This document shows positions 1 through 64,000 of a stretch of 64,000 nucleotides of DNA, one piece after another (the first letter of the stretch is position 1; each line of letters opens with the position of its first letter). Source of the stretch: an uncultured Pseudomonadota bacterium (lineage in GTDB: Bacteria; Myxococcota_A; UBA796; SXON01); assembly GCA_903900265.1 (NCBI GenBank), contig CAIUMM010000031.1, forward strand, positions 1 to 64,000, written 5' to 3'. The notes below the pieces were generated by a model. That model was not told where the DNA came from and did not search any database. It saw nothing but the letters and a program-made list of their open reading frames with translations. Made by a program: the position numbers and the translations under genes.

Positions 1-407
1 GTCCAGGCGCCGGCGGCATAGTGCAGAATGTGCCCTTCTTGACCGACGGCGACGAGCGAGAGCGTCTGGGACGACCCGCTGCCCCAGAGGTCGCGAAGGT
101 CTACATCCACCGGGGCGACGAGATCGGTGAAGCCGACCGCCGCCGTACCCGCAAACGCCTTGCCTTCGGTGCCGACGATGTACGTGCCTTCGCCCGAGGC
201 ATAAACCCCGTGGAAGGTCGACGAAGTCTCGATGTGGCTGTCGTTCCACACCGGGACGACCTCCGGAGCCGTGTCTGCGGAGTCGACCGAGTCCGAAGGC
301 GAGTCCACCGGAACCGACGTGTCCGCAGTACTGCCTGTGCAGCCCGCAAGCGACCAAAAAGCGACGAAAGCAGGCGCAATAACGATCTGGCGAACGGAGC
401 GGCTCAT
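1..407 (-). CDS. Predicted lipoprotein, C-terminal part beyond the window edge
   Basis: About 135 codons are visible, reading off the left edge; no stop is seen. The ATG at 407 is followed by a basic start (MSRSVRQ), a hydrophobic stretch and a lipobox ending SLAGC at about residue 22, so export and lipidation are likely. A Ser/Asp/Thr-rich linker (residues about 27-45) follows, as in many exported deltaproteobacterial proteins. The next part contains repeated short beta-type segments such as FHGVYASGEGTYIVGTEG, suggestive of a beta-propeller or YCF48-like repeat, but too little is visible to name a family. It lies 59 bases downstream of the giant gene on the same strand. The frame has consistent high-GC third positions; function unknown. 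Confidence 0.7.
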   Translation of the reverse strand, partial: MSRSVRQIVIAPAFVAFWSLAGCTGSTADTSVPVDSPSDSVDSADTAPEVVPVWNDSHIETSSTFHGVYASGEGTYIVGTEGKAFAGTAAVGFTDLVAPVDVDLRDLWGSGSSQTLSLVAVGQEGHILHYAAGAW

Positions 408-466
408 GAAGACCTCGTAGTACATTAGATACCTATCTCTGCATACTAACCGCACGGCAGCCGATT

Positions 467-3400
467 TTAGCGCACGACCGCAGCGGCCTGTTGGATGATG
501 TCGTCCCGTTCCGGGTATTCCGCCTTCAACCTTTGCAGCGTCGTGCTCGCAGCGGCGGAATTTCCCGACTCCGCTTGCACCCTCAGGGTTCCGAACAGCG
601 CGGCCGCTTGGTAGTACCTGTCGGTGGTGCCGGTGAACGCCGCGTCGAAGTAGCCTGCTGCGCCCGCGCTATCATCGGCCGACAACGCACATTCACCGAG
701 CCCCAGCGCCCCCACCGTGCGCTCCTCCGCACCTCCGGTCAAAGCGGAGTACACCTTTCGGGCCTCGCCGACGCGACGCAGCGCGAGGTAGGCATCCCCG
801 TACATCTGGGCGATGGACAGCGCGTAGCCAGGGTCAGCCACTTTCTGGCGGTCCAACGCCGCGAGCGCGGCCGTTGGATCGTTCTTTTCCATCGCGACGC
901 GCGCCAGACCGAGGGCCGCGGCGGTGCGGGTCTCCAGATCTTCGCTCTGCGCGAGGCGCCCCCACGCTGCGGTCGCGTCATCCCAGCGTCCGAGGCCCTC
1001 GAGCACCTCGCTCCGGATGATCGGAGCGCGAGGGTCTTCACAATTCGCGAGGAGCGTCTCCGCTTTCTCCCACTCCTCACGCTCCCGCGCGACGCGCGCA
1101 AGACCGTAGCAGGCGGCGCCTTCGCCGGACGCCCCGAGGCCGGTCAGCACGGACTCAGCGCCAGCGTAGTCGCCCGCCTCGAGCCGCGCGTCGGCTTCGG
1201 TCTCGGCGACCCAGGCGCGATCCAACGCATCCAACGGGCGCAACGTCGACAACAGCGCCGCTGCATCGGCGGGCCGGCCGGCGTCGCGCAACGCGCCAGC
1301 ATGCTCCATCCCCAGCTCAAAACCGCCGTCCGCGGAGTACTGCTCGCTGATCGTGATCGCCTCGGCCGTCAAGCCTTCTTCGCGCAGCGCACGCACGGCC
1401 ACGACTGAGAGCTCGCCGCGCAGCGCCTGATCGTCCTCATCCCCCAGCCATGCACGAATCTGACCTAACCCATCGCGCACCTGCCCGAGCGCCACCGAGG
1501 CGCGCAGCCAACCCGCCCGCGCGGCCGCACGATCCGCACCCGGCGTAGCCTCGGCCATGGCATCGGCGTACAACTTCTGGGCGGAAGCCGGATCGGTGCC
1601 CAGCTTCTGTTCGCCGACCGCGAGCCGCGCCTTCACCCGAACCGCTGCGCTCGGCGCTTCCAAAAGCGTGTTGTAGACCTCCGCGGCCGTAGGATCTTCG
1701 GCTTCGACCAACACCCCAGCGAGCGCGATCTGCAGCTCCACCTTTCGGCCCGCGTCGGATCCACCGAGGCCCGGTGACGCGATCGCACGCCGGAAAGCCT
1801 CTGCAGATCCCCGATAATCACCACTTCTTTCTCGAAGCTGCCCCAGCGCGAACAGCGCCTCTACCGCCCACGGTCCTGTGCCCGCACCGACCTCGAGGTA
1901 CTGACGCTGCGCCGCGTCTGTCTTGCCAACGAGCTCAGCGATCCGCGCCAGCCCCAGCTGACACTGCGCGACCACGCTCTGATCCGCTGCGGGCCCGGAT
2001 AGCGCAGTTCCCAACAAAGCTTCGTACCGCGATCCTGCCTCTTTGACGCGGTTGGCCTTCACCATCGCGTTGGCGGCGCCGAGGGCGATTCGGTTCTTGG
2101 CCGACACCGACGACGTCGTCGCCAAAAGCTGGTCGTAGCGAACGATCGCGCCGTCCGCATCATCGTCCTCGACCATCATCTCCGCGAGCGACAGACGTGC
2201 CTCGAGCACCGCGTCGGGGCTCGTGGTCGCTGCATCGGCGAGCGCCACCCAAACGGCCCGCGCTTCGTCGCGCTTGCCCGCATCGCGCAAGGAGCGCGCG
2301 GTGCCCAGCTGCACCGACTCCTGCAGATCGGGATGATCGGCGACGAGCTTCGCGGCGGCTTCGGGATCGGTCTTGCTCAACAAGCGGGCGAGGTTCAGGC
2401 GGGCCTCATCCGCGATCCGCGGCTCCAAGCCATCGAGCTCCAGCAGCCGTTGCAACGAAGCCACCGCTGCGGCGGAGTCCCCTTTGCGTTCGGCCATTCC
2501 AGTCAGCACCAGCTCGGCGCGCGCCCGGAGCCCAACATCGGTCGCAGCGCGCAGCGGCTCAAGCAGCGCGACCGCGCCAGCGTCGTCGCCGGCTCGGGAA
2601 AGCAGCTCGGCCGCGCCAATCGCCGCTTCCTGACCGCCGGGACGCGCGAGCACCCGCCGGTAGAGCGCCAACGCGGCGGCGTCCTCGCCCGCGTCGGAGA
2701 GCAGATGGGCGAGCTGGAGCTGGAGCGGGATGCGCTCCTTCTCTCCTGCAGTCATCGCCAACGCAGCGTCGATGGTGGCACGAGCCTGCGCAGGATCTCC
2801 GGCGCCAGCCCAAGCGTCCGCGAGGGCCAAGGCCAAGGTCGAGCGCTGAACGTCCGTCTTGGCTGCCGCGAGCAGCTCTTTTTCTTTCTCCAGCAGCGCG
2901 TCGTGCTCGGAGGGATCGAGGATCTGCGAGAGTCCGATGAGCGCCGTCGCGCGGTCTGTCGGACTGACGTCGCCGCGATCGAGTACAAACCGATAGTTCT
3001 CCGCGGCGACGCTGGCGAGATCGTGGCGGGCTTGAACGCCCGCGAGCCGAAGTACGACGTGCGGCAAGCTGGTGAGCGGCTCTGCGAGGGTGCGCGCCGA
3101 CTCCAAGCGCTCCAACGCCTGCGCGGCATCTCCCGCCTCCTCAAAGGCTTTCGCCGCTTCGAGTAAGAATTCGATGCGCTGATCGTCGTCCCGGGCACCC
3201 GCCGCGAGCTCCGTGAACCGAAGCGCGGCCTCCGCGGGATCCCCGGCTTGTTGCGCCGCGGTCGCAGCCTGCTCGAGCGCCGCGCTGTCTTCGGCAGCGT
3301 TGAAGCGCGCGGCCGCGTAGACGCCCATCGCGCCAAACAGCGCCAACGCCGCCGCAGCGCCTACGAGGCGCGTCCATCCCGACTCCCCGCCCTCGCCCAT

Positions 3401-6400
3401 GTCTGCGCCGCGCTCGGCCAGATCGGCGCGGGTAGACGCAGACAAGCCCAGCGCACCGGCGACGCGCGCACCCCGAACCAGCGCGGTCGAAAGGTCGACG
3501 TCGCGCAGGTCCGCTTGGTCGAGCAGCGCATTCTCCAAGCTCGCCCGAGCGAGTATCGCCCCCCGCAGCGTCGCCGCGGTGAGATCGGCCGAAGAGAGAT
3601 CCGCGCCGGACAAGTCCGCGTCACGCAGATCGGTGCCCACCATGCTGACGCCCTGCAGATTGACGCCACGCAGGTCCAAACCGCGAAGGTCTCGCTCATC
3701 CAAGCTACGCCCGCGCCAATCTGAGCCAGGCAGGGGTACCTGCTGCCCCCGGCTGACCGAGGAGGCGAGGATGCGCATGCTCCCCGCGACCCGGGCGGCG
3801 ACGGTTTGGGGCTCTCCTTGCGTCGGATCTGGCTCGGGAGCGAGCAAGATGCCGGTACGCGCAAGCACGACCCGGCGACGCCGCGACAGGTCCAGCTCCA
3901 GCGCGTCGGTGAACCGCTCCCGATCCCGCAACAAGGCGTCGTAGCGGAAGTCGGCGATCTGATCGGGCGTCGGGGAGTCGCCGTCGGCGCTGCTCCGCCC
4001 CGTAAACATGTCCAAGGCCCCGCGGGCGAGCCGGCCCGTGAAGGTGACCGACCCATCAACGGCGCTCCCCACGCCGCCCAGCGCACGGGAGACCGCGGCA
4101 TCGCGAGCGGCGCGGCGCCGCGCCTCGCGCTCTCGAGCCGGCGCGGCTTCGGGGCCGGCAAGGCGGATTCGCGCGCGCTCTTCTTGAACCCTGCGCTCGC
4201 CAGCGCGCGCGGCAGGGCGGGCCGATCGCAGGAAGCGCTGCCAATCCGCAGCTTCTTCATCGCGCTGGCGATCGGCAACCTCGACGAGGAAGGCCTTGAA
4301 CTCCCGTCGTTGCGCAGCGTCGAGCGCAGCCATCAGGCGCTGCTGGTTGACCGCAGCGAGCCGCCTGTCGCGCGCAGCGCGGCGCGCACCGACCTTACGG
4401 CGCGCCTCTCCATCGAGCGCCGCATCCGCATCGGCCGCCTCGGCGGATAGGGCGCTCTGGAGCGCGAGCGCCTCCGATGCTTGACGACGGCGCTCGCTCG
4501 CGGCTTGGGCTGCCGTTTGAAGCTCGGCTTCACGCCGTGCGCGCGCAGCCTCGGCGCGCTCCACCGAGGCGCGCAGCGCCGCCGCGCGGGTGGCTTGGGC
4601 ACGGGTCCGCGCCGCAGCCAAACGGGCGCGGAGCACGATGTCACTGCCTTCTTCGTCGTCGCGATCCTCTTCAATGGTACGCGCGAGCTCTTCAAGCTCT
4701 TGCCGCAGCCGCGCACGCTCGGCATCGACCCGCAGTCGCTCCATCGCGGCTTCTTTCGCTTCGCGCTCGGCTGCGGCGGCACGGGCTGCTGCGAGCACCT
4801 GCGCGCGCATCGCGTCGGCGCGCACATGGGCCGCCGCCTCGCGCTCCGCACGGAGCCGTTCGCTCTCGGCCTGCTCCTCCTTTCTCCGCGAGGCTTCGAC
4901 GAGCAACGCCGCTTCGGCAGCTTCTGCTGCGGCGACACGCGCGGCGGCTTCCGCGACCGCGGCATCGGCGAGCGCCACCTGCTCAGCAGCGCGCAGGCTC
5001 GCGGCCTCGGCGGCGGCGTTCGCGGCGTCGATCTCCGCGGCGCGCGCGCGTCGCGCGGCGGCGGTCTGCTGGGCACGCGCCAGCGTCTGCTGCCGCTCCG
5101 CCTCACTGCGGGCGCGGAGCGCAGCCGACCGACGCGAGGCCAGAACGCGCTCCGCCAGCATCGCAGCAGCCGCCGCTGCGGCCGCGGCGGCGGCTTCGGC
5201 TGCGGCGAGCTCGTCGATCGGAGCGGCGTCCTCTGCACCGTCGGCACCCGCGATCGGATCTTCGGACGCGATCCCCAAGGCTTGGATCGCCGCCTGCTCC
5301 GCTTCGACCCGCAAAGCGGCAGCCTGAGCCTCCACGCGCGCGGCGTCGTCAGCGACCTGACGGGCGCGCAGCGTAGCCGCCGCGAGGCGGGCCGACGCAG
5401 CCGTCTCTGCCCGCTGAGCGTCCGCGCGCGCGCGCACCGCCGCGACCAAACGACTCGACGCGGCCCCACCCGCCTCGATCTCTGCGGCTTCCGCCACCGC
5501 CGCCGACGTCGACAACGCCTCAGCGGCAACGCTCAGCTCTTCCGCAGCGCGCAGACGCTCCTGCTCCGCCAGCGCCGCTTCCGCGACCACCTGTTGCCGT
5601 GCGGCCGCGGCGTTGGCGGACTCGACCGCGACAGCGCGTGCGCGAAGCACAGCCGCGGTCTCTTGGGCCTGCGCCAGCGCTTGACGCCGCTCCGCGTCCC
5701 GGTTTGCACGGACCGCGACCGAGCGACGCACAACCAGAACCCGCGCCGCAGCTTCGGCCGCCGCTTCAGCCGCGGCCTCAGCCGCAGCGGTGTCCTCAGA
5801 AGGCTCGAGCGCCTCAAGGCCATCCTCCGCAGACTCCCCGAGCGCCTCGGTGGCCGCTTGATCCGCCTCAGCCCGCAGCGCAGCCGCTTCGGCTTCGACC
5901 CGCGCAGCAGCCTCGGCGAACTGCCGCGCGCGCAGCGTCGTAGAAGCCAGACGCGCCGCAGCCGCAGCCTCGGACCGCTGCGCGTCCGCGCGCGCTTGCA
6001 TCGCGGCGACCCGTCGCAGCGACGGCACCGCGCGAACGTCCGCTTCCAACTCCACGGACTCAACGGGCACCTCGGCCAAAGACGCGCGCAGCGCGTCCGC
6101 AGCTTCCTGAAGCTCGGCCGCGGCCCGCGCCCGCTCGGCCTCCGCCTGCGCCGCTTCAACGAGCGCGCGCTCACTCGCCGCCGCCGCGCGCGCAGACTCC
6201 AGCGCGACGGCGCGCGCACGAAGCACCCCGGCGGTCTCTTGGGCCTGCGCCAACGCCTGCTGGCGCCGAGCAGCGCTTTGAGCGCGCAGCGCCGCGACCC
6301 AACGGAGGGTGCGAGCCGTCAAATCGGCGTCGACCTCCACAAGCTCGGACGGTTCGATGTCGTCCGCTACGGGCTCCCCGAGCGCCTCCGTCGCCGCCTG

Positions 6401-8506
6401 TTCCGCCTGCGTGCGCAGCGCAGCGGCCTCGGCTTCGACCCGCGCAGCGGCCTCGGCGACCTGCCGCGCCCGCAAGGTCGCTGCAGCGAGCCGCGCCGCA
6501 GCAGCAGCTTCGGCGCGCTGAGCCTGAGCGCGCGCCTGCATCGCCGCAACCCGTCGCAGCGACGGTACCGCGCTGACGTCGGCCTCCGACTCCACCTCAG
6601 CGGCCCCAGCGGACGCCTCCGCCGAAGACACCCGCAGCGCCTCTGCGGCTTCTTGAAGCGCAGCCGCGGCCAGCGTCCTCTCCGCCTCCGCCTGCGCCGC
6701 CTCAACGAGCGCACGCTCACTGGCCGCGGCGGCGTTCGCGAACTCCATCGCGACCGCGCGCGCGCGCAACACCGCCGCAGTTTCCTGGGCTTGCGCCAAC
6801 GCTTGCTGGCGCCGGGCAGCGCTCCGCGCCTGAAGCGCTACGCCCCGTCGACCGGCCCGAACCGCCTCGGCGCGCGTCGTGGCAGGAGCGCTCGCCTCGG
6901 CGTCCGCCACATCCGCGCCATCCGCTGCAGGCTCGTCGCGCAGGACAGGCGTGATCGCCGCCAGATCCCGTGTGGCTTGCGCGAAGGCCTCGTCCAGACC
7001 TTCGGCGGCGAGCGCGGCGGCCTGCTCGGCTTCGAGGTGCAGGCGAGCACGGTGTTCTTCTTCGGCGCGCAGCCGCTCCATCGCCACGCGCTCCAGACGA
7101 ACCCGCTCCGCTTCGGCCAACGCGCGCTCTTCAACGGCACGCGCCTCGGCCGCGGCGAGCGAGCGCGCCTCAAGTTCGGCAGCAGCGAGCGCGGCTGCGG
7201 CTGCGGCTTCTTCCGCCGCAATCCTACGCTCTTCTAAGACCGCCGCGACGCGTGCAGCCTCTACCCGCTCTTCGGTGATGCGACGCAGCTCTTCGGCCTG
7301 TGCTCGAAGCTCTTGCCAGCGCTGCTTGCGCACCAAGGCCCTTCGGGATGCCTCGCGGGACTCGGAGACACCCGAAAGCTCGCGATCGCGGCGCGTGGCA
7401 TCGAGCGGAAAGTCACGCTCGCGCTCGATCACATCCCCATTGGCAGGCTCTACATCCGAGCCCAAGATCGCACGCGCCCAGCTTCTCCCCGACTGCGCGA
7501 CCGTCTGGGCAGAGAGCCGCAGGCGTTCTAAGCGATCCGCCTGCTGAAACCGTGCCTCTTTGGCACGTTTCAGCGCGCGCTCACGGAGCGCTGCCCGAGC
7601 GGCGACGCGCATCTCCACCGCCGGGTCCGGCGCGGGCGCAGGCGCTTCGACGCGAGGAGGAGAGCTCAGCTTCGCGCGACGGAAGACCCGCAGCGACGCG
7701 TCTACCGGCAGCTGAACCACAAAAGCGAACGCGCGCTGGGCGGCGCCCGGCGTCCAGCCGAAGCTCCGGAGCGCGTTGCCGTGCGCCCGAGCAGCGCGTC
7801 GGCTCACCTGCGCACGTCCGAGGCGGTTTCCCGGCGATAGGAACCCCTCGATGTCCACGCCCCGCAGGTCCGCCGCCTGGAAGCTGGCGTCCCGCGAGGT
7901 CACGCGGCCGACCGCCCCGAACCAATTCGACCGGGTCAGCACCGCGCGCTCGAGCAGCAGTCCGTCTACGGCTGCGTGGTCCAAGCAGGCGCGCTCCAGC
8001 ACCGCATCGGTCAGGTTCGCCGCGTTCAGATCCGCCGAGTCCAGCCGCCACGATCGCCCACGCACCCCCACCAAACTGGCGTTCGTCAGGCTCGCTCGAC
8101 GCCATTCGGCGCCGTGCATCCGCGCACCGTCCATCCGAACGCCATTCGCGACCACCCCGAACGCCTGCGACCTTCGGAAATCTACATTTTGCGCATCGGC
8201 ATCTACCAGAAGCGCACCGTCCAGGTCGGTGTCGGAGAGGTCCGCGTCCCGGAGCTTCGCGCGCTGCAGCCGAACCCCGGAGAGGATCGCCCCGGCGAGA
8301 TTGGCGCCTGAGAGGTCCGCGTCCTGCAAGTCTGCCCCGGTGAGGTCTGCCGCCCGAAGGTCAACCCCCCGAAGATCGAGGCCACAAAGCGTCACTCCCC
8401 GCAGATCGCACCCGCGTAGATCCTGACCCACCAGCCCGCCTCGGGAAAAGTCCTCCCCGCGCAGGTCGCGGCCGCGCATCGGGGAGCCTGGGGCGGAGTT
8501 CTTCAC
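467..8506 (-). CDS. Giant pentapeptide-repeat / coiled-coil / TPR membrane protein (2,679 aa)
   Basis: The start is GTG at 8506. Residues about 10-235 are pentapeptide repeats of the A(D/N)LxG type, forming a predicted right-handed quadrilateral beta-helix. There is no signal peptide. Residues about 290-1470 are an Ala/Arg/Glu-rich predicted coiled coil containing four degenerate long repeats. A second pentapeptide block covers about 1590-1690. One hydrophobic helix (about 1712-1731, LVGAAAALALFGAMGVYAAA) follows, then about 940 residues of TPR-like helical pairs to the end. The simplest topology is a cytoplasmic N-terminal 1,700 residues and a periplasmic TPR tail. I do not recognise the whole architecture. 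A scaffold or cytoskeleton-like role is inference only. Divergent from murA; the truncated lipoprotein gene lies downstream on the same strand. Confidence 0.9.
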   Translation of the reverse strand: MKNSAPGSPMRGRDLRGEDFSRGGLVGQDLRGCDLRGVTLCGLDLRGVDLRAADLTGADLQDADLSGANLAGAILSGVRLQRAKLRDADLSDTDLDGALLVDADAQNVDFRRSQAFGVVANGVRMDGARMHGAEWRRASLTNASLVGVRGRSWRLDSADLNAANLTDAVLERACLDHAAVDGLLLERAVLTRSNWFGAVGRVTSRDASFQAADLRGVDIEGFLSPGNRLGRAQVSRRAARAHGNALRSFGWTPGAAQRAFAFVVQLPVDASLRVFRRAKLSSPPRVEAPAPAPDPAVEMRVAARAALRERALKRAKEARFQQADRLERLRLSAQTVAQSGRSWARAILGSDVEPANGDVIERERDFPLDATRRDRELSGVSESREASRRALVRKQRWQELRAQAEELRRITEERVEAARVAAVLEERRIAAEEAAAAAALAAAELEARSLAAAEARAVEERALAEAERVRLERVAMERLRAEEEHRARLHLEAEQAAALAAEGLDEAFAQATRDLAAITPVLRDEPAADGADVADAEASAPATTRAEAVRAGRRGVALQARSAARRQQALAQAQETAAVLRARAVAMEFANAAAASERALVEAAQAEAERTLAAAALQEAAEALRVSSAEASAGAAEVESEADVSAVPSLRRVAAMQARAQAQRAEAAAAARLAAATLRARQVAEAAARVEAEAAALRTQAEQAATEALGEPVADDIEPSELVEVDADLTARTLRWVAALRAQSAARRQQALAQAQETAGVLRARAVALESARAAAASERALVEAAQAEAERARAAAELQEAADALRASLAEVPVESVELEADVRAVPSLRRVAAMQARADAQRSEAAAAARLASTTLRARQFAEAAARVEAEAAALRAEADQAATEALGESAEDGLEALEPSEDTAAAEAAAEAAAEAAARVLVVRRSVAVRANRDAERRQALAQAQETAAVLRARAVAVESANAAAARQQVVAEAALAEQERLRAAEELSVAAEALSTSAAVAEAAEIEAGGAASSRLVAAVRARADAQRAETAASARLAAATLRARQVADDAARVEAQAAALRVEAEQAAIQALGIASEDPIAGADGAEDAAPIDELAAAEAAAAAAAAAAAMLAERVLASRRSAALRARSEAERQQTLARAQQTAAARRARAAEIDAANAAAEAASLRAAEQVALADAAVAEAAARVAAAEAAEAALLVEASRRKEEQAESERLRAEREAAAHVRADAMRAQVLAAARAAAAEREAKEAAMERLRVDAERARLRQELEELARTIEEDRDDEEGSDIVLRARLAAARTRAQATRAAALRASVERAEAARARREAELQTAAQAASERRRQASEALALQSALSAEAADADAALDGEARRKVGARRAARDRRLAAVNQQRLMAALDAAQRREFKAFLVEVADRQRDEEAADWQRFLRSARPAARAGERRVQEERARIRLAGPEAAPAREREARRRAARDAAVSRALGGVGSAVDGSVTFTGRLARGALDMFTGRSSADGDSPTPDQIADFRYDALLRDRERFTDALELDLSRRRRVVLARTGILLAPEPDPTQGEPQTVAARVAGSMRILASSVSRGQQVPLPGSDWRGRSLDERDLRGLDLRGVNLQGVSMVGTDLRDADLSGADLSSADLTAATLRGAILARASLENALLDQADLRDVDLSTALVRGARVAGALGLSASTRADLAERGADMGEGGESGWTRLVGAAAALALFGAMGVYAAARFNAAEDSAALEQAATAAQQAGDPAEAALRFTELAAGARDDDQRIEFLLEAAKAFEEAGDAAQALERLESARTLAEPLTSLPHVVLRLAGVQARHDLASVAAENYRFVLDRGDVSPTDRATALIGLSQILDPSEHDALLEKEKELLAAAKTDVQRSTLALALADAWAGAGDPAQARATIDAALAMTAGEKERIPLQLQLAHLLSDAGEDAAALALYRRVLARPGGQEAAIGAAELLSRAGDDAGAVALLEPLRAATDVGLRARAELVLTGMAERKGDSAAAVASLQRLLELDGLEPRIADEARLNLARLLSKTDPEAAAKLVADHPDLQESVQLGTARSLRDAGKRDEARAVWVALADAATTSPDAVLEARLSLAEMMVEDDDADGAIVRYDQLLATTSSVSAKNRIALGAANAMVKANRVKEAGSRYEALLGTALSGPAADQSVVAQCQLGLARIAELVGKTDAAQRQYLEVGAGTGPWAVEALFALGQLRERSGDYRGSAEAFRRAIASPGLGGSDAGRKVELQIALAGVLVEAEDPTAAEVYNTLLEAPSAAVRVKARLAVGEQKLGTDPASAQKLYADAMAEATPGADRAAARAGWLRASVALGQVRDGLGQIRAWLGDEDDQALRGELSVVAVRALREEGLTAEAITISEQYSADGGFELGMEHAGALRDAGRPADAAALLSTLRPLDALDRAWVAETEADARLEAGDYAGAESVLTGLGASGEGAACYGLARVAREREEWEKAETLLANCEDPRAPIIRSEVLEGLGRWDDATAAWGRLAQSEDLETRTAAALGLARVAMEKNDPTAALAALDRQKVADPGYALSIAQMYGDAYLALRRVGEARKVYSALTGGAEERTVGALGLGECALSADDSAGAAGYFDAAFTGTTDRYYQAAALFGTLRVQAESGNSAAASTTLQRLKAEYPERDDIIQQAAAVVR
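5070..6840 (-). repeat. Long degenerate tandem repeats inside the giant coiled-coil gene
   Basis: A landmark encoding RRQQALAQAQ or a close variant recurs near 6,800, 6,250, 5,680 and 5,090, so the units are about 550-590 bases (roughly 185-195 residues). Each unit continues with LRARAVA, an AAQAEAER-type stretch, SLRRVAAMQARA and QVAEAAARVEAEAAALR, and ends in an acidic linker. The last copy is shorter and more diverged. The units are similar but not identical at the DNA level, which indicates old internal duplication. Confidence 0.75.
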
Positions 8507-8575
8507 GCCGTTGCTCTATCGCAAATCCACGACAATGGCCCCGCGAGCGCCCAACAACCCTCCAACTGTCTGAGT

Positions 8576-8590
8576 TGGCATCCTCCTTGC
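8576..8590 (+). promoter_or_regulatory. Sigma-54-like promoter motif upstream of murA
   Basis: TGGCAT, five bases, then TTGC matches the sigma-54 -24/-12 form with correct spacing. It points towards murA, about 180 bases before its start. A sigma-54 promoter for murA would be unusual, so this may be a chance match. The rest of the 264-base divergent gap (8507-8770) shows no other clear signal. Confidence 0.35.
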
Positions 8591-8770
8591 TAAACATCCG
8601 CAGCGACGGGTGCCGCTTTCGCTGGTACATACCCGACCTTGGAGATAGTCTACCCGCCCCGGTTTCGACCCACGGCGCACCTGCTTCAAGGCCCAGCGCG
8701 GCTGGCAGATCGCATCCCCTTCCCGCTCGCATCCCCACTTCGCTCCCCTCGTTTCCCCCGGATTCTTTCC

Positions 8771-10057
<1,287 letters not shown>

Positions 10058-10110
10058 CGCACTCGGGGACGCGGGACCCTCAGAGTGGCCCGCTTCGACT
10101 ACCCCGATAG

Positions 10111-10148
10111 AAACCCCCTGCGCAGTCTTGGCCGCGCAGGGGGCTTTA
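10111..10148. terminator. Intrinsic terminator between convergent murA and glnN
   Basis: A perfect 10-bp stem (10114-10123 with 10134-10143) with a 10-base loop, followed by CTTTA on the plus side and preceded by AAA, which reads as TTT on the minus side. It lies 56 bases after murA and 30 bases before the glnN stop, so it can serve both directions. Confidence 0.75.
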
Positions 10149-10173
10149 CGATCCGGCACCGGCCGCTCGCCGC

Positions 10174-12336
10174 TCAGCTAAGGAACAGCATCTCGCGGTA
10201 GCGCGGCAACGGCCAACGGTTGTCGTTGACCATCGCTTCCGTCGCGTCGCACGCTTCACGCAGGGCGAGCAGCGCCGGCACGACGTGCGCGCAGAACGCC
10301 GCCGCCCGCTCGGCCTCGCTGCCCTCGCCTACGCCCCGGAGCGCGACGTCGAGCGCTTGCCGTGCCGCGTCTACCGCCTCGACGCGCAGCCCAAGCTCGT
10401 GGAAGCGCCGCGCCGCGGCAGGACCGACATCGGCGTGCGCGCGCGCTTCGGCCAGCTCGGCGATGGTGATCGGCAACACCGACACGTCGACGATGTCTTT
10501 CAACACGTCCGCTTCAATCTCGACCTTCTTGTTGTACTGCTCGACGCGCACTTCGAAGCGGCTGTGCAGCTCCTCGTGCGAGAAGACGCCGTGGCGCTTG
10601 AAGAGGTCGGACGCAGCGTCGGTAGCGAGGGCTGCGAGCGCCGCGGGGGTGTTGCGCGCGTGGGGCAAGCCGCGACGCTCGGCCTCGATCACCCACTCGG
10701 CGCCGTAGCCGTTGCCGTCAAAGCGCACCGGCGTCGACTCCTGCAACGCGCGACGCACGGCCGCCATCACCGCGGCCGTTCCGCCGCCGGCCTCGCTGAC
10801 CCATGCGTGGATCTGATCGATGCCGTCCGCGACGGCCGCGTTCAAGCACGTGGTCGGAAAGCTGATGGACGCCGAGGAGCCCACGGCGCGGAACTCAAAC
10901 TTGTTCCCCGTGAAGGCGAACGGCGAGGTGCGGTTGCGGTCGGTGTTGTCCTTGGCGATCGCGGGCAGCCGGTTGATGCCCAGCTCGATCATCGCCTGGC
11001 CGGCGTCGAGGGTGCTGACGTCGCCCGAGGCGATGCCGTCACAGATACGCGACAGGAAATCCCCGAGGAACACCGACATGATCGCCGGAGGAGCTTCGTT
11101 GGCACCAAGGCGGAAGTCGTTGCCGTGGGAGGCGATGCTCGCGCGCAAGACCGCCGCGTGACGGTACACACCCAGCAAGGTAGCCGCAAGGAACGTCAGG
11201 AAGCGAAGGTTCTCTTGCGGATTCTTGCCCGGATCGAGCAGGTTTTCCCCGCGGCTGTCCTGCAACGACCAGTTGATGTGCTTGCCCGAACCGTTGACGA
11301 ACGCGAAGGGCTTTTCGTGCAGCAGCAGCATGAAGTCGTGGCGCATCGCCACCTTGCGCATGGTCTGCATCACGAGCTGGTTGTGATCGGCGGCGAGGTT
11401 GGCTTCGGCGTAGATCGGGGCCAACTCGAACTGGCAGGGAGCGACCTCGTTGTGGCGGGTCTTGGCGCTCACGCCCAGCAGGTGCAGCTCCAGCTCCACC
11501 TCTTCCATGAAGGCCTGCACCCGCACCGGGATCGAGCCGAAGTAGTGATCTTCGAGCATCTGCCCCTTGGGAGGACGCGCACCCAACAGCGAGCGCCCGG
11601 CGATGACCAGATCCGGCCGCAAACCCGCATAAGCGCGGTCTACGAGGAAGTACTCCTGCTCCGGTCCGACGGTGACCGTCACGCGATGGGTGCTCTCGCC
11701 GAGCGCCGTGAGCAGCCGGGTCGCGGAGCGGGAGAGCGCCTCCATCGAGCGCAACAACGGCGCTTTTTCATCGAGCGCCTGACCGTGATATCCGAGGAAC
11801 GCCGAGGGGATGCACAACGTGCGGCCCGTCGGGCTCTCCATGATGAACATCGGCGAGGTCGGGTCCCACGCGGTGTAGCCGCGCGCCTCGAAGGTGGAGC
11901 GCATGCCGCCGCTGGGGAAGCTGGAGGCATCGGGCTCGCTCTGAAGGAGCATCGAGCCGGTGAACTTCTCGATCGGGCGACCGTCTTTGTCAAACCAAAG
12001 GAAGGAGTCGTGCTTCTCGGCGGTGGACCCCGTCATCGGATGGAACCAGTGACAGAAATGGGAGACACCCTGCTCCAACGCCCACTCTTTCACGGCGTGG
12101 GCGATGGCGTCCGCGACAGGGCGATCGAGCTTGCGACCGTGCTCTACGGTCTCTACCCACTTGGCAAAAACCTCGGGAGGCACGCGATCGCGCATGCGCT
12201 CGGAGTTGAAGGTCCGCGAGCCAAACAGCGAAGACACACGGAGCGGCCGACCCTGCGCGTCCTGCGGGCGGGAGAACGTACGGATGGAGCGGGATGCGGC
12301 CTTCTGGACAGCGTCGATGCGGGCACGATTGGACAA
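10174..12336 (-). CDS. glnN: Glutamine synthetase type III (GlnN)
   Basis: Makes glutamine from glutamate, ammonia and ATP. The 720-residue length and N-terminal motifs (SLFGSRTFNSERMRDR, then HWFHPMTGSTAEKHDSF) are characteristic of the type III family rather than the shorter types I and II. Active-site segments are visible: VGPEQEYFLVD (metal ligands), NGSGKHINWSLQD (substrate and ammonia site) and TSPFAFTGNKFEFRAVGSS. The start is TTG at 12336, chosen because GAGGTGA lies three bases upstream and the protein begins in register with the family. The regulatory adenylylation loop of type I enzymes is not expected here. No nearby nif or ntr genes are seen; upstream is a lipoprotein gene on the same strand, 65 bases away. 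Confidence 0.95.
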   Translation of the reverse strand: MSNRARIDAVQKAASRSIRTFSRPQDAQGRPLRVSSLFGSRTFNSERMRDRVPPEVFAKWVETVEHGRKLDRPVADAIAHAVKEWALEQGVSHFCHWFHPMTGSTAEKHDSFLWFDKDGRPIEKFTGSMLLQSEPDASSFPSGGMRSTFEARGYTAWDPTSPMFIMESPTGRTLCIPSAFLGYHGQALDEKAPLLRSMEALSRSATRLLTALGESTHRVTVTVGPEQEYFLVDRAYAGLRPDLVIAGRSLLGARPPKGQMLEDHYFGSIPVRVQAFMEEVELELHLLGVSAKTRHNEVAPCQFELAPIYAEANLAADHNQLVMQTMRKVAMRHDFMLLLHEKPFAFVNGSGKHINWSLQDSRGENLLDPGKNPQENLRFLTFLAATLLGVYRHAAVLRASIASHGNDFRLGANEAPPAIMSVFLGDFLSRICDGIASGDVSTLDAGQAMIELGINRLPAIAKDNTDRNRTSPFAFTGNKFEFRAVGSSASISFPTTCLNAAVADGIDQIHAWVSEAGGGTAAVMAAVRRALQESTPVRFDGNGYGAEWVIEAERRGLPHARNTPAALAALATDAASDLFKRHGVFSHEELHSRFEVRVEQYNKKVEIEADVLKDIVDVSVLPITIAELAEARAHADVGPAAARRFHELGLRVEAVDAARQALDVALRGVGEGSEAERAAAFCAHVVPALLALREACDATEAMVNDNRWPLPRYREMLFLS

Positions 12337-12401
12337 GGGTCACCTCGAAGCGCCGCGTGTACCCCGCCCCTATCCGCAGTTCAAGCCGAATCTGCTACGG
12401 T

Positions 12402-13805
12402 TCAGCGAACAGCGCAGTCGGTCTCCCACGCCGCGTATGCGGCGCGCATCGTGTCGGGCGTGCCGTACTGAACTTGGCCGGATGAAACAAGCGGGTCCAC
12501 GACCGTTGCCAGCGCCGCGTCGATCTCCGCCATGTCCACCGCGAGCCCGGCTTCAAGGTAAGCATCGAAGTCGGGATCCGACACCTCGGGGCCAAAGCCG
12601 TCCACGTGCTCCATGAAGTACCAGGTGTTCACGAAGCCCGCGACCGCGTGAGCGCGCACCTGCGCGAGGTGGCGCTCCGCGTAGGCGCCGAAGCGCGTGT
12701 GGTCGGCCTCCCGGACCCCGCTGCCGGGCAGATAAACCACCGGCCCATCGGGATCGTGGAGCGCAAAGGCCGCTTCATCCGATGCGCCGGAGCCTTCGGC
12801 TGGGCGCCATGGCTGTACCCGCGGCACCGCGAGATCCAGCTGCGTGTCGGGGTTCTTGAAGGCGGTGACGCTCTGGATCCCCGCGGCGGCCATTCGGTTC
12901 CAGATCCCCAGCGAGAAGCCTCCGTTCAGGTCGCGCACGTCCAGACCCGCGTCTGAAAAATCATGCCGGGCGGTTCGAACCGCTTTTTCAAGCGCCTCCG
13001 CGCCGTCCGACTCATTGTGCACGTGCACCGACCACGACATGCCCCCAGCGGCACGGGCGGAGAACCAACTCGGATCCCAGACGGCCGCGCCTTCGACGAA
13101 GGTCTGCCCGGGCTGCAACGTCAACGCAGCCCCGTGCGCGGCGAGCGTTCGGGACAGCGCCTCGACCACAGAAGCACGCCGACGCCAGTTGTCGGCGTCG
13201 GTGACCAGCTCCGGCGCCTCTTCGATGTGCATCAAAAAGCCGAGGAGCACCGGGGCTGCGCCGACCACATCGGCCATATCCGCCCATTGCTGACCGGTGA
13301 TCTGCAGCTCGACTGCTCCCGCACCGCTCATGGGCTGATCGAGCTCGAGGGTGAAGCGGTTGCCGTTCTCGCTGATGATCACGTCCTGTTCCATCTCGAG
13401 CGGGACGCCGGGAGCGCAGGTCCAGGATGCCAAATCGGTAGAGCGACCGGACTCTAAGCGTTGCACCAACGTGAGCTCCGCTGGAGTCGCGCAGGTCATG
13501 GACCCGACAATACCATAGCTCATCCCTCGGTTTAGGTAGAGCTCGCTGCGGGCTGCACCCTGCCCGTCCCACGCCACGCCCGAGCCGGCGCTCTGCACGA
13601 CGAGGTCTCCGTCCCACAGCGCGGTGGCGACATCGAGGCGCAGCTCGGGCTCAGTCACCGGGGTGAACCCATCCGGAGGCGACAGCAAACAACGCGGATC
13701 GCTCGCGCTGTCGTCCCCGGACTTCCGGGAGATGCACCCACAGCACGCCAACGCGAAGACTGCGCCGTGCGCCCATGCAGCGAGCTCCCGGCGCCGCACG
13801 CTCAC
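12402..13805 (-). CDS. Predicted lipoprotein, possibly polysaccharide-deacetylase-like fold
   Basis: GTG at 13805 overlaps the pgi stop as GTGA, so translation is probably coupled; a longer start at 13859 is possible. With the GTG start the protein has 467 residues, begins MSVRRREL, and has a hydrophobic segment ending in a Cys-rich lipobox (ALACCGC). The mature part contains segments that resemble (beta/alpha)-barrel deacetylase-like lipoproteins: SWSVHVHNE, GIWNRMAAAGIQSVTAFKN, GFVNTWYFMEHVDGFG and DMAEIDAALATVVDPLVSSG. I do not see the complete catalytic Asp/His set of carbohydrate esterase family 4, so the activity is unproven. Coupling to pgi suggests co-expression but not shared function. 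Confidence 0.75.
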   Translation of the reverse strand: MSVRRRELAAWAHGAVFALACCGCISRKSGDDSASDPRCLLSPPDGFTPVTEPELRLDVATALWDGDLVVQSAGSGVAWDGQGAARSELYLNRGMSYGIVGSMTCATPAELTLVQRLESGRSTDLASWTCAPGVPLEMEQDVIISENGNRFTLELDQPMSGAGAVELQITGQQWADMADVVGAAPVLLGFLMHIEEAPELVTDADNWRRRASVVEALSRTLAAHGAALTLQPGQTFVEGAAVWDPSWFSARAAGGMSWSVHVHNESDGAEALEKAVRTARHDFSDAGLDVRDLNGGFSLGIWNRMAAAGIQSVTAFKNPDTQLDLAVPRVQPWRPAEGSGASDEAAFALHDPDGPVVYLPGSGVREADHTRFGAYAERHLAQVRAHAVAGFVNTWYFMEHVDGFGPEVSDPDFDAYLEAGLAVDMAEIDAALATVVDPLVSSGQVQYGTPDTMRAAYAAWETDCAVR

Positions 13806-15406
13806 GCCGGTCCGCGACGGAACAGATCCTCCGAGGGACGATCCGCCTCTTCGCAGCAAACTCCGCGTTCATTCGTCGCGAGGCGACGCAGGATGTGCCA
13901 CGCCTCGCCCGCGTCCACGCCCCCGACCCGCGCAGCGAGCGCACCCGCTGTCTCCCCTTCCGGCCCCAACGCAGCGACGAGCGCGCTCGACACTCCAAGG
14001 ATCGCAGCGGCCGCCCGTTTTCCAGCTTCCACCCCGGGCTGATGGTAGGCGTTCACCCCTACAAAGCTCGCGTAGTACCCGACCGCGCGCTCGTACAACG
14101 CGACGAGCGCCCCCACCCGAAGCGCATCCACGACCGGCAAGCTCACGGTGATCGAGCCATGGCCGGCTTCGGAGAGCGCGCGACGCGTCCCGAGCCAAAA
14201 ACCCTGTAGGAAATCACCGGATTGCACACCGGGAGCGACGTCTTCTTGCCCGGAGTAGCCGTCGTCTTCTACGGCAACGAAGGTCACGAAGTGGTCGTCG
14301 GGACCGTCGCGCAGCTGTTGTACGTAGGCGTGCTGGTCGGTGGATCCCTTGTTTCCGTACACCGTCAGGCCCTGGTGGACGACGCGTCCATTCACATCGA
14401 GGGTTTTTCCAATGGACTCCATGATGAGCTGCTGGAGGTAGCGCGAGAACAGCACGAGGCGATCGCGGTACGGCAGCACGACCATCGCGCGTTTGGCCTT
14501 GCCCTCGGTGAACGCCAACCACGCGAGGGCCAGCATCGCCGCCGGGTTCTGCTCGACCGTCGCTCTCCGCGTGTGGGCGTCCATCAACGCCGCCCCCTCT
14601 AAAAACGCGTCCGCGTCCACGCCCTGAAGGAGCATCGGCAACACACCCACCGCGCTCGCGAGGCTGGTCCGGCCGCCGACCCAATCCCACATCGGCACCC
14701 GCGCCCGCCAACCCGCAGCGCTGTTCCACAGCTGGCTGCCCTCGCCGCTCACCGCGATCGCCCGGGACTCAAAATCCACCTCGGCGCGCGCAAAAGCGGC
14801 TTGAGTCTCGATCAGCGCGTTGCGCGTCTCCGCGGTCCCTCCGCTCTTCGAGATGCACACCACCAGGGTTTCTTCGAGGATCAACGGTCCGAGTACCCGG
14901 GCGATGCCTTCGGGATCGGTGTTGTCGAGGAAGCGCACCGCGAGCCGGTCGTCGGGCTCACCGAGCGCGTCGGCGACGAGCTGGGGACCCAGCGCCGAAC
15001 CGCCGATCCCCAGCACCAAGACGGTGCGAAAGCGGAGATCGCTGTCGTTGTCGCCTTCGGCGTCGTCAGGCTCTACGCGCTCTCGGTGCACCGTACGGGT
15101 GAGCGCGTGGCACTGCGCCAAGGCCTCGCGGATCGCGCCCTGCAAGGAGGCCGGCGCTCGATCGGCATCCCGCAGCCAGTAATGCCCGACTTGGCGCGCT
15201 TCATCCGGATTCGCGACCGCGCCCGCTTCAAGGGCCGTCATCGCCGCATGGGCGGCAGCAAAGTCGTGGGCTGCGAGCGGACGCCCCATGTGCGAGAAGT
15301 CGAGCACGATCCCCAGATCAGGGGCACGCCAGAGCGCGGGAGTGGAGAGCGCAGGCGCGGAGAGCGCAGGAGCGGAGAGCGAGGGATCGAAAGAGGCGTC
15401 AGACAT
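13802..15406 (-). CDS. pgi: Glucose-6-phosphate isomerase
   Basis: Interconverts glucose 6-phosphate and fructose 6-phosphate in glycolysis and gluconeogenesis. The 534-residue product carries the sugar-isomerase core: LGIGGSALGPQL, then SKSGGTAETRNALIE (phosphate binding), then GSTDQHAYVQQLRDG (a Pgi signature) and YHQPGVEAGKRAA near the C-terminus with the conserved Lys. ATG at 15406 is preferred over an upstream TTG (15448) because the extra residues overlap the divergent promoter region. The N-terminus has a short low-complexity repeat, SAPALSAPALSTPAL, encoded by near-identical 15-base units. Only 44 bases separate it from the divergent FKBP gene, so their promoters must overlap. Confidence 0.96.
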   Translation of the reverse strand: MSDASFDPSLSAPALSAPALSTPALWRAPDLGIVLDFSHMGRPLAAHDFAAAHAAMTALEAGAVANPDEARQVGHYWLRDADRAPASLQGAIREALAQCHALTRTVHRERVEPDDAEGDNDSDLRFRTVLVLGIGGSALGPQLVADALGEPDDRLAVRFLDNTDPEGIARVLGPLILEETLVVCISKSGGTAETRNALIETQAAFARAEVDFESRAIAVSGEGSQLWNSAAGWRARVPMWDWVGGRTSLASAVGVLPMLLQGVDADAFLEGAALMDAHTRRATVEQNPAAMLALAWLAFTEGKAKRAMVVLPYRDRLVLFSRYLQQLIMESIGKTLDVNGRVVHQGLTVYGNKGSTDQHAYVQQLRDGPDDHFVTFVAVEDDGYSGQEDVAPGVQSGDFLQGFWLGTRRALSEAGHGSITVSLPVVDALRVGALVALYERAVGYYASFVGVNAYHQPGVEAGKRAAAAILGVSSALVAALGPEGETAGALAARVGGVDAGEAWHILRRLATNERGVCCEEADRPSEDLFRRGPA

Positions 15407-15450
15407 GGCCCCAAGGTAGCCCGCGATGTGCGCTCTGGATACGAGCAACC

Positions 15451-15909
15451 ATGCTTCGTCCTCTTTGCGCCACGCTCCTCCTGCTGTGCTCCCTGGTCAC
15501 GCTCCCCGGATGTCCGCATTCGAACGGAACTCCTACGCTTCCCACCGACGTGCACGCGATCGAGCCCGTGACGCTGCCGGACGGGCTGGTGTACTACCTG
15601 ATCAAGCCCGGCACCGGCGTGCAGCCCAAGGCCGGGGACACCGTGAAGGTGCACTACACCGGCTGGCTCACCGACGGGACCAAGTTTGACTCGTCCATCG
15701 ATCGCGGCGAGCCCATCGAATTCAGCGTGGGCGTCGGTGAGGTGATCAAGGGCTGGGACGAAGCGGTCCTGGGCATGAAGGTAGGCGAAAAGCGGCAGCT
15801 TCGCATCCCATCGGCGCTCGGCTACGGCGCAAGCGGCGCCGGCGGGATGATCCCCCCCAACGCGATCCTCGTGTTTGACGTCGAGCTGATCGCCGTCGCG
15901 CCGTCGTAG
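15451..15909 (+). CDS. FKBP-type peptidyl-prolyl cis-trans isomerase, lipoprotein
   Basis: Catalyses proline cis-trans isomerisation, probably on envelope proteins. The 152-residue product has a signal peptide (MLRPLCATLLLLCSL) ending in the lipobox LPGC at residue 21, a short linker, and one complete FKBP domain (about residues 45-150) with VKVHYTGWLTDGTKFDSS and VIKGWDEAVLGMKVGEK followed by IPSALGYG, all family hallmarks. The aromatic pocket residues expected from these motifs (Tyr, Phe, Trp) are present. It ends with VFDVELIAV, the usual last strand. It is a single gene; the 61 bases after it hold no clear terminator before the convergent COG0523 gene. Confidence 0.95.
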   Translation: MLRPLCATLLLLCSLVTLPGCPHSNGTPTLPTDVHAIEPVTLPDGLVYYLIKPGTGVQPKAGDTVKVHYTGWLTDGTKFDSSIDRGEPIEFSVGVGEVIKGWDEAVLGMKVGEKRQLRIPSALGYGASGAGGMIPPNAILVFDVELIAVAPS

Positions 15910-15970
15910 CGAGGGACTTCGCGGGAAACTTCGCGAAGTACACGCTAGCCTACACGCGAGAGAGCAGACC

Positions 15971-17293
15971 TCAAAGGATGCGGATGCGCGTCAACGCCTT
16001 GACGTTGGCGCAGGTTCCGCCCGCGGGGACCAGCACCCGAAACGGTCCGCCTTGTCCCTTGGGAAGCGGCTGTCCGTCCAACGCATAGACCAGCAGCGCA
16101 TCGCCCAGCGCATCCACGCGGATGGGCTCGGTGATCATGCCGTCGGCCGCCGAAAGCACGACCCGCGCATCCGAAGGCGCGGACAACAAACCGACGACGT
16201 CTCGGAGCAGCACCGCTGTGCCGACCCGGCCAGGCACAGACGCCGCGACGTCCAGCGCGCCCAATCGCGCTAAGCCACCTCGAGTCAGCTCCATGCGATT
16301 GGCGTCGGCATCGACCAGCTCTACGCCATCCGGCTCGCCCACCGCCGGCCGAGACCGCGCGGCCTCTACCTTGGCGAGGATGCCCTCGAGGTCTGTGCTT
16401 GTCGCGACGATGAGGTCAAAACGACTGTCACGGCGCCATGGGGTGCCCCGCTGTTCGACCACCCCGCCGGCCCGATCGACGCGGATCCACCCAATGTCGG
16501 AGTGAAACATGCCTTTGAAACGAAGAATGGCTGCATCTTGCAGCACGTCGTTCAACGCCCGCCAGTCGTAGACCTCCGACGGGCCCACGATCCGCGACGC
16601 GCTGTGGAAGTTCACCGTGGAGTCGGCGTCGTGATCGTGCCCGTGACCGTGCCCGTGCCCGTGATCGTCATCGTGATCGTGCCCGTGATCCTGCGCGGGC
16701 TCCGCGCGCGACCAATCGGGAACATCCGCCGGCAGCGCGCCGTGGCTGGTCTCGATCACCCGTAGGAACGGGGGCCACTTGGTGCGCACCGCCTCGCGAA
16801 TTCGCCCGAGCGCGGCTTCGCTGGCCAGATCGATGCGATTGACCACGAGCACGTCCCCGCCTTCCCACTGCTCGTGCATCAAGGGGTCGCTGGCGTCGAA
16901 CTTCTCGGGATCGAGGACCACGATCACCGGCCGCAGATCCACCCGGCTGGCCAAGCCCCCGCGCACAAGCATGTCTACGACGTCGCGCGGGCGGCCGAGC
17001 CCAGACGGCTCGATGTAGATGCGATCGGGGCGCGTCACGTCCAGCAGCTCGCCAACCACGCGGACCAGCCCCTCGGGCGCGGTGCAGCATACGCAGCCGC
17101 CGGGGATGTTCAGCACGCGCTCGGCGCCGTCGGTCTCTCCGCCCAAGCGCGACGCGTCGATCGCCGCCTCCCCAAAGTCATTCACCACCAGCGCCGCTCG
17201 CTCAGAACCCGCGCGCGCCGCGACAAGCGCCGTCAGCGTGGTGGTTTTTCCCACCCCAAGAAAGCCGCTTACGATGTGAACCGGGATGCGCAC
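15971..17293 (-). CDS. COG0523 (CobW/ZNG1-like) metal chaperone GTPase
   Basis: GTPases of this family deliver metals, often zinc or cobalt, to client enzymes in the cytoplasm. Visible: Walker A GFLGVGKTTTL near the N-terminus, the metal-binding motif GGCVCC (CxCC), an IEPSGLG switch segment, a VVNRID guanine-specificity motif, then a His/Asp-rich loop (DHGHDHDDDHGHGHGHGHD) typical of zinc-handling members, and a CobW C-terminal domain. The start is GTG at 17293, which shares its first base with the TAG stop of the upstream carboxypeptidase gene; an in-frame ATG at 17344 would add 17 non-family residues. The coupling suggests that metal supply and a cell-wall enzyme are made together. The specific metal cannot be told from sequence. 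Confidence 0.92.
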   Translation of the reverse strand: MRIPVHIVSGFLGVGKTTTLTALVAARAGSERAALVVNDFGEAAIDASRLGGETDGAERVLNIPGGCVCCTAPEGLVRVVGELLDVTRPDRIYIEPSGLGRPRDVVDMLVRGGLASRVDLRPVIVVLDPEKFDASDPLMHEQWEGGDVLVVNRIDLASEAALGRIREAVRTKWPPFLRVIETSHGALPADVPDWSRAEPAQDHGHDHDDDHGHGHGHGHDHDADSTVNFHSASRIVGPSEVYDWRALNDVLQDAAILRFKGMFHSDIGWIRVDRAGGVVEQRGTPWRRDSRFDLIVATSTDLEGILAKVEAARSRPAVGEPDGVELVDADANRMELTRGGLARLGALDVAASVPGRVGTAVLLRDVVGLLSAPSDARVVLSAADGMITEPIRVDALGDALLVYALDGQPLPKGQGGPFRVLVPAGGTCANVKALTRIRIL

Positions 17294-18300
17294 TATCCCT
17301 TCGCCTGCTCCAACCAGTCCAACACCCGCCCCATGTCGGCCCAACGGGTCATTTTGCCGTCCGCGCCCAAAAGCGTGACGACGATGCGCCGACCATCTTC
17401 GGTCTGGAGCACCGTGGTGAAGCAGTAGCGGGCGGTGTCCGTGTACCCGGTTTTCGCAGCTTCAATGACCAAGTCTTCGCGACCTACAAGGTGGTCCGTC
17501 GAGAACAGGCGGCGCGTGCTGTGCCCATCCCGCTCGATGTCCCAAAACGGCGCAGAGGCGACCATCGACAACACGGGATGCGCAGCCACCGCGATGGTCG
17601 CGCGCGCGATGTCCCGGGCGGTGGACAGGTTCTCATCTTCGAGCCCGGAAGGATCGGTCCACGACGAATGGTCCATGCCAAGCTCGGCGCTGACGACGTT
17701 CATCTGGCTGACAAAGTCCTCCACATCCGCACCCGCCGCTGCAGCGAGCCCCAACGCAGCGCGGTTGTCCGACGCGACGAGCGCGGCACCAAGGACATCC
17801 CAGCCATGCAAACAATCGCCGGTGGAGAGCCGGGACCGCGCACCCGAACGGGACGGGTACTGGGCCGCCGTGACACAGATGCCGTCATCGAGGTTCGGCT
17901 GCAACGACATGAACGTCAGCGAGCTGACGAGCTTGGTGATCGACGCCACCGGCCGCACGTTGTCGGCATTTTTTTCAAACAGGACCTTCCCGGCGTCCAA
18001 ATCGTAGATGAACGCGGAGCGCGCGCGCAACGACAGCCCAGAACGCGGGCCTTCCGCCGAAAGCATAGGCAACGCCTCTACATCGGCGCCCGCGGGGTAC
18101 CACGCCGGGCGAGCCCATTCGACGGCCACTGGCGCGGATTCTGCCTTGCGGGACACCTGGGAAACACCCGCCGCGTACGCCGAAACCGACGCACCGATGC
18201 GGGGCGCAGAGGCGCCGGTGATGCTCGAGAGCACAATCGCCGCGAGGCCCAGCGTGCCTACACTCCACAACGTCACGCCTACACGGATCAAAGTCTTCAC
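17293..18300 (-). CDS. Serine-type D-alanyl-D-alanine carboxypeptidase (PBP5/endopeptidase-like)
   Basis: Predicted periplasmic penicillin-binding protein that trims or cleaves peptidoglycan stem peptides. All three catalytic motifs of the family are present: SITK (Ser120-Lys123), SDN (177-179) and KTG (283-285). An N-terminal hydrophobic segment (about residues 9-32) is a signal peptide or anchor. The 335-residue length fits the compact low-molecular-mass PBP7 type, without the PBP5 C-terminal anchoring domain. The start is GTG at 18300. A TTGACA -35-like hexamer lies upstream at 18348-18353, but no good -10 is seen at the right distance. The stop overlaps the GTG of the COG0523 gene by one base, indicating one transcript and coupled translation. 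Confidence 0.93.
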   Translation of the reverse strand: MKTLIRVGVTLWSVGTLGLAAIVLSSITGASAPRIGASVSAYAAGVSQVSRKAESAPVAVEWARPAWYPAGADVEALPMLSAEGPRSGLSLRARSAFIYDLDAGKVLFEKNADNVRPVASITKLVSSLTFMSLQPNLDDGICVTAAQYPSRSGARSRLSTGDCLHGWDVLGAALVASDNRAALGLAAAAGADVEDFVSQMNVVSAELGMDHSSWTDPSGLEDENLSTARDIARATIAVAAHPVLSMVASAPFWDIERDGHSTRRLFSTDHLVGREDLVIEAAKTGYTDTARYCFTTVLQTEDGRRIVVTLLGADGKMTRWADMGRVLDWLEQAKG

Positions 18301-18463
18301 AGGATCACTCGCGCCAAAACCGCATACTCACCCGGCAGGCCTTGCCATGTCAAGGGGCTTTGGGGGGATAGCGTACATTTCATGTGCACCTGCGCAGCTT
18401 AGCATCAAAGGCTTGATCTGCGGCCCCCAGCACGCTAAACCCCCGCGCAGTCTTGGAGCCTCG

Positions 18464-19237
18464 TTGCCTCGCGGAGACCTCGTTCGTCAGCGGTTGAACG
18501 CCCACATTCGTGCGGGTGGCTTGGTTTTGGGTGAAGGTGCCGGTGTACACGGCGCCCTCGCAAAACTTGAAGGTGCGGTGCGGACGCCCCTGTCCGAAGC
18601 TGCGACCATCGCGATGGCGACCGGCCTCGCCTTGGCCGGAAAGTCCGTCGTGGTCGAGCTAGTCGACCCGGCTAGCCTCGCGCGAGCGCTCGACGCGGTA
18701 GCGGATCTGGCAGACATCGCGGTGCGCACCGAGCGCACGTTCACGCCGAGCGTGGTGATTCGCGTTCCGGGCGGAACCGACCTGCGCGCGTTGAGCCTGC
18801 CGGTGTTCATCGCTGGCCGGGAGTCCGATGCCGCCGAGCAGCTCGCTCAGGCCCTTCAGCGCGGAGGCGTCTGCGTCCTCGTCGATGACAGCAACCCCGA
18901 AGCCCCCGAAGGCTTGCCCGAAGCCCCTGCAGGTGAGCCCGTCGTGCTCCGCGAGGGCGCGGCGATCACGGTGCTCGCGGTGGGCGGAGCCTGTGCCGCC
19001 GCGCTGGCCGCAGCCGAAGGCTTCGACGCGCACGTTGTGGAGGTGCGCGGCGCAGGTTCCGTCGCCGCCGCGATCGCGCGGACGGGCCGCGTCGTCGTCG
19101 TGGGCGACAAGCCCGGAAGCCTGACCGCAAGCTTGAACGAAGCGTTTTGGTCTCTCGAAGCGCCCTGGGTACAGCTCCCGCGCGGCTCGACCGTCGACGC
19201 TGTACGCAACGCCATTCACTCTGTCCTTGGAGCCTGA
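18464..19237 (+). CDS. Shrunken 2-oxoacid dehydrogenase E1-beta-like protein
   Basis: First gene of a three-gene operon with E2 and an E1-alpha-like gene. The product (257 residues from TTG at 18464; TTG at 18494 is the alternative) retains fragments recognisable from E1-beta: VLGEGAGVHGALAKLEG, then RTPLSEAATIAMATGLALAGKSVVVEL reduced from the TPLSEAG motif, then a C-terminal half with ITVLAVGGACAAALAAA and VVVVGD. Family members have about 325 residues, and the central cofactor-binding and partner-contact segment is missing or unrecognisable. A GGAG lies five bases before the chosen TTG. Probably not a working E1. It may be structural, or the assignment may be a distant resemblance. The 163-base gap upstream (18301-18463) shows no clear promoter. 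Confidence 0.7.
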   Translation: MPRGDLVRQRLNAHIRAGGLVLGEGAGVHGALAKLEGAVRTPLSEAATIAMATGLALAGKSVVVELVDPASLARALDAVADLADIAVRTERTFTPSVVIRVPGGTDLRALSLPVFIAGRESDAAEQLAQALQRGGVCVLVDDSNPEAPEGLPEAPAGEPVVLREGAAITVLAVGGACAAALAAAEGFDAHVVEVRGAGSVAAAIARTGRVVVVGDKPGSLTASLNEAFWSLEAPWVQLPRGSTVDAVRNAIHSVLGA

Positions 19238-19240
19238 CCG

Positions 19241-20557
19241 ATGTTTGTCTTTCCCCTGCCAGAAATCGGCGAAGGTGTAGTTGAGGGCGAGATCGTCCGC
19301 TGGCTCGTGAACGTAGGCGACAGCGTCGCCACCGACCAGCCGCTGTGCGAGATCATGACCGACAAAGCGACGGTGGAGATCTCCTCGCCGAAGTCCGGTC
19401 GCGTCGCCAAAACCCATGGAAATCCCGGGGACGTCGTCAAGGTTCATTCTCCGTTGGTGGAGATTGACGTCGGCGGCGCCGCGGCACCCGCTCACGCCGC
19501 CCCGGCGCACGCACCCGCCCCGGCGCACGCACCCGCTCCGGCGCACGCACCCGCTCCGGTCGCCGCGCCGGTGGCTCCGAAGCCTGCGGTCGCCGCGCCG
19601 GTGGCTCCGAAGCCCGCAGCGCCGGTCGCCGGCCTCCCCGCGGCCGTAGCCGCGCGACTGCCGCCTCCTCCCGGTCAGAAGGCCATCGCCTCCCCGGCGG
19701 TGCGCGCCTATGCGCGTGAACAAGACGTCGACATCCACGGCGTAGGTGGAAGCGGCAAGGGTGGCCGTGTCACGCGGGAAGACATCGACCAGCACAGCGC
19801 GGCTCCTCTGCCCGTCGCGCCCGCAGCGGTGACGTACACGCGGACGAGCGCCGGCGCCGACGAGCACATCAAGATCATCGGGCTACGCCGGAAGATCGCC
19901 GAGAAGATGGTACAAGCCTACCGCACCGCGCCGCACTTTACCTATGTGGACGAAGTCGACTGCTCCCGACTCGTCGAGCTGCGCACCCGCCTGAACCAAG
20001 CCGGCGCCGCGCGCGGCATCAAGCTCTCCTACCTGCCGTTCATCATGAAGGCCTGCGCACAGGCCTTCCGCGAGTTCCCCACGGTCAACGCGGTGATGGA
20101 CGAAGAGAACTTCACGCTCATCGTGCGGAAGGACATCCACATCGGCCTCGCCACCGATACGCCCGCCGGCCTGTACGTGCCGGTGATCAAGCACGTCGAC
20201 CAGAAGAGCCTCGCCGAGATCGGCGCGGAGATCGCCGATCTCACGGGCCGGGTTCGCGAGAACAAGGCCCGCGTGGACGAGCTGACCGGCGGCACCTTCA
20301 CCATCACGTCGGTGGGCAACATCGGCGGGCGCTTCGCGACGCCGATCTTGAACCACCCCGAGGTGGCGATCCTCGGCGTGAACCAGATCCACGACCGCCC
20401 GGTGGCGATCGCTGGAAAGGTCGAAGTTCGACCCATGATGTACCTGTCTCCGAGCTTCGATCACCGGGTGATCGACGGCGCGGTCGCTGCACGCTTCGTC
20501 GGCGCGCTCAAGGCCATCCTTGAGAACCCCGAGAGCCTGCTGTTGGATCTGCGTTGA
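19241..20557 (+). CDS. 2-oxoacid dehydrogenase E2 (dihydrolipoamide acyltransferase)
   Basis: Core acyltransferase of a pyruvate- or branched-chain-type dehydrogenase complex. The 438-residue product has the full order: one lipoyl domain (about 1-78; lipoylated Lys42 in MTDKATVEI), an Ala/Pro/His linker with repeated APAHAP units (about 84-130), a peripheral-subunit-binding domain (ASPAVRAYAREQDVDIHG, about 145-180) and the catalytic domain (about 205-437) with the active-site motif DHRVIDGAVAARF. All key residues appear intact. It starts three bases after the E1-beta-like gene and its stop overlaps the next gene's TTG (TTGA). The odd feature is the state of both flanking E1 genes. Substrate cannot be decided from sequence. 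Confidence 0.95.
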   Translation: MFVFPLPEIGEGVVEGEIVRWLVNVGDSVATDQPLCEIMTDKATVEISSPKSGRVAKTHGNPGDVVKVHSPLVEIDVGGAAAPAHAAPAHAPAPAHAPAPAHAPAPVAAPVAPKPAVAAPVAPKPAAPVAGLPAAVAARLPPPPGQKAIASPAVRAYAREQDVDIHGVGGSGKGGRVTREDIDQHSAAPLPVAPAAVTYTRTSAGADEHIKIIGLRRKIAEKMVQAYRTAPHFTYVDEVDCSRLVELRTRLNQAGAARGIKLSYLPFIMKACAQAFREFPTVNAVMDEENFTLIVRKDIHIGLATDTPAGLYVPVIKHVDQKSLAEIGAEIADLTGRVRENKARVDELTGGTFTITSVGNIGGRFATPILNHPEVAILGVNQIHDRPVAIAGKVEVRPMMYLSPSFDHRVIDGAVAARFVGALKAILENPESLLLDLR

Positions 20558-21114
20558 TCGGCGGCGCAACGACCGTGGACGCACGTCCGGATCTCGCGGG
20601 TGCGGTCGAGCGGCTCCGCGCGCTGCACGCGGAAGCGGGCACCGTATCCGGGCGCGGCCTTGAAGCCCTGATCGCCGGCGCGACGCTCGGCGTGTCCAAG
20701 CGCACGTGGATCCTCCCGGGACGTCGTGAACTGGGCGCAGCGCTGCTGCGCGGCGCGAGCGCGGACTCCTTGCACACCGCTCGCCCCTACCGTGTCGTTC
20801 CGGCCGGCTCTTCACCGAGCGCACGCGCCGGACAAGCCGTCGGCATCGGCATGGCCGGCGAGAGCGCGCTGTGCTTCCTCGGCACCGGGAGCGTCGCGTA
20901 CGGCACCCTCGCCGAGCTGCTCGGACACCTCACGCCCGGCGTACAGTTCGTCGTCTCTTGGTACGACAAGCCGGGTCCATTCACGCTGCCGGTCTCGCCT
21001 GCGGGGATGTTCGCGGCTGCGGGCCACACCGTCGCCGAGGTCGATGGCACCGATGTCGCCGCGGTGTTCGACGCGGTGCGCGCCGGAAACGCGCTGGTGA
21101 TGGCGCGGCTATGA
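20554..21114 (+). CDS. Truncated E1-alpha-like protein lacking the thiamine-diphosphate motif
   Basis: TTG at 20554 overlaps the E2 stop. The 186-residue product resembles part of an E1-alpha thiamine-diphosphate-binding domain: AGQAVGIGMAGESALCFLGTGSVAYGTLAE aligns by eye with the region where E1-alpha has GHAVGxALA and then a GDG motif. Here the metal-binding GDG has become GTG (residues 110-112), and the distal NN of the cofactor motif reads WY. Normal E1-alpha has about 360 residues. Catalysis of its own is therefore unlikely. Position in an operon with E2 supports the family assignment; the alternative is an unrelated small protein. The stop directly abuts the stop of the convergent pseudouridine synthase gene, with no terminator between them. 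Confidence 0.65.
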   Translation: MIGGATTVDARPDLAGAVERLRALHAEAGTVSGRGLEALIAGATLGVSKRTWILPGRRELGAALLRGASADSLHTARPYRVVPAGSSPSARAGQAVGIGMAGESALCFLGTGSVAYGTLAELLGHLTPGVQFVVSWYDKPGPFTLPVSPAGMFAAAGHTVAEVDGTDVAAVFDAVRAGNALVMARL

Positions 21115-21987
21115 CTACTCGATAGCGGGGTCGTCGGGCGACACCGACACCTGCTGCCTGCCGCTGGCTGTCGGGAACTCGATGCGCCACGCGCGCAAAA
21201 AATACCCGAGGTCCCCGGGAAGAGCGTCCGAACGCGGCGTTCCACCCACGCCAAACAGCGGGTCGCCCAGCAGTGGATGGCCTGCGTAGGCGAGGTGTAT
21301 GCGGATCTGGTGCGGTCTACCGGTCTCGATGTCCACGTCCACGAGCGCGCCGGCGCCGTCCACTGCGACGGTGCGCACCCGCGAGACCGACGCCTTGCCC
21401 GCGGGACTCGCCGCCCAGATCGTCCCCAGCCGGGGGTGCGCGACCCGGCCGATGGCTGCGTCCACGACGAAGGCAGCCTCCGGAGCGCCCTCTACCCGCG
21501 CTCGATAGGTCTTCGCGACCTCCCCAGACCGCCAGGCCAGCTGAAGCCGGGAGCGCGATTCGACCGTTCGACCAAACACCACAAGGCCCGACGTGCCCCG
21601 TCCGAGGCGGTGCATCGGGCTCGCTTCGGGGTACCGGGACCGCACGAACGCCAGCAGCGTGTGCGTTAGAAACCCGCCGGCCGGCAGCGTCGGGAGCCCC
21701 GCGGGCTTGTCGACGACGACGACCTCCTCATCCTCATGCACCACGGCCCAACGACGCGGCACCTCGTCTTCCTCCCAACCCGGTCGATGCCACACCACGA
21801 CATCCCCCGCCGCAACAAGCGGCACCGCCGGCGCTGCCGGCGCACGCACTCCGTTGACCTCGACCTCGCCCGCTTCAACGCGCGCGCTCCAGATGCCCCG
21901 GCTACTGTGGGGAAACTCCCGGCACAGCCACTCTACGAGCACGTCGGCACGTTGCACTTCGGTCCGATAGGAAAATCCGAGATTCAA
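21115..21987 (-). CDS. RluA-family RNA pseudouridine synthase
   Basis: Predicted to isomerise uridine to pseudouridine in rRNA or tRNA. The 290-residue product begins with an S4-like segment (about 18-75), then the RluA core: VVVVDKPAGLPTLPAGG, MHRLGRGTSGLVVFGRT, VAKTYRARVEG and IETGRPHQIRIHLAYAGHPLLGD. In most RluA proteins the third motif reads HRLDxxTSG with the catalytic Asp; here the Asp position is Gly (codon GGA). From memory, some plant RluA-like proteins share HRLGRGTSG, so this may be a natural subgroup rather than a dead enzyme. The start is TTG at 21987 with GGAG six bases upstream. RNA target unknown. Confidence 0.88.
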   Translation of the reverse strand: MNLGFSYRTEVQRADVLVEWLCREFPHSSRGIWSARVEAGEVEVNGVRAPAAPAVPLVAAGDVVVWHRPGWEEDEVPRRWAVVHEDEEVVVVDKPAGLPTLPAGGFLTHTLLAFVRSRYPEASPMHRLGRGTSGLVVFGRTVESRSRLQLAWRSGEVAKTYRARVEGAPEAAFVVDAAIGRVAHPRLGTIWAASPAGKASVSRVRTVAVDGAGALVDVDIETGRPHQIRIHLAYAGHPLLGDPLFGVGGTPRSDALPGDLGYFLRAWRIEFPTASGRQQVSVSPDDPAIE

Positions 21988-22100
21988 CGCAGGCTCCGGT
22001 CACAGAACGCCAGCGGAGCCGTTCGGGAGAGCCCCGAGGAGGCTGCAGCGGGCGCGGTGTTCGTACCCGATCCGCGGCGGCAGGTCGAGGGGGCACGCCG

Positions 22101-22130
22101 TTGACCACAAGGGCTGACTCGGAGTATGAT
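22101..22130 (+). promoter_or_regulatory. Sigma-70-type promoter for the small secreted protein
   Basis: TTGACC (22101-22106), 18 bases, then TATGAT (22125-22130) is close to the housekeeping consensus and stands out in GC-rich DNA. It lies 32 bases before the ATG at 22163. Confidence 0.45.
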
Positions 22131-22162
22131 CCCCCCAGAAAACCTTTACGCATGGACGTCGT

Positions 22163-22711
22163 ATGACCCACTCCGCTCTCCTCTCCCGCGCATTCTTCAC
22201 ATCTGCGCTGGCTGGATGCGCGCTGCTCACGCTCGCGGCGGTGCCGGCGTGCGCGACCGCGTGCCCCGAGGGATTCACCGAGACCGACGACGGCAAGTGC
22301 CTCCGCAATCACTATGGCAGCGAAGACACCGCGACGCAGGGCTACGACCCCGGAAATGGCGGCAGCGGTGCGGATGCCCCGCAGCTGACCCTAACCCAGA
22401 GCCGCTACGCGACCGACTCCGGCGGCGTGGCGTTTCTGGAGGTGTTTCTCAGCGCGCAGGACCCGCAACAAGACATCGTCGGCGGGAGTATTCACATCCT
22501 CCTCGACGAAACCGGCAACTACGACCGCCCGATCGTCGCCGGCGTGATGGGGAGCCAGGACTACGAGCAGGCACAGTTTGATGACCCGGACCTGTGGTTC
22601 TCCATCCCGAACGTCGGTTCCGGAGACCACGTGGCCGACATCACCGCGACGGACGCCGCCGGAAACGTCTCCGCACCGCTCCACATCACGACCTCGTCGA
22701 CGCCGCAGTAA
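22163..22711 (+). CDS. Small exported protein, function unknown
   Basis: The 182-residue product has an N-terminal export signal with two possible processing sites, a lipobox-like ALAGC at residue 19 or a cleavage near VPACATA. Next come a Cys-containing segment (CPEGFTETDDGKCL, typical of myxobacterial surface proteins) and a Gly/Asp/Ser linker. The C-terminal domain (about 75-182) has alternating hydrophobic residues and ends DHVADITATDAAGNVSAPLHI, a phrase common in Ig-like or cadherin-like beta-sandwich domains. I do not recognise a named family. It has its own promoter and a strong terminator, so it is a single-gene unit. Confidence 0.75.
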   Translation: MTHSALLSRAFFTSALAGCALLTLAAVPACATACPEGFTETDDGKCLRNHYGSEDTATQGYDPGNGGSGADAPQLTLTQSRYATDSGGVAFLEVFLSAQDPQQDIVGGSIHILLDETGNYDRPIVAGVMGSQDYEQAQFDDPDLWFSIPNVGSGDHVADITATDAAGNVSAPLHITTSSTPQ

Positions 22712-22857
22712 TACCGACCCCGATCGTCGTGTCGTGGTTTGCGGCCGGAGCGCTGAAAAGCAAAGGAGGAACCGTACGGCACAGCGTTTGCTAATGCTGT
22801 AAACGCTCCTCCTGCCGACCGTATCTTCGTGCCCTGACCCGGCCGGTAGAGGTTGCC
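22712..22857. other. Intergenic stretch without a supported gene
   Basis: These 146 bases between the small exported protein and its terminator contain only short spurious frames. I see no conserved coding pattern, RNA gene or promoter. Confidence 0.5.
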
Positions 22858-22898
22858 AGCGGGGTCGGTAATCATGCCGACCCCGCTGCTTTCTTTTT
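22858..22898 (+). terminator. Intrinsic terminator after the small exported protein
   Basis: A perfect 11-bp stem (22858-22868 with 22877-22887), an 8-base loop, then a T-rich tract (22889-22898) on the plus strand. The T-tract runs into the last codons of the convergent sigma gene, whose TAA is at 22897-22899. No T-run exists in the minus direction. Confidence 0.85.
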
Positions 22899-23712
22899 AG
22901 GTGGTGGCGGCAGCCACGTGACGCCGCACACGCGAGATGGCTTGGGTGCGCAGCTGGCACACGCGCGACTCGCACACGCCGAGCTCTTTGCCGATCTCCC
23001 GGTACTTCAAGCCTTTCTCGTAGTACAGGTGCAGGACCTCGCGCTCCATCTGCGGCAGCATGTGAATGGCCCCCGCCATCGCCGAACGCGCCTCATCCCC
23101 GATCCACCGATCCAGCGCGTGCTCGGCGCTGTCCGCGACGCGGTCCGCGAGCGAGGCCCCGGTCTCTACATCCGCCGGCGCGTCGAGCGAGACGAGGTGG
23201 TGCACCACCGAGTTGCCGACCAGATCGTCATAGCCATCGGGAGACAAACCTAAGGCCTTGGCCATGTCTGCGCGCGTGGGCTCACACCCGAGCTGCTGCC
23301 GCAACGTCATGCGCGTCGTCTCAATCCGGGCGAGCTTCCGGCGAATGACCAACGGAACCCAATCGGACTGGCGCAGCGAGTCGACGATCGCGCCGCGGAT
23401 ACGGATCTCCGCGTACGCCTTGAAGGGGGTACCGCGGTCCGGGTCAAAGCGATCTACGGCGTCGATGAGCCCGAGGATCCCGACGTTGACGAGCTCTTCG
23501 GAGTCTACGTGCGCGGGGATGCGCCGGGAGATTCGCGCCGCGATCAACCGCACCAGCGCCAGGTGGTCCACGATCATCGCGTCGCGCTCGCTCTTCGTCC
23601 GAGGACGAGCGCTCAGGCGCGGCTCTGCGCTTACGACCGCCCCGTCGGCGCCGGCATCGACGGCCGAGGCCTCGACAAGACCGGTGCGGGAACGAGCGGA
23701 GGTGGCAGACAT
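22897..23712 (-). CDS. fliA: FliA-type flagellar sigma factor, first copy (sigma-54-driven)
   Basis: Directs RNA polymerase to flagellar promoters. The 271-residue product carries sigma region 2 (DSEELVNVGILGLIDAVDRFDPDRGTPF, then AYAEIRIRGAIVDSLR), region 3 (RMTLRQQLGCEPTRADMAKALGL) and region 4 (LHLYYEKGLKYREIGKELGV, CESRVCQLR). ATG at 23712 has GGAG eight bases upstream. A much longer open frame continues upstream but lacks sigma-like sequence and crosses the promoter, so it is rejected. A near-perfect sigma-54 promoter sits at 23739-23753. Compared with the second copy (47936-48709) it has a longer N-terminus and a more typical region 2.4. I propose that it reads the ACCGATA[G/A] promoters of the structural operons (inference). 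Confidence 0.95.
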   Translation of the reverse strand: MSATSARSRTGLVEASAVDAGADGAVVSAEPRLSARPRTKSERDAMIVDHLALVRLIAARISRRIPAHVDSEELVNVGILGLIDAVDRFDPDRGTPFKAYAEIRIRGAIVDSLRQSDWVPLVIRRKLARIETTRMTLRQQLGCEPTRADMAKALGLSPDGYDDLVGNSVVHHLVSLDAPADVETGASLADRVADSAEHALDRWIGDEARSAMAGAIHMLPQMEREVLHLYYEKGLKYREIGKELGVCESRVCQLRTQAISRVRRHVAAATT

Positions 23713-23738
23713 TGAACTCCTGTACCTCGCTGAAAGTA

Positions 23739-23753
23739 GCAATCCACGTGCCA
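23739..23753 (-). promoter_or_regulatory. Sigma-54 promoter of the first fliA
   Basis: On the minus strand TGGCAC, five bases (GTGGA), then TTGC followed by T: a full match to the sigma-54 -24/-12 consensus with correct spacing. The predicted transcript starts near 23728, leaving about 15 bases before the ATG with a GGAG. An enhancer-binding activator would be required; none is encoded in the window. Confidence 0.8.
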
Positions 23754-23876
23754 ACAAAATATTGCTGAAAAAGGACGTACATTGGTCGGGGGGGGGCTGA
23801 ACCTTCCTTCGCCCCGCGAAGCGACGTTCGCCGGAAATGCCGACAGGCACGCGTACACCGCTGGGTTGACACCCTA

Positions 23877-23908
23877 CAAACAGAGGCCCGCGCTCGGTTG
23901 CGCGGGCC
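23877..23908 (-). terminator. Intrinsic terminator after the 110-residue membrane protein gene
   Basis: A perfect 9-bp stem (23885-23893 with 23900-23908) and a 6-base loop, followed on the minus strand by TCTGTTTGT. It begins six bases after the TGA at 23915, which strongly supports that reading frame as a real gene and isolates it from fliA. Confidence 0.75.
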
Positions 23909-23914
23909 ACAACT

Positions 23915-24247
23915 TCAACGGCCGTTCTCCACGGCAGAGTGCCGTGCGGCGACCTCGCGGAACGCAGGCGTACCCGTCGCCGCCACGGAGGGTGTAGAGG
24001 CCATCGCCTCCTGCACCGCACTCGCGGCGCCCCAACAGGCCAGCGCAACCGCAAGCGCCGCCTCGAGCACCAATCGGCCCGTAGGGCTCGCCGCGGTAGC
24101 AGCCACCGGCGCGGACCGAACCAAAGCAGGTTGTTCGTCTCTGCCGTCCGGCGATCGGATCGCGTGAAATTCAGCCCGGCTCCGGTCGCCCCGGAGCGTA
24201 GCAGGGTGACTCCAAGACGAGGGCGCGAGCGTAGCGGGCTTGGACAT
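23915..24247 (-). CDS. Small single-helix membrane protein behind a sigma-54 promoter, function unknown
   Basis: ATG at 24247 has CGGAG seven bases upstream. The 110-residue product has a polar N-terminal half (MSKPATLAPSSW and onwards) with several charged residues, one predicted transmembrane helix (LVLEAALAVALACWGAASAV, about residues 61-80) and a short polar tail. I recognise no family. Three things argue that it is real: the sigma-54 motif at 24281-24295, the ribosome site, and an intrinsic terminator starting six bases after its stop. It lies between flgE and the first fliA, on the same strand, and shares its promoter type only with fliA here. A role in flagellar regulation or assembly is a guess from position and promoter. 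Confidence 0.6.
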   Translation of the reverse strand: MSKPATLAPSSWSHPATLRGDRSRAEFHAIRSPDGRDEQPALVRSAPVAATAASPTGRLVLEAALAVALACWGAASAVQEAMASTPSVAATGTPAFREVAARHSAVENGR

Positions 24248-24280
24248 CGAGGGCTCCGGAGAAGGGACGCCCGCCAACCT

Positions 24281-24295
24281 GCAAGCATCATGCCA
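24281..24295 (-). promoter_or_regulatory. Sigma-54 promoter of the small membrane protein gene
   Basis: On the minus strand TGGCAT, five bases (GATGC), then TTGC followed by A, with the same spacing as the fliA promoter. The predicted start near 24270 leaves a leader of about 22 bases containing CGGAG. Confidence 0.65.
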
Positions 24296-24352
24296 TCCGC
24301 CCCCTGACGGATACACGACGTTGGCCCGTGCTACCCGCCCCCTATTGCACGC

Positions 24353-24401
24353 CCAAAACGGCGAACACGAACGCCGCTTCTACGATGCGACGTTCGCGTT
24401 C
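24353..24401 (-). terminator. Probable terminator of the flgD-TIGR02530-flgE operon
   Basis: As minus-strand RNA, 24401-24387 pairs with 24377-24363 over 15 positions including two G-U pairs, with a 9-base loop, followed by GCCGTTTT. On the plus strand the two wobble positions would be A-C mismatches, so the hairpin is specific to minus transcripts. It starts 16 bases after the flgE stop. Confidence 0.65.
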
Positions 24402-24417
24402 ATGCTGCGGCCCGAGC

Positions 24418-25758
24418 TCAGATCAGGTTGACCAGCGTCTGCAAGGACTGGTCAGCTGCGGTGATGACCTTGGCGTTCGCCTGGTACATCCGCTGCGAGG
24501 TGATCATCGACACGAACTCGTCTTCGAGATCCACGTTGCTGCTCTCGAGCGCGTTGCCGGAGAGCGTGCCACGGTCGCCGCTGGCGGCGGCGCCCACCGC
24601 CGGATCCCCGGCGGCCTGGGACGCGGAGAACAAGGTGCCGCCTTCGCGCACGAGGCCGGACTGGGCGGTGAACGTGGCCAGCGCGACCTGCCCGAGCACG
24701 AGGTTCTCGCCGTTGGTGAACGAGCCGGTGATCGTGCCGTCCTGCGCCACTTCAAGCCGGGAGAGCGAGCCCGTGGTGCGGCCGTCCTGGGTCAGCGCGG
24801 TGACCGACGACTCATCGCCCGCCATGGTGAGCGCGCCTTCGGTCTCTACGCCGGCCGCGTCCATGCCGAAGTCAAAAGCGACGTCCGCGCTGGCCGCGCC
24901 GAGGAAGGTCCAAGGCGTGGACGCCGAGGTGTTGGTTTGGGTAAAGGCAGAGATCTTGCCGGCGGTGTCGAAGCTGACCGTGCCCGAGGCAATTTCAAAG
25001 GCAGAGTCCTCGGTGGTCGAGAACGCGGTGCCGGTGCCGTCGTACACGCCGGTCGCGTCGGTGACCGCGCGCCAGGTCCAGTCGGAGGTGCCCGAGCGCT
25101 CAAAGAGCACGCTTACGTCGTGGGAGACGCCGAGGCTGTCGTAGATCGTGATGCCCGCAGCGAAGTCCGCGGCGTCGCCGGCTTCGGTGAGCGTGTTGGT
25201 GCCGGTGCCGGTGCCGTACAGATCCATCGCGGCGAGATCCGCGCCGGGGATGGTCTCGGCCGACAACACCGCGTCCACAACGACGTTGCTGGTGACGGTC
25301 GCCGGGACAACCGGGCTGCCAATGCGAAGGTCGCTGACGACCGGGGAGAGCGAGCCGTTGGTGGCGTTGTAGCCCTGGAGACGCAGGCCCTGTGCGCTGG
25401 TCACATAGCCGCTGTCGTCCATGTAGAACTCGCCGTTCCGCGTGTAGAAGCTCTGGTTTCCAGAGTTCACCACGAAGAAGCCATTGCCACCGATAGCCAT
25501 GTCGAGCGCGGAGTCGCTGGTCGCGATGTTGCCCTGCCCGAACTGCGTGGACAAGCGGTTGGTCGCCGCGCCGCTGCCGAGTTGGCCGGTGCCGCCGAGC
25601 CCGAACACGTCCTGAGGGAGGAAGTCCGCGAAGGTGACGCGGGTGTGCTTGTAGCCGGTGGTTCCGATGTTCGCGATGTTGTCGCCGGCGACGCCGAGGC
25701 CCATGCTCGCGACGCCGAGACCGCTGGCTCCAACACTAAGGGTAGAGAAAAGGGACAT
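24418..25758 (-). CDS. flgE: Flagellar hook protein FlgE
   Basis: Builds the hook, the universal joint between rod and filament. The 446-residue product has the N-terminal rod/hook signature (SGLGVASMGLGVAGDNIANIGTTGYK), an FlgE/F/G-like core (DMAIGGNGFFVV, YTRNGEFYMD), a Thr/Ser/Gly-rich D2-like middle, and a C-terminal coiled coil (NVDLEDEFVSMITSQRMYQA, ending LQTLVNLI). ATG at 25758 has AAGGAG five bases upstream. It ends the operon flgD-TIGR02530-flgE. The 121 bases before it contain complementary 9-mers that could form alternative hairpins, one of which would cover the ribosome site. Middle-domain size is modest, as in short hooks. Confidence 0.96.
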   Translation of the reverse strand: MSLFSTLSVGASGLGVASMGLGVAGDNIANIGTTGYKHTRVTFADFLPQDVFGLGGTGQLGSGAATNRLSTQFGQGNIATSDSALDMAIGGNGFFVVNSGNQSFYTRNGEFYMDDSGYVTSAQGLRLQGYNATNGSLSPVVSDLRIGSPVVPATVTSNVVVDAVLSAETIPGADLAAMDLYGTGTGTNTLTEAGDAADFAAGITIYDSLGVSHDVSVLFERSGTSDWTWRAVTDATGVYDGTGTAFSTTEDSAFEIASGTVSFDTAGKISAFTQTNTSASTPWTFLGAASADVAFDFGMDAAGVETEGALTMAGDESSVTALTQDGRTTGSLSRLEVAQDGTITGSFTNGENLVLGQVALATFTAQSGLVREGGTLFSASQAAGDPAVGAAASGDRGTLSGNALESSNVDLEDEFVSMITSQRMYQANAKVITAADQSLQTLVNLI

Positions 25759-25825
25759 GGAAGCTCCTTGAGGTGCCTTGGCAGGCAGTTGGGATGGAAG
25801 CTCCGTCAGTCGGTCGGGAGCTTCC
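25757..25825 (-). promoter_or_regulatory. Alternative hairpins in the flgE leader
   Basis: In minus-strand RNA the 9-mer from 25825-25817 (GGAAGCTCC) is perfectly complementary to two later copies of GGAGCTTCC, at 25804-25796 and at 25767-25759. The second copy contains the ribosome site and touches the flgE ATG. Pairing with the first leaves flgE open; pairing with the second would block it. An accidental partial duplication of the start region is the alternative. Confidence 0.45.
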
Positions 25826-25879
25826 TCCGGGCCCCCTTGGAGAATTCCTTGGTCCGGCCCGGTAGTTGAAAATCAGATG

Positions 25880-26272
25880 TCAGCGCACTACGGCGGTTGA
25901 GTCGATGTTGGTGAAAATGTTTCCGGCAGCTTCCTGCCGTGTCATGACGGTGACGACCTTGCGGTCAGGCACCCCGACGATGAAGGCGTGATCGCCCATA
26001 AGAACAAGACTTTCTTTGGATCCACGTCGCGCGAGCTGGTCGATCGCAGCGCCAAGATCCGCGCGGTCGCTCTCATCGAGATCGATGCCACGCGACTCCA
26101 TGCGCGCTGCCGCGTGCTTGGAGAACTGCACCGTGCCGCTGTTGGGGACGGCCGGAGGCGGCCGCAGCAGCGCGTCGAGGCTGTCGCCAAACCCCGGAGC
26201 GGACTCGGGCATCCCGACGTTGGATAGAGAGGGAAGCGGGGCTGATCCGCCTACTGAGCCGATCCTGCTCAT
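25880..26272 (-). CDS. TIGR02530-type flagellar operon protein
   Basis: A small protein of unknown biochemical role found between flgD and flgE in many flagellar operons (family TIGR02530). The 130-residue product has the family core [20 protein letters not shown] (about residues 50-69), followed by a conserved [25 protein letters not shown]-like beta-rich segment, split here by family variation. It overlaps flgD by four bases (ATGA), so translation is coupled. Position and motif together make the family assignment good; the role, perhaps in hook export or scaffolding, is not established. Confidence 0.85.
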
Positions 26273-26943
26273 GGTGTCTCCCCGTCAACCAACCGGACAA
26301 TGTCTCCGATGCCGATGTCCACGCCTTCCACCGAAGGCGCAGCGGACCCGGTCGCGAAGGACATCTGGTCGATGGTGCCCTGAATGAGCGTCTGAACGTC
26401 GACGCTGTCGCCGTTCGCGTCGGTCGCGTAGACCGAGAAGGAGTAGTCGCCTTCGGGCACAAGCTGGCCGTTTTGGTCCTTGCCGTCCCAGGTAAACGTT
26501 CCCTCACCCGCACCCTGACCGCCGATGTCTTGGCTGAAGACCACGGTGCCGTCGGGGTTGGTGATGGTGATCGTGGTGCTGGCGGTCGCCTGCGAAGCGT
26601 CGAAGTGGATGTCCTCCGACCCGCTGGCGTGGTGGAAGGTGTCCCCCCGCGCGACGACGTCGCGCCCCAGCAGGTTGGTCATCGCAGCGTTGTTCATGGA
26701 CGCATTGACAAGGTACAACGAGTCCAACTGGCCGGACATGCCCTGCAGGCTCTCCAGCTGGGAGAACTGCGCGAGCTGCGCCACGAACTCCTGATTCGAC
26801 ATCGGCTCGGTCGGATCCTGATTTTGAAGCTGCGTGGTTAGCAACTTCAAAAAGGTGTCCTTCCCCAGCGAGGTCGAGCCCATATTGCTCGTTGCGGTTG
26901 GGATGTCGGCGGTGGTGTTCACCCCGATCGGGCTGGTGCTCAT
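26269..26943 (-). CDS. flgD: Hook capping / scaffold protein FlgD
   Basis: FlgD caps the growing hook and is needed for FlgE polymerisation. The 224-residue product has the N-terminal FlgD signature ([20 protein letters not shown], residues about 29-48, then [19 protein letters not shown]) and a C-terminal FlgD Ig-like region ([20 protein letters not shown]). ATG at 26943 lies exactly seven bases after the -10 element of a FliA-type promoter, so the mRNA probably begins at or next to the start codon. First gene of flgD-TIGR02530-flgE. Confidence 0.96.
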
Positions 26944-26950
26944 ATACTAC

Positions 26951-26977
26951 CTATCGGTCGTAGTGTAAAAAAGTTGA
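26951..26977 (-). promoter_or_regulatory. FliA-type promoter of the flgD operon
   Basis: On the minus strand TCAA, 15 bases, ACCGATAG. Seven bases separate the -10 from the flgD ATG. The -35 lies just after the fliK stop. Confidence 0.85.
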
Positions 26978-26978
26978 G

Positions 26979-28538
26979 TCATGCGACTCGATTTAGATTC
27001 ATTCCTTTTTGCCCCCGAGGCGATGCCCCAGAAGTGGTATTCGAAGCAGACTTAGCTGCGCGACGAGCGGCGGAGCTCGACCCCTGCGGCGCAGGTTCGG
27101 ACGCGTACGGGGCTTCCCGCCCGCCCTGACGACCCTGCTCCTGAAAGTCGAGCGACGCGAGGCTGTGACCGTGCGACGCGAGCAGCGCCCGCAAGTCATG
27201 TTCGGCGCCCGCGACGACCGGCGCGAGCGAACCCGGAGCCGAGAAAAGCAAGTCAAGGCCGTGCTCATGACGACGCACATCCAGCGTCCAATCGCCCAGC
27301 GGGTCGCGCACGGACAGGTGCAGCTGGTCCGGCACCGCCGGCGCCGGCAGCTCGGGGAGCGTGGCATCGACCGTGTGCAGCGCCGTCACCGAAGTCGCAG
27401 GCGCGTGGACACGCACCGCGGGTTCGTTCACGGACACCAGCACGCCCGCATCGCCCCGCGCATCCGGATCGACGTCATCCGGAGCCCATCCGCCCGGTCC
27501 GCCCAGCGACGCCGCTACCTCCGCGCGAACCTCGGGCTGCGCGGCTTGAGCGTCGGCAGCGGGCACGACGGTCGCAGGAGCCGACTTCGATGCCGGTGCA
27601 GACGCGGGCTCGGCAGCAGGCACGAGCGCGCGGGGCGCGACGGCCGGCGCAGACACCCGCGACGGACCCGCTACGGAGCGACCCACCAGGGGCGAGTCGG
27701 ACTCCGAGGCGTCCTGGGCAGACTCGGCGCGCGCCATCGTGGCGGACCGAGGCTCCAAATCCAGAGCCTCTGCGTCTACCGGGAGCGCGTCGGACAGCGA
27801 AAGCACGGGAGACGAAGCGGGCACCGCGCTCAGGGCACCGTTGGGGAGCGGCGCCGCCTCGGCGACCGCCGCCCGCGCCGAATCCACCGGCGACGCAGCG
27901 ATCGTCAACGACGGCATCGCCGCCGGACCACCCGCGCCCGTAAGGACCGCAGTCGCTGGGAGCTGCGCAGCAGGTGCGGACGCCGCAGCGGTCGTCAATG
28001 ACGGCATCGCCGCCGGACCCGAGACCGCGGAGAACGCCGGCATCGCGGCCTGACCCGAGACCGCAGTGAACGACGGCATCGAAGCCTGACCCGCGACCGC
28101 AGTGAACGACGGCATCGAAGCCTGACCCGAGACCGCGGAGAACGCCGGCATCGAAGTCTGACCCGAGATCGCAGCGAGCGACGGTGTCACCGCCTGACCT
28201 GCACCTGCCAAAGGCGTTGCCATGGCAGCGTTGGACGAGGCCAGCCCGGGCGCCCCGGCGGGCACACCATCCGAAGTCAACATGGAAGCGACCGCCGGAG
28301 CCTGGGGGATCACGGCGGCCTGCGGGAACGCAGGCATCCCGGGAGCCGCCATCGCGACGCTTCCAAGCTTGGGTTTACGCGTGGGCTTTGCCGAACCGGT
28401 AGGGCGCTCGGATGCCTTCACGGGCGCAGCTTCGCCCACGGCGTCCGCGAGTGCGCCTGCGAACCCCGCTTCCGAGCGCTCGACGGGGCCGCCGAGCGTA
28501 GCGGGCGCCGCAGATGCCGCAGGTGCGACCGCGTTCAC
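26979..28538 (-). CDS. fliK: Hook-length control protein FliK
   Basis: Secreted ruler that sets hook length and switches export specificity through FlhB. The 519-residue product is Ala/Pro/Ser-rich and disordered through its first 390 residues, then has a C-terminal FliK/Flg_hook-like domain (about 400-480: LHLSVRDPLGDWTLDVRRHE, then FSAPGSLAP, LRALLASHGHSLASLDF). The middle contains five 12-residue tandem repeats. The start overlaps the motE stop by four bases. Order fliJ-motE-fliK-flgD supports the call, since sequence alone is weak in this fast-evolving family. Confidence 0.88.
   Translation of the reverse strand: MNAVAPAASAAPATLGGPVERSEAGFAGALADAVGEAAPVKASERPTGSAKPTRKPKLGSVAMAAPGMPAFPQAAVIPQAPAVASMLTSDGVPAGAPGLASSNAAMATPLAGAGQAVTPSLAAISGQTSMPAFSAVSGQASMPSFTAVAGQASMPSFTAVSGQAAMPAFSAVSGPAAMPSLTTAAASAPAAQLPATAVLTGAGGPAAMPSLTIAASPVDSARAAVAEAAPLPNGALSAVPASSPVLSLSDALPVDAEALDLEPRSATMARAESAQDASESDSPLVGRSVAGPSRVSAPAVAPRALVPAAEPASAPASKSAPATVVPAADAQAAQPEVRAEVAASLGGPGGWAPDDVDPDARGDAGVLVSVNEPAVRVHAPATSVTALHTVDATLPELPAPAVPDQLHLSVRDPLGDWTLDVRRHEHGLDLLFSAPGSLAPVVAGAEHDLRALLASHGHSLASLDFQEQGRQGGREAPYASEPAPQGSSSAARRAAKSASNTTSGASPRGQKGMNLNRVA
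27993..28172 (-). repeat. 36-base tandem repeats in fliK
   Basis: Five units of 12 residues (consensus AVSGQASMPSFT) at residues about 123-182. The DNA units differ by a few bases, mostly conservative. Repeat-number change here could alter ruler length. Confidence 0.8.
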
Positions 28539-29095
28539 GGGACCTCCGCTTGCAACGGCCGCGTCAGCTTGCTGGCGAGCGAGGCCGCTTTGGCGGCGGA
28601 GAGCGCGCCCAGAAGCTTGCCCGCTTTGGTGCGGTTCATGCGATCGAGCACCTCCACGGCGAGGGGCTCCTCCAGCGCTGAGAACATCGGCGCGATCGAA
28701 GCCGGACGGTTGCTCTCCACCATCTTCACGAGGCCCTTGACGCGCTCTTCGCGCACCGAGTCCGTCTTGACCAAGCTGGCTTCAATCTCGGTGCGCAGCT
28801 TGGTCAGCGCCGCCATGCGCGCGTCGAGGCGCTTTTCGGCGGCGGTCAGCTCAACTTGCCGCGCTCCGAACGAGTGCTCGCGCTCATCCAGCTCGCGCTC
28901 CCGATGCCGAAGCGCGGCTGCGAGCGTACGGTTTCCCGCCTGCTCCTCTCCGCACCAGCGCATCGCGGCCACGACGTCCGGCACCGGCGCTGTCGCCGGA
29001 GCGGTCGCAGAAGGTGCCGCGACCGCCGCGGCGACCCCGCCGAGCAGCGCTGCAGAGAAGCCCAATACCGCGACCCATCCAGGAATCTTCTTCAT
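28535..29095 (-). CDS. motE: MotE/YlxF-like flagellar membrane protein
   Basis: The 186-residue product has one N-terminal membrane helix (VAVLGFSAALLGGVAAAVAA), a periplasmic coiled coil (about 60-120, ALRHRERELDEREHSFGARQ) and a C-terminal MgtE-N-like helical module (VKGLVKMVESNRPASIAPMF, ALEEPLAVEVLDRMNRTKAG). This matches the MotE/YlxF family found between fliJ and fliK; in some bacteria MotE chaperones the stator protein MotC. Here motA and motB are elsewhere in the locus. It overlaps both neighbours by four bases. A name transfer to a stator role is inference. Confidence 0.82.
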   Translation of the reverse strand: MKKIPGWVAVLGFSAALLGGVAAAVAAPSATAPATAPVPDVVAAMRWCGEEQAGNRTLAAALRHRERELDEREHSFGARQVELTAAEKRLDARMAALTKLRTEIEASLVKTDSVREERVKGLVKMVESNRPASIAPMFSALEEPLAVEVLDRMNRTKAGKLLGALSAAKAASLASKLTRPLQAEVP

Positions 29096-29511
29096 TGATC
29101 TGCCTTACGAAGCCGAGACGCGACTTCGTCCATGTTGCGCGCTTCTACGCGGCGGAGGTCTTCCTCTTCGCGTAACGCTTTTTCTTCAATCACAGCCTGC
29201 ATCGACAGCTCGTCCCGGACGCAACGCGTGTAGCGCTCCCGGTTCAACGCGACGTCGCGCTCTTTCTGGTGGAGTCGGGCGCGCTCCCGGCGCTCCCGCA
29301 GCTCCTCGCGCAGTCGGAACGCCTGATAGGTGACCAGCCCCAGCGCATCTTCGGGGTCCACACCCGCCTGCGCCTGACGTATGCCTCGGGTGAGCTCCGT
29401 GAGCCGCTCCTGCTGCTGATCCCGGGCACGCTCGGACTCACGAAGCACAACGCCGGACTCTTGCCGGGTGTGGGAGCGAAGGCGGTGCAGGGAGGCGAGG
29501 ACGTTCGACAT
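29092..29511 (-). CDS. fliJ: Flagellar export protein FliJ
   Basis: FliJ is the coiled-coil stalk of the type III export ATPase, contacting FliI and FlhA. The 139-residue product is almost entirely charged helix with heptads (RESERARDQQQERLTELTRG, RLREELRERRERARLHQKER), as in the family. ATG at 29511 has AGGAG seven bases upstream. It has its own FliA-type promoter although it follows fliI, and leads fliJ-motE-fliK. Confidence 0.9.
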   Translation of the reverse strand: MSNVLASLHRLRSHTRQESGVVLRESERARDQQQERLTELTRGIRQAQAGVDPEDALGLVTYQAFRLREELRERRERARLHQKERDVALNRERYTRCVRDELSMQAVIEEKALREEEDLRRVEARNMDEVASRLRKADQ

Positions 29512-29529
29512 GGACGCTCCTATTAGCCT

Positions 29530-29556
29530 TTATCGGTCGCCCGGGAAAACAATTTA
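29530..29556 (-). promoter_or_regulatory. FliA-type promoter of fliJ-motE-fliK
   Basis: On the minus strand TAAA, 15 bases, ACCGATAA. The TAAA contains the TAA stop codon of fliI (29554-29556). Confidence 0.85.
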
Positions 29557-30861
29557 GCGCTCATTCAGAATTCCTTCCATCGCCTTCACGGAGTCGGGCA
29601 ACGCCGTGAAATCGGAGACGCTCTGCGACCGAAACGCGCGGATCGAGTCATTGCGGGCGATCGCCGCGTCGACACCGGCGTTGGACCCCGGCTTGTAGGC
29701 GCCGAGACGGATCAACTCCTCGTTCTCGGCCCAGGTCGCCATCAGGCTGCGCACCTTGCTCGCCGCGCTGAGGTGCGCGGGGCCGACCACCGAAGACATC
29801 ACGCGGCTCAGGCTCTGAAGCACGTCGACCGCCGGGAACTGACCGTGCGAGGCGATCCTGCGCGACAGCACGATGTGCCCGTCTACGATGCCGCGCACCG
29901 CGTCGCCGATGGGATCTTGGATGTCGTCGCCGTCGATCAGCACCGTATAGAGCGCGGTCACGCTGCCCGTGCCTTCGCCGGGGCCAGCGCGCTCCATCAA
30001 ACGCGGCAACAGCCCGAACACCGAAGGCGTGTAGCCCTTGGTGGTCGGCGGCTCGCCGGCGGCCAGACCGATCTGGCGCTGGGCCATCGCCAAGCGCGTC
30101 GCGCTGTCCATGAAGAACATGACGTCGTGGCCCTGATCCCGAAACCAGTCGGCGATGGTGGCGGCGACGAACGCGCCGCGCACCTGCAACACCGGCGCCT
30201 TGTCCGAGGTGACGACGACGACCACCGAACGCGCCAGACCTTCCGGCCCCAGCACGTCTTCGAGGAACTCGCGCACTTCGCGACCACGCTCGCCGATCAG
30301 CGCGATCACGTTGATGGTCGCCGACGAGCGGCGCGCGATCATGCCGAGCAGCGTTGACTTTCCGACGCCCGAGCCGGCCATCAGCCCCACGCGCTGCCCC
30401 AATCCAAACGTGAGCATGCCGTCCAGCACCCGCACGCCGGTCTCCAGCGGCTGTCGGATCAACCCGCGACGCAGCGGATCCGGCGCCGCAGCGTGCAACG
30501 GACGCCGGGTCAGCGTCCCCAGCGAGCCTTTGCCGTCCATCGGGTCACCAAACCCGTCGATCACCCTCCCCCGCAAGCTGTCGCCGACCGGCACCGACGG
30601 CATCTCGCCTTCGGTGTCGACGCGCGCTCCAAAGCGTACGCCGTCCACCGCATGAAACGGCATCAAAAGCGCGCGATGCTCCCGAAAACCAACGGTCTCG
30701 GCCGCGCCGCTCCCTTCAATCCTGCACACTTCACCGACGCGCGCCCCGGGGATGTCGGCTTCGACCAACGTACCGACCACCCGTACCACCCGCCCGCTGC
30801 GCCGTCGCACCGGCGCCTCTGCCATCGCGCCCGCGAGCCCCTGAAGGTCAAGCAGGCTCAC
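29554..30861 (-). CDS. fliI: Flagellum-specific ATPase FliI
   Basis: Hexameric ATPase of the flagellar export gate, related to F1-ATPase beta. Visible: Walker A GSGVGKST (about residue 165), then IGERGREVREFLEDVLG, a Walker B region (DVMFFMDSATRLAMAQRQIG), GEPPTTKGYTPSVFGLLPRL and the C-terminal IRLGAYKPG, all FliI hallmarks. Length (435 residues) is normal. GTG at 30861 forms a GTGA overlap with the fliH stop; a GTG six bases further upstream (30867) is equally possible. Confidence 0.96.
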   Translation of the reverse strand: MSLLDLQGLAGAMAEAPVRRRSGRVVRVVGTLVEADIPGARVGEVCRIEGSGAAETVGFREHRALLMPFHAVDGVRFGARVDTEGEMPSVPVGDSLRGRVIDGFGDPMDGKGSLGTLTRRPLHAAAPDPLRRGLIRQPLETGVRVLDGMLTFGLGQRVGLMAGSGVGKSTLLGMIARRSSATINVIALIGERGREVREFLEDVLGPEGLARSVVVVVTSDKAPVLQVRGAFVAATIADWFRDQGHDVMFFMDSATRLAMAQRQIGLAAGEPPTTKGYTPSVFGLLPRLMERAGPGEGTGSVTALYTVLIDGDDIQDPIGDAVRGIVDGHIVLSRRIASHGQFPAVDVLQSLSRVMSSVVGPAHLSAASKVRSLMATWAENEELIRLGAYKPGSNAGVDAAIARNDSIRAFRSQSVSDFTALPDSVKAMEGILNER

Positions 30862-31430
30862 TTCCACTGCTCTAAGACCGCCGCCACCGCAGCGACCGCG
30901 CAGCTCACCGAAGCGTCGATACGCCCGGAAGGACCTTCGCAGATGCAGCCTCCGTCGACGGCGGGGTCTTCGACCACGACGATGCCGCTGTCCGCCACCG
31001 CACGACGCACCGCGTCGAAGTCCGCAGGAGCGACGCGCACAGTCAGCCCTTCCCGACCGAGCGCGCCCACCGCTTCTTCGACGATCGCGGCGAGCAACGC
31101 AGGATCGACGTGCAAGGCCTGTCCGGCGATGCGCCGCGAAGCCTCGAGGATCACCGCCGCCGTCGTGGCCCGCGCCTCCGTGAGCAAGCCCTGACGCATC
31201 CCCTCGATCGCGTCGGCGACCTCTTTCAAAACCTTCGCCGCAGCGCGCGCTTCCGCCTCTGCCGCAGCCAACGAAGCCATGGCTTCGGCGTGGGCACGCT
31301 CCCTCGCTACCCGACCGGGATCGGGCGGAGGAGGGGGAGGAGGCGCAGGAGCCGGAGGTGCCTCAGCGACCACCTTGGCGGCCTTCCGCGATTCCCGCAG
31401 GTGTTGGGCGAGCGGGATGAACACCGGCAC
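30858..31430 (-). CDS. fliH: Flagellar export ATPase regulator FliH
   Basis: Peripheral stalk protein linking FliI to the C-ring. The 190-residue product has a Pro-rich N-terminal stretch (APPAPAPPPPPPPDPG), an Ala/Glu helical middle and a C-terminal domain resembling FliH/V-ATPase E (ASRRIAGQALHVDPALLAAI, EGLTVRVAPADFDAVRRAV, DSGIVVVEDPAVDGGCICE). It lies three bases after fliG and overlaps fliI. Sequence is divergent, but order fliF-fliG-fliH-fliI makes it clear. Confidence 0.92.
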   Translation of the reverse strand: MPVFIPLAQHLRESRKAAKVVAEAPPAPAPPPPPPPDPGRVARERAHAEAMASLAAAEAEARAAAKVLKEVADAIEGMRQGLLTEARATTAAVILEASRRIAGQALHVDPALLAAIVEEAVGALGREGLTVRVAPADFDAVRRAVADSGIVVVEDPAVDGGCICEGPSGRIDASVSCAVAAVAAVLEQWK

Positions 31431-31433
31431 CGG

Positions 31434-32456
31434 CTACTTGCCCGCGTCGTCGGCGCCGCCCATGTCGAGGTCGATGGCACCTTCGTCGGCGAGGCGGCGA
31501 GCCACGGCGACCACGCGGTCCTGAGCCTCGCGGATCTGGGACTTGCGCACCCGACCGCTGAGCTCGATCTCCTCGAGCAGGTCCGAAGAAGCGCGCGTGG
31601 AGAGGTTCGCGAGGAACTGGTCGCGGAGCTCCTGCGATGCGCCCTTGAGCGCGAGCACGAGGTCGGGGCGGTCCAAGCCACGGAGCAGCGTCTGGATCGC
31701 GCGGCCTTCGAGGCGGATGAGGTCCTCGAACACCACCATGCGGCGCTGCAAATCTTCGGCGAGATCCTCTTCGACCAACCGCACCCGGCCCAACAGCGCC
31801 GAGTTGTCGTCCCGCGACATACGTCCGAGGATGCGCGCGGTGTTCTCCACGCCGCCCATCTGGGTGGGCTCGTCGAGGTGGCCCAACGCACGCCGAAGCG
31901 CGGCTTCGACGTCGTCGACCATCTCGGCGTCCACGCGCTCAGCGCGCGCCATACGGATGGTGACGTCGGAGCGCTGATCTTCGGTGAAGCAAGCGAGCAC
32001 GCGCGCCGCGTTCTCGGGTCCCATGCGCAGCAGCGCGACCGCGCGCACCTGCGGATGCTCGTCGCAGAGCACGCTCGCCACCGCGTTGGGCGGGCGGGCG
32101 TTGATGAACGCTTCGAAGGTGTTCGCGCCTTGACGACGCATCGCCGCGGCGATGCGCGGGCGCCGGTCATCGTCGAGCAGGTCGGGGAGCACGTTGCGCG
32201 CGAAGTCAGGGCCGGTCGAAGGCAGGATGCTGACGGCGGAGAGCTCGTCTACAAAGTCGCCAACGACGCTCTCGACCACAGACTCATCCACTTCACCGAG
32301 GCCGTTGATCGCGGCGCCGATGAGCTTGACCTCGTCGTCGGTGAGGTTGCGCAGCAGCGCGCGCGCCGCCTCGCGCTCGAGGTACATCACGAACACAGCC
32401 GCCTTCTGGATATTCGAAAGCTCGGGGTTGCTGACAAGGCGAGGGGCTGCACCCAT
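31434..32456 (-). CDS. fliG: Motor switch protein FliG
   Basis: C-ring protein that receives torque from MotA. The 340-residue product shows the N-terminal FliF-binding domain (LSNIQKAAVFVMYLEREAAR), the middle domain with the EHPQ motif (VLCDEHPQVRAVALLRMGP) and the C-terminal domain with charged torque helix (VFEDLIRLEGRAIQTLLRGL, then LKGASQELRDQFLANLSTRA). ATG at 32456 with GGAG upstream; ten bases after fliF. Confidence 0.97.
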   Translation of the reverse strand: MGAAPRLVSNPELSNIQKAAVFVMYLEREAARALLRNLTDDEVKLIGAAINGLGEVDESVVESVVGDFVDELSAVSILPSTGPDFARNVLPDLLDDDRRPRIAAAMRRQGANTFEAFINARPPNAVASVLCDEHPQVRAVALLRMGPENAARVLACFTEDQRSDVTIRMARAERVDAEMVDDVEAALRRALGHLDEPTQMGGVENTARILGRMSRDDNSALLGRVRLVEEDLAEDLQRRMVVFEDLIRLEGRAIQTLLRGLDRPDLVLALKGASQELRDQFLANLSTRASSDLLEEIELSGRVRKSQIREAQDRVVAVARRLADEGAIDLDMGGADDAGK

Positions 32457-32465
32457 GGTTGCTCC

Positions 32466-34055
32466 TTAGTTCCGGATCCATCGGCGCAGAACTTCCGCGG
32501 AGTGCTCAGACTCCTGACGGACGAGGTCGCTGACGTCACTGGCTTGATGTGAATCGAGGCGGGCGAGGCGCGCACGGAGGCGCTCGTCGAGATGGATCAC
32601 CGTACCCTCGTCTTCCTCGGCCGCGCCGTCCGCTTGACCAGCGACCGGAACAGCGATCTCCTTGGTGACGACGGCGGGGGTACGAACCGCCGCCATGAGC
32701 GGACGAACGAGGAAGAAGAAGGCGGCGAGCACTGCGGCTGCCACGACCGCGGCGGGCACGAAGCGCTGCCAGGTCTCGGCGTTGGCTGCAGCTTCCGCGG
32801 CAGCGGCATCCGCGGCGGTGGTGTCGGGAGGCGCAAAGGGAAGGAAGCTGACGACGATGTCGTCACCGCGCTTGCTGCTCTCCCCCAACGCAGCGCGAAC
32901 ACCGGCTTCGAGCTCGGTGCGCAGCGCGGCTTGATCGCCGCCTGCCGCAGCGGCGATGACCGCCTTCTCGTCGATCATCACCGAAGCGGTCAAGCGACGG
33001 ATGTCGCCGGCAGGCTGGGAGGTGGTGGTCGTCGTGGTCGTGAACTGGAAGGTGGTCTGCTGGCTCTCTCGGCTGCGTCCGCTGGAGGAGCCGGTGCCCG
33101 CCGTGGTCGCGCGCTCGGGGAGGTTGGAGTCCGTTCCAGGGACGCCCGCGGCGGTGGTGGAGCTGCCGCCGTTGGTCTCGGACTCGATCTTCTCGGAGCT
33201 GGCCACCGCGCTGTCGGGGTCCACCGCGCTGACGGTAGACTGCACCGCGGAGGTCTCGAGCTCGACGTGTACGGTCACGGCGGCGGCTTCGGGATCGCCA
33301 AGCAGACGCGCGAGCGCGATGCGTACGCCTTCGGCCAGCTCGGCTTCCCGCCGCGCAGCGAGCACCGCGAGATCGCCGTTCCCGGACCCGGCGTCGTCCG
33401 GACCGCGCCCGCCGCTCCAGAGCAAGCGACCGGTGCTCGCATCGACGACGGTGACGTCATCTGCGCTCATCCCGGCGACAGCGTGGCTCACCAGCTCAGC
33501 GACGCTGCGCGCGGTGTTCCGATCGATGGTGGTTCCTACGTCCGGCCGGAGCGTGACCGCGGCGGTCGGGCGATCGGTGTCGCCCAGAAACGCGGTGCGC
33601 TCGGGGAACGTGATGTGGACCGTGCTGGTCGCGATGCCGCTGATGGCGTTCAGCGTGCGAACAAGCTCGCCCTGCATCATGCGGACGCGGTGCAGTTGCT
33701 CTTGAAAGGGGGTGACCCAAGGGTCAATCTGCTCGAGACCTTCGAGGCCGACAATGCCGCCATCGCTGCTCGCAGCGCGACGAGCGTCGACCTGAATCTC
33801 CCGGGGAACCCGGATCGTGACGCCATCCGTATCGATGGTGTAGGGCAGCTCGGCCTGCGCCAAGGCGCGCGCGATGGTCTGAGCTTCATCCGGGTCCGTC
33901 GCGCGGGTGAGGACCACCACGTCGGGCTGAGAGGCCCATACGCCTACCGCCCCGACCGTGACCAGACTGAGCGCGAGCGCCGCGTAAAGCACCCGGCGCC
34001 GCGCGGGCTCTAGGGCCGCGTGAAAGGTCTGCAACTGCTCGAGGATGTTCGCCAC
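32466..34055 (-). CDS. fliF: Flagellar MS-ring protein FliF
   Basis: Forms the membrane-embedded MS ring on which the motor assembles. The 529-residue product has two transmembrane helices (about 20-42, VLYAALALSLVTVGAVGVWA; and about 436-458, FVPAAVVAAAVLAAFFFLVR), YscJ-like ring-building modules (LPYTIDTDGVTIRVPREIQV) and a C-terminal FliG-binding tail. The start is GTG at 34055, seven bases after the promoter -10, so the message is probably leaderless. Leads fliF-fliG-fliH-fliI. Confidence 0.96.
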   Translation of the reverse strand: MANILEQLQTFHAALEPARRRVLYAALALSLVTVGAVGVWASQPDVVVLTRATDPDEAQTIARALAQAELPYTIDTDGVTIRVPREIQVDARRAASSDGGIVGLEGLEQIDPWVTPFQEQLHRVRMMQGELVRTLNAISGIATSTVHITFPERTAFLGDTDRPTAAVTLRPDVGTTIDRNTARSVAELVSHAVAGMSADDVTVVDASTGRLLWSGGRGPDDAGSGNGDLAVLAARREAELAEGVRIALARLLGDPEAAAVTVHVELETSAVQSTVSAVDPDSAVASSEKIESETNGGSSTTAAGVPGTDSNLPERATTAGTGSSSGRSRESQQTTFQFTTTTTTTSQPAGDIRRLTASVMIDEKAVIAAAAGGDQAALRTELEAGVRAALGESSKRGDDIVVSFLPFAPPDTTAADAAAAEAAANAETWQRFVPAAVVAAAVLAAFFFLVRPLMAAVRTPAVVTKEIAVPVAGQADGAAEEDEGTVIHLDERLRARLARLDSHQASDVSDLVRQESEHSAEVLRRWIRN

Positions 34056-34062
34056 GCCTTAT

Positions 34063-34089
34063 CTATCGGTCGCTGGCCTCATCACTTTA
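34063..34089 (-). promoter_or_regulatory. FliA-type promoter of fliF-fliG-fliH-fliI
   Basis: On the minus strand TAAA, 15 bases, ACCGATAG; seven bases to the GTG of fliF. It lies four bases after the flhA stop. Confidence 0.87.
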
Positions 34090-34092
34090 GCA

Positions 34093-36174
34093 CTATTTTA
34101 GACGAATCTCAGCAGCGCGATTCAACGGCGTTCCGGGCACGATCTCGCCAGGGCTAAGCACCGGAACTCTCGGGAGCGCCTTCTCAAGCAAGCGGCGGAT
34201 CGGGCCACGCGCCAGCGGAGGAACGAGCAACACCAGCTCGCCACCGCCGCCCCAGCTCTCAGTCTGGGTGCGGATGGCGCCGATCAGGCGACGGGTCGTG
34301 TCGGGGTCGAGCATGAGCGTCATGGTGCCGCCCTCGCCGCCCTGAAGTCCGCGAACCACCGCATCTTCCGCGTCCGGACCCAGCCCCAAGTAGTAGAGCG
34401 TGCCGTCTTCCCCGAGGAACCGCGCGGTGACCGCACGGCACATGCGCTGACGCACAAACTCAGTGAGCACCTCGGGATCGCGCGTGCGCGGCGCGTACTC
34501 GGCGAGCGCCTCCAGCACCGCCTGCGTGTCCCGAACCCCGACGCCCTCCGCGATCAAGTTGCGGAACACGCGCAGCACCGCAGCGCGCGGCAACGGATCG
34601 GGGATCAGCTCCTCGACGAGGCGCGGATTGTCGGCGGTCACCCGCTCGAGTGCATCGGCGAGCTGCTGACGGCCGTAGACCTCGTGGGCGTGACGGCGAA
34701 GCAGGTCATCCAAATGGGTGGTCAGCACCGTGGGCGCATCGACCACCGTAAAGCCCTGGCTCTGCGCCCGGAGCTTGTTGGAGTCGGGGATCCAGAAGCC
34801 CTTGAGCCCGTAGACGGGATCGACGCCGCGGGTGCCGGCCAGCGTCCCGGTGGCGGTGCCTGGATCGAGCGCGAGCAGCTGCTTCGCGACGATCTTGCCG
34901 GTGCCGATGACCTCGCCGCGCAACAGCACGCGGTACTGGCCGGCGCCGAGGCGGACATTGTCGCGCAGGTGCACCGCCGGCAGCATGACGCCGAGGTTTT
35001 GCGCGACCTGCTTGCGGATCTTCTGAATGCGCTCCACCAGCGCGCCGCCGCGTTTTTCATCGACGAGGTACACAAGATCAAGCCCGACTTCGACGACCAG
35101 CGGCTCAACGCGCAGCATGTCTTCGATCTTCTGCTCGGTCGGTACGGTGGCGGCTGCGGGATCAGGAGCCACGACCTTCTCGGGCACATCCCGCAGCGTG
35201 TATGCCAGCCCGCCCAGCATCACGGTGATGACGCTGAACGGGACCCGCAGGCCGGGGACGAAGATGAAGGTCGCCGCCAGGCCGGCGAGCACAGCGAGCG
35301 CACGCGGGTTGCCGAGCAGCTGCGTCCCGAACTGCGCGTCCAAGCTCTCCTCGTCGACCGCAGAGACGCGCGTCACGAGCAGACCCGCCGCGGCGGAGAC
35401 GATGAGCGCAGGGACCTGACTCGCCAGACCGTCGCCGATGGTCAACAGCGTGTAGTTGGCCGCCGCGGTCTTCAGGCTCAAGCCGTTCATCCCGACGCCG
35501 ATGACCACGCCCGCGAGGAGGTTGATCAGCATGATCACGATCGCCGCGATCGCATCGCCTTTGATGAACTTGCTCGCGCCGTCCATCGCACCGTAGAAGT
35601 CAGCCTCGCGAGCGACCTCAGCCCGGCGACGTTTGGCGACCTTCTCATCGATCAACCCCGCGTTCAGCTCCGCGTCCACCGCCATCTGCTTGCCCGGGAG
35701 CGCGTCCAGGGTGAAGCGCGCAGCGACCTCGGCCACGCGGCCAGCGCCCTTGGTGATGACGATGAAGTTGATGACCAGCAGGATGCAAAAAAGGATGAAA
35801 CCGACAACGTAGTTGCCGCCGACCACGAAGTTCCCGAACGCCTCGATCACGTGCCCGGCGGCCCCCGGCCCCAGCGCGCCGTTGAGCAGGATCAAACGGG
35901 TGGATGCCACGTTCAACGACAACCGGAACAACGTGGAGATCAGCAGGATGATCGGAAACGACGAGAAATCGACCGGGCGCTTTACGTACAGCGAAACCAG
36001 GAAGATCAGCAATGACAGCGTGATCGACAGCGCCAGGAAGATGTCGAGCAGCAACGGCGGCAGCGGCACCATCAGCAGCGCGATCATGCCGAACACGCCA
36101 CCCGCGAGGGCGACGTCGCCGTTCGCGCGCACCGACGCCATGAACGAGCCTGCGGCAGGGACAGAGGATGCCAT
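34093..36174 (-). CDS. flhA: Flagellar export gate protein FlhA
   Basis: Large inner-membrane component of the export gate. The 693-residue product has the usual N-terminal half of about eight membrane helices (MIALLMVPLPPLLLDIFLAL onwards), the conserved cytoplasmic loop (TKGAGRVAEVAARFTLDALP, GKQMAVDAELNAGLID) and a soluble C-terminal export-substrate docking domain ending in IRLK. Length is standard. ATG at 36174 is eight bases after the -10 of its own promoter. It is a single-gene transcript or reads on into fliF. Confidence 0.97.
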   Translation of the reverse strand: MASSVPAAGSFMASVRANGDVALAGGVFGMIALLMVPLPPLLLDIFLALSITLSLLIFLVSLYVKRPVDFSSFPIILLISTLFRLSLNVASTRLILLNGALGPGAAGHVIEAFGNFVVGGNYVVGFILFCILLVINFIVITKGAGRVAEVAARFTLDALPGKQMAVDAELNAGLIDEKVAKRRRAEVAREADFYGAMDGASKFIKGDAIAAIVIMLINLLAGVVIGVGMNGLSLKTAAANYTLLTIGDGLASQVPALIVSAAAGLLVTRVSAVDEESLDAQFGTQLLGNPRALAVLAGLAATFIFVPGLRVPFSVITVMLGGLAYTLRDVPEKVVAPDPAAATVPTEQKIEDMLRVEPLVVEVGLDLVYLVDEKRGGALVERIQKIRKQVAQNLGVMLPAVHLRDNVRLGAGQYRVLLRGEVIGTGKIVAKQLLALDPGTATGTLAGTRGVDPVYGLKGFWIPDSNKLRAQSQGFTVVDAPTVLTTHLDDLLRRHAHEVYGRQQLADALERVTADNPRLVEELIPDPLPRAAVLRVFRNLIAEGVGVRDTQAVLEALAEYAPRTRDPEVLTEFVRQRMCRAVTARFLGEDGTLYYLGLGPDAEDAVVRGLQGGEGGTMTLMLDPDTTRRLIGAIRTQTESWGGGGELVLLVPPLARGPIRRLLEKALPRVPVLSPGEIVPGTPLNRAAEIRLK

Positions 36175-36182
36175 GACGTCCT

Positions 36183-36209
36183 CTATCGGTCATCCCATCC
36201 TAATGTTTA
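36183..36209 (-). promoter_or_regulatory. FliA-type promoter of flhA
   Basis: On the minus strand TAAA, 15 bases, ACCGATAG; eight bases (AGGACGTC) to the ATG of flhA. Confidence 0.87.
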
Positions 36210-36229
36210 GACGGAATTTCGAGACCGGT

Positions 36230-37717
36230 TCATTTCACGTCAGCGGGCAACGCGATGCGACGCGCGTCCGCTGGGATGTCCTCGACGTGCACCACCTTGA
36301 TCTCCACGCGTCGGTTGATCGCCAACGCGTCTTCCGCCTCGGCGCCGACCAACGGACGCGACTCTCCAAAGCCCTTGGAGAGCAAGCGCATCGGCTCCAC
36401 GCCGTGCGCGACCAGCCACCGCATCACGGTGAACGCGCGCGCGTCGGAGAGCCGCGCGTTGTAGGCCGGCGAGCCGTTGCTGTTGGTGTGCCCTTCAATC
36501 AGGAACAGCGCGATCTCTGGGTGCGCCATCATCTCGTCGCGGATCGCCATCAGGACGGGGTCGGCGCTGTCGACGAGCTCGTTGTGTCCTTCCCGGAAAA
36601 AGATCGTCTCGGTGATCGCGATGTGGTCGCCCGCCATCTCGGCGATGCGCGGACATCCGTCGGAGTAGCGCGGGTCTTGCTCGGGCAGGATCGGCTCCCG
36701 AGGGCAGCCGTCCTTCTCGAAGGTCACGCCGTCGCCGTCGCCATCCAGCTCGGGACAGCCGTCCCCGTCTTCAAAGCCATCGATGGTCTCCGCCTGATCC
36801 GGGCACGCATCGTCGACGTCGAAGAAGCCGTCTGCGTCGCGATCGCCGGAGGGATCCGCAGCGAGGTCCATCACCGGATGTTCGGACTCTTCCTCGGACT
36901 CCGCCGCGCGCATCGAGAAGCCCAGCCCCGCGAAGGCGCGCCAGCGGCTCGCGCCTACGCCGTTCCCGATGCCAGCCGCCGCTCCGGCCGTGGCCCAGAT
37001 CCCCGCAGGGAGACGCATGCGGGCCGAGAGCGTGGCTTCTACGGGCACAGATTGAAGACCCCACTCCCCTTCCCCGGAGAGCTCCGCCATCGCCGAGAGC
37101 GCCTTGCTGACGCGGTATGCGACGCCGGCGCCAAACACCGGCCCAGCGCCGGACTTCAAGCCGCGATCTTCTTCGGGCAGCGACAGCAGCGCCCCCGCCA
37201 CGATCCCAACGCCGACGCGACCGAACTCATGCGCGCCGATCGCCTCAGCGAGCAGACGCGGGGCGCCGCCGACATAGTGCACCTCAGAACCGGTAGGAAA
37301 AAACGCCATCGTGTGGAGCGCGAGGCCCTTCACCCCGGGGACGCTGAGCTGCGCGCCGAGGCGGGCATCTCCGGTGGCGGCAAAGGTGCCGCCGGTGTCG
37401 GCGCCGGCGTGCAGCGGAAGCGCTGCATCCAGCCGCAGGCCGCCGAAGCTATAGGCCAACCCAAAATCGCCGGTCGCGAGGGCATCGACCACCGGCACGC
37501 GACCGGCCGGCCCAACCTCACTCAGCGGATTGTCGGCGTAGTCAAACACGAAGCCTACGTCCCAGTCGCCGCGCTCCCCGCTCTCGGGGTAGCCGAGACG
37601 CGTGAACTCCTCGGGATCACCGGTCGTCGCGCCGATCGTGAAGCCATCCGCGTCCAGCGCGGCCGCCGTCGGGATGAACAGCGCAGCGCCCCGCAAGGCG
37701 AAGATCAGCGCGAGCAT
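36230..37717 (-). CDS. OmpA-family outer-membrane protein with calcium-type repeats
   Basis: Third gene of a surface cassette between flhB and flhA. ATG at 37717 gives a signal peptide (MLALIFALRGAALFIPTAAA) and 495 residues; it overlaps the upstream gene by 13 bases. The N-terminal 260 residues look like a beta-barrel with short alternating strands. Next is an Asp-rich thrombospondin-type-3-like segment (about 285-350: DRDADGFFDVDDACPD, DGDGVTFEKDGCP). The C-terminus is an OmpA peptidoglycan-binding domain (EGHTNSNGSPAYNARLSDAR, then NRRVEIKVV). It should bridge outer membrane and cell wall. A flagellar role is suggested only by position and by the promoter at 42675. Confidence 0.9.
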   Translation of the reverse strand: MLALIFALRGAALFIPTAAALDADGFTIGATTGDPEEFTRLGYPESGERGDWDVGFVFDYADNPLSEVGPAGRVPVVDALATGDFGLAYSFGGLRLDAALPLHAGADTGGTFAATGDARLGAQLSVPGVKGLALHTMAFFPTGSEVHYVGGAPRLLAEAIGAHEFGRVGVGIVAGALLSLPEEDRGLKSGAGPVFGAGVAYRVSKALSAMAELSGEGEWGLQSVPVEATLSARMRLPAGIWATAGAAAGIGNGVGASRWRAFAGLGFSMRAAESEEESEHPVMDLAADPSGDRDADGFFDVDDACPDQAETIDGFEDGDGCPELDGDGDGVTFEKDGCPREPILPEQDPRYSDGCPRIAEMAGDHIAITETIFFREGHNELVDSADPVLMAIRDEMMAHPEIALFLIEGHTNSNGSPAYNARLSDARAFTVMRWLVAHGVEPMRLLSKGFGESRPLVGAEAEDALAINRRVEIKVVHVEDIPADARRIALPADVK

Positions 37718-40700
37718 GAGCGCGTCCGGCGCAGAGCCCCAGCAAAGCCTACGAAAAAGAGCACGCCGGCCCATTTTCCGCCGCCACATCCACCGCCGCT
37801 CAGCGGCCCGTTGTAGTCGAGGAACTCGGGGATGCCATCGCGGTCCTCGTCCTCCTCCCCCTCGCGGTGATCAAAGGCGTCGTCGCCGTCACTGTCGAGG
37901 TCCCATGCGTTGATCAGCCCGTCGTCGTCGACGTCTGTGTCGCTCAGGCCGTCCCCGCTGATGTCATAGGTCTGCTCGTTGCGCGTCAGGATGCCGTCGC
38001 CATCGTCGTCGGTGTCGAGCGCGTCGGTCACGCCGTCCCCGTCGAGATCACCGTCGGCGTCGGGCCCATCGTGGTACTCGACGCCGTCCAGCAACGTGTC
38101 GCCGTCGGTGTCCGGGTTGGTGGGATCGGTGCCCAGCAAGCTCTCGTCGAGATCGCTCAACGAGTCGCCGTCCTTGTCGTCGGACTCGGCCCAACCGTCG
38201 CAGTCGTCGTCGAGGCCGTTGACCACCTCAGTCGCGCCGGGGTTGATAGCCGGATCGGTGTCGTCGCAATCGGTGGCCAACGGGTAGCCATCGCCGTCCT
38301 GATCGTCGTCGAAGCCGTCGCAGTCCTGATCGACGCCGTCGTACCAGAGCTCCTCGGCGGCGGGGTTGATGGCGGCGTCGCTGTCATCACAGTCGGAGCT
38401 GTCGCCCATCTCGTTCTCGTAGCCGTCGCCGTCGCGATCCCACTCGTAGAAGCCGTCGCAGTCGCTGTCCAAGCCGTCGAGGGGGTCTTCCGACGCGCCG
38501 GGGTACACGTTTCGATTGCCGTCGTTGCAGTCGGTGCCGCCCGCGGCGGTCCCCGCCCAACCGTCGCCGTCCACGTCCACCAGATCCGCGCCGGAGCAGT
38601 CCTGATCGACGCCGTCGTAGGGGATCTCGATGTTGTCGGGGAAGCGCGCCGCCGACAGATCGTCGCAGTCGTCGCCGCCCCAGTCCGCGGCGTCATGGCC
38701 GTCGCGGTCTCGGTCAAAATCGCTGCGACCATCGCAGTCGCTGTCCACGCCGTCGTACCAAGTCTCGGGTCGCGTGCCGTAGACCGTCGGATCGGTGTCA
38801 TCGCAGTCGTCGCCGCCATAGAGCGCCGATTCATGGAGATCGCCGTCGGCGTCCCAGTCCGAGCCGCCGCTGCAGTCGCTGTCCACGCCATCGTACCAGG
38901 CGTCGGGAGCGCCGGGGTAAGTAGAGGCATCTTCGTCGTCGCAGTCCTCGCCGCCGGCGGCGCTGGCGCTGTAGCCATCCCCGTCGACGTCGTCCCAGTC
39001 GTAGCCGTTGCAGTCCTGGTCGATGGCGTCGTAGGGGATCTCGGCGGCTTCGGGATAAATCGAGGCGTCGTCATCGTCGCAGTCGACGTTGTCGTACCAG
39101 GAGTCGCCGTCCGCGTCCTGAACGTCCGCGTCGGGACCGCCGAAGGCGCCGATGTCGGCGCGAGAGCCGTCGACGTCGAAGATCGAAGGCGAGCCCGCGT
39201 CGATGCAGGGGCTCGTGCCCTGAAGTCCAAGGTCGTCGTTGGTCTCGTCCGCGTCGGCCGAGTACGCGACCACGAGCGGATCGGTGTCCAGATTTCCGCT
39301 CGTCCCGCTGACATCCGCCCATCCCGACCAGTCGCCGCCTGCGTTGTCCCAAACGAGGTTGTAGTACCGGTCGGAGCCGGCGTCGGTCGCGCCGTACGCT
39401 CCGCCGCCGTCCAACGCGCTGAGCAGCAGGTTGTCGATGAAGCTGACCGGCGCTTCGGTGTAGAGGTGGCCGCCGTCGTTGTTCGCGTCGTTGCCCGCGA
39501 AGGTGTTGTTGATGACCGCGACCTGCACCGTGCCGTCCAGCCAGACACCGCCGCCGTCATTCGCGGCGTTGTCGGTGACGCGCATGTTGACCAACGAGGC
39601 CGATGTGGTCGGGGAGCGCAGGACGATCGCGCCGCCTTCGTCTGCGGTGTTTCCGTGCAAATACGCCCGAGCAACCGAGACGGTGTCGTTGCGGTCAAAG
39701 CAGAAGGCGCCGCCACCAAGGCCGGCATCATTCCGAAAGCCGACCACCTCGCGCAGCTCCACGCTGCCGCCGTCCGCGAAGATCGCGCCGCCGTCGTCAT
39801 CGGCGACGTTGCTGGTGAACCGCGTGCCCTCGACCACGAGATCACCGCCCGCGCCGACCGCGCCGCCGCTCCCGAGGGTTGCGGTGTTTCCATCGAAACT
39901 TCCGTCGGTGATCGAGAGCGTGCCCCCGGCCCAAACGCCGCCGCCGTCGCCGTAGGCCGCCCGGTTGGTGTAGAAGGTCGCGGTGTCGAGCGCGACGTCC
40001 CCCTCCCCGTACACGCCGCCGCCATCCCCGCGCGCAACGTTCGCAGAAAATACAGTACCGAACAGGCTCACTGCGGCCGTCCCCGCGAGCGCGAGCGCGC
40101 CGCCGTCCCCGTCCGCGCCGTTGTCCTCCCAGTTCCCGTCTACGTCCTCAAACGCCGAGCCGGAGCCGATCAACACGCCGCCGCCATCGCCGCCGGCGTC
40201 GTTTCCGTCGATCACGCACGCGGAGCACGCCAGCGAGGCCCCGCTGTGCACCCACGCTGCGGCGCCGTCCGAGGTGGACGAATGGCCGGTCAACGTCACG
40301 CGCAGCAGGACGCCGCTTGCCGCATCCGAGAGGTCGATGCCTGCTGCGGTGTTGGCCGAACCGCCGGCGAGCACCGTGTCCGTCAGCGCCAGCGTGGAGC
40401 CGTCACCGGTAAAAATCGTGCCGCCCGAGCCGCCGGCGCTCTCGCAACGACCGTCGGTGATGCTGGAGTCCGTCAAGTCCAGACCGGCGTGCGCCGTCAG
40501 TAAAAATCCACCACCATCGCCCGCAGTTGCCACAGGCGAGTCAACGACGATCCCGGTGCCGGTGAACGTGGACGCGTCCAGCCACGCAAAACCGCCCTCT
40601 CGCTCCGCGGTGGGGGCGGTCGCTAAGACATCGGTGAGCTGGATCGTCGACGCATCATCGGCCCAGATCGCGCCCCCGTCGGTCGCGACGCCGTCGCTGA

Positions 40701-41205
40701 GCACCAGATCGCTGCCGATCAAGGCCGCGCCGCCGGTCAGGTAGATGTGTCCGCCAAAGGTGGCGATGCTCCCGCTCATGCTCGCGTTGGACAACACCAC
40801 GGTGCCGCCATCCACCGAAAGCCCGCCGCCGCGCGCGCCGACCGAGCCCGCGCCCTCGATCACGATGTCCGAGGCGTTCAACGTGCTGCCGGTGACCACA
40901 ACGCCGCGGCCCCCCGAAGGCGCGATGGTGAACCCCTGCAGCGACGCGCTCTCGCCGGCTTCGATGACCACAGCGTCCGCCGAGGTCGCGGGGGCGATGA
41001 TCGTCGCGGCCGAACCATCGGTGCTGCGCAGGGTCAGATCGCGGCCGCCGAGGTTGATGGACTCCGCGTACGCACCAGGTTGTACCTCGATGATGTCCCC
41101 ATCACTCGCGGCGCCCACGGCGTCGGAGATCGTCGCGTAGGGCTCAGCGGGCCCGACCGACAAGGTGGCGGCTCGGGCAGAGAGGACGAGCAGCAGCGAG
41201 GTCAT
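37705..41205 (-). CDS. Large surface protein: beta-helix, MopE-type metal-binding repeats, C-terminal sorting tail
   Basis: The 1,166-residue product begins with a signal peptide (MTSLLLVLSARAAT). Residues about 20-650 are a right-handed parallel beta-helix of the PbH1 type with Gly/Asp-rich turns (YATISDAVGAASDGDIIEV, and many NTADEGGAI- or GDGGGV-type turns). Residues about 700-1005 hold seven MopE-like units of the form DCDDxDxxxxPxxxExxYDGVDxDCDG. Residues about 1005-1135 are Asp-rich calcium-type repeats (DTDGDTLLDG, DDDGDGI). The tail GGGCGGGKWAGVLFFVGFAG plus basic end resembles MYXO-CTERM or GlyGly-CTERM sorting signals. It is probably cell-surface attached and metal loaded. It overlaps the preceding gene by four bases (ATGA). 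Confidence 0.9.
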   Translation of the reverse strand: MTSLLLVLSARAATLSVGPAEPYATISDAVGAASDGDIIEVQPGAYAESINLGGRDLTLRSTDGSAATIIAPATSADAVVIEAGESASLQGFTIAPSGGRGVVVTGSTLNASDIVIEGAGSVGARGGGLSVDGGTVVLSNASMSGSIATFGGHIYLTGGAALIGSDLVLSDGVATDGGAIWADDASTIQLTDVLATAPTAEREGGFAWLDASTFTGTGIVVDSPVATAGDGGGFLLTAHAGLDLTDSSITDGRCESAGGSGGTIFTGDGSTLALTDTVLAGGSANTAAGIDLSDAASGVLLRVTLTGHSSTSDGAAAWVHSGASLACSACVIDGNDAGGDGGGVLIGSGSAFEDVDGNWEDNGADGDGGALALAGTAAVSLFGTVFSANVARGDGGGVYGEGDVALDTATFYTNRAAYGDGGGVWAGGTLSITDGSFDGNTATLGSGGAVGAGGDLVVEGTRFTSNVADDDGGAIFADGGSVELREVVGFRNDAGLGGGAFCFDRNDTVSVARAYLHGNTADEGGAIVLRSPTTSASLVNMRVTDNAANDGGGVWLDGTVQVAVINNTFAGNDANNDGGHLYTEAPVSFIDNLLLSALDGGGAYGATDAGSDRYYNLVWDNAGGDWSGWADVSGTSGNLDTDPLVVAYSADADETNDDLGLQGTSPCIDAGSPSIFDVDGSRADIGAFGGPDADVQDADGDSWYDNVDCDDDDASIYPEAAEIPYDAIDQDCNGYDWDDVDGDGYSASAAGGEDCDDEDASTYPGAPDAWYDGVDSDCSGGSDWDADGDLHESALYGGDDCDDTDPTVYGTRPETWYDGVDSDCDGRSDFDRDRDGHDAADWGGDDCDDLSAARFPDNIEIPYDGVDQDCSGADLVDVDGDGWAGTAAGGTDCNDGNRNVYPGASEDPLDGLDSDCDGFYEWDRDGDGYENEMGDSSDCDDSDAAINPAAEELWYDGVDQDCDGFDDDQDGDGYPLATDCDDTDPAINPGATEVVNGLDDDCDGWAESDDKDGDSLSDLDESLLGTDPTNPDTDGDTLLDGVEYHDGPDADGDLDGDGVTDALDTDDDGDGILTRNEQTYDISGDGLSDTDVDDDGLINAWDLDSDGDDAFDHREGEEDEDRDGIPEFLDYNGPLSGGGCGGGKWAGVLFFVGFAGALRRTRSCSR

Positions 41206-42626
41206 GCGGTGTACTTCTTGGGTTTACGGCGGAGCTTGACCGCGGCAAGGGCGATGCCGACGATCACCAACGAAGGAGGACCAGACTGCGAGGCGCAGCC
41301 GCAGCCTCCGGGCTCACCGGTGATGTCCGCGGCCGAATACAGCGGCCCGGAGCCCGAGTCGCCCGAGTCCGCGACGCCCGAGTCGGCGCTGTCGCCGGTG
41401 TCGCCGCTGTCGCCGGTCTCTCCGGTCTCGCCCGTCTCTCCGGTGTCCCCGCTGTCACCGGAGTCGCCGGTTCCTTCCTCGAAGGTCACCACGGCTTCGT
41501 CGATCTCCAGCGTGCCGTTGGCCTCAAAGGAGAAGTCCGAGACCGCAGCGAGCGAGGTGGTCAGCGGCGCTGCGTCGCCCCAGATGGCCGTCAGCGTCGT
41601 GCCGTCCCACTCGAGGTGGAGTCGGGTCCACGTCCCCGCCGTCGGGACTCCCGTCGCGATGCTCGGAGCGCCGTCACAGGTCGCCGCGAGTCGCCAGGTC
41701 AGTCCATCGAGAGCGAGCGCAGGATCGGTAGGGAGGTCACACGCAAGCTCCAACGGGCCTACATCCGCCGCATCGTCCGCCAAGCTCGGGTCCGCGTCGT
41801 GCGACAGGTGCACACCGTCAAAAGCATCCCACGCCGCGTCGTAGCTGCCGAGCACGTCCAAGGCGTGCAGGCGGCCGTCGTCGGCGAGCAGCGAATCGAC
41901 CACAAACGTCACGCCATCGGACGAAGTCGCGAGCGTCAACCCATCCACATCGGTGTACCAAAGACGCCAAACGCCGGACGCGTCCACCGCGACCGCGTCG
42001 AGATCGCCATCCGCAACCGCGACCGGATTGCCAAAGTCTACGCCGTCATCTGCCTCAACTCGGCAGATAGAGCCACCACAATTGGCGTAGAGCACCACGC
42101 GCCCGCCGTCGACCACCGCGCTGGGCGCCGTACCCGCAGCGACCACGCCGATGTCGGTCCAGACGATGCCGTCGACCGACGTGGCCGCGTACACGTCATC
42201 GCCCACGGAGCGATAAAGAAACCAATCGGAGCCCATTTTGACGAGGTCAGGCTCCTCCCCCGTCAGCCCGCTCGAAACCGACACCCAAGCCTGCTCTGAC
42301 GCAGGCAGCGCCGCGCTCACCGCGGGGTCCACGCCGGACAGCTCAAGGCCACCGCCGGCACCCCAGGCGGCCGTCAACGCGGCCTCCCCGGCATGGGTGG
42401 TGATCGAACCCCCGTCGGTGAGGCGAATCCGCGCGTCCAGCGTGAAGCTGTCTAAGGGGCCGGTCGTGAGCGTCGCGCTGCCGTCGGTCACGCGAAGCAC
42501 GCCATCTGCGACCGTGCCACCGACCCAATCTCCGGCGTTCGTCGAAAACGAAGCGCCGCTGGACCCAGCCCAACTCGACGGGATCAACGCCAAAAGAACG
42601 ATGGGGAGCGTCAAGACAGCCGCCAC
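41202..42626 (-). CDS. Exported beta-propeller-like protein with MYXO-CTERM-like tail; start uncertain
   Basis: First gene of the surface cassette. From GTG at 42626 it has 474 residues: hydrophobic signal (TLPIVLLALIPSSWAG), a lectin-like N-terminal part, a propeller-like part resembling glycosyl-hydrolase-43-type blades (SDWFLYRSVGDDVYAATSVD, VWRLWYTDVDGLTLATSSDG), a second concanavalin-like part, a linker of Gly-Asp-Ser/Thr repeats (about 393-430) and a tail with GGCGCASQSG, a helix and KLRRKPKK. The signal lacks basic residues before the hydrophobic core, and no ribosome site precedes GTG. An ATG at 42667 fits the promoter spacing perfectly but is in another frame and stops after 18 codons. 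A frameshift (real or assembly) is likely. Confidence 0.82.
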   Translation of the reverse strand: MAAVLTLPIVLLALIPSSWAGSSGASFSTNAGDWVGGTVADGVLRVTDGSATLTTGPLDSFTLDARIRLTDGGSITTHAGEAALTAAWGAGGGLELSGVDPAVSAALPASEQAWVSVSSGLTGEEPDLVKMGSDWFLYRSVGDDVYAATSVDGIVWTDIGVVAAGTAPSAVVDGGRVVLYANCGGSICRVEADDGVDFGNPVAVADGDLDAVAVDASGVWRLWYTDVDGLTLATSSDGVTFVVDSLLADDGRLHALDVLGSYDAAWDAFDGVHLSHDADPSLADDAADVGPLELACDLPTDPALALDGLTWRLAATCDGAPSIATGVPTAGTWTRLHLEWDGTTLTAIWGDAAPLTTSLAAVSDFSFEANGTLEIDEAVVTFEEGTGDSGDSGDTGETGETGETGDSGDTGDSADSGVADSGDSGSGPLYSAADITGEPGGCGCASQSGPPSLVIVGIALAAVKLRRKPKKYTA

Positions 42627-42674
42627 AGTGAGACGGAAAAGGCAAAGGACGAGAGGACGCGGCTCATGTTCTTC

Positions 42675-42701
42675 CTATCGGTCGCGGATTTGGAGATTTT
42701 A
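42675..42701 (-). promoter_or_regulatory. FliA-type promoter of the surface-protein cassette
   Basis: On the minus strand TAAA, 15 bases, ACCGATAG, identical in form to those of fliF and flhA. Seven bases separate the -10 from the ATG at 42667. Confidence 0.85.
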
Positions 42702-42735
42702 GCCATTTCTATCCCTTCTCGGAATTGCGGCGGCG

Positions 42736-43797
42736 CTACCGTTTGTGCCGACGACGGTAGACCAGCGCCAGCACCTGCGCAACCGGTCCGAAAAACTCGG
42801 AGGGAATTGGAGCCCCGACCTTCGAGCGCGCGTAGAGCGCACGGGCGAGCGTACGGTTTTCGATCACCGGGATGTCGTGCCGCCCCGCCTCGGCGCGGAT
42901 CTTCAGCGCGATGTTGTCCAGCCCCCGCGCGAGCACCATCGGCGACGCGTTCTCTTCTTTGCGGTACCGCAGCGCGACGGCAAAATGGGTGGGGTTGGCG
43001 ACGATGACGTCGGCCTTGACGACGTTTGCGAGCTGGCGTCCGGTCGCCAGTTGGCGAGCGCGCTGGCGACGCCGGGCGCGGATCTGCGGATCGCCCTCCG
43101 AGTCCTTGTTCTCCTGACGCACATCCTGACGCGTCATCATCATCTGTTCGGAGAGCTGGTAGCGTTGCCACGCAAAGTCTGCGGCGCCGACGGCCAGCGC
43201 AACCGGCAGCGCCCGCGTCAACACGGCCCGCGTGAGCACCTCGATGAACCCCAGCTGCGCCCCCACTTGCCACGACCCGGCGACCGGTAACGACGCCATG
43301 TGGTCGACCAGCGAAGAATACACCGCCCAGATCAGCAAGGTGGCGACCGCCGCCGCTTTTGCGAGGCTGACCCAGGGCGTCGCAGAGAAGAACATGCTCT
43401 TCGCGGCGCCTAACGGGTCCATCCGCGAGAGGTCCGGGGTGATGGCCTCCGAGCTCAGGTTGAAGCCGGTGAGCACGAGCCCGACGCCGATGCCTGCGAC
43501 GATGCCGGGGGTCAGCGCGAGCAAGATGCCTGGTCCCAGCGCGGTCATCGTACGCAACCCCAGCGTCATGACATCCGACGCCACGAACTCCCGGGTGGCG
43601 CCGCGGGCGAAGCTGTCGCGCGCCACATGCAGCAAGCCTGCTCCGATGTACGGCACGGCTTGAAACATCGCAAAAGCGCTGGTAGCCAGTCCGATCGCCG
43701 CGAGCAGCTCCTTGGACGTGGCGACTTTGCCTTCGCGACGGAACTTTTGTATCTGCTGTTCTGTAGCTTGTTCTGTCTTTTCTGCGCCCTCAGCCAT
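42736..43797 (-). CDS. flhB: Flagellar export switch protein FlhB
   Basis: Export-gate protein that changes substrate specificity after self-cleavage. The 353-residue product starts with the typical KTEQATEQQIQKFRREGKVA, has about four membrane helices, then the cytoplasmic domain with the autocleavage site NPTH (VANPTHFAVALRYRKEE). End of the fliN-fliO-fliP-fliQ-fliR-flhB operon, three bases after fliR. Confidence 0.97.
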   Translation of the reverse strand: MAEGAEKTEQATEQQIQKFRREGKVATSKELLAAIGLATSAFAMFQAVPYIGAGLLHVARDSFARGATREFVASDVMTLGLRTMTALGPGILLALTPGIVAGIGVGLVLTGFNLSSEAITPDLSRMDPLGAAKSMFFSATPWVSLAKAAAVATLLIWAVYSSLVDHMASLPVAGSWQVGAQLGFIEVLTRAVLTRALPVALAVGAADFAWQRYQLSEQMMMTRQDVRQENKDSEGDPQIRARRRQRARQLATGRQLANVVKADVIVANPTHFAVALRYRKEENASPMVLARGLDNIALKIRAEAGRHDIPVIENRTLARALYARSKVGAPIPSEFFGPVAQVLALVYRRRHKR

Positions 43798-43800
43798 CGG

Positions 43801-44559
43801 CTATCCAGCCGATGCGAGCAAGCTCGCGAGCACGTCAAACCCGACAGGCAAGCTGCCATACCAGGCGTTGAGCAAAGCGGGGAGCGTGACCGCAAGCAGC
43901 ACCAGCGAAGCCGCCACGGTGAGCGTCGGACCCACCGCAAAGAACAGCTGTAGGCCCGGCGCCATGCGGCCTAACAGCGACAAGCCGAGGTTCACGCAGA
44001 AAACAAAGGCGATGATCGGGCCGGCTAACTGTATGCCGGTGCTGAGCACCACACCGCCGAGCGGAACGATCACGCTGCCCGCACCGAACGAGGAAACGAC
44101 CTGCCCTGGCGGCAAGCTGTGGAGGGAATCGCCCAGCGCGACCAAGCACCGCAGATGCAGGTTTCCCCCGAAAAAGATGCCCGTTCCCAGCCACGTGACC
44201 AACACGCCCGCGGCGCCGGGCTGGGACATCGTGAGCGGGTCCAGCATGGACGCGATCTGCAGCCCGCTCTGCGCGGAGATGACGTCGGCAGCGGTGGACA
44301 ACGACGAAAACACCAGCGAAACGCAGAACCCCATCGCGACGCCAAGCAGCGCCTCGCCGGCGATCTGCGCGAACAGCGTAGAGAGAGCGGCGGGCACCGA
44401 GCGCTCGCTCGCCGCAGGGAGCAGGAGCAGCGTCAACGGCATGGCCAGAACGAGGCGGGCAAATCCCGGAACTGCGCGAGAGGATACGCCAGGAAGCACC
44501 ATCAGCAACCCGGCGAGGCGCGCGAAGATCAGCACCCCGGTGGCGACGGTCGGGATCAC
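43801..44559 (-). CDS. fliR: Flagellar export protein FliR
   Basis: Polytopic export-gate subunit that forms the pore complex with FliP and FliQ. 252 residues from GTG at 44559, which overlaps the fliQ stop (GTGA); a longer frame upstream is out of family. Family features are the helix ATGVLIFARLAGLLMVLPGV, the conserved GFARLVLAMPLTLLLLPA and GEALLGVAMGFCVSLVFSSL. Context is standard. Confidence 0.95.
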   Translation of the reverse strand: MIPTVATGVLIFARLAGLLMVLPGVSSRAVPGFARLVLAMPLTLLLLPAASERSVPAALSTLFAQIAGEALLGVAMGFCVSLVFSSLSTAADVISAQSGLQIASMLDPLTMSQPGAAGVLVTWLGTGIFFGGNLHLRCLVALGDSLHSLPPGQVVSSFGAGSVIVPLGGVVLSTGIQLAGPIIAFVFCVNLGLSLLGRMAPGLQLFFAVGPTLTVAASLVLLAVTLPALLNAWYGSLPVGFDVLASLLASAG

Positions 44560-44825
44560 TGATTGACCGTGGCGATCCGACCGAAGCTGCCCTGCGCATA
44601 GGTGGTGGCTTCTTCGACGAGCCACCCCGCCGAAATCGCCAACAAGAGGCCTATGGCCAGCAGTTTGGGCAGGAACGTGAGCGTGGTTTCATGCACTTGA
44701 GTGACCGCCTGAAAGACGGACACCGCCGTTCCGACCAGCAGCGTGACGATCAACGCCGGACCGCCCAGCATCAGGACCATGCCCAACGCCTCGCGGCCGA
44801 TCCGGGACGCTTCGGCGGGCGTCAA
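44556..44825 (-). CDS. fliQ: Flagellar export protein FliQ
   Basis: Two-helix export-gate subunit (89 residues, normal length). The segments ALGMVLMLGGPALIVTLLVG and LLAIGLLLAISAGWLVEEAT match the two membrane hairpin helices, with the conserved FQAVTQVHETTLTFLPK loop between them. Overlaps fliP and fliR by four bases each. Confidence 0.96.
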   Translation of the reverse strand: MTPAEASRIGREALGMVLMLGGPALIVTLLVGTAVSVFQAVTQVHETTLTFLPKLLAIGLLLAISAGWLVEEATTYAQGSFGRIATVNQ

Positions 44826-45580
44826 CGGGCGATCCCTTGAACCAGATCACGAACCAACAGGCTCCATCCGTCCATCAACACGAAGATCATCAACTTGAAC
44901 GGGAGGGAGACCACAACAGGCGGCAACATCATCATGCCCATACCAAGCAGGATGCTGCTGACCACGAGGTCGATCACCAGAAACGGAATGAACACGTAGA
45001 TCGCGATGATCAGCGAGGTTTTGAGCTCTGAAAGCACAAATGCGCTCGCGACCGCGGCCGTAGGCAGCGCGGTCAACGAGTCGGGGCGCTGAATACGAGC
45101 GACCTCGAGGATCGTGGCCATGTCGTCGCGGCGGGTGTTCGCCAGCATGAAGGTGCGTAGTGGAGCGACGGTCGCGTCCATCGCATCCGCGGGCTCCGAC
45201 TGGCCATCCAAAAAGGGCGCGAGGCCGTCCGTCCAGGACTTTTCGAACACCGGCTGCATGACAAGCAGCGTCAGAAACAGCGACAGGCCAACGATCACCT
45301 GATTGGGCGGGCTCTGGTTCAAGCCCAGCGCCTGTCGCAACAGCGAAAACACCGTCACAAACCGAATGAACGGCGTCATGGCGATCACCATCGCCGGAAT
45401 GAAGCCCAGCCCGGTGAGGAACAGGATCATCCGCACTGCGGTGCTGGTAGGCACCGGCCCCTCCCCGACGGTCTGCGTCAGCAGCGCACCCGCGGGGGTA
45501 GCCAGATCGGTGACCGGCGCCGCAGCCATGTCGACGACCGGAGCAGCATGGGCAGCGATGAACCACCAAAGTTGAATCAC
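44822..45580 (-). CDS. fliP: Flagellar export protein FliP
   Basis: Main pore subunit of the export gate. The 252-residue product has a signal-like N-terminus, then ILFLTGLGFIPAMVIAMTPF, RFVTVFSLLRQALGLNQSPP and NQVIVGLSLFLTLLVMQPVF, and the C-terminal FVLSELKTSLIIAIYVFIPF and ILLGMGMMMLPPVVVSLPFK, all strongly conserved in FliP. Overlaps fliO by four bases. Confidence 0.97.
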   Translation of the reverse strand: MIQLWWFIAAHAAPVVDMAAAPVTDLATPAGALLTQTVGEGPVPTSTAVRMILFLTGLGFIPAMVIAMTPFIRFVTVFSLLRQALGLNQSPPNQVIVGLSLFLTLLVMQPVFEKSWTDGLAPFLDGQSEPADAMDATVAPLRTFMLANTRRDDMATILEVARIQRPDSLTALPTAAVASAFVLSELKTSLIIAIYVFIPFLVIDLVVSSILLGMGMMMLPPVVVSLPFKLMIFVLMDGWSLLVRDLVQGIAR

Positions 45581-46065
45581 CGCAGCCCCTTCCGGTTGGC
45601 GTGCGAAGCAAACGTGTCCGGGCGGCGCTCCGCGAGCACCTCGTCAATGAGGCTCTTGGATGCGGTCTGGACCACCGGCGCGGGCTCTGCGGCCCCGGAG
45701 GCAGCGATCTGGCCGAGATCAGCGACAAGGCTGGGTGCCCCGGACCCAGTGCCGACAAGCAACCGGCGGCGCTCCCCATCGGCGTCGAGCACCTCGAGCA
45801 AAATCAGCGTGTTCCGGTCCCCCAAGGGGTACCGGCCCAGGACCTCAAGCTGTTTGTTCGCGCCCAACAAGGTGCCGCCCGCGCGCATTCGCCACGCGAG
45901 AAACAAACATGCGACGCCCAAAGCAGCCGGGCCCACCAACTTCCACGGCGATGGCGCGACCTCAGTCGCGACCTCTGCCGTAGCGGGCTCCTCGCCAAAG
46001 AGACGCTCGTAGGTCTGCGGTTCTTCCGCGACCGCGAGCCTCGCGAGGAGCACCAGTGCGATCAT
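45577..46065 (-). CDS. fliO: Flagellar export assembly protein FliO
   Basis: Small membrane protein that helps FliP assembly. 162 residues: a hydrophobic start, one helix (LVGPAALGVACLFLAWRM), then a FliO domain (LLGANKQLEVLGRYPLGDRN, TLILLEVLDADGERRRLLVG). Low-conservation family; position between fliN and fliP supports it. Confidence 0.9.
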   Translation of the reverse strand: MIALVLLARLAVAEEPQTYERLFGEEPATAEVATEVAPSPWKLVGPAALGVACLFLAWRMRAGGTLLGANKQLEVLGRYPLGDRNTLILLEVLDADGERRRLLVGTGSGAPSLVADLGQIAASGAAEPAPVVQTASKSLIDEVLAERRPDTFASHANRKGLR

Positions 46066-46325
46066 CCGGCGCTGCGCTCGGGGGTCTCACCAGCGACCTC
46101 AAGAATACGAAGAGCGACGCGGTCTTTCACGACCACAACCTCGCCGCGAGCGAGCACGCGACCGCCCACCACGAGCTCCACCATGTCACCGCTGCCGCGG
46201 TCCAGCTCGATCACGTCTTCGTGATCCAGAGACGCGAGCTCGCGAATCGTCATGCGGGCGCGGCCAAGCACGACGACGACCTCGACGGGGATGTCCTGAA
46301 GAATGCCAACATTGGGGTGAGACAT
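46062..46325 (-). CDS. fliN: Motor switch protein FliN
   Basis: C-ring protein of the SpoA family. 87 residues, essentially just the SpoA domain: ILQDIPVEVVVVLGRARMTI, RELASLDHEDVIELDR, DMVELVVGGRVLARGEVVVV. No N-terminal extension. First gene of its operon, with GGAG before ATG at 46325 and its own FliA-type promoter. Confidence 0.95.
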   Translation of the reverse strand: MSHPNVGILQDIPVEVVVVLGRARMTIRELASLDHEDVIELDRGSGDMVELVVGGRVLARGEVVVVKDRVALRILEVAGETPERSAG

Positions 46326-46350
46326 GAATAGAGCTCCGCTGATGGAAGGG

Positions 46351-46377
46351 CTATCGGTCGCTGGTCTAATTACTTGA
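46351..46377 (-). promoter_or_regulatory. FliA-type promoter of the fliN-flhB operon
   Basis: On the minus strand TCAA, 15 bases, ACCGATAG. The -35 lies inside the last codons of fliM (stop at 46366-46368), so the upstream gene and the promoter overlap. Confidence 0.83.
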
Positions 46378-47238
46378 GGAAGAATCTACACGTCGTGCAA
46401 TTCTAAAAGATCGAACGCCGCCGCTGGTGCCGGGCTCGCCAAAGAACGCCTTTCGATCGCCGACTCTTCCGCAAGCCTCACCTACCGCACCGAGCGGGAT
46501 CTCGTCCCCGACGCGGAGCCCTTGCAGCCGACGGAGTGGAAGCTCGAGCCGTGCGAGCTCGACGACCATCTCCACCTGAACCGGCATCAACCGTTCGAAG
46601 CGAGGCGTGCGTTGCCCCTGGCGGGGCGGGGGCGTAGGAGCGACCGGAGGCGGAGGAGCCACGGCCTCCCACGCAGTAGCCGGGAGCGCCACAAAGATGC
46701 ACCCGTGAGGGACGCTGCCGCCGAGCTCTAAGGTGGTGATCGCGTAGGGGGTACGCGCATCGACGTCTGCGCAGATCCGGCGCGACCGCGCGACCGCACC
46801 GGGACGCATGACCAGAGGCTCAGAGCCAGCCCAGCACGCGCACACGGCTTCAATCAGCTCGCGGCACATCCGCGCGCCGATGTCGCGCTCGACCTCGGTG
46901 ACGCCCCGCGCGCGCGACTCGGTCGCCTCGACGTCGCCCTCGCCAAAGAGCCGGCCCATCAGCCGCGCGAGCAGCCGACCCTCGACCAGCGTGTACGCCG
47001 GCGCGTGGGCTCCGGTGATGTGAAAAGAGCACCAGAGCGCTGCATCGGCGTAGGTGTCGTGGGTGCAGAGGCGCTCCAGCGTGGAGTGCGAGACCGCGGC
47101 CACGTGCACCGGCGAGTCCAATCCCGTCCGCGAGGCGAGCTGCGCCCGAAACCGCCGCGTAGCGCCACCGAACACCTCTTCGAGCAGGGGCGCTGCGAGG
47201 CGCGCCTCCTCAGAATCATCGGGCGGCTGCTCGTTCAC
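46366..47238 (-). CDS. fliM: Motor switch protein FliM, divergent
   Basis: C-ring protein that controls rotation direction. The 290-residue product has a recognisable middle domain (TLVEGRLLARLMGRLFGEGD, TEVERDIGARMCRELIEAVC) and a C-terminal SpoA domain (LMPVQVEMVVELARLELPLR, LRVGDEIPLG, FFGEPGTSGGVRSFRIARRV). The N-terminal LSQxEIDxLL motif that binds phospho-CheY in many FliM proteins is not visible; the protein begins MNEQPPDDSEEARLAA. A Pro-rich linker (APPPPVAPTPPPRQG) precedes SpoA. Overlaps fliL by four bases. Confidence 0.9.
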   Translation of the reverse strand: MNEQPPDDSEEARLAAPLLEEVFGGATRRFRAQLASRTGLDSPVHVAAVSHSTLERLCTHDTYADAALWCSFHITGAHAPAYTLVEGRLLARLMGRLFGEGDVEATESRARGVTEVERDIGARMCRELIEAVCACWAGSEPLVMRPGAVARSRRICADVDARTPYAITTLELGGSVPHGCIFVALPATAWEAVAPPPPVAPTPPPRQGQRTPRFERLMPVQVEMVVELARLELPLRRLQGLRVGDEIPLGAVGEACGRVGDRKAFFGEPGTSGGVRSFRIARRVDSSSSN

Positions 47239-47798
47239 TGGACCACGAACTGGGTGAAGTAGAGACGATCGATCGCGATGGGAGCGGTCACGCCGTTCAC
47301 GCGGGTGATCAGCTCATCGCGGAGGCGGGTCTTTCCGTCCGTGCCCTCAAGCTCGGACCATGTATAATCGCTTACCGCAGTGATGATAGAGTCGCGAATC
47401 TGAGCGTTCATGGCCTGCAGCTGTGCCACCTTGGACGCTGCCGTCTCTACCTGCACCTCAAGCCGTAGTACACGACCACCGCCGCTGCCGCGAAGGTTGA
47501 TGGTGAACGCCCCGATATTCGACACCGCAGAGCCGGAGGCCGTCACCGCCGCAACGATAGCACCGCCCTCAGCCGGAGCCGCCTCGCCCTCGGCGGCCGC
47601 TTCGCCCTCCGCAGCGGGCGCTTCTTCCTCAGCGGCGGCCTCGCCCTCGGCGGGAGCCTCGGCGGTCGAGGACTTCCCCGCAAAGTAGGCTCCGCCGGCT
47701 CCCACGCCCGCACCGAGCAGGAGAGTAACAACCGGGATGATCAGCGCCATGCGCGATCGTGATGGGGGGGTCTCGTTGGTTTCGTCCGGCATGCTCAC
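47235..47798 (-). CDS. fliL: Stator-associated protein FliL
   Basis: Single-helix inner-membrane protein that rings the stator. 187 residues: cytoplasmic start, one helix (ALIIPVVTLLLGAGVGAGGA), an unusual Ala/Glu/Gly-rich low-complexity linker (about 46-80), then the FliL periplasmic domain (FTINLRGSGGGRVLRLEVQV, then RDELITRVNGVTAPIAIDRL). ATG at 47798 has GGAG upstream. Leads fliL-fliM. Confidence 0.93.
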   Translation of the reverse strand: MSMPDETNETPPSRSRMALIIPVVTLLLGAGVGAGGAYFAGKSSTAEAPAEGEAAAEEEAPAAEGEAAAEGEAAPAEGGAIVAAVTASGSAVSNIGAFTINLRGSGGGRVLRLEVQVETAASKVAQLQAMNAQIRDSIITAVSDYTWSELEGTDGKTRLRDELITRVNGVTAPIAIDRLYFTQFVVQ

Positions 47799-47815
47799 TC
47801 CACGTAACTCGCCCC

Positions 47816-47842
47816 TTATCGGTCCTCATCGGCTTTTCTTTA
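47816..47842 (-). promoter_or_regulatory. FliA-type promoter of fliL-fliM
   Basis: On the minus strand TAAA, 15 bases, ACCGATAA. It lies back to back with the plus-strand promoter at 47884-47910. Confidence 0.86.
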
Positions 47843-47883
47843 CGTCAAACTCGTTCCGGAACAGAATCTTCATCAGGAATCGC

Positions 47884-47910
47884 TAAAGAACCAAAGGCAG
47901 TGACCGATAG
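47884..47910 (+). promoter_or_regulatory. FliA-type promoter of the second sigma gene and flgF operon
   Basis: TAAA, 15 bases, ACCGATAG on the plus strand; 25 bases to the GTG at 47936. This places one FliA-type sigma gene under a FliA-type promoter. Confidence 0.87.
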
Positions 47911-47935
47911 AGATTGAGCCTACATCGGAAAGCCC

Positions 47936-48709
47936 GTGAACCTTCGCGCCTACTCACTCCTTGCATCCGAACGAATCGTCGAAGGAATGAACCGTGAGGA
48001 AGTGTGTACGCACTTCTCGCGCCGCATCCTGTCGCTCGCGCGTCGGGCGGCGGATCAGGCTGGAGAGGACAGCCCCTTCGACGTTGAAGACCTCGTCGGG
48101 TACGGCGTGCTCGGCTTGCTGGAGGCGTTTGACCGCTTCGAGCCGAGTCAGGGCGTCGACTTCTCGACCTACGCTTCGTACCGGATCCTCGGGCAGATGC
48201 TCGACGTACAGCGCAGCGCGTCTGGAACAACGCGAAGAGAGCGACAGATGTCGCGCGAGCTCGCCAAAGCGATGACCGACACCGCCGCCGAGCTCGGACG
48301 CGAGGCCACGCACGAAGAGCTCGCCGCGCATCTGGGCGTCGACTTCGACACCTACTGGCGCATGCGCGGTCTCTCCGTCCCCCCGGCGATGGAGCCCATG
48401 CCCGCGGACGAGGGCGACGCGCGCCTCGGGGTCGCCGAGGCAGAAGCGCCCCGTCGCTTGATCGCCAACGACGCGCGCCAGGCCCTGCGCAACGCCATCG
48501 GAGCGCTGCCGCTCAAAGAAAAGCAGGTCGTGCTCCTTTACTACGCACGAGACTGCTCGCTCGCGGAGATCGGCGCGATCATCGACGTATCCCCTTCCCG
48601 CGTCTGCCAGATCCTCTCGGCCGCGCGGATCAAGATGCGGAAGGCCATCGGCGCCGACCTCGATCTCGACGGCGATCTCGACCTCTCCGCCCTCGAAGCG
48701 GTGGCATAG
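47936..48709 (+). CDS. FliA-type flagellar sigma factor, second copy
   Basis: 257 residues from GTG at 47936 (GGAAAG upstream; ATG at 47987 is an alternative). Region 2 is seen in PFDVEDLVGYGVLGLLEAFD and YASYRILGQMLDVQRSASGT, and region 4 in LPLKEKQVVLLYYARDCSLA and IIDVSPSRVCQILSAARIKM. Region 2.4 differs markedly from the first copy (RRERQMSRELAKAMTD in place of the WVPLVIRRKLARIE stretch), which is compatible with a different -10 preference. Four bases before flgF. Its promoter has the early ACCGATAG form. I propose that it reads the late promoters of flgM and the flagellins (inference). Confidence 0.92.
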   Translation: MNLRAYSLLASERIVEGMNREEVCTHFSRRILSLARRAADQAGEDSPFDVEDLVGYGVLGLLEAFDRFEPSQGVDFSTYASYRILGQMLDVQRSASGTTRRERQMSRELAKAMTDTAAELGREATHEELAAHLGVDFDTYWRMRGLSVPPAMEPMPADEGDARLGVAEAEAPRRLIANDARQALRNAIGALPLKEKQVVLLYYARDCSLAEIGAIIDVSPSRVCQILSAARIKMRKAIGADLDLDGDLDLSALEAVA

Positions 48710-48713
48710 CCCG

Positions 48714-49370
48714 ATGCGCGACGTCTACACTTCGTTCACCGGGGCCTCGGCCGCCTGGCATCAGCTTGAGATGATCGCCAACAACATCTCGAACGCCAAC
48801 ACCCAAGGCTACCGCGAACAGCGTCAGCACTTCGAGCTCGTTGGAGAGACCTCGGTGAAAACCGCGGGCACCGTATTCAACCGCCAAGATGGCGACCTGA
48901 TCGGCGACAACGTCCCGAGCCACCTCGCCCTTCGGGGAGACGGGTTCTTCGCGTTGGGCGACGGCACCGCGACGCGCGACGGCGGATTTCGGATGGACGG
49001 CGAGGGCCAGCTGGTCACCGCCGATGGAACGACCGTGCTCACCGATGCAGGCCCGGTGCAGCTGGATCCCCGCGAGCGCTTCACCGTGGCCGCGGACGGC
49101 GTGGTGACCGGCGAGACCTCCGGCGAGGTCGGTAAGCTCAAAATCGTTCAGCTGACCAACGGCGTCCCGCTGGGTGGGGGCCGCTGGAGCGGCACTCAGA
49201 CCCCGATCGAAGGCTTCTCGATCGTGCAAGGCGCCCGCGAAGGCAGCAACGTCGACGCGATGCGCGCGATGGTGGAGCTCATCGAGGCGTCTCGGTACTT
49301 CGACGCTCAGGAAAAAGTAATGAAAACCAGCGACGACATGCAAGGTCGTCTGAACCAGATCAAGGGGTAA
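48714..49370 (+). CDS. flgF: Flagellar rod protein FlgF
   Basis: Proximal rod subunit. 218 residues: N-terminal rod motif (MIANNISNANTQGYREQRQH), core LRGDGFFALGDGTATRDGGF, and C-terminal helix (NVDAMRAMVELIEASRYFDA). Shorter than FlgG and immediately before it, the usual FlgF position. Confidence 0.93.
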   Translation: MRDVYTSFTGASAAWHQLEMIANNISNANTQGYREQRQHFELVGETSVKTAGTVFNRQDGDLIGDNVPSHLALRGDGFFALGDGTATRDGGFRMDGEGQLVTADGTTVLTDAGPVQLDPRERFTVAADGVVTGETSGEVGKLKIVQLTNGVPLGGGRWSGTQTPIEGFSIVQGAREGSNVDAMRAMVELIEASRYFDAQEKVMKTSDDMQGRLNQIKG

Positions 49371-49374
49371 GCGA

Positions 49375-50136
49375 ATGCGCGCTCTATACACCGCCGCCAG
49401 CGGCATGACGGCGAACCAGCTGAAGATCGAGAACATCGCGAACAACATCGCGAACGCGAGCACCAGCGGCTTCAAAAAGGTCCGCGAGAGCTACGAGGAC
49501 CTCGTCTACCAGCAGGTCGGCAGCTCGGGCACCGACGCGATGCAGATCGGCAGCGGCACCCGCGTCTCGTCCCTGTCGCGCGACTTTTCCACCGGCGACA
49601 CGCTGGCCAGCAGCAGCGACACCGACATGCTGATCGACGGATCCGGCTTCTTCATCGTCGAGACCGTCGGCGGAGAGACCCTCTACACCCGCGACGGGCA
49701 CTTCCGCACCGACGCCGATGGGCGGCTCACCACGCAGTCCGGCGCGCTCGTCTCCCCCGGCATTCAAGTTCCCGAAGGCGGCACGTTGGTGATCGGAAGT
49801 GACGGCTCCATCTCGGCCGATGTGCCCACCTCCGGCGCCGTCGAGCGCGTGTCCATCGGCACGCTCGAGATCGCGACCTTCCAGAACCCAGAGGCCCTCG
49901 AAGCGGTCGGCGGCAACCTGTTCCGCGCCACGCCCGGAGCCGGGGACGTCGCCCGCAACACGCCCGGCCAAGATGGCACCGGCCAGGTGCTCCAATACGC
50001 GACCGAAGGCAGCAACGTCGACGTCGCCGAAGAGATGATCAACATGATCACCGCACAGCGCGGCTACGAGCTGTCGAGCAAGGTCATTCAGGCCGCCGAC
50101 GAGATGCTCCAGACCGCGGTTGGTCTGCGCCGATGA
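49375..50136 (+). CDS. flgG: Flagellar distal rod protein FlgG
   Basis: Distal rod subunit. 253 residues: MRALYTAASGMTANQLKIEN, NIANNIANASTSGFKKVRES, EDLVYQQVG, YTRDGHFRTDADGRL, and C-terminal NVDVAEEMINMITAQRGYEL. The length is normal and the family assignment is clear. Overlaps flgA by four bases. Confidence 0.97.
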   Translation: MRALYTAASGMTANQLKIENIANNIANASTSGFKKVRESYEDLVYQQVGSSGTDAMQIGSGTRVSSLSRDFSTGDTLASSSDTDMLIDGSGFFIVETVGGETLYTRDGHFRTDADGRLTTQSGALVSPGIQVPEGGTLVIGSDGSISADVPTSGAVERVSIGTLEIATFQNPEALEAVGGNLFRATPGAGDVARNTPGQDGTGQVLQYATEGSNVDVAEEMINMITAQRGYELSSKVIQAADEMLQTAVGLRR

Positions 50137-50744
50137 TCGGCTTGATGCTGCTCTTCGCGTTCACGCCTGCCGAGGCGCTTCGGGACGCGGTCGCGCGTCA
50201 AGAAGCCGTGCCGGCGGCAGACGTGGAGATCGGCCCCTTGGGTACGCTCGCTGGAGCGCCAGCGGAGGCCGAGTGGAGCGTGCGTCTGCCCGACAGTCGT
50301 CTTTGCGGGCGCGTCCCTGTGGTGCTCGCCGCAGGTACCCACCGGTACACCGTGACCGCCCCGATCACCGTGTGGCGCGAGCTGCCCGTCGCGTCCGCGG
50401 CAGTAGGCCCGGGCGCGGCGATCACCCTACAAACCGCGCGTGTCCCGTGCACGCTGCTGCGGGGAGAGACCCCGGTCGATCCGACTCAGTCCTGGGAGGC
50501 TGCCGTGTCGATCGCTGCCGGAGCGCCGGTGACGCAGGCGCGCGTGCACACGACGCCGGACGTCGCGAAGGGCTCCAACGTGCGCATCGAAGCCACCGCC
50601 GGGGCGCTGACCGTGGCGGCGCCCGGACAGCTGCTGCAGGATGGGTTTTCCGGCCAAAAGGTCTCCGTCCTGAACCTCGCCACCCGCGCCGTGCTCGTAG
50701 GGACCTACAGCGGCAACAACATCGTCACCTTGGCGGCCCCATGA
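50133..50744 (+). CDS. flgA: P-ring assembly chaperone FlgA
   Basis: Periplasmic chaperone for P-ring formation. 203 residues, starting with a short signal (MIGLMLLFAFTPAEA) and ending in an SAF-like domain: VTQARVHTTPDVAKGSNVRI, LTVAAPGQLLQDGFSGQKVS, VLNLATRAVLVGTYSGNNIV. ATGA overlaps on both sides (flgG, flgH). Confidence 0.92.
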   Translation: MIGLMLLFAFTPAEALRDAVARQEAVPAADVEIGPLGTLAGAPAEAEWSVRLPDSRLCGRVPVVLAAGTHRYTVTAPITVWRELPVASAAVGPGAAITLQTARVPCTLLRGETPVDPTQSWEAAVSIAAGAPVTQARVHTTPDVAKGSNVRIEATAGALTVAAPGQLLQDGFSGQKVSVLNLATRAVLVGTYSGNNIVTLAAP

Positions 50745-51418
50745 TTCTGCGTCCCCTGCTCCTGACTCTGGCCGGATGTGCCCACATGACGCCGCCGGAG
50801 CCGATCGTCGCCGCGCCCGATCTCGCCGTCGTCGCCGCTCCTGTGGCCCCCAACCCTCCAGGCTCGCTGTGGACCGAAGTCGGCACGCGTGCGCTCATCG
50901 GCGCGGACGGCAACGCCCGCCGCGTCGGCGACCTCATCACCGTGAACATCGAAGACACGTCCAGCACCTCCTTGGGGGCCGACACGTCGACGTCGCGCGC
51001 AGGCAGCGCCGACTTCAACATCACCGCGGCGCTCGGGCTCGACCAACAGATCCTCGCCGCGAACCCCTCGATGGGCGCGGCCATCGGCATCGGCGGCGAG
51101 TCGACGTCGACCCACGTCGGGACCGGCTCGACCTCGCGGAAGGGCTCGTTGGCAGCCACCATCACCTGCCAGGTGCAGGAGGTGCTGCCGAACGGCAACC
51201 TCCGAGTGCACGGAACGAAGCAGGTCAAGGTCAACCGCGAAACGCAATTTCTGACCCTCGAAGGAATCGTGCGGCCCCGCGACATTCTTCTGGATAATAC
51301 CGTCCGCTCGGATCTCATCGCCGAAGCACGCATCGAGTTTACCGGCGCGGGCGTGCTCGCCGACAAGCAGGGCCCAGGCTGGGCCACGCGCATCGCCGAC
51401 ACCGTCTGGCCCTTTTAG
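50741..51418 (+). CDS. flgH: Flagellar L-ring protein FlgH
   Basis: Outer-membrane L-ring lipoprotein, so the cell has an outer membrane. ATG at 50741 overlaps the flgA stop. 225 residues: signal with lipobox LTLAGC (about residue 11), SLWTEVGTRALIGADGNARR, VGDLITVNIEDTSSTS, and the C-terminal GNLRVHGTKQVKVNRETQFL followed by LEGIVRPRDI and NTVRSDLIAEARIEFTGAG. All are FlgH hallmarks. Confidence 0.97.
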   Translation: MILRPLLLTLAGCAHMTPPEPIVAAPDLAVVAAPVAPNPPGSLWTEVGTRALIGADGNARRVGDLITVNIEDTSSTSLGADTSTSRAGSADFNITAALGLDQQILAANPSMGAAIGIGGESTSTHVGTGSTSRKGSLAATITCQVQEVLPNGNLRVHGTKQVKVNRETQFLTLEGIVRPRDILLDNTVRSDLIAEARIEFTGAGVLADKQGPGWATRIADTVWPF

Positions 51419-51429
51419 GACTTCCGACC

Positions 51430-52215
51430 ATGGACCTCACCGCAATCTTCGCCATCTGTTTGTCCATGGGGATGATCCTCGGCGGCAACGCCCTCGAGGG
51501 TGGGCACCTTTCCTCGCTCATGCAGCCCACCGCGGCCATGATCGTATTTGGCGGAACGATCGGCGCGACGTGGCTCGGAGCCACCACGGCCGAGGTCAAG
51601 GGCCTGTTCAAGCTGCTGAAGCGCATCATTCGCCCCGGGCTGGCCGACCGCGCCAAGCTGCTGGAGGACATCCTGCGCATCACGACGATCGTGCGCCGAG
51701 ACGGCATGCTCGCGGTCGAGTCCCAGCTGACCACCGTTCAAGATCCGACGCTCCGCAAGGCGCTGCAGATGCTGGTGGACGGCAACGCCGGCGAGGACGT
51801 GAAGAACATCCTCGAGATGGAGATGGACATGCTCGAGCACCACGGCAACGCCTCGGCGAAGCTGCTGGAGAGCGCCGGAGGCTATGCGCCGACGGTCGGC
51901 ATCCTCGGCGCGGTGCTCGGCCTCATCCACGTCATGCAGAACCTGTCCGATCCGAGCAAGCTCGGCACGGGCATCGCCGTCGCCTTCGTAGCGACCATCT
52001 ACGGCGTGGGCGTCGCAAACTTGTTCTTCCTGCCGCTCGGCGGCCGCCTGAAGAAGATCGTTGGCGGAGATACCGAGGACCGCGCGATGGTCGTCGCCGG
52101 CATCAACGGCATCGTCGCCGGCGCCAACGCCCGCCAGATCGGCGAGATCCTCGCTCCGTTCACCCACCACGCGGGCGAACACGAGGGGACCACCGACAAG
52201 GAACAGGCAGCGTAG
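51430..52215 (+). CDS. motA: Flagellar stator protein MotA
   Basis: Proton- or sodium-conducting stator subunit. 261 residues with four membrane helices and the conserved cytoplasmic loop between helices 2 and 3. Seen: GTIGATWLGATTAEVKGLFK, DPTLRKALQMLVDGNAGEDV, and the C-terminal ESAGGYAPTVGILGAVLGLI, where the Pro of the family channel motif is kept, then GTGIAVAFVATIYGVGVANL. Eleven bases after flgH; three bases before motB. Confidence 0.96.
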   Translation: MDLTAIFAICLSMGMILGGNALEGGHLSSLMQPTAAMIVFGGTIGATWLGATTAEVKGLFKLLKRIIRPGLADRAKLLEDILRITTIVRRDGMLAVESQLTTVQDPTLRKALQMLVDGNAGEDVKNILEMEMDMLEHHGNASAKLLESAGGYAPTVGILGAVLGLIHVMQNLSDPSKLGTGIAVAFVATIYGVGVANLFFLPLGGRLKKIVGGDTEDRAMVVAGINGIVAGANARQIGEILAPFTHHAGEHEGTTDKEQAA

Positions 52216-52218
52216 ACC

Positions 52219-52956
52219 TTGGCGCGTAAACCCAAGCACGAAGAGCACGAGAACCACGAACGTTGGCTCGTCAGCTACGCGGACTTCATCACGCTGTTGT
52301 TCGCGTTTTTTACCGTGCTTTACGCGACGGCGCAGACCGACCAAAAGAAGCTGGACGCGCTGATCAACGGCATGAACGCCGCGTTTGAAGGCGGCATGCC
52401 CCAAGCGCTGCTCGACGTGCTGTCCATGCAGCGCGAGCCGCCGGACATCCCGGAGATCGTGCCCAACCACCTTGCGATGGAGTCCGCCGATCCGACGATG
52501 ATCGCGCTCAAGCGCAACCTCACCGGGTCGCTATCCGACCACGTGCTGCAGCTGGGCCTCGTGGACCAGGAGCTGACGCTGGTGCTTCCAGAGAAGCTGC
52601 TGTTCGCCCGAGGCAGCGCAGAGCTGCATCCCAGCGCCTACGCCGTGCTCACCGAGATCGCCGAAGCGCTGAGCACGGTCTCCGCAGAAGTCGAGGTGAT
52701 CGGCCACGCCGACGGTCTGGCCCTCGCAGTCGGGGGTCCGTACGTCGACAACTGGGAGCTCTCCTCCGAGCGCGCGCTCGCTACCGTGCGCTACCTTGCC
52801 CGGCACGGCGTGCCGGTCGCCCACATGACCGCGAGCGCGACGGTGGCCACGCTGGTGGACGCGGAAGCCCGGGCCGTCACCATTCAGGTGCGCCTGGCCG
52901 ACCCTGCGCCCGCGGCAGAAGTGGCGGAGAAAGTCATGAACGAGACACCTAAGTGA
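52219..52956 (+). CDS. motB: Flagellar stator protein MotB
   Basis: Peptidoglycan-anchored stator subunit. TTG start at 52219; 245 residues. The single helix SYADFITLLFAFFTVLYATA has the essential ion-binding Asp. Then a plug/linker and an OmpA-like peptidoglycan-binding domain (LLFARGSAELHPSAYAVLTE, VEVIGHADGLA, WELSSERALATVRYLARHGV). Which ion is used cannot be told with certainty. Confidence 0.95.
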   Translation: MARKPKHEEHENHERWLVSYADFITLLFAFFTVLYATAQTDQKKLDALINGMNAAFEGGMPQALLDVLSMQREPPDIPEIVPNHLAMESADPTMIALKRNLTGSLSDHVLQLGLVDQELTLVLPEKLLFARGSAELHPSAYAVLTEIAEALSTVSAEVEVIGHADGLALAVGGPYVDNWELSSERALATVRYLARHGVPVAHMTASATVATLVDAEARAVTIQVRLADPAPAAEVAEKVMNETPK

Positions 52957-52972
52957 ATTCGTAAAATACTGC

Positions 52973-52999
52973 TCAACTTTATGTTCATGCGACCGATGA
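52973..52999 (+). promoter_or_regulatory. FliA-type promoter of flgI-flgJ
   Basis: TCAA, 15 bases, ACCGATGA; seven bases (52999 to 53007) to the flgI ATG, implying a leaderless mRNA. The -10 departs from ACCGATA[G/A] at one base. Confidence 0.8.
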
Positions 53000-53006
53000 A
53001 CATTGC

Positions 53007-54074
53007 ATGTGGCTCCTCGCTATCAGTCTCGCCGCCGCCGCCCGCGTCAAAGACGTGACGGCGTTGTACGGTGTGCGGGACAACCCCTTGGTCGGGTACG
53101 GCCTCGTGGTTGGCTTGGATCGAACCGGAGACTCCGCCCAAAACCTCGCCGCGATTCGGGCGCTGGCCAATCGCTTGCAGGGCCTCGGCATGACGATGTC
53201 GGACGCGGAGATCAAGTCGCGCAACGTCGCGATGGTCATGGTCACCGCCTCCCTGCCCTCGGGCACGCGCCCCGGAAGCCCGCTGGACGTCTCGGTCTCC
53301 AGCGCGGGGGATGCCCGCTCGCTCGAAGGCGGCGTGCTGCTGCTGACCCCCCTCTACGCCGCCAACGGCATGGCGATCGCCGAAGCCCAAGGCTCGATCC
53401 TCGTCGGCGGATACTCGGTCGCCGCCGGCGGCACGACTACGGTCAAGAACCACCCCACCGTGGGCATCATCCCCCGCGGCGGTTCCGTTGAGGTCGAAAT
53501 ACCGAACCGCCTCGACATCACGCAGTCGGTTTCCTTTGATTGGGTGCTCGACAGGCCGGATTTTACCAACTCGACGCGCATCGCAACCGCGGTAGACAGC
53601 GCGCTGGGCGGGGACTACGCCGAAGCGGTAGACAGCGGAACAATTCGCGTCCAAGTCCCCGATGCGTGGCTCGGACGGCAAGCCGAGCTGATCGCTGCGG
53701 TAGACGCGGTGCGTGTGGACGTGGACCAGGTGGCCAAGGTGGTCGTCAGCGAGCGCACCGGCACGGTGGTCATGGGCTCCGACATCACGGTCAGCCCCGT
53801 CGCGGTCGCGCACGGCGGGCTGACCATCGAGGTCAACCGTCAGACCACGGTGAGCCAGCCCGGGCCGCTGTCTGCCGGGAGCACCGCGGTGGTCTCCAAC
53901 AGCTCGATCAAGGTCGACGAGGCCCGCGGACGCATTGAGATGATCGAAGGCGTGACCGTAGGCGACGTCGTCTCCGCGCTCAACCGCATGGGCGTGACCC
54001 CTCGCGACCTCATCGTCATTCTTCAGGCCATGCACACGGCCGGCGGCTTGGTCGCCGAGATCGAGGCAATCTGA
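53007..54074 (+). CDS. flgI: Flagellar P-ring protein FlgI
   Basis: Periplasmic ring around the rod. 355 residues: short signal (MWLLAISLAAAA), ARVKDVTALYGVRDNPLVGY, GLVVGLDRTGDSAQ, NVAMVMVTASLPSGTRPGSP and the C-terminal TVGDVVSALNRMGVTPRDLI, ILQAMHTAGGLVAEIEAI, characteristic of FlgI. Its stop overlaps the flgJ start (TGATG). Confidence 0.97.
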   Translation: MWLLAISLAAAARVKDVTALYGVRDNPLVGYGLVVGLDRTGDSAQNLAAIRALANRLQGLGMTMSDAEIKSRNVAMVMVTASLPSGTRPGSPLDVSVSSAGDARSLEGGVLLLTPLYAANGMAIAEAQGSILVGGYSVAAGGTTTVKNHPTVGIIPRGGSVEVEIPNRLDITQSVSFDWVLDRPDFTNSTRIATAVDSALGGDYAEAVDSGTIRVQVPDAWLGRQAELIAAVDAVRVDVDQVAKVVVSERTGTVVMGSDITVSPVAVAHGGLTIEVNRQTTVSQPGPLSAGSTAVVSNSSIKVDEARGRIEMIEGVTVGDVVSALNRMGVTPRDLIVILQAMHTAGGLVAEIEAI

Positions 54075-54796
54075 TGAAAATCCAAGACGTCAGCGCCACG
54101 CCCCCCGCAGCCGAGCTCCCGAAGGGGCCTCAGGCCGCCGAAGCCTTCGAGGCGTATCTGATCAGCTTCCTGTCGAAAGAGATGCGCAAGGCCGTCCCGG
54201 ATGGGCCCCTCAGCACCGGCGCCGTCGCCATGTTCTCCGACTTCTTCGATCAGGAGATCGGGAAGCGCGTAGCGGCGGGACGCGGCATCGGGATGCGTGA
54301 AGAACTGCAAACCGCGCTCGATCGCCGAGTTGCAAAAGACTTGGGTGGAGCCCCAAATCCCGAGCCCGTTCGGCATCCGCCGGTACGGAATCCGCTCGAG
54401 ACGGCGCACACCCACGAGGACCACCACGCCCGCGTGAGCAGCGGGTTTGGCGAGCGCCGCGACCCGTTCAACGGATCGATCAGGAAGCACGACGGTATTG
54501 ACCTCGCACTTGCAGCCGGCACCCCCGTCCGCGCTGAGCGCGATGGCGTGGTGCGCTTCGCTGGAGATCGCGGCGGCTATGGCAACGTGGTGATCATCGA
54601 TCACGGCAACGGCCTGGAGACGCGCTACGCCCACTGCGCGACCCTCACCGTTCAGGCCGGCGACAGCGTGCCTGAGGGCGCTGTGGTCGGCACAGTAGGC
54701 AGTACGGGAAGATCGACCGGACCCCATTTGCACTTTGAAGTCCGAGAAAATGGCATCGCCACAAATCCTGCTAATTTTGTGAAGGAGAACCACTAA
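54074..54796 (+). CDS. flgJ: FlgJ rod-binding domain fused to an M23 peptidase
   Basis: The 240-residue product has an N-terminal FlgJ rod-binding domain (about 18-95: GPQAAEAFEAYLISFLSKEM, AMFSDFFDQEIGKRVAAGRG, GMREELQTAL) followed by a LytM/M23 zinc endopeptidase domain (about 118-238) with the zinc motifs HDGID and HLHFEVR, and an intermediate RYAHC. Classical gammaproteobacterial FlgJ instead carries a glucosaminidase, and many bacteria have the rod-binding domain only. The fused peptidase probably opens the peptidoglycan for the rod. Catalytic His and Asp residues appear complete. Confidence 0.93.
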   Translation: MKIQDVSATPPAAELPKGPQAAEAFEAYLISFLSKEMRKAVPDGPLSTGAVAMFSDFFDQEIGKRVAAGRGIGMREELQTALDRRVAKDLGGAPNPEPVRHPPVRNPLETAHTHEDHHARVSSGFGERRDPFNGSIRKHDGIDLALAAGTPVRAERDGVVRFAGDRGGYGNVVIIDHGNGLETRYAHCATLTVQAGDSVPEGAVVGTVGSTGRSTGPHLHFEVRENGIATNPANFVKENH

Positions 54797-54820
54797 AGAA
54801 TTGGCACCATCGTCCGATTC
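54794..54820 (+). promoter_or_regulatory. FliA-type promoter of flgM
   Basis: TAAA, 15 bases, TCCGATTC. The TAAA includes the flgJ stop codon. The -10 is of the late form (no A after CCGAT). Confidence 0.75.
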
Positions 54821-54838
54821 TCCCCGTGGCAAAAACGC

Positions 54839-55147
54839 ATGAAAATCCTACCTGGCCAAAGTCACATCCCCGCAACGCAAACTGGCGAGATCCAGCCGCG
54901 TGGCCCGAGAGCGTGGCCCACTACCGGGCAAGGACCGCGTTCGTCGGGCGATTCACGCTCGACGGCCGATTCGACCGAGCTGTCCAGCACGGGCAAGATG
55001 GTCTCCGAACTTCGGGCGGAGGCATCTTCCACCGGCGGCATCCGCCCTCATGTGGTCGCCCACATGAAGCGTGAGATCAGCTCAGGTCGTCTTGGCAGCC
55101 ACGAGGACATCGAGCGGGCGATTGATCGCCTGCTCCAGGAGCTGTAG
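54839..55147 (+). CDS. flgM: Anti-sigma factor FlgM
   Basis: Binds FliA-type sigma factors and is exported when the hook is complete. 102 residues; the C-terminal third (IRPHVVAHMKREISSGRLGS, HEDIERAIDRLLQEL) is the recognisable FlgM sigma-binding segment, while the N-terminal two thirds are low-complexity and disordered, as usual. ATG at 54839 is 18 bases after the -10. With two FliA-type sigma factors in the locus, which one it binds is an open question. Confidence 0.88.
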   Translation: MKILPGQSHIPATQTGEIQPRGPRAWPTTGQGPRSSGDSRSTADSTELSSTGKMVSELRAEASSTGGIRPHVVAHMKREISSGRLGSHEDIERAIDRLLQEL

Positions 55148-55148
55148 C

Positions 55149-55463
55149 GTGCAAACCGACGCGTTCGATCGGTGGCTCGCTTCGGCAGAAGCCCAGCTCG
55201 AAGCTTCGCGTAGCGTAGACGCAGCGTCGTTGATGCAGGCCACGATGGCGCGTCAGGATGTGCAGCTGGAGCTGAGCCGCTTTCAGCTCGCCGCGCTGAC
55301 GCCGGAAGACCGCGAGCACGCTGCGAAGATCGCTCGTCGCATCCGCGCGATCGACTTGCGCATTCACGCCTGCGGCACCAATGTCATGGCGGTGCTGGAT
55401 CGGGTGCTCCCGGACTCGGGCCCTCGCACCTACGGCCGTCGCGGCCAACCCCGGGGAGCGTAG
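55149..55463 (+). CDS. flgN: FlgN-like chaperone for hook-filament junction proteins
   Basis: 104 residues from GTG at 55149, one base after the flgM stop. Entirely helical, with a C-terminal RRIRAIDLRIHACGTNVMAV, LDRVLPDSG, TYGRRGQ that recalls the FlgN pattern ending in a Tyr/Gly tail. Shorter than typical FlgN (about 140). Placed directly before flgK, whose product FlgN chaperones; assignment rests partly on this context. Confidence 0.7.
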   Translation: MQTDAFDRWLASAEAQLEASRSVDAASLMQATMARQDVQLELSRFQLAALTPEDREHAAKIARRIRAIDLRIHACGTNVMAVLDRVLPDSGPRTYGRRGQPRGA

Positions 55464-56837
55464 ATGGGTGTACTTGACTCCATCGCGCTCGGTAGGCGCG
55501 CGCTGAGCGCCGCTGCCACGGGCATCGACGTCACCAGCCAGAACGTCGCGAACGCCGCTACGCCCGGCTACTCGCGCCGGCGGGTGGTGCAGCAGACCAC
55601 CGACCCGCTGCGCCGCGGCGGCGTTTGGGTCGGCACGGGCGTAGAGGTCAAGGGCATCAGCCGCGCATCGGACCGGCTCCTTGGCGTGCGCCTCGTGGCG
55701 AGCACGGGAACCCGGGCTCAGGCCGAGACCACCGAGCAGGTGCTGAGCGTCGCGCAAGGCTACTTCGACGAGACCTCGGGCACCGGCCTGTCCGAAGCAT
55801 ACCACGCGTTTTACGACGGCCTCTCCAGCCTCACCGCCGATCCTTCGGACCCCTCGCACCGCCGCGCCGCCGTAGAGGCAGCCCGCACGCTCGCGACCAC
55901 CGTCTCGCGCACCGCGCAGGGCCTCGAGACGAGCATCGAGAGCGTTGACACCTCGCTCGCAGACTACTCCGACAGCATCAACGGCAGCCTGCGGGAGGTC
56001 GCGTCGCTCAACGCCGCGATCGGAAAGAGCACCCCGGAGACCGGCCCGGGCGACCTGCTCGACCGTCGGGACGAGCTGGTGCGCTCGCTCGGCGAGCTGG
56101 CCGGAGCCACGGTGGACCTCGACGCCACTGGACAAGCGACCGTGTTCATCGGCGGTCACGCGGTGGTCACTGGGCGCGAATACCGCACGGTATCGGTGGC
56201 ACCGGACTCCGCAGGCGACACGCAGATCTACGTCTCCTCCGACAGCGGCAAGCTGCGCATCACCGACAGCGTAGGCGGCAAGCTGGGCGGCTTGATGGCC
56301 GCGCGCGACACCATGTCGGACTGGCTCGGCACCCTCGACGACTTCGCGACCAACATCGCTACCATCGTCAATGCCCAGCATGCACTTGGATTTGATTCAA
56401 CCGGCGCCCCCGGCGGCGACGTGTTCTCGCTCGACCCAACTGCGCCGGCGAGCTCCCTCGACGTGGACGCGGCGCTGGCGGCAGACCCTGAGCTGCTCGC
56501 GGTAGCCGGTGCGGCCACCGCCGAACCCGGCGACGACGCCAACCTGAAGCTGATCCTCGACTTGGAGTCGTCGACGACCTTCGGTGGAGCCACTGGAGCG
56601 GGAGCGCTCTCCTCGCTCACCAGCTCGGTCGGCGCCTCGATCGCGACCGCATCGGACGACGCCGCCACGCTGGGCGCGCAGATGGATGACCTCGAGATGC
56701 AGCGCGACGCGGTGTCGAAGGTCGACACCGATGAAGAGGCGATCCGCCTCATCGAATACCAGACCGCCTACCGGGCCGCAGCGCGCGTGCTCTCAGCCGG
56801 AGATCAAATGCTCCAGACCCTCCTGGCGATCGGATGA
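55464..56837 (+). CDS. flgK: Hook-filament junction protein FlgK (HAP1)
   Basis: First junction protein between hook and filament. 457 residues: N-terminal IALGRRALSAAATGIDVTSQ, NVANAATPGYSRRRVVQQTT and C-terminal LEMQRDAVSKVDTDEEAIRL, IEYQTAYRAAARVLSAGDQM, LQTLLAI. Length is in the short range. Starts directly after flgN; overlaps flgL by four bases (ATGA). Confidence 0.95.
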   Translation: MGVLDSIALGRRALSAAATGIDVTSQNVANAATPGYSRRRVVQQTTDPLRRGGVWVGTGVEVKGISRASDRLLGVRLVASTGTRAQAETTEQVLSVAQGYFDETSGTGLSEAYHAFYDGLSSLTADPSDPSHRRAAVEAARTLATTVSRTAQGLETSIESVDTSLADYSDSINGSLREVASLNAAIGKSTPETGPGDLLDRRDELVRSLGELAGATVDLDATGQATVFIGGHAVVTGREYRTVSVAPDSAGDTQIYVSSDSGKLRITDSVGGKLGGLMAARDTMSDWLGTLDDFATNIATIVNAQHALGFDSTGAPGGDVFSLDPTAPASSLDVDAALAADPELLAVAGAATAEPGDDANLKLILDLESSTTFGGATGAGALSSLTSSVGASIATASDDAATLGAQMDDLEMQRDAVSKVDTDEEAIRLIEYQTAYRAAARVLSAGDQMLQTLLAIG

Positions 56838-57712
56838 TCCGAATCCCTCGCGGCAGCCTCTACGGACTGACCACCCGCCTGCAGGCGACGAACTCTGCGC
56901 GGCTCGCCGCTGCGGAAGAGCGCGCCGCCACGGGACGGCGCATCAATCGCCCGTCGGACGCCCCCGAAGACCTGCACGAGGTCCACCAGATGGACTCGGC
57001 GGTCGCGGATCAGGCGGTGTACAAAGACAACGCTGAATCTACGACCTCGCTGCTCGATGGCATGGACAACGCGCTCGGACGCGCCAGTGACATCATCCTC
57101 CGCGCCCGCGAGCTCGCCGTCGCCATGGCGAGTGAGACCGCGTCCCAAGATGGCCGCACCATCGCAGCGATCGAGGTGCGCGGCCTGAAAGCCACGATGG
57201 TCGACGCCGCCAACTCCTCGTTCAATGGCCGTCACCTGTTCGCCGGTGAGGCGTGGAACACCGCTCCCTTTGACTCGCTCGGCACCTACACCGGCAGCAC
57301 AGTGGAGCCCGACACCCGCGTCGGGGACGCCCGATGGGTGCGATCAGGGATGGATGGATCTGCGGTTTTCAACGGAACTGCCGACATATTTGGCACGCTG
57401 GAGGCGTTGGCCGTAGCGCTCGAAGCCAACGATGCAGTAGCGGTAGGCGTCACGCTGAGCGCGCTGGACGACAGCACGGTGGCGCTCAACAACGCGCGCG
57501 GCGAAGTCGGCGCCGACACCGTAGCCGCCGAGGATGCGGTCGTGAACGCTGAGAGCTTGAACGTCCTTTTCTCAAAAAGACTGTCCGATCTAGTGACAGC
57601 CGACCCGGTAGAGGCGTACTCTTCTCTCACTGAGCTTCGCAACACCTATGAGGCTACGCTTCAGGTCGCCGGCTCAGCGAGCACCCGCACCCTTCTCGAT
57701 TATTTATCGTAA
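56834..57712 (+). CDS. flgL: Hook-filament junction protein FlgL (HAP3)
   Basis: Second junction protein. 292 residues with flagellin-type N-terminus (RIPRGSLYGLTTRLQATNSA, RLAAAEERAATGRRINRPSD) and C-terminal helix (LTELRNTYEATLQVAGSAST, RTLLDYLS). Last gene before the flagellin units. Confidence 0.94.
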   Translation: MIRIPRGSLYGLTTRLQATNSARLAAAEERAATGRRINRPSDAPEDLHEVHQMDSAVADQAVYKDNAESTTSLLDGMDNALGRASDIILRARELAVAMASETASQDGRTIAAIEVRGLKATMVDAANSSFNGRHLFAGEAWNTAPFDSLGTYTGSTVEPDTRVGDARWVRSGMDGSAVFNGTADIFGTLEALAVALEANDAVAVGVTLSALDDSTVALNNARGEVGADTVAAEDAVVNAESLNVLFSKRLSDLVTADPVEAYSSLTELRNTYEATLQVAGSASTRTLLDYLS

Positions 57713-57718
57713 GCGAAT

Positions 57719-57745
57719 TGAAGTTTCCCCCCGCGTGTCCGATGC
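57719..57745 (+). promoter_or_regulatory. FliA-type promoter of the first flagellin gene
   Basis: TGAA, 15 bases, TCCGATGC. The late -10 form; the -35 has TGAA instead of TAAA. It starts seven bases after the flgL stop. Confidence 0.7.
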
Positions 57746-57749
57746 GCAA

Positions 57750-57773
57750 ACAGGGCTGACCTATCGGCCCTGT
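57750..57773 (+). other. Hairpin at the 5' end of the first flagellin mRNA
   Basis: A perfect 7-bp stem (57750-57756 with 57767-57773) and 10-base loop, lying where the transcript should begin. 5' hairpins stabilise several flagellin mRNAs; no T-run follows, so it is not a terminator. Confidence 0.55.
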
Positions 57774-57806
57774 GTCTCAACAACCAAGTAAGCATGAGGT
57801 TCCATC

Positions 57807-58637
57807 ATGGCAATCACCGTAAAGTCCAACGCTACCGCCGCAAACGCCCTCAACAACCTGAACAAGACCTCGCGGGCGCTGTCCCGCTCGTTCGAACGCA
57901 TCTCGTCCGGTCAGCGCATTGCGCGCGCCGCTGACGATGCGGCTGGTTTGGGCGTCGCGGAGAACCTGCGCGCCGCGAGCAGCTCCGCCGCGGTTGCAGG
58001 TCGTAATACCAATGACGGTATCAGCATCATCACCGTGGCGGAAGGCGCGAGCTCCGAAGTCAGCGGCATTCTGACCCGTATGCGTGAGCTTGCGGTCCAG
58101 GGCGCTTCCGAGACCCTGAACGACACCGAGCGCTTGTACGTACAGGACGAGTTCACCTCGCTGTCCTCCGAAGTTGCCCGTATCGCCAGCGTCACCGAGT
58201 TCAACGGCGCCAAGCTCACCGACGGCGGCACCACCGGCATCGCCGTTCAGGTCGGCATCAACAACACCGCGGACGACCAGATCACCATCACCCTCGGCGA
58301 CCTGTCCAACTCCACCCTCGGCGTGGACACCGGAGCGATTGACATGTCGACCGCGGCCGGCGCCTCGGCGGCGATCAGCGTCATCGACGCGGCGATCAAC
58401 ACCGTCAGCGGCTACCGCTCCGACTACGGCGCTGTTGAGAACCGCCTCGGCAACGCGCTCAACAACCTCGAGACCTTCGGCCAGAGCACCCTCGAAGCCG
58501 AGAGCCGCATCCGCGACGCCGACTTCGGCAAAGAGACCGCAGACCTGTCGCAGAACCAGATCCTGCAGCAGGCCGGCGTCTCGGTGCTCTCGCAGGCCAA
58601 GAGCATCAACCAGGCCGCGCTCTCGCTGCTCCAGTAA
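57807..58637 (+). CDS. fliC: Flagellin, first copy
   Basis: Filament subunit. 276 residues with the conserved D0/D1 ends (AITVKSNATAANALNNLNKT, RSFERISSGQRIARAADDAA; C-terminal SRIRDADFGKETADLSQNQI, LQQAGVSVLSQAKSINQAAL) and almost no central D2/D3 domain, so the filament surface is small. It is followed by a strong terminator and so makes a single-gene transcript. Very similar to the second copy. Confidence 0.97.
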   Translation: MAITVKSNATAANALNNLNKTSRALSRSFERISSGQRIARAADDAAGLGVAENLRAASSSAAVAGRNTNDGISIITVAEGASSEVSGILTRMRELAVQGASETLNDTERLYVQDEFTSLSSEVARIASVTEFNGAKLTDGGTTGIAVQVGINNTADDQITITLGDLSNSTLGVDTGAIDMSTAAGASAAISVIDAAINTVSGYRSDYGAVENRLGNALNNLETFGQSTLEAESRIRDADFGKETADLSQNQILQQAGVSVLSQAKSINQAALSLLQ

Positions 58638-58676
58638 GCAGCAGCTGTCCCTGCCTACGGCAGCGGACGGCTCTCC

Positions 58677-58714
58677 GAACGCCCGGGCTCGTCCCGGGCG
58701 TTCTTCGTTTTTCC
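58677..58714 (+). terminator. Intrinsic terminator after the first flagellin gene
   Basis: A perfect 11-bp stem (58677-58687 with 58693-58703), 5-base loop, then TTCGTTTTTC. It separates the two flagellin genes. Confidence 0.9.
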
Positions 58715-58787
58715 CCGGCGTTTCGTGGCGCGAGACAAAAATCTCTACGCCGCCTCAAGATTTTTTTGGGCCATCAACGTCGGTTTT

Positions 58788-58814
58788 CAAAATACTTTTA
58801 GTCAGGGCCGATCT
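58788..58814 (+). promoter_or_regulatory. Upstream FliA-type promoter of the second flagellin gene
   Basis: CAAA, 15 bases, GCCGATCT. It starts 17 bases before the -35 of the closer promoter ends; weaker at both elements. Confidence 0.5.
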
Positions 58815-58830
58815 TTTCTACACTTTCCCC

Positions 58831-58857
58831 TAAACATTCAGCCCTCTCGACCGATTC
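58831..58857 (+). promoter_or_regulatory. Main FliA-type promoter of the second flagellin gene
   Basis: TAAA, 15 bases, ACCGATTC; about 72 bases to the ATG at 58930. Forms a tandem pair with the site at 58788-58814. Confidence 0.8.
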
Positions 58858-58929
58858 GTTTACTGCACGGGTTGTTCCAGTCCCGTGTTCAACAAATCTG
58901 CGGTCCCGGCCGCTACGGGAGGAACAACC

Positions 58930-59763
58930 ATGCCTATCAACGTAAAAACCAACAACGCCTCGGTCAGCACGCTCAACGACCTGAACAAGACGTCCCGGGC
59001 GCTCCAGCGCACCTTCGAGCGCATCTCCTCCGGCCAGCGCATCGCGCGCGCCGCAGATGACGCCGCCGGCCTCGGCGTCGCCGAGAACCTCCGCGCCGCC
59101 CACACCTCCGCGGCGGTTGCAGCACGCAACACCAACGACGGTATCAGCATCATCTCTGTCGCAGAAGGCGCGAGCTCCGAAGTCGGCAGCATCCTCGTCC
59201 GTATGCGCGAGCTCGCGGTCCAGGGCGCTTCCGAGACCCTCGCGAGCGGCGAACGCGCGTTCATCCAGGACGAGTATGTCTCGCTGGCCGCGGAAGTCGA
59301 CCGTATCGCAGCGGTCACCGAGTTCAACGGCTTCAAGCTCACCGACGGCACCACCTCGAGCATCGGCGTGCAGGTCGGCATCAACAACACCGTGAACGAC
59401 CAGATCGACCTCACCTTGGGCGACCTTCGTGGCGCGACCATCGGCGTCGACACCGGCACCATCGACATGTCCACCGCGACCGGCGCGTTCGCCGCGCTCA
59501 CCGACATCGACAACGCGATCGCCACCGTCAGCGGCTACCGCTCCGACTACGGCGCCGTCGAGAACCGCCTCGGCAACGCCCTCACCAACCTCGAGACCTT
59601 CAGCGAGTCCACCATCTCCGCTGAGAGCCGCATCCGCGACGCCGACTTCGGCTTCGAGACCGCGCAGCTGTCCCAGCAGCAGGTGCTCCAGCAGGCCGGT
59701 GTTTCGGTGCTCTCGCAGGCCAAGGGCCTCAACCAGGCTGCCCTGAGCCTGCTGCAGAACTGA
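58930..59763 (+). CDS. fliC: Flagellin, second copy
   Basis: 277 residues, the same short D0/D1-only design as the first copy (PINVKTNNASVSTLNDLNKT, RTFERISSGQRIARAADDAA; C-terminal ESRIRDADFGFETAQLSQQQ). The two differ mainly in the middle and at a few surface positions. ATG at 58930 is preferred over an in-frame ATG at 58885, because the latter would lack the family start and precede the ribosome site GGGAGG. Has two tandem promoters. Confidence 0.97.
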   Translation: MPINVKTNNASVSTLNDLNKTSRALQRTFERISSGQRIARAADDAAGLGVAENLRAAHTSAAVAARNTNDGISIISVAEGASSEVGSILVRMRELAVQGASETLASGERAFIQDEYVSLAAEVDRIAAVTEFNGFKLTDGTTSSIGVQVGINNTVNDQIDLTLGDLRGATIGVDTGTIDMSTATGAFAALTDIDNAIATVSGYRSDYGAVENRLGNALTNLETFSESTISAESRIRDADFGFETAQLSQQQVLQQAGVSVLSQAKGLNQAALSLLQN

Positions 59764-59792
59764 CCCCGAAATTCAGTAAAAAATCTGAAGTC

Positions 59793-59822
59793 CATCCTCC
59801 CATGAGCGATTATGGGAGGATG
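59793..59822 (+). other. Hairpin between the second flagellin gene and fliD
   Basis: A perfect 11-bp stem (59793-59803 with 59812-59822), 8-base loop, no T-run after it. It may protect the flagellin mRNA 3' end or reduce read-through into fliD, which has no visible promoter of its own. Confidence 0.6.
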
Positions 59823-59835
59823 ACGCGGAGGCAAC

Positions 59836-61188
59836 ATGTCGACTTTTACAGGAGGCCTGGTATCAGGGATCGACACCGGAGCGATGATCAGCAGCCTTGT
59901 GGCTGCCGCGGCCAAGCCGCTGGACGTCATCAAGAATCAAAAGGCAACCGCCCAAGATCGCAAAGACGCCTATGACACGCTCGGGTCTCGCTTAGATGCC
60001 CTCGGTACCGCTCTTGCAAGCCTCGACACGTTGGAAGAATTTCGTTCGGTCACTGGCACCACCAGTGATGACAGCGCGCTCGGCATCACCGTCGGGGGCG
60101 ACGCCGTCGTTGGCCGCTTCTCCATCCAGGTAGACCAGCTCGCCGCAGCGGCGATGTCGGTGTCAGACGGCTTCGCCAGCCGTACCGCCACTGGAGAGGT
60201 CGCAACCGGCACGCTGAAGATCACCGTCGGCACCACGGCCACCGAGATCACCGTCGGCAGCAGTCAGTCCAGCTTGGACGGGCTCGCCAAGGCGATCAAC
60301 GAGCAGGTCGATGGCGTCACCGCGTACGTCATGGAGACAGGAGACGCCACGAAGCCGTATCGGCTGGTGATCTCTGGAGATGACACCGGCTCAGAAAATG
60401 CAGTAAGCATCGACACCTCCGGGCTCGACGGCAGCACGGGTACGATCCCGACGATGACCGAAGTGACCGCCGCCCAAGATGCGAAGCTTGAGGTCAACGG
60501 GATCAGCATCACCTCCTCCCAGAACGAGGTGAGCGGCGCGATTCAAGGCGTCACGTTCAACGCGCGAGAGGTCACCTCCAGCGCCGTGACCGTGAACGTC
60601 GCGCGCGACACCGCGTCGATGACCACCAAGATGAAGAGCGTAGTCACGGCCTACAACTCGATCATGTCGTACATCCGCGGCCAGAAGTCGTACAACCCGG
60701 ATGAGAACATCCGCGGCGCGTTCGTCGGCGAGAGCCAGCCGAACTCGGTGATGCAGCGCATGCAGTCGATGATGGCGTCGACGTTCACCGCCACGGGCAG
60801 CCTCAGTACGCTCTCGAGCATCGGCATCACCACCGAGCAGGATGGCGACATCGCGCTCGATGAAGATGTGCTGCACACCGCGCTCACCTCCAACTTTGAA
60901 GACGTGGTGTCGTTGTTCACCACCGAGTCGACGGGCGTAGCGGCGTCGCTCACCACGATGATCGAAGGCTTCACCGGAGACACCGGGACAGTCACGGGGC
61001 GTTCGAATTCGCTCGCCACTCAGCTTGACACCTTCGACGAACGCATCGCGGCCTTCCAGGACAAGCTGGACAGCTACCGCTCGCGTATGGAAAAGCAGTT
61101 CACGAACATGGAAATTGCGATGTCGCGTTTTCAGAACGCCCAGTCCCAGCTCCTCGCGCTGATGCCTGACACCTCCACCAGTAAATAA
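59836..61188 (+). CDS. fliD: Filament cap protein FliD (HAP2)
   Basis: Caps the filament and folds incoming flagellin. 450 residues: N-terminal FTGGLVSGIDTGAMISSLVA, KDAYDTLGSRLDALGTAL, and C-terminal coiled coil (LDTFDERIAAFQDKLDSYRS, RMEKQFTNMEIAMSRFQNAQ, SQLLALMP). Leads fliD-fliS-fliT-like and two further genes, all tightly packed. Confidence 0.95.
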   Translation: MSTFTGGLVSGIDTGAMISSLVAAAAKPLDVIKNQKATAQDRKDAYDTLGSRLDALGTALASLDTLEEFRSVTGTTSDDSALGITVGGDAVVGRFSIQVDQLAAAAMSVSDGFASRTATGEVATGTLKITVGTTATEITVGSSQSSLDGLAKAINEQVDGVTAYVMETGDATKPYRLVISGDDTGSENAVSIDTSGLDGSTGTIPTMTEVTAAQDAKLEVNGISITSSQNEVSGAIQGVTFNAREVTSSAVTVNVARDTASMTTKMKSVVTAYNSIMSYIRGQKSYNPDENIRGAFVGESQPNSVMQRMQSMMASTFTATGSLSTLSSIGITTEQDGDIALDEDVLHTALTSNFEDVVSLFTTESTGVAASLTTMIEGFTGDTGTVTGRSNSLATQLDTFDERIAAFQDKLDSYRSRMEKQFTNMEIAMSRFQNAQSQLLALMPDTSTSK

Positions 61189-61198
61189 GGGCTGATCC

Positions 61199-61609
61199 AT
61201 GAACGCCATCGCCTCCTACCGACGCAACCGGCTGGAAAACGCCCCGAATGAAGATATCCTCGTGATGCTTCTGAACGAGGCCGTGCGCCGTGAGGCCGAG
61301 GCCGCGATCTGCATGGAGAACAAGGACCGCGCAGGTTGGGTCGCGCACATCCATGTCGCGCGCGCGATCTTTATCGAGCTGCGCATGGCGCTCGACGCCG
61401 ACACCCCGCCGGAGATCTCCAACCCGCTGCGCAACACCTACTCCTGGTGCGTCCATCACCTCACCGAGGTCGCTCACAGCGGTGACGTCACCCGGCTCGC
61501 CGAGGTGCAGCGCGTGACCGCGATGGTGGAAGACACATGGACGCGCGCCGTTCAGATCTCCCGTGGGGAATCGCCCGAAGAGGCCGCGCCCGAAGAGTCG
61601 GCTGAATGA
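61199..61609 (+). CDS. fliS: Flagellin chaperone FliS
   Basis: Cytoplasmic chaperone that binds flagellin C-termini. 136 residues: AIASYRRNRLENAPNEDILV, MLLNEAVRREAEAAICMENK, then helices ending in an acidic tail (PEEAAPEESAE). Ten bases after fliD; overlaps the next gene (ATGA). Confidence 0.92.
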   Translation: MNAIASYRRNRLENAPNEDILVMLLNEAVRREAEAAICMENKDRAGWVAHIHVARAIFIELRMALDADTPPEISNPLRNTYSWCVHHLTEVAHSGDVTRLAEVQRVTAMVEDTWTRAVQISRGESPEEAAPEESAE

Positions 61610-61917
61610 GCGGGTCAGAGGACCAACCCCTCGACTTCGCTACGCTGCTCGTCCACCTCGACACCTGCGCGTGGAAGATCGATGGTGACATGCCGGTCTC
61701 CCCGGATGACCTGCGCGTCCTCTCCGAAGCCGCCGAAGCGATGGCGCCTTCCCTCGACCTGCCCGAGCGTGAGCAGCTTGCCGGGCGTCTGGCGCGAATG
61801 ATCCAGGCGTTGAACGAGGGTTGTGCACGCTTGAACGAGCGTATTGGCGCCGTAAGCCATGGCCGTCGTGCCGTCAAAGGCTACGCGGCGATGGGCTCTT
61901 CCGCGACAAAGCAGTGA
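61606..61917 (+). CDS. FliT-like small helical protein
   Basis: 103 residues, mostly helix (LDLPEREQLAGRLARMIQAL, NEGCARLNERIGAVSHGRRA), ending KGYAAMG. FliT chaperones have a similar size, a position after fliS, and a final short helix with Lys/Tyr. Sequence support is limited; the alternative is an unrelated flagellar accessory protein. Overlaps both neighbours by four bases. Confidence 0.6.
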   Translation: MSGSEDQPLDFATLLVHLDTCAWKIDGDMPVSPDDLRVLSEAAEAMAPSLDLPEREQLAGRLARMIQALNEGCARLNERIGAVSHGRRAVKGYAAMGSSATKQ

Positions 61918-62477
61918 ACAGCCTAACGACCCTCGCGCTCGGGCTGCGCCTCTCCGGCGAGAGCGTGAACGACCCGACCATCGCGCATATGTACGGCGAT
62001 CACTCGATTTCAGGCGAGATCACCGCGGCGACCGACCTCCCGCTCGGCATGCGGGCGAACCTGATGGTCGGTTATCGACGCCTGTCCGGTAATCTGCTGA
62101 CCGGCGAAGGCGCGGTAACAGAAAACGCTACGTGGATCCGCTACATTCCCGTTTCGGCGACGGTCGGGATGCACAAGGATATCGGCGCGCTCGACCTTGG
62201 CATCGGCGTGGGCCCGAGCACGGTGGCGTTCGCGGAGCAGGTCGGCATGGGCGAAGAAGCCGCGAGCCGGGGCTCCAAGTGGGGAGCCTTGGCCGAGGGC
62301 ACCGTGCGGATGCACCTCGGCGAGATGCAGGCCACGGACACCGCGATCTCGATCGAAGGCTCGTTGGGATACCGCGCGATGATGCGCCGTCACGGAGCGG
62401 TTTGCGACGGCGAGAAGGTGTGTGGATTTGACTTTAGCGCGCTGCGGGTCGGCCTCGGCGTGGTGGCGATGTTCTGA
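61914..62477 (+). CDS. Predicted outer-membrane beta-barrel protein
   Basis: GTG at 61914 overlaps the previous stop (GTGA). 187 residues of alternating hydrophobic strands (TLALGLRLSGESV, LPLGMRANLMVGYRRLSG, ATVGMHKDIGALDLGIGVGP, ISIEGSLGYRAMMRRHG) and a C-terminal Phe (LRVGLGVVAMF), the pattern of outer-membrane barrels recognised by BamA. No standard signal peptide is seen from this start; a short hydrophobic N-terminus (LTTLALGLRLSG) is all there is. Two Cys (VCDGEKVCG) could form a loop disulphide. No named family. Its stop overlaps the next start by one base, so it is translated with the flagellar chaperone genes. Confidence 0.72.
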   Translation: MNSLTTLALGLRLSGESVNDPTIAHMYGDHSISGEITAATDLPLGMRANLMVGYRRLSGNLLTGEGAVTENATWIRYIPVSATVGMHKDIGALDLGIGVGPSTVAFAEQVGMGEEAASRGSKWGALAEGTVRMHLGEMQATDTAISIEGSLGYRAMMRRHGAVCDGEKVCGFDFSALRVGLGVVAMF

Positions 62478-64000
62478 TGTTCGCGCTCATCAGCCTCGCG
62501 CTGGCTGGTCCTATCCAGTTCACGACTACACCCGGTGCAGAGGTTGAAGTGCTCCCGATGAGCGTCGCCGGACGCGTCGAGGTGATCTTCCACCGCAATC
62601 GCGTGGATCTACGCCCACAGCTTGGAGATGAGCCCATTGACGGCCTGCGGGCGTGGCGCCTCTCGGATCTGGGGGGCGAGTGGGTGCTCACCGCGTGGAT
62701 GTGGGATCCGAAGACCGCGATTTCGCTGACCCACGCCGAGAATATCTGGACAGCCACGGTCTCTCCGATCAAAGCGCCGATCCTGCCCGAAGTACAGGGG
62801 GTATGCGCCGTTGACGCGCGTACCGCGTTGGTGCCGCTGCATGGAAAAGACATGCTGCACACCTTCCCGCCGACGCTGTTCCTCCCCGCGATGCCGCGGT
62901 GGACCTCCGCGGAGGCCGCGGAGGGGGACGCCGCAAGCTGGGACAAGATCGCCGAGCTGAGGCGCACCGTCGGTCCTGCGGACGCTCGCGGGAACTACGC
63001 GCTCGGCGCGATGCATCGGGACCTGGGACACGCACGCGAGGCCGCGTATTACTTCACGAAGGCGGTCAAGCTCGGCGCGCCGGGCGAAACGGCCCTGCTG
63101 CAAGCCGCAGGAGCCCAGCTTGAATCTGGGCAGTGGGACGCCGCGCGCGCGACCGCTGCGGAGGCGCGCCTCGCGGGTGCCGCCGATGAGCCGGTGCGGG
63201 AGATCGAAGCGCTGATCGCGCTCGTCACGCTGGACCCGGAGCCTGCGACCTCCGGCCGCGCGCTCGCGCTCGCGTCCACACGTCCTGCGGCGTCGCTCGT
63301 GGCGGGAGGTTTGCTCCTCCGCGCGGGATGCGCGACGGAGGCGATCCCCGTCCTTGAGCGTGCTGTGCTCATCGAAGACAACGACCGCCAAGCGATGGCG
63401 CGCATCCTGCTCATGGACGCACATGTGCTGGGCGGCGACATCAAGGGCGCCGAGTCCACGATGAAAGACCTGTCCAGCCGTCGGGTGCCGGCCCGCTGGT
63501 CCGGCTTGCTGAGGGCACGGTCGCGGTTGATCACGCTGCTGCAACAGTCTCCGAACCAGTGGGCGGCGCTGGTCCCCGAGCTCGAAAAGGTCGGCCGGGT
63601 CCGGGATGAAGAAGGCGCGGAGTCGCTGTTCCTGCTTGGGCAAATCGGCGTAGCGCTCGGCGACGCGCGTATGTCCATCGACGCCTGGGGGGCCCTGGTC
63701 GACCACCACCGGGACCTCCTCGCCGGAGAGCCCGGTGAACGGCTCGCCATGGCGTGGGAGGCGCGGGTCAAAGGCCTGCTCGAGAATGATCGGGAGCTGG
63801 ACGCGCTCGCCATGCACGCGGGTGTTTGGCGCCCCGGCCTGCTGCCTCACCTCAAAACCGCCGACCAGCTGCAGGCGCTCGCGGTGATCGATGAGCGCTA
63901 CGGCTTGTACGAATCGGCGCTCGACCTCATGCAGGCCATCTCCGACATGGAGGGCGCAAAGGGCCTCGACGACCGCGCGACCATCTTGTCCATCGCACGG
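62477..64000 (+). CDS. TPR-type exported protein, truncated by the window edge
   Basis: ATG at 62477 shares its first base with the preceding TGA stop. About 508 codons are open to the edge. The N-terminus (MFALISLALAGPIQF) is a short signal peptide; residues about 20-140 are beta-rich (VEVLPMSVAGRVEVIFHRNR, LGGEWVLTAWMWD). From about residue 170 on, helical pairs of TPR type appear (RGNYALGAMHRDLGHAREAA, YYFTKAVKLG, AIPVLERAVLIEDNDRQAMA). No named family. Continuous translational coupling from fliS onward links it to the flagellar regulon. Confidence 0.82.
   Translation, partial: MFALISLALAGPIQFTTTPGAEVEVLPMSVAGRVEVIFHRNRVDLRPQLGDEPIDGLRAWRLSDLGGEWVLTAWMWDPKTAISLTHAENIWTATVSPIKAPILPEVQGVCAVDARTALVPLHGKDMLHTFPPTLFLPAMPRWTSAEAAEGDAASWDKIAELRRTVGPADARGNYALGAMHRDLGHAREAAYYFTKAVKLGAPGETALLQAAGAQLESGQWDAARATAAEARLAGAADEPVREIEALIALVTLDPEPATSGRALALASTRPAASLVAGGLLLRAGCATEAIPVLERAVLIEDNDRQAMARILLMDAHVLGGDIKGAESTMKDLSSRRVPARWSGLLRARSRLITLLQQSPNQWAALVPELEKVGRVRDEEGAESLFLLGQIGVALGDARMSIDAWGALVDHHRDLLAGEPGERLAMAWEARVKGLLENDRELDALAMHAGVWRPGLLPHLKTADQLQALAVIDERYGLYESALDLMQAISDMEGAKGLDDRATILSIAR

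Follow-up and report, generated by a model that had tools for sequence, protein, structure and literature searches.

A TraA/TraB-like surface-protein cassette linked to the flagellar regulon in one bacterial order

Three overlapping genes located between flhB and flhA are predicted to encode a cassette of surface proteins, and sequence evidence strongly supports that this cassette belongs to the flagellar (FliA) regulon. That a surface-protein cassette sits inside the flagellar regulon had been proposed in an initial annotation of the window (the entire 64,000-nucleotide stretch of DNA analysed here); its three supports, namely promoter, synteny and co-occurrence with flagella, each held when tested. 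The explanation we prefer, and to which we would give an even chance, is that the cassette represents a surface adhesin or receptor module of TraA/TraB architecture that was recruited into the flagellar regulon and is displayed on swimming cells.

Gene layout and promoter

The three genes, PROP1 (41202..42626), MOPE2 (37705..41205) and OMPA3 (36230..37789), were found as initially annotated, all on the minus strand, with flhB (42736..43797) as the upstream and flhA (34093..36174) as the downstream neighbour on the same strand. They also overlap one another as had been claimed: PROP1 and MOPE2 share 4 nt, and the open reading frames of MOPE2 and OMPA3 share 85 nt, which is reduced to approximately 13 nt if OMPA3 begins at the signal-peptide ATG at 37717, its likely true start. 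The start of PROP1 (GTG, 42626) is uncertain, as an ATG at 42667, 8 nt past the promoter, is out of frame. A probable motB, named by its position and homologs, is found at 52219-52956.

A FliA (sigma-28)-type promoter motif, TAAA-N15-ACCGATAG, precedes the cassette (42675..42701, minus strand) and is conserved before the cassettes of the family. Its elements are identical to those of the motif matches before flhA (36183..36209, minus strand) and fliF (34063..34089, minus strand), in agreement with the earlier proposal of a shared promoter of the same form; the flhA promoter is a separate one, sitting downstream of the PROP1-MOPE2-OMPA3 trio. The pattern TAAA-N15-ACCGATA[AG] occurs at six sites in the window and at none in 100 shuffles, and the broader motif TMAA-N15-ACCGAT has 16 sites in the whole 5.8 Mb genome, 11 of which fall within the flagellar cluster, including that of the cassette. 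Within the window's family, 14 of the 16 cassettes that could be tested have the promoter upstream, as against 7 among 277 other genes (P 5e-17), and it is kept by cassettes remote from flagellar genes. The paralogous modules checked for the FliA-type motif were without such a promoter.

Predicted architecture of the three proteins

The AF2 model and Pfam assignments of OMPA3, a TraB-like outer-membrane protein, give the domain order signal peptide, barrel, TSP3 and OmpA. The predicted barrel has 12 strands (residues 76-293; 36911..37564, minus strand) and a FapF/COG4313-like fold, with 5o68 (TMt 0.68) and 4rl8 (TMt 0.63) as the best matches, and the OmpA-type peptidoglycan-binding domain (1.2e-13) covers approximately residues 383-499 (36293..36643, minus strand). 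TSP3 falls under the Pfam cut-off, and this linker is missing in orthologs outside family f1, with G029 as the exception.

MOPE2 comprises a signal peptide, a beta-helix with POMP-type repeats (approximately residues 20-690), seven MopE DCDD/DxDxDG repeats (approximately residues 700-1010), further DxDxDG repeats (15 DxDxDG motifs in the protein) and a MYXO-CTERM-like tail; Pfam identifies PF11617 seven times as well as Beta_helix. The tail, GGGCGGGKWAGVLFFVGFAGALRRTRSCSR (37708..37797, minus strand), has the form GGGCGGG-TM-RR and is found at the same position in the relatives examined. Its signature of an invariant Cys, a TM helix and an Arg cluster is present, with GGGC-TM-RR recognized in the relatives by inspection; a MYXO-CTERM profile search of the window's MOPE2 gave no match. 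A candidate MrtX-like myxosortase was detected as a single match per genome in all eight genomes tested (E 1e-28 to 1e-40, all under the 180-bit cut-off).

PROP1 carries a signal peptide, a five-bladed propeller, jelly-roll strands, a Thr/Ser/Asp/Gly-rich linker and a MYXO-CTERM tail (approximately residues 439-467), the GCGC form of which is a weak match (18.5, cut-off 20). Both the sequence profile and the AF2 model match the propeller enzymes of GH43, GH32 and GH130, bearing out the propeller-like protein of the initial annotation. PROP1 differs from these enzymes in the N-terminal DP motif, where 7 of 17 orthologs, among them the window protein with its E, have no Asp before Pro, which makes a role in binding rather than catalysis likely.

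Distribution among related species

In a sample of 63 related species, the core pair MOPE2-OMPA3 was encoded by 32 of the 41 flagellated species and by none of the 22 that have no flagella (stratified exact test, P 4e-8). Two apparent exceptions to the flagellar link, G014 and G016, were dismissed, as both are without flhA in the assembly yet carry flagellins. A tree restricted to cassette proteins and in-order paralogs placed the cassette MOPE2-OMPA3 in a single orthologous clade (support 100/99) confined to one order. A wider occurrence was ruled out within the sets searched, as 71 genomes from the class and 379 from the phylum (both sets including the order's own) yielded no ortholog outside the order.

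The conserved unit is the MOPE2-OMPA3 pair rather than the trio of the initial annotation: PROP1 is limited to one family, and the placement between flhB and flhA is specific to the window's genus. Elsewhere the pair precedes flhA-fliA-flgF-flgG or lies apart from flagellar genes; the cassette adjoins flhA in four families, and flhA is the conserved downstream neighbour in 11 of the 32 cassettes. In ten genomes, a single uninterrupted frame spans MOPE2 and OMPA3 and includes an internal MYXO-CTERM.

Both the regulon membership and the co-occurrence with flagella would also be expected if the cassette had a purely structural role in the flagellum. At the base of the flagellum it could form an outer-membrane collar, bushing or sheath-associated ring peculiar to this lineage, in which OMPA3 links the membrane to the peptidoglycan around the rod, an explanation we consider unlikely. 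The strict restriction to flagellated species, the FliA-type promoter, the adjacency to flhA in several families and the OmpA/MotB-type peptidoglycan-binding domain of OMPA3 are all consistent with it, but the pair is missing from 9 of the 41 flagellated species, including most of family f4. The collar or sheath of the initial annotation is not supported as it was stated. The absences rule out a core flagellar component, and the pair is thus not a core part of the motor, although it may be an accessory one. Further arguments against a collar are that the genome encodes several TraB-like modules, of which the cassette is one and the others show no flagellar link, and that in M. xanthus MYXO-CTERM targets proteins to the cell surface generally (PMC11980579). 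Equally doubtful is the proposal that, in this order, a module of TraAB type was built into the flagellum itself, as a collar or sheath layer anchored in outer membrane and peptidoglycan, which in many species would be made as one polyprotein and then cleaved to give a barrel and a beta-helix/MopE rod tethered to the surface.

Proposed function and comparison with known systems

As the cassette, among the 63 species, occurs only in flagellated ones and appears to be switched on with the flagellum, these bacteria seem to display a dedicated receptor on their surface while swimming. We infer an adhesin role, and an adhesin co-expressed with motility is the best-fitting of the functions initially suggested. 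FliA, judging from the promoter, would transcribe the cassette along with the flagellar genes, and OMPA3 would form the predicted 12-strand barrel in the outer membrane while its OmpA domain grips the peptidoglycan. MOPE2 would be exported, cut at its MYXO-CTERM by a myxosortase, lipidated and put on the cell surface, where the acidic repeats, probably stiffened by calcium, would carry the beta-helix outward; by analogy, the OMPA3 barrel may hold MOPE2 as TraB holds TraA. In one family, PROP1 would be a third tethered protein, adding a sugar-enzyme-like propeller as a probable glycan-binding head. Swimming cells would thereby be equipped with a receptor that can take load and whose target would be another cell, prey, a particle or a surface. 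No report of a flagellum-linked MopE/OmpA cassette was found in the literature.

The closest known parallels to this putative receptor are MXAN_5598, discussed below, and TraA/TraB of Myxococcus xanthus, where in the latter a MYXO-CTERM surface protein is likewise followed by an overlapping gene encoding a barrel-TSP3-OmpA protein (PMC12045341). OMPA3 has the same domain order as TraB and was aligned to a TraB-like protein across 413 columns (99.9%, E 3e-35), the two-gene order with a short overlap or fusion is the same, and in L169 the genes of the TraA-TraB pair likewise share 4 nt. Together with the dependence of TraAB activity on cell movement (PMC3325183, PMC12045341), this would fit a true functional counterpart of TraAB, acting in kin recognition and outer-membrane fusion or exchange and expressed in the motile phase, yet we regard such equivalence as improbable. 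OMPA3 reaches 148.6 bits in a TraB family with a cut-off of 700, the match being confined to residues 245-502 in the C-terminal half, and the barrel alone has no significant match to TraB (E 0.5); the likeness resides in TSP3 and OmpA, and OMPA3 can be ruled out as a true TraB. The Cys-rich repeats and the variable domain of TraA were not found in MOPE2, which instead combines a beta-helix and MopE repeats with its MYXO-CTERM. The cassette differs further by lying in the flagellar regulon, and the packed contacts that TraAB needs would presumably be absent in planktonic lake bacteria.

That the cassette is a surface system for scavenging copper or calcium, taking its name from MopE and lying near flhA only incidentally, is very improbable: the PF11617 repeats and DxDxDG motifs of MOPE2 would suit it, but similar acidic-repeat genes are found elsewhere in the genome with no flagellar link, and the promoter and distribution of the cassette track flagella. 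What MOPE2 has in common with the MopE copper protein is the PF11617 repeat family, and the copper binding initially suggested, which derives solely from that Pfam name, is not upheld, the DxDxDG/DCDD acidic repeats probably resembling calcium-binding more than copper-binding ones. It is scarcely credible that the cassette entered the flagellar cluster by chance and that its promoter is fortuitous, even though many species carry the cassette at another genomic location, because unlinked cassettes retain the same motif, which rules out a fortuitous promoter, and no non-flagellated species carries the cassette.

Compared to the FapF/COG4313 outer-membrane channels, the best fold matches of its barrel, OMPA3 shows 10-15% identity, and the PDB matches span the barrel only, whereas OMPA3 runs on into a TSP3 linker and OmpA. 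MotB and MotY have a related OmpA domain, likewise in a flagellar-regulon protein, but OMPA3 differs from them by its outer-membrane barrel and by having no inner-membrane motor helix. In gliding myxobacteria, TraAB mediates, and MXAN_5598 has been proposed to mediate, attachment and recognition; the same architecture here appears wired to FliA and is confined to flagellated relatives. If the receptor reading is correct, contact receptors and swimming are coupled in this branch, and the cassette offers a system for asking how surface recognition modules join different cell machines. MXAN_5598 of M. xanthus, described as an adhesin-barrel fusion, is also placed in the gene cluster of a core cell machine (PMC11980579), that of ftsA/ftsZ, so that its neighbourhood is cell division rather than the flagellum. 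Compared by domain order, it has an adhesin, an internal MYXO-CTERM, a beta-barrel and OmpA in one polypeptide, as in the fused MOPE2-OMPA3 frames, while the window encodes two adjoining genes. The ten genomes with an internal MYXO-CTERM show that this fusion, of which M. xanthus provided the one noted case, recurs, so that internal cleavage of a sorting tag becomes directly testable.

Architecture of the cassette locus

The window holds a single flagellar gene cluster (flgE ... fliC, fliD, fliS) on contig C31 of a 5.8-Mb draft genome (G000). As described in the initial annotation, three overlapping minus-strand genes were seen between flhB (42736–43797) and flhA (34093–36174): PROP1 (41202–42626), MOPE2 (37705–41205) and OMPA3 (36230–37789). 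PROP1 (474 aa) has no Pfam match of its own, and a profile of 17 orthologs matched enzymes from GH130, GH32 and GH43; its AF2 model (pLDDT 79, above 90 over most of the fold) matched five-bladed GH43/GH32 propellers in the PDB, in agreement with the propeller-like fold proposed initially. A short acidic linker followed by a MYXO-CTERM-like tail forms the C-terminus. In 7 of the 17 orthologs another residue (E, G, S or H) stands in for the Asp of the GH43/GH130-type N-terminal DP motif (window P126; alignment A3), pointing to a predicted role in binding rather than catalysis. MOPE2 (1166 aa) combines a beta-helix carrying POMP-type repeats with seven copies of PF11617 and a sorting tail of GGGC-TM-RR form. 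In OMPA3 (519 aa), a TSP3 linker joins a 12-strand barrel to an OmpA domain. The regulon promoter, the restriction to flagellated species, this domain layout, the sorting tails and the fused frames described below are read directly from the sequences. We favor a surface adhesin or receptor module within the FliA (sigma-28) regulon, in which MOPE2 and PROP1 would be displayed at the surface, OMPA3 would anchor to peptidoglycan with MOPE2 as its partner, and the purpose would be adhesion or recognition.

FliA-type promoters

The trio is preceded by a TAAA-N15-ACCGATAG promoter (42675–42701), and the same elements precede flhA and fliF, as had been claimed. The pattern TMAA-N15-ACCGAT was found at 16 sites genome-wide (three for the reversed control pattern), 11 of them within the 26.9–64.6 kb stretch of C31, preceding flgD, fliJ, fliF, flhA, the cassette, the fliO region, fliL, fliA, flgI, fliC2 and flgB; the window contains 10, against 0.1 expected from shuffles. 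The site in front of flgB-flgC (G000 C31:64555) lies just beyond it. As flhA has its own promoter copy, the trio and flhA constitute separate transcription units. Many FliA-type sites (window 26951–58857 and orthologous cassettes) end 7–9 nt short of the start codon, so the flagellar mRNAs may be leaderless. A short ORF (42611–42667; MSRVLSSFAFSVSLWRLS in the window), out of frame with PROP1, starts 7–8 nt past the cassette promoter and recurs across the window's genus (L051 and L052 equivalents), with the PROP1 start further downstream.

Within the window's family, the promoter occurs within 120 nt upstream of 14 of 16 testable cassettes; among other genes the corresponding count is 7 of 277 (P 5e-17). 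The promoter is kept by cassettes unlinked to flagellar genes, is also present in three f3 genomes, and precedes both MOPE2 and OMPA3 in G014 and G015, which encode the two apart. It was not found at the first gene of the paralogous modules L084–L089 in the window's genome. Two of these (L084, C31:80911–82605; L085, C182:54665–56287) carry further TraB-like barrel/OmpA genes beside MopE-repeat genes, with the flagellar motif absent, and the module family is thus multi-copy in one genome.

Distribution and synteny among relatives

The order was sampled as 63 species genomes, mostly uncultured drafts and most 70–99% complete. A barrel-only profile separated orthologs (at least 205 bits) from paralogs (at most 136 bits), the sole exceptions being a closer paralog (240–250 bits) in G000 and G004, whose copy in G000 branches apart from the cassette clade. 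An ortholog was found in 30 genomes; two further copies, in G033 and G035, lie ahead of flhA and are truncated by the end of the contig. None were found beyond the order among 71 genomes of the class and 379 of the phylum, both sets including the order itself. All 29 cassette barrels tested formed one clade (support 100/99) whose branches largely track families. The relatives' named records come from lake and other metagenomes, for the most part deposited under Deltaproteobacteria or Proteobacteria; the MYXO-CTERM and MrtX-like genes point to Myxococcota as the probable phylum. Four public records with orthologous cassettes (L222, L224, L227, L228) bear the name Klebsiella pneumoniae or Bifidobacterium breve in their titles; the sequences belong with this lineage, and the titles look wrong.

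FlhA is encoded in 39 genomes, and G014 and G016, which lack it yet encode flagellins, were counted as flagellated. Flagellin was absent from 11 of the FlhA-negative genomes tested, and the remaining 11 were called non-flagellated from FlhA absence alone. On this basis, 32 of 41 flagellated species have the cassette, against none of the 22 species without flagella (Fisher 4e-10; with stratification by family, 4e-8). The pair is missing from nine flagellated species, which counts to some extent against the main alternative, a possible structural role at the flagellar base.

The MOPE2-OMPA3 pair lies upstream of flhA, adjoining or within ~6 kb, in 11 genomes from four families (G000, G002, G004, G005, G008, G009, G019, G026, G033, G035, G036), whereas the expected flhB/flhA placement is particular to the window's genus, where flhA now sits beside fliF. 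As flhA otherwise usually leads an order-wide flhA-fliA-flgF-flgG-flgA operon, and the pair precedes it in four families, the cassette-flhA adjacency looks ancestral. Most other genomes encode the cassette away from flagellar genes. Full-length PROP1 is confined to the window's family, so the pair belongs to the order and its extension to a trio to this one family. Two genomes encode a second trio with a FliA-type motif in front (L152 8360–13502, G015; L153 8911–14005, G014). In it, a PROP1-type gene comes first, alongside genes for a DxDxDG protein and another OmpA-barrel paralog.

Fused frames and comparison with myxobacterial systems

A single uninterrupted frame encodes both MOPE2 and OMPA3 in ten genomes from four families (L054, L057, L139, L151, L158, L160, L161, L076, L235, L236); contig ends truncate two further cases. 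Nine of the ten junctions run from GGGC through a hydrophobic stretch, an Arg cluster and a second hydrophobic stretch of signal-peptide type into the barrel; L236 (G152) has no clear second stretch. This order of elements could indicate an inner-membrane hairpin, cleavable into two proteins by myxosortase and signal peptidase, and the fusion with its internal MYXO-CTERM is a probable bacterial polyprotein. MrtX-like (myxosortase) proteases were found in 8 of 8 genomes tested, scoring below the family cut-off. One such fusion, the M. xanthus adhesin-barrel protein MXAN_5598, has been described with the same processing proposed (PMC11980579).

In the outer-membrane cell-contact receptor of myxobacteria, TraA is a MYXO-CTERM surface receptor and TraB a barrel, TSP3 and OmpA protein (PMC12045341), with genes overlapping by four bases (PMC3325183). 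At L169 (116–2988, G121), a Cys-rich TraA-like protein is encoded with a 4-nt overlap to a TraB-like gene scoring 612 bits against the TraB model, slightly under the cut-off. The alignment of OMPA3 with the product of this TraB-like gene spans 413 columns (E 3e-35). OMPA3 was nevertheless rejected as a true TraB, since its barrel alone gave no significant match to the TraB-like protein of L169 (E 0.5) and the TraB family cut-off was not reached; by predicted domains, OMPA3 is TraB-like in layout without being classed as TraB.
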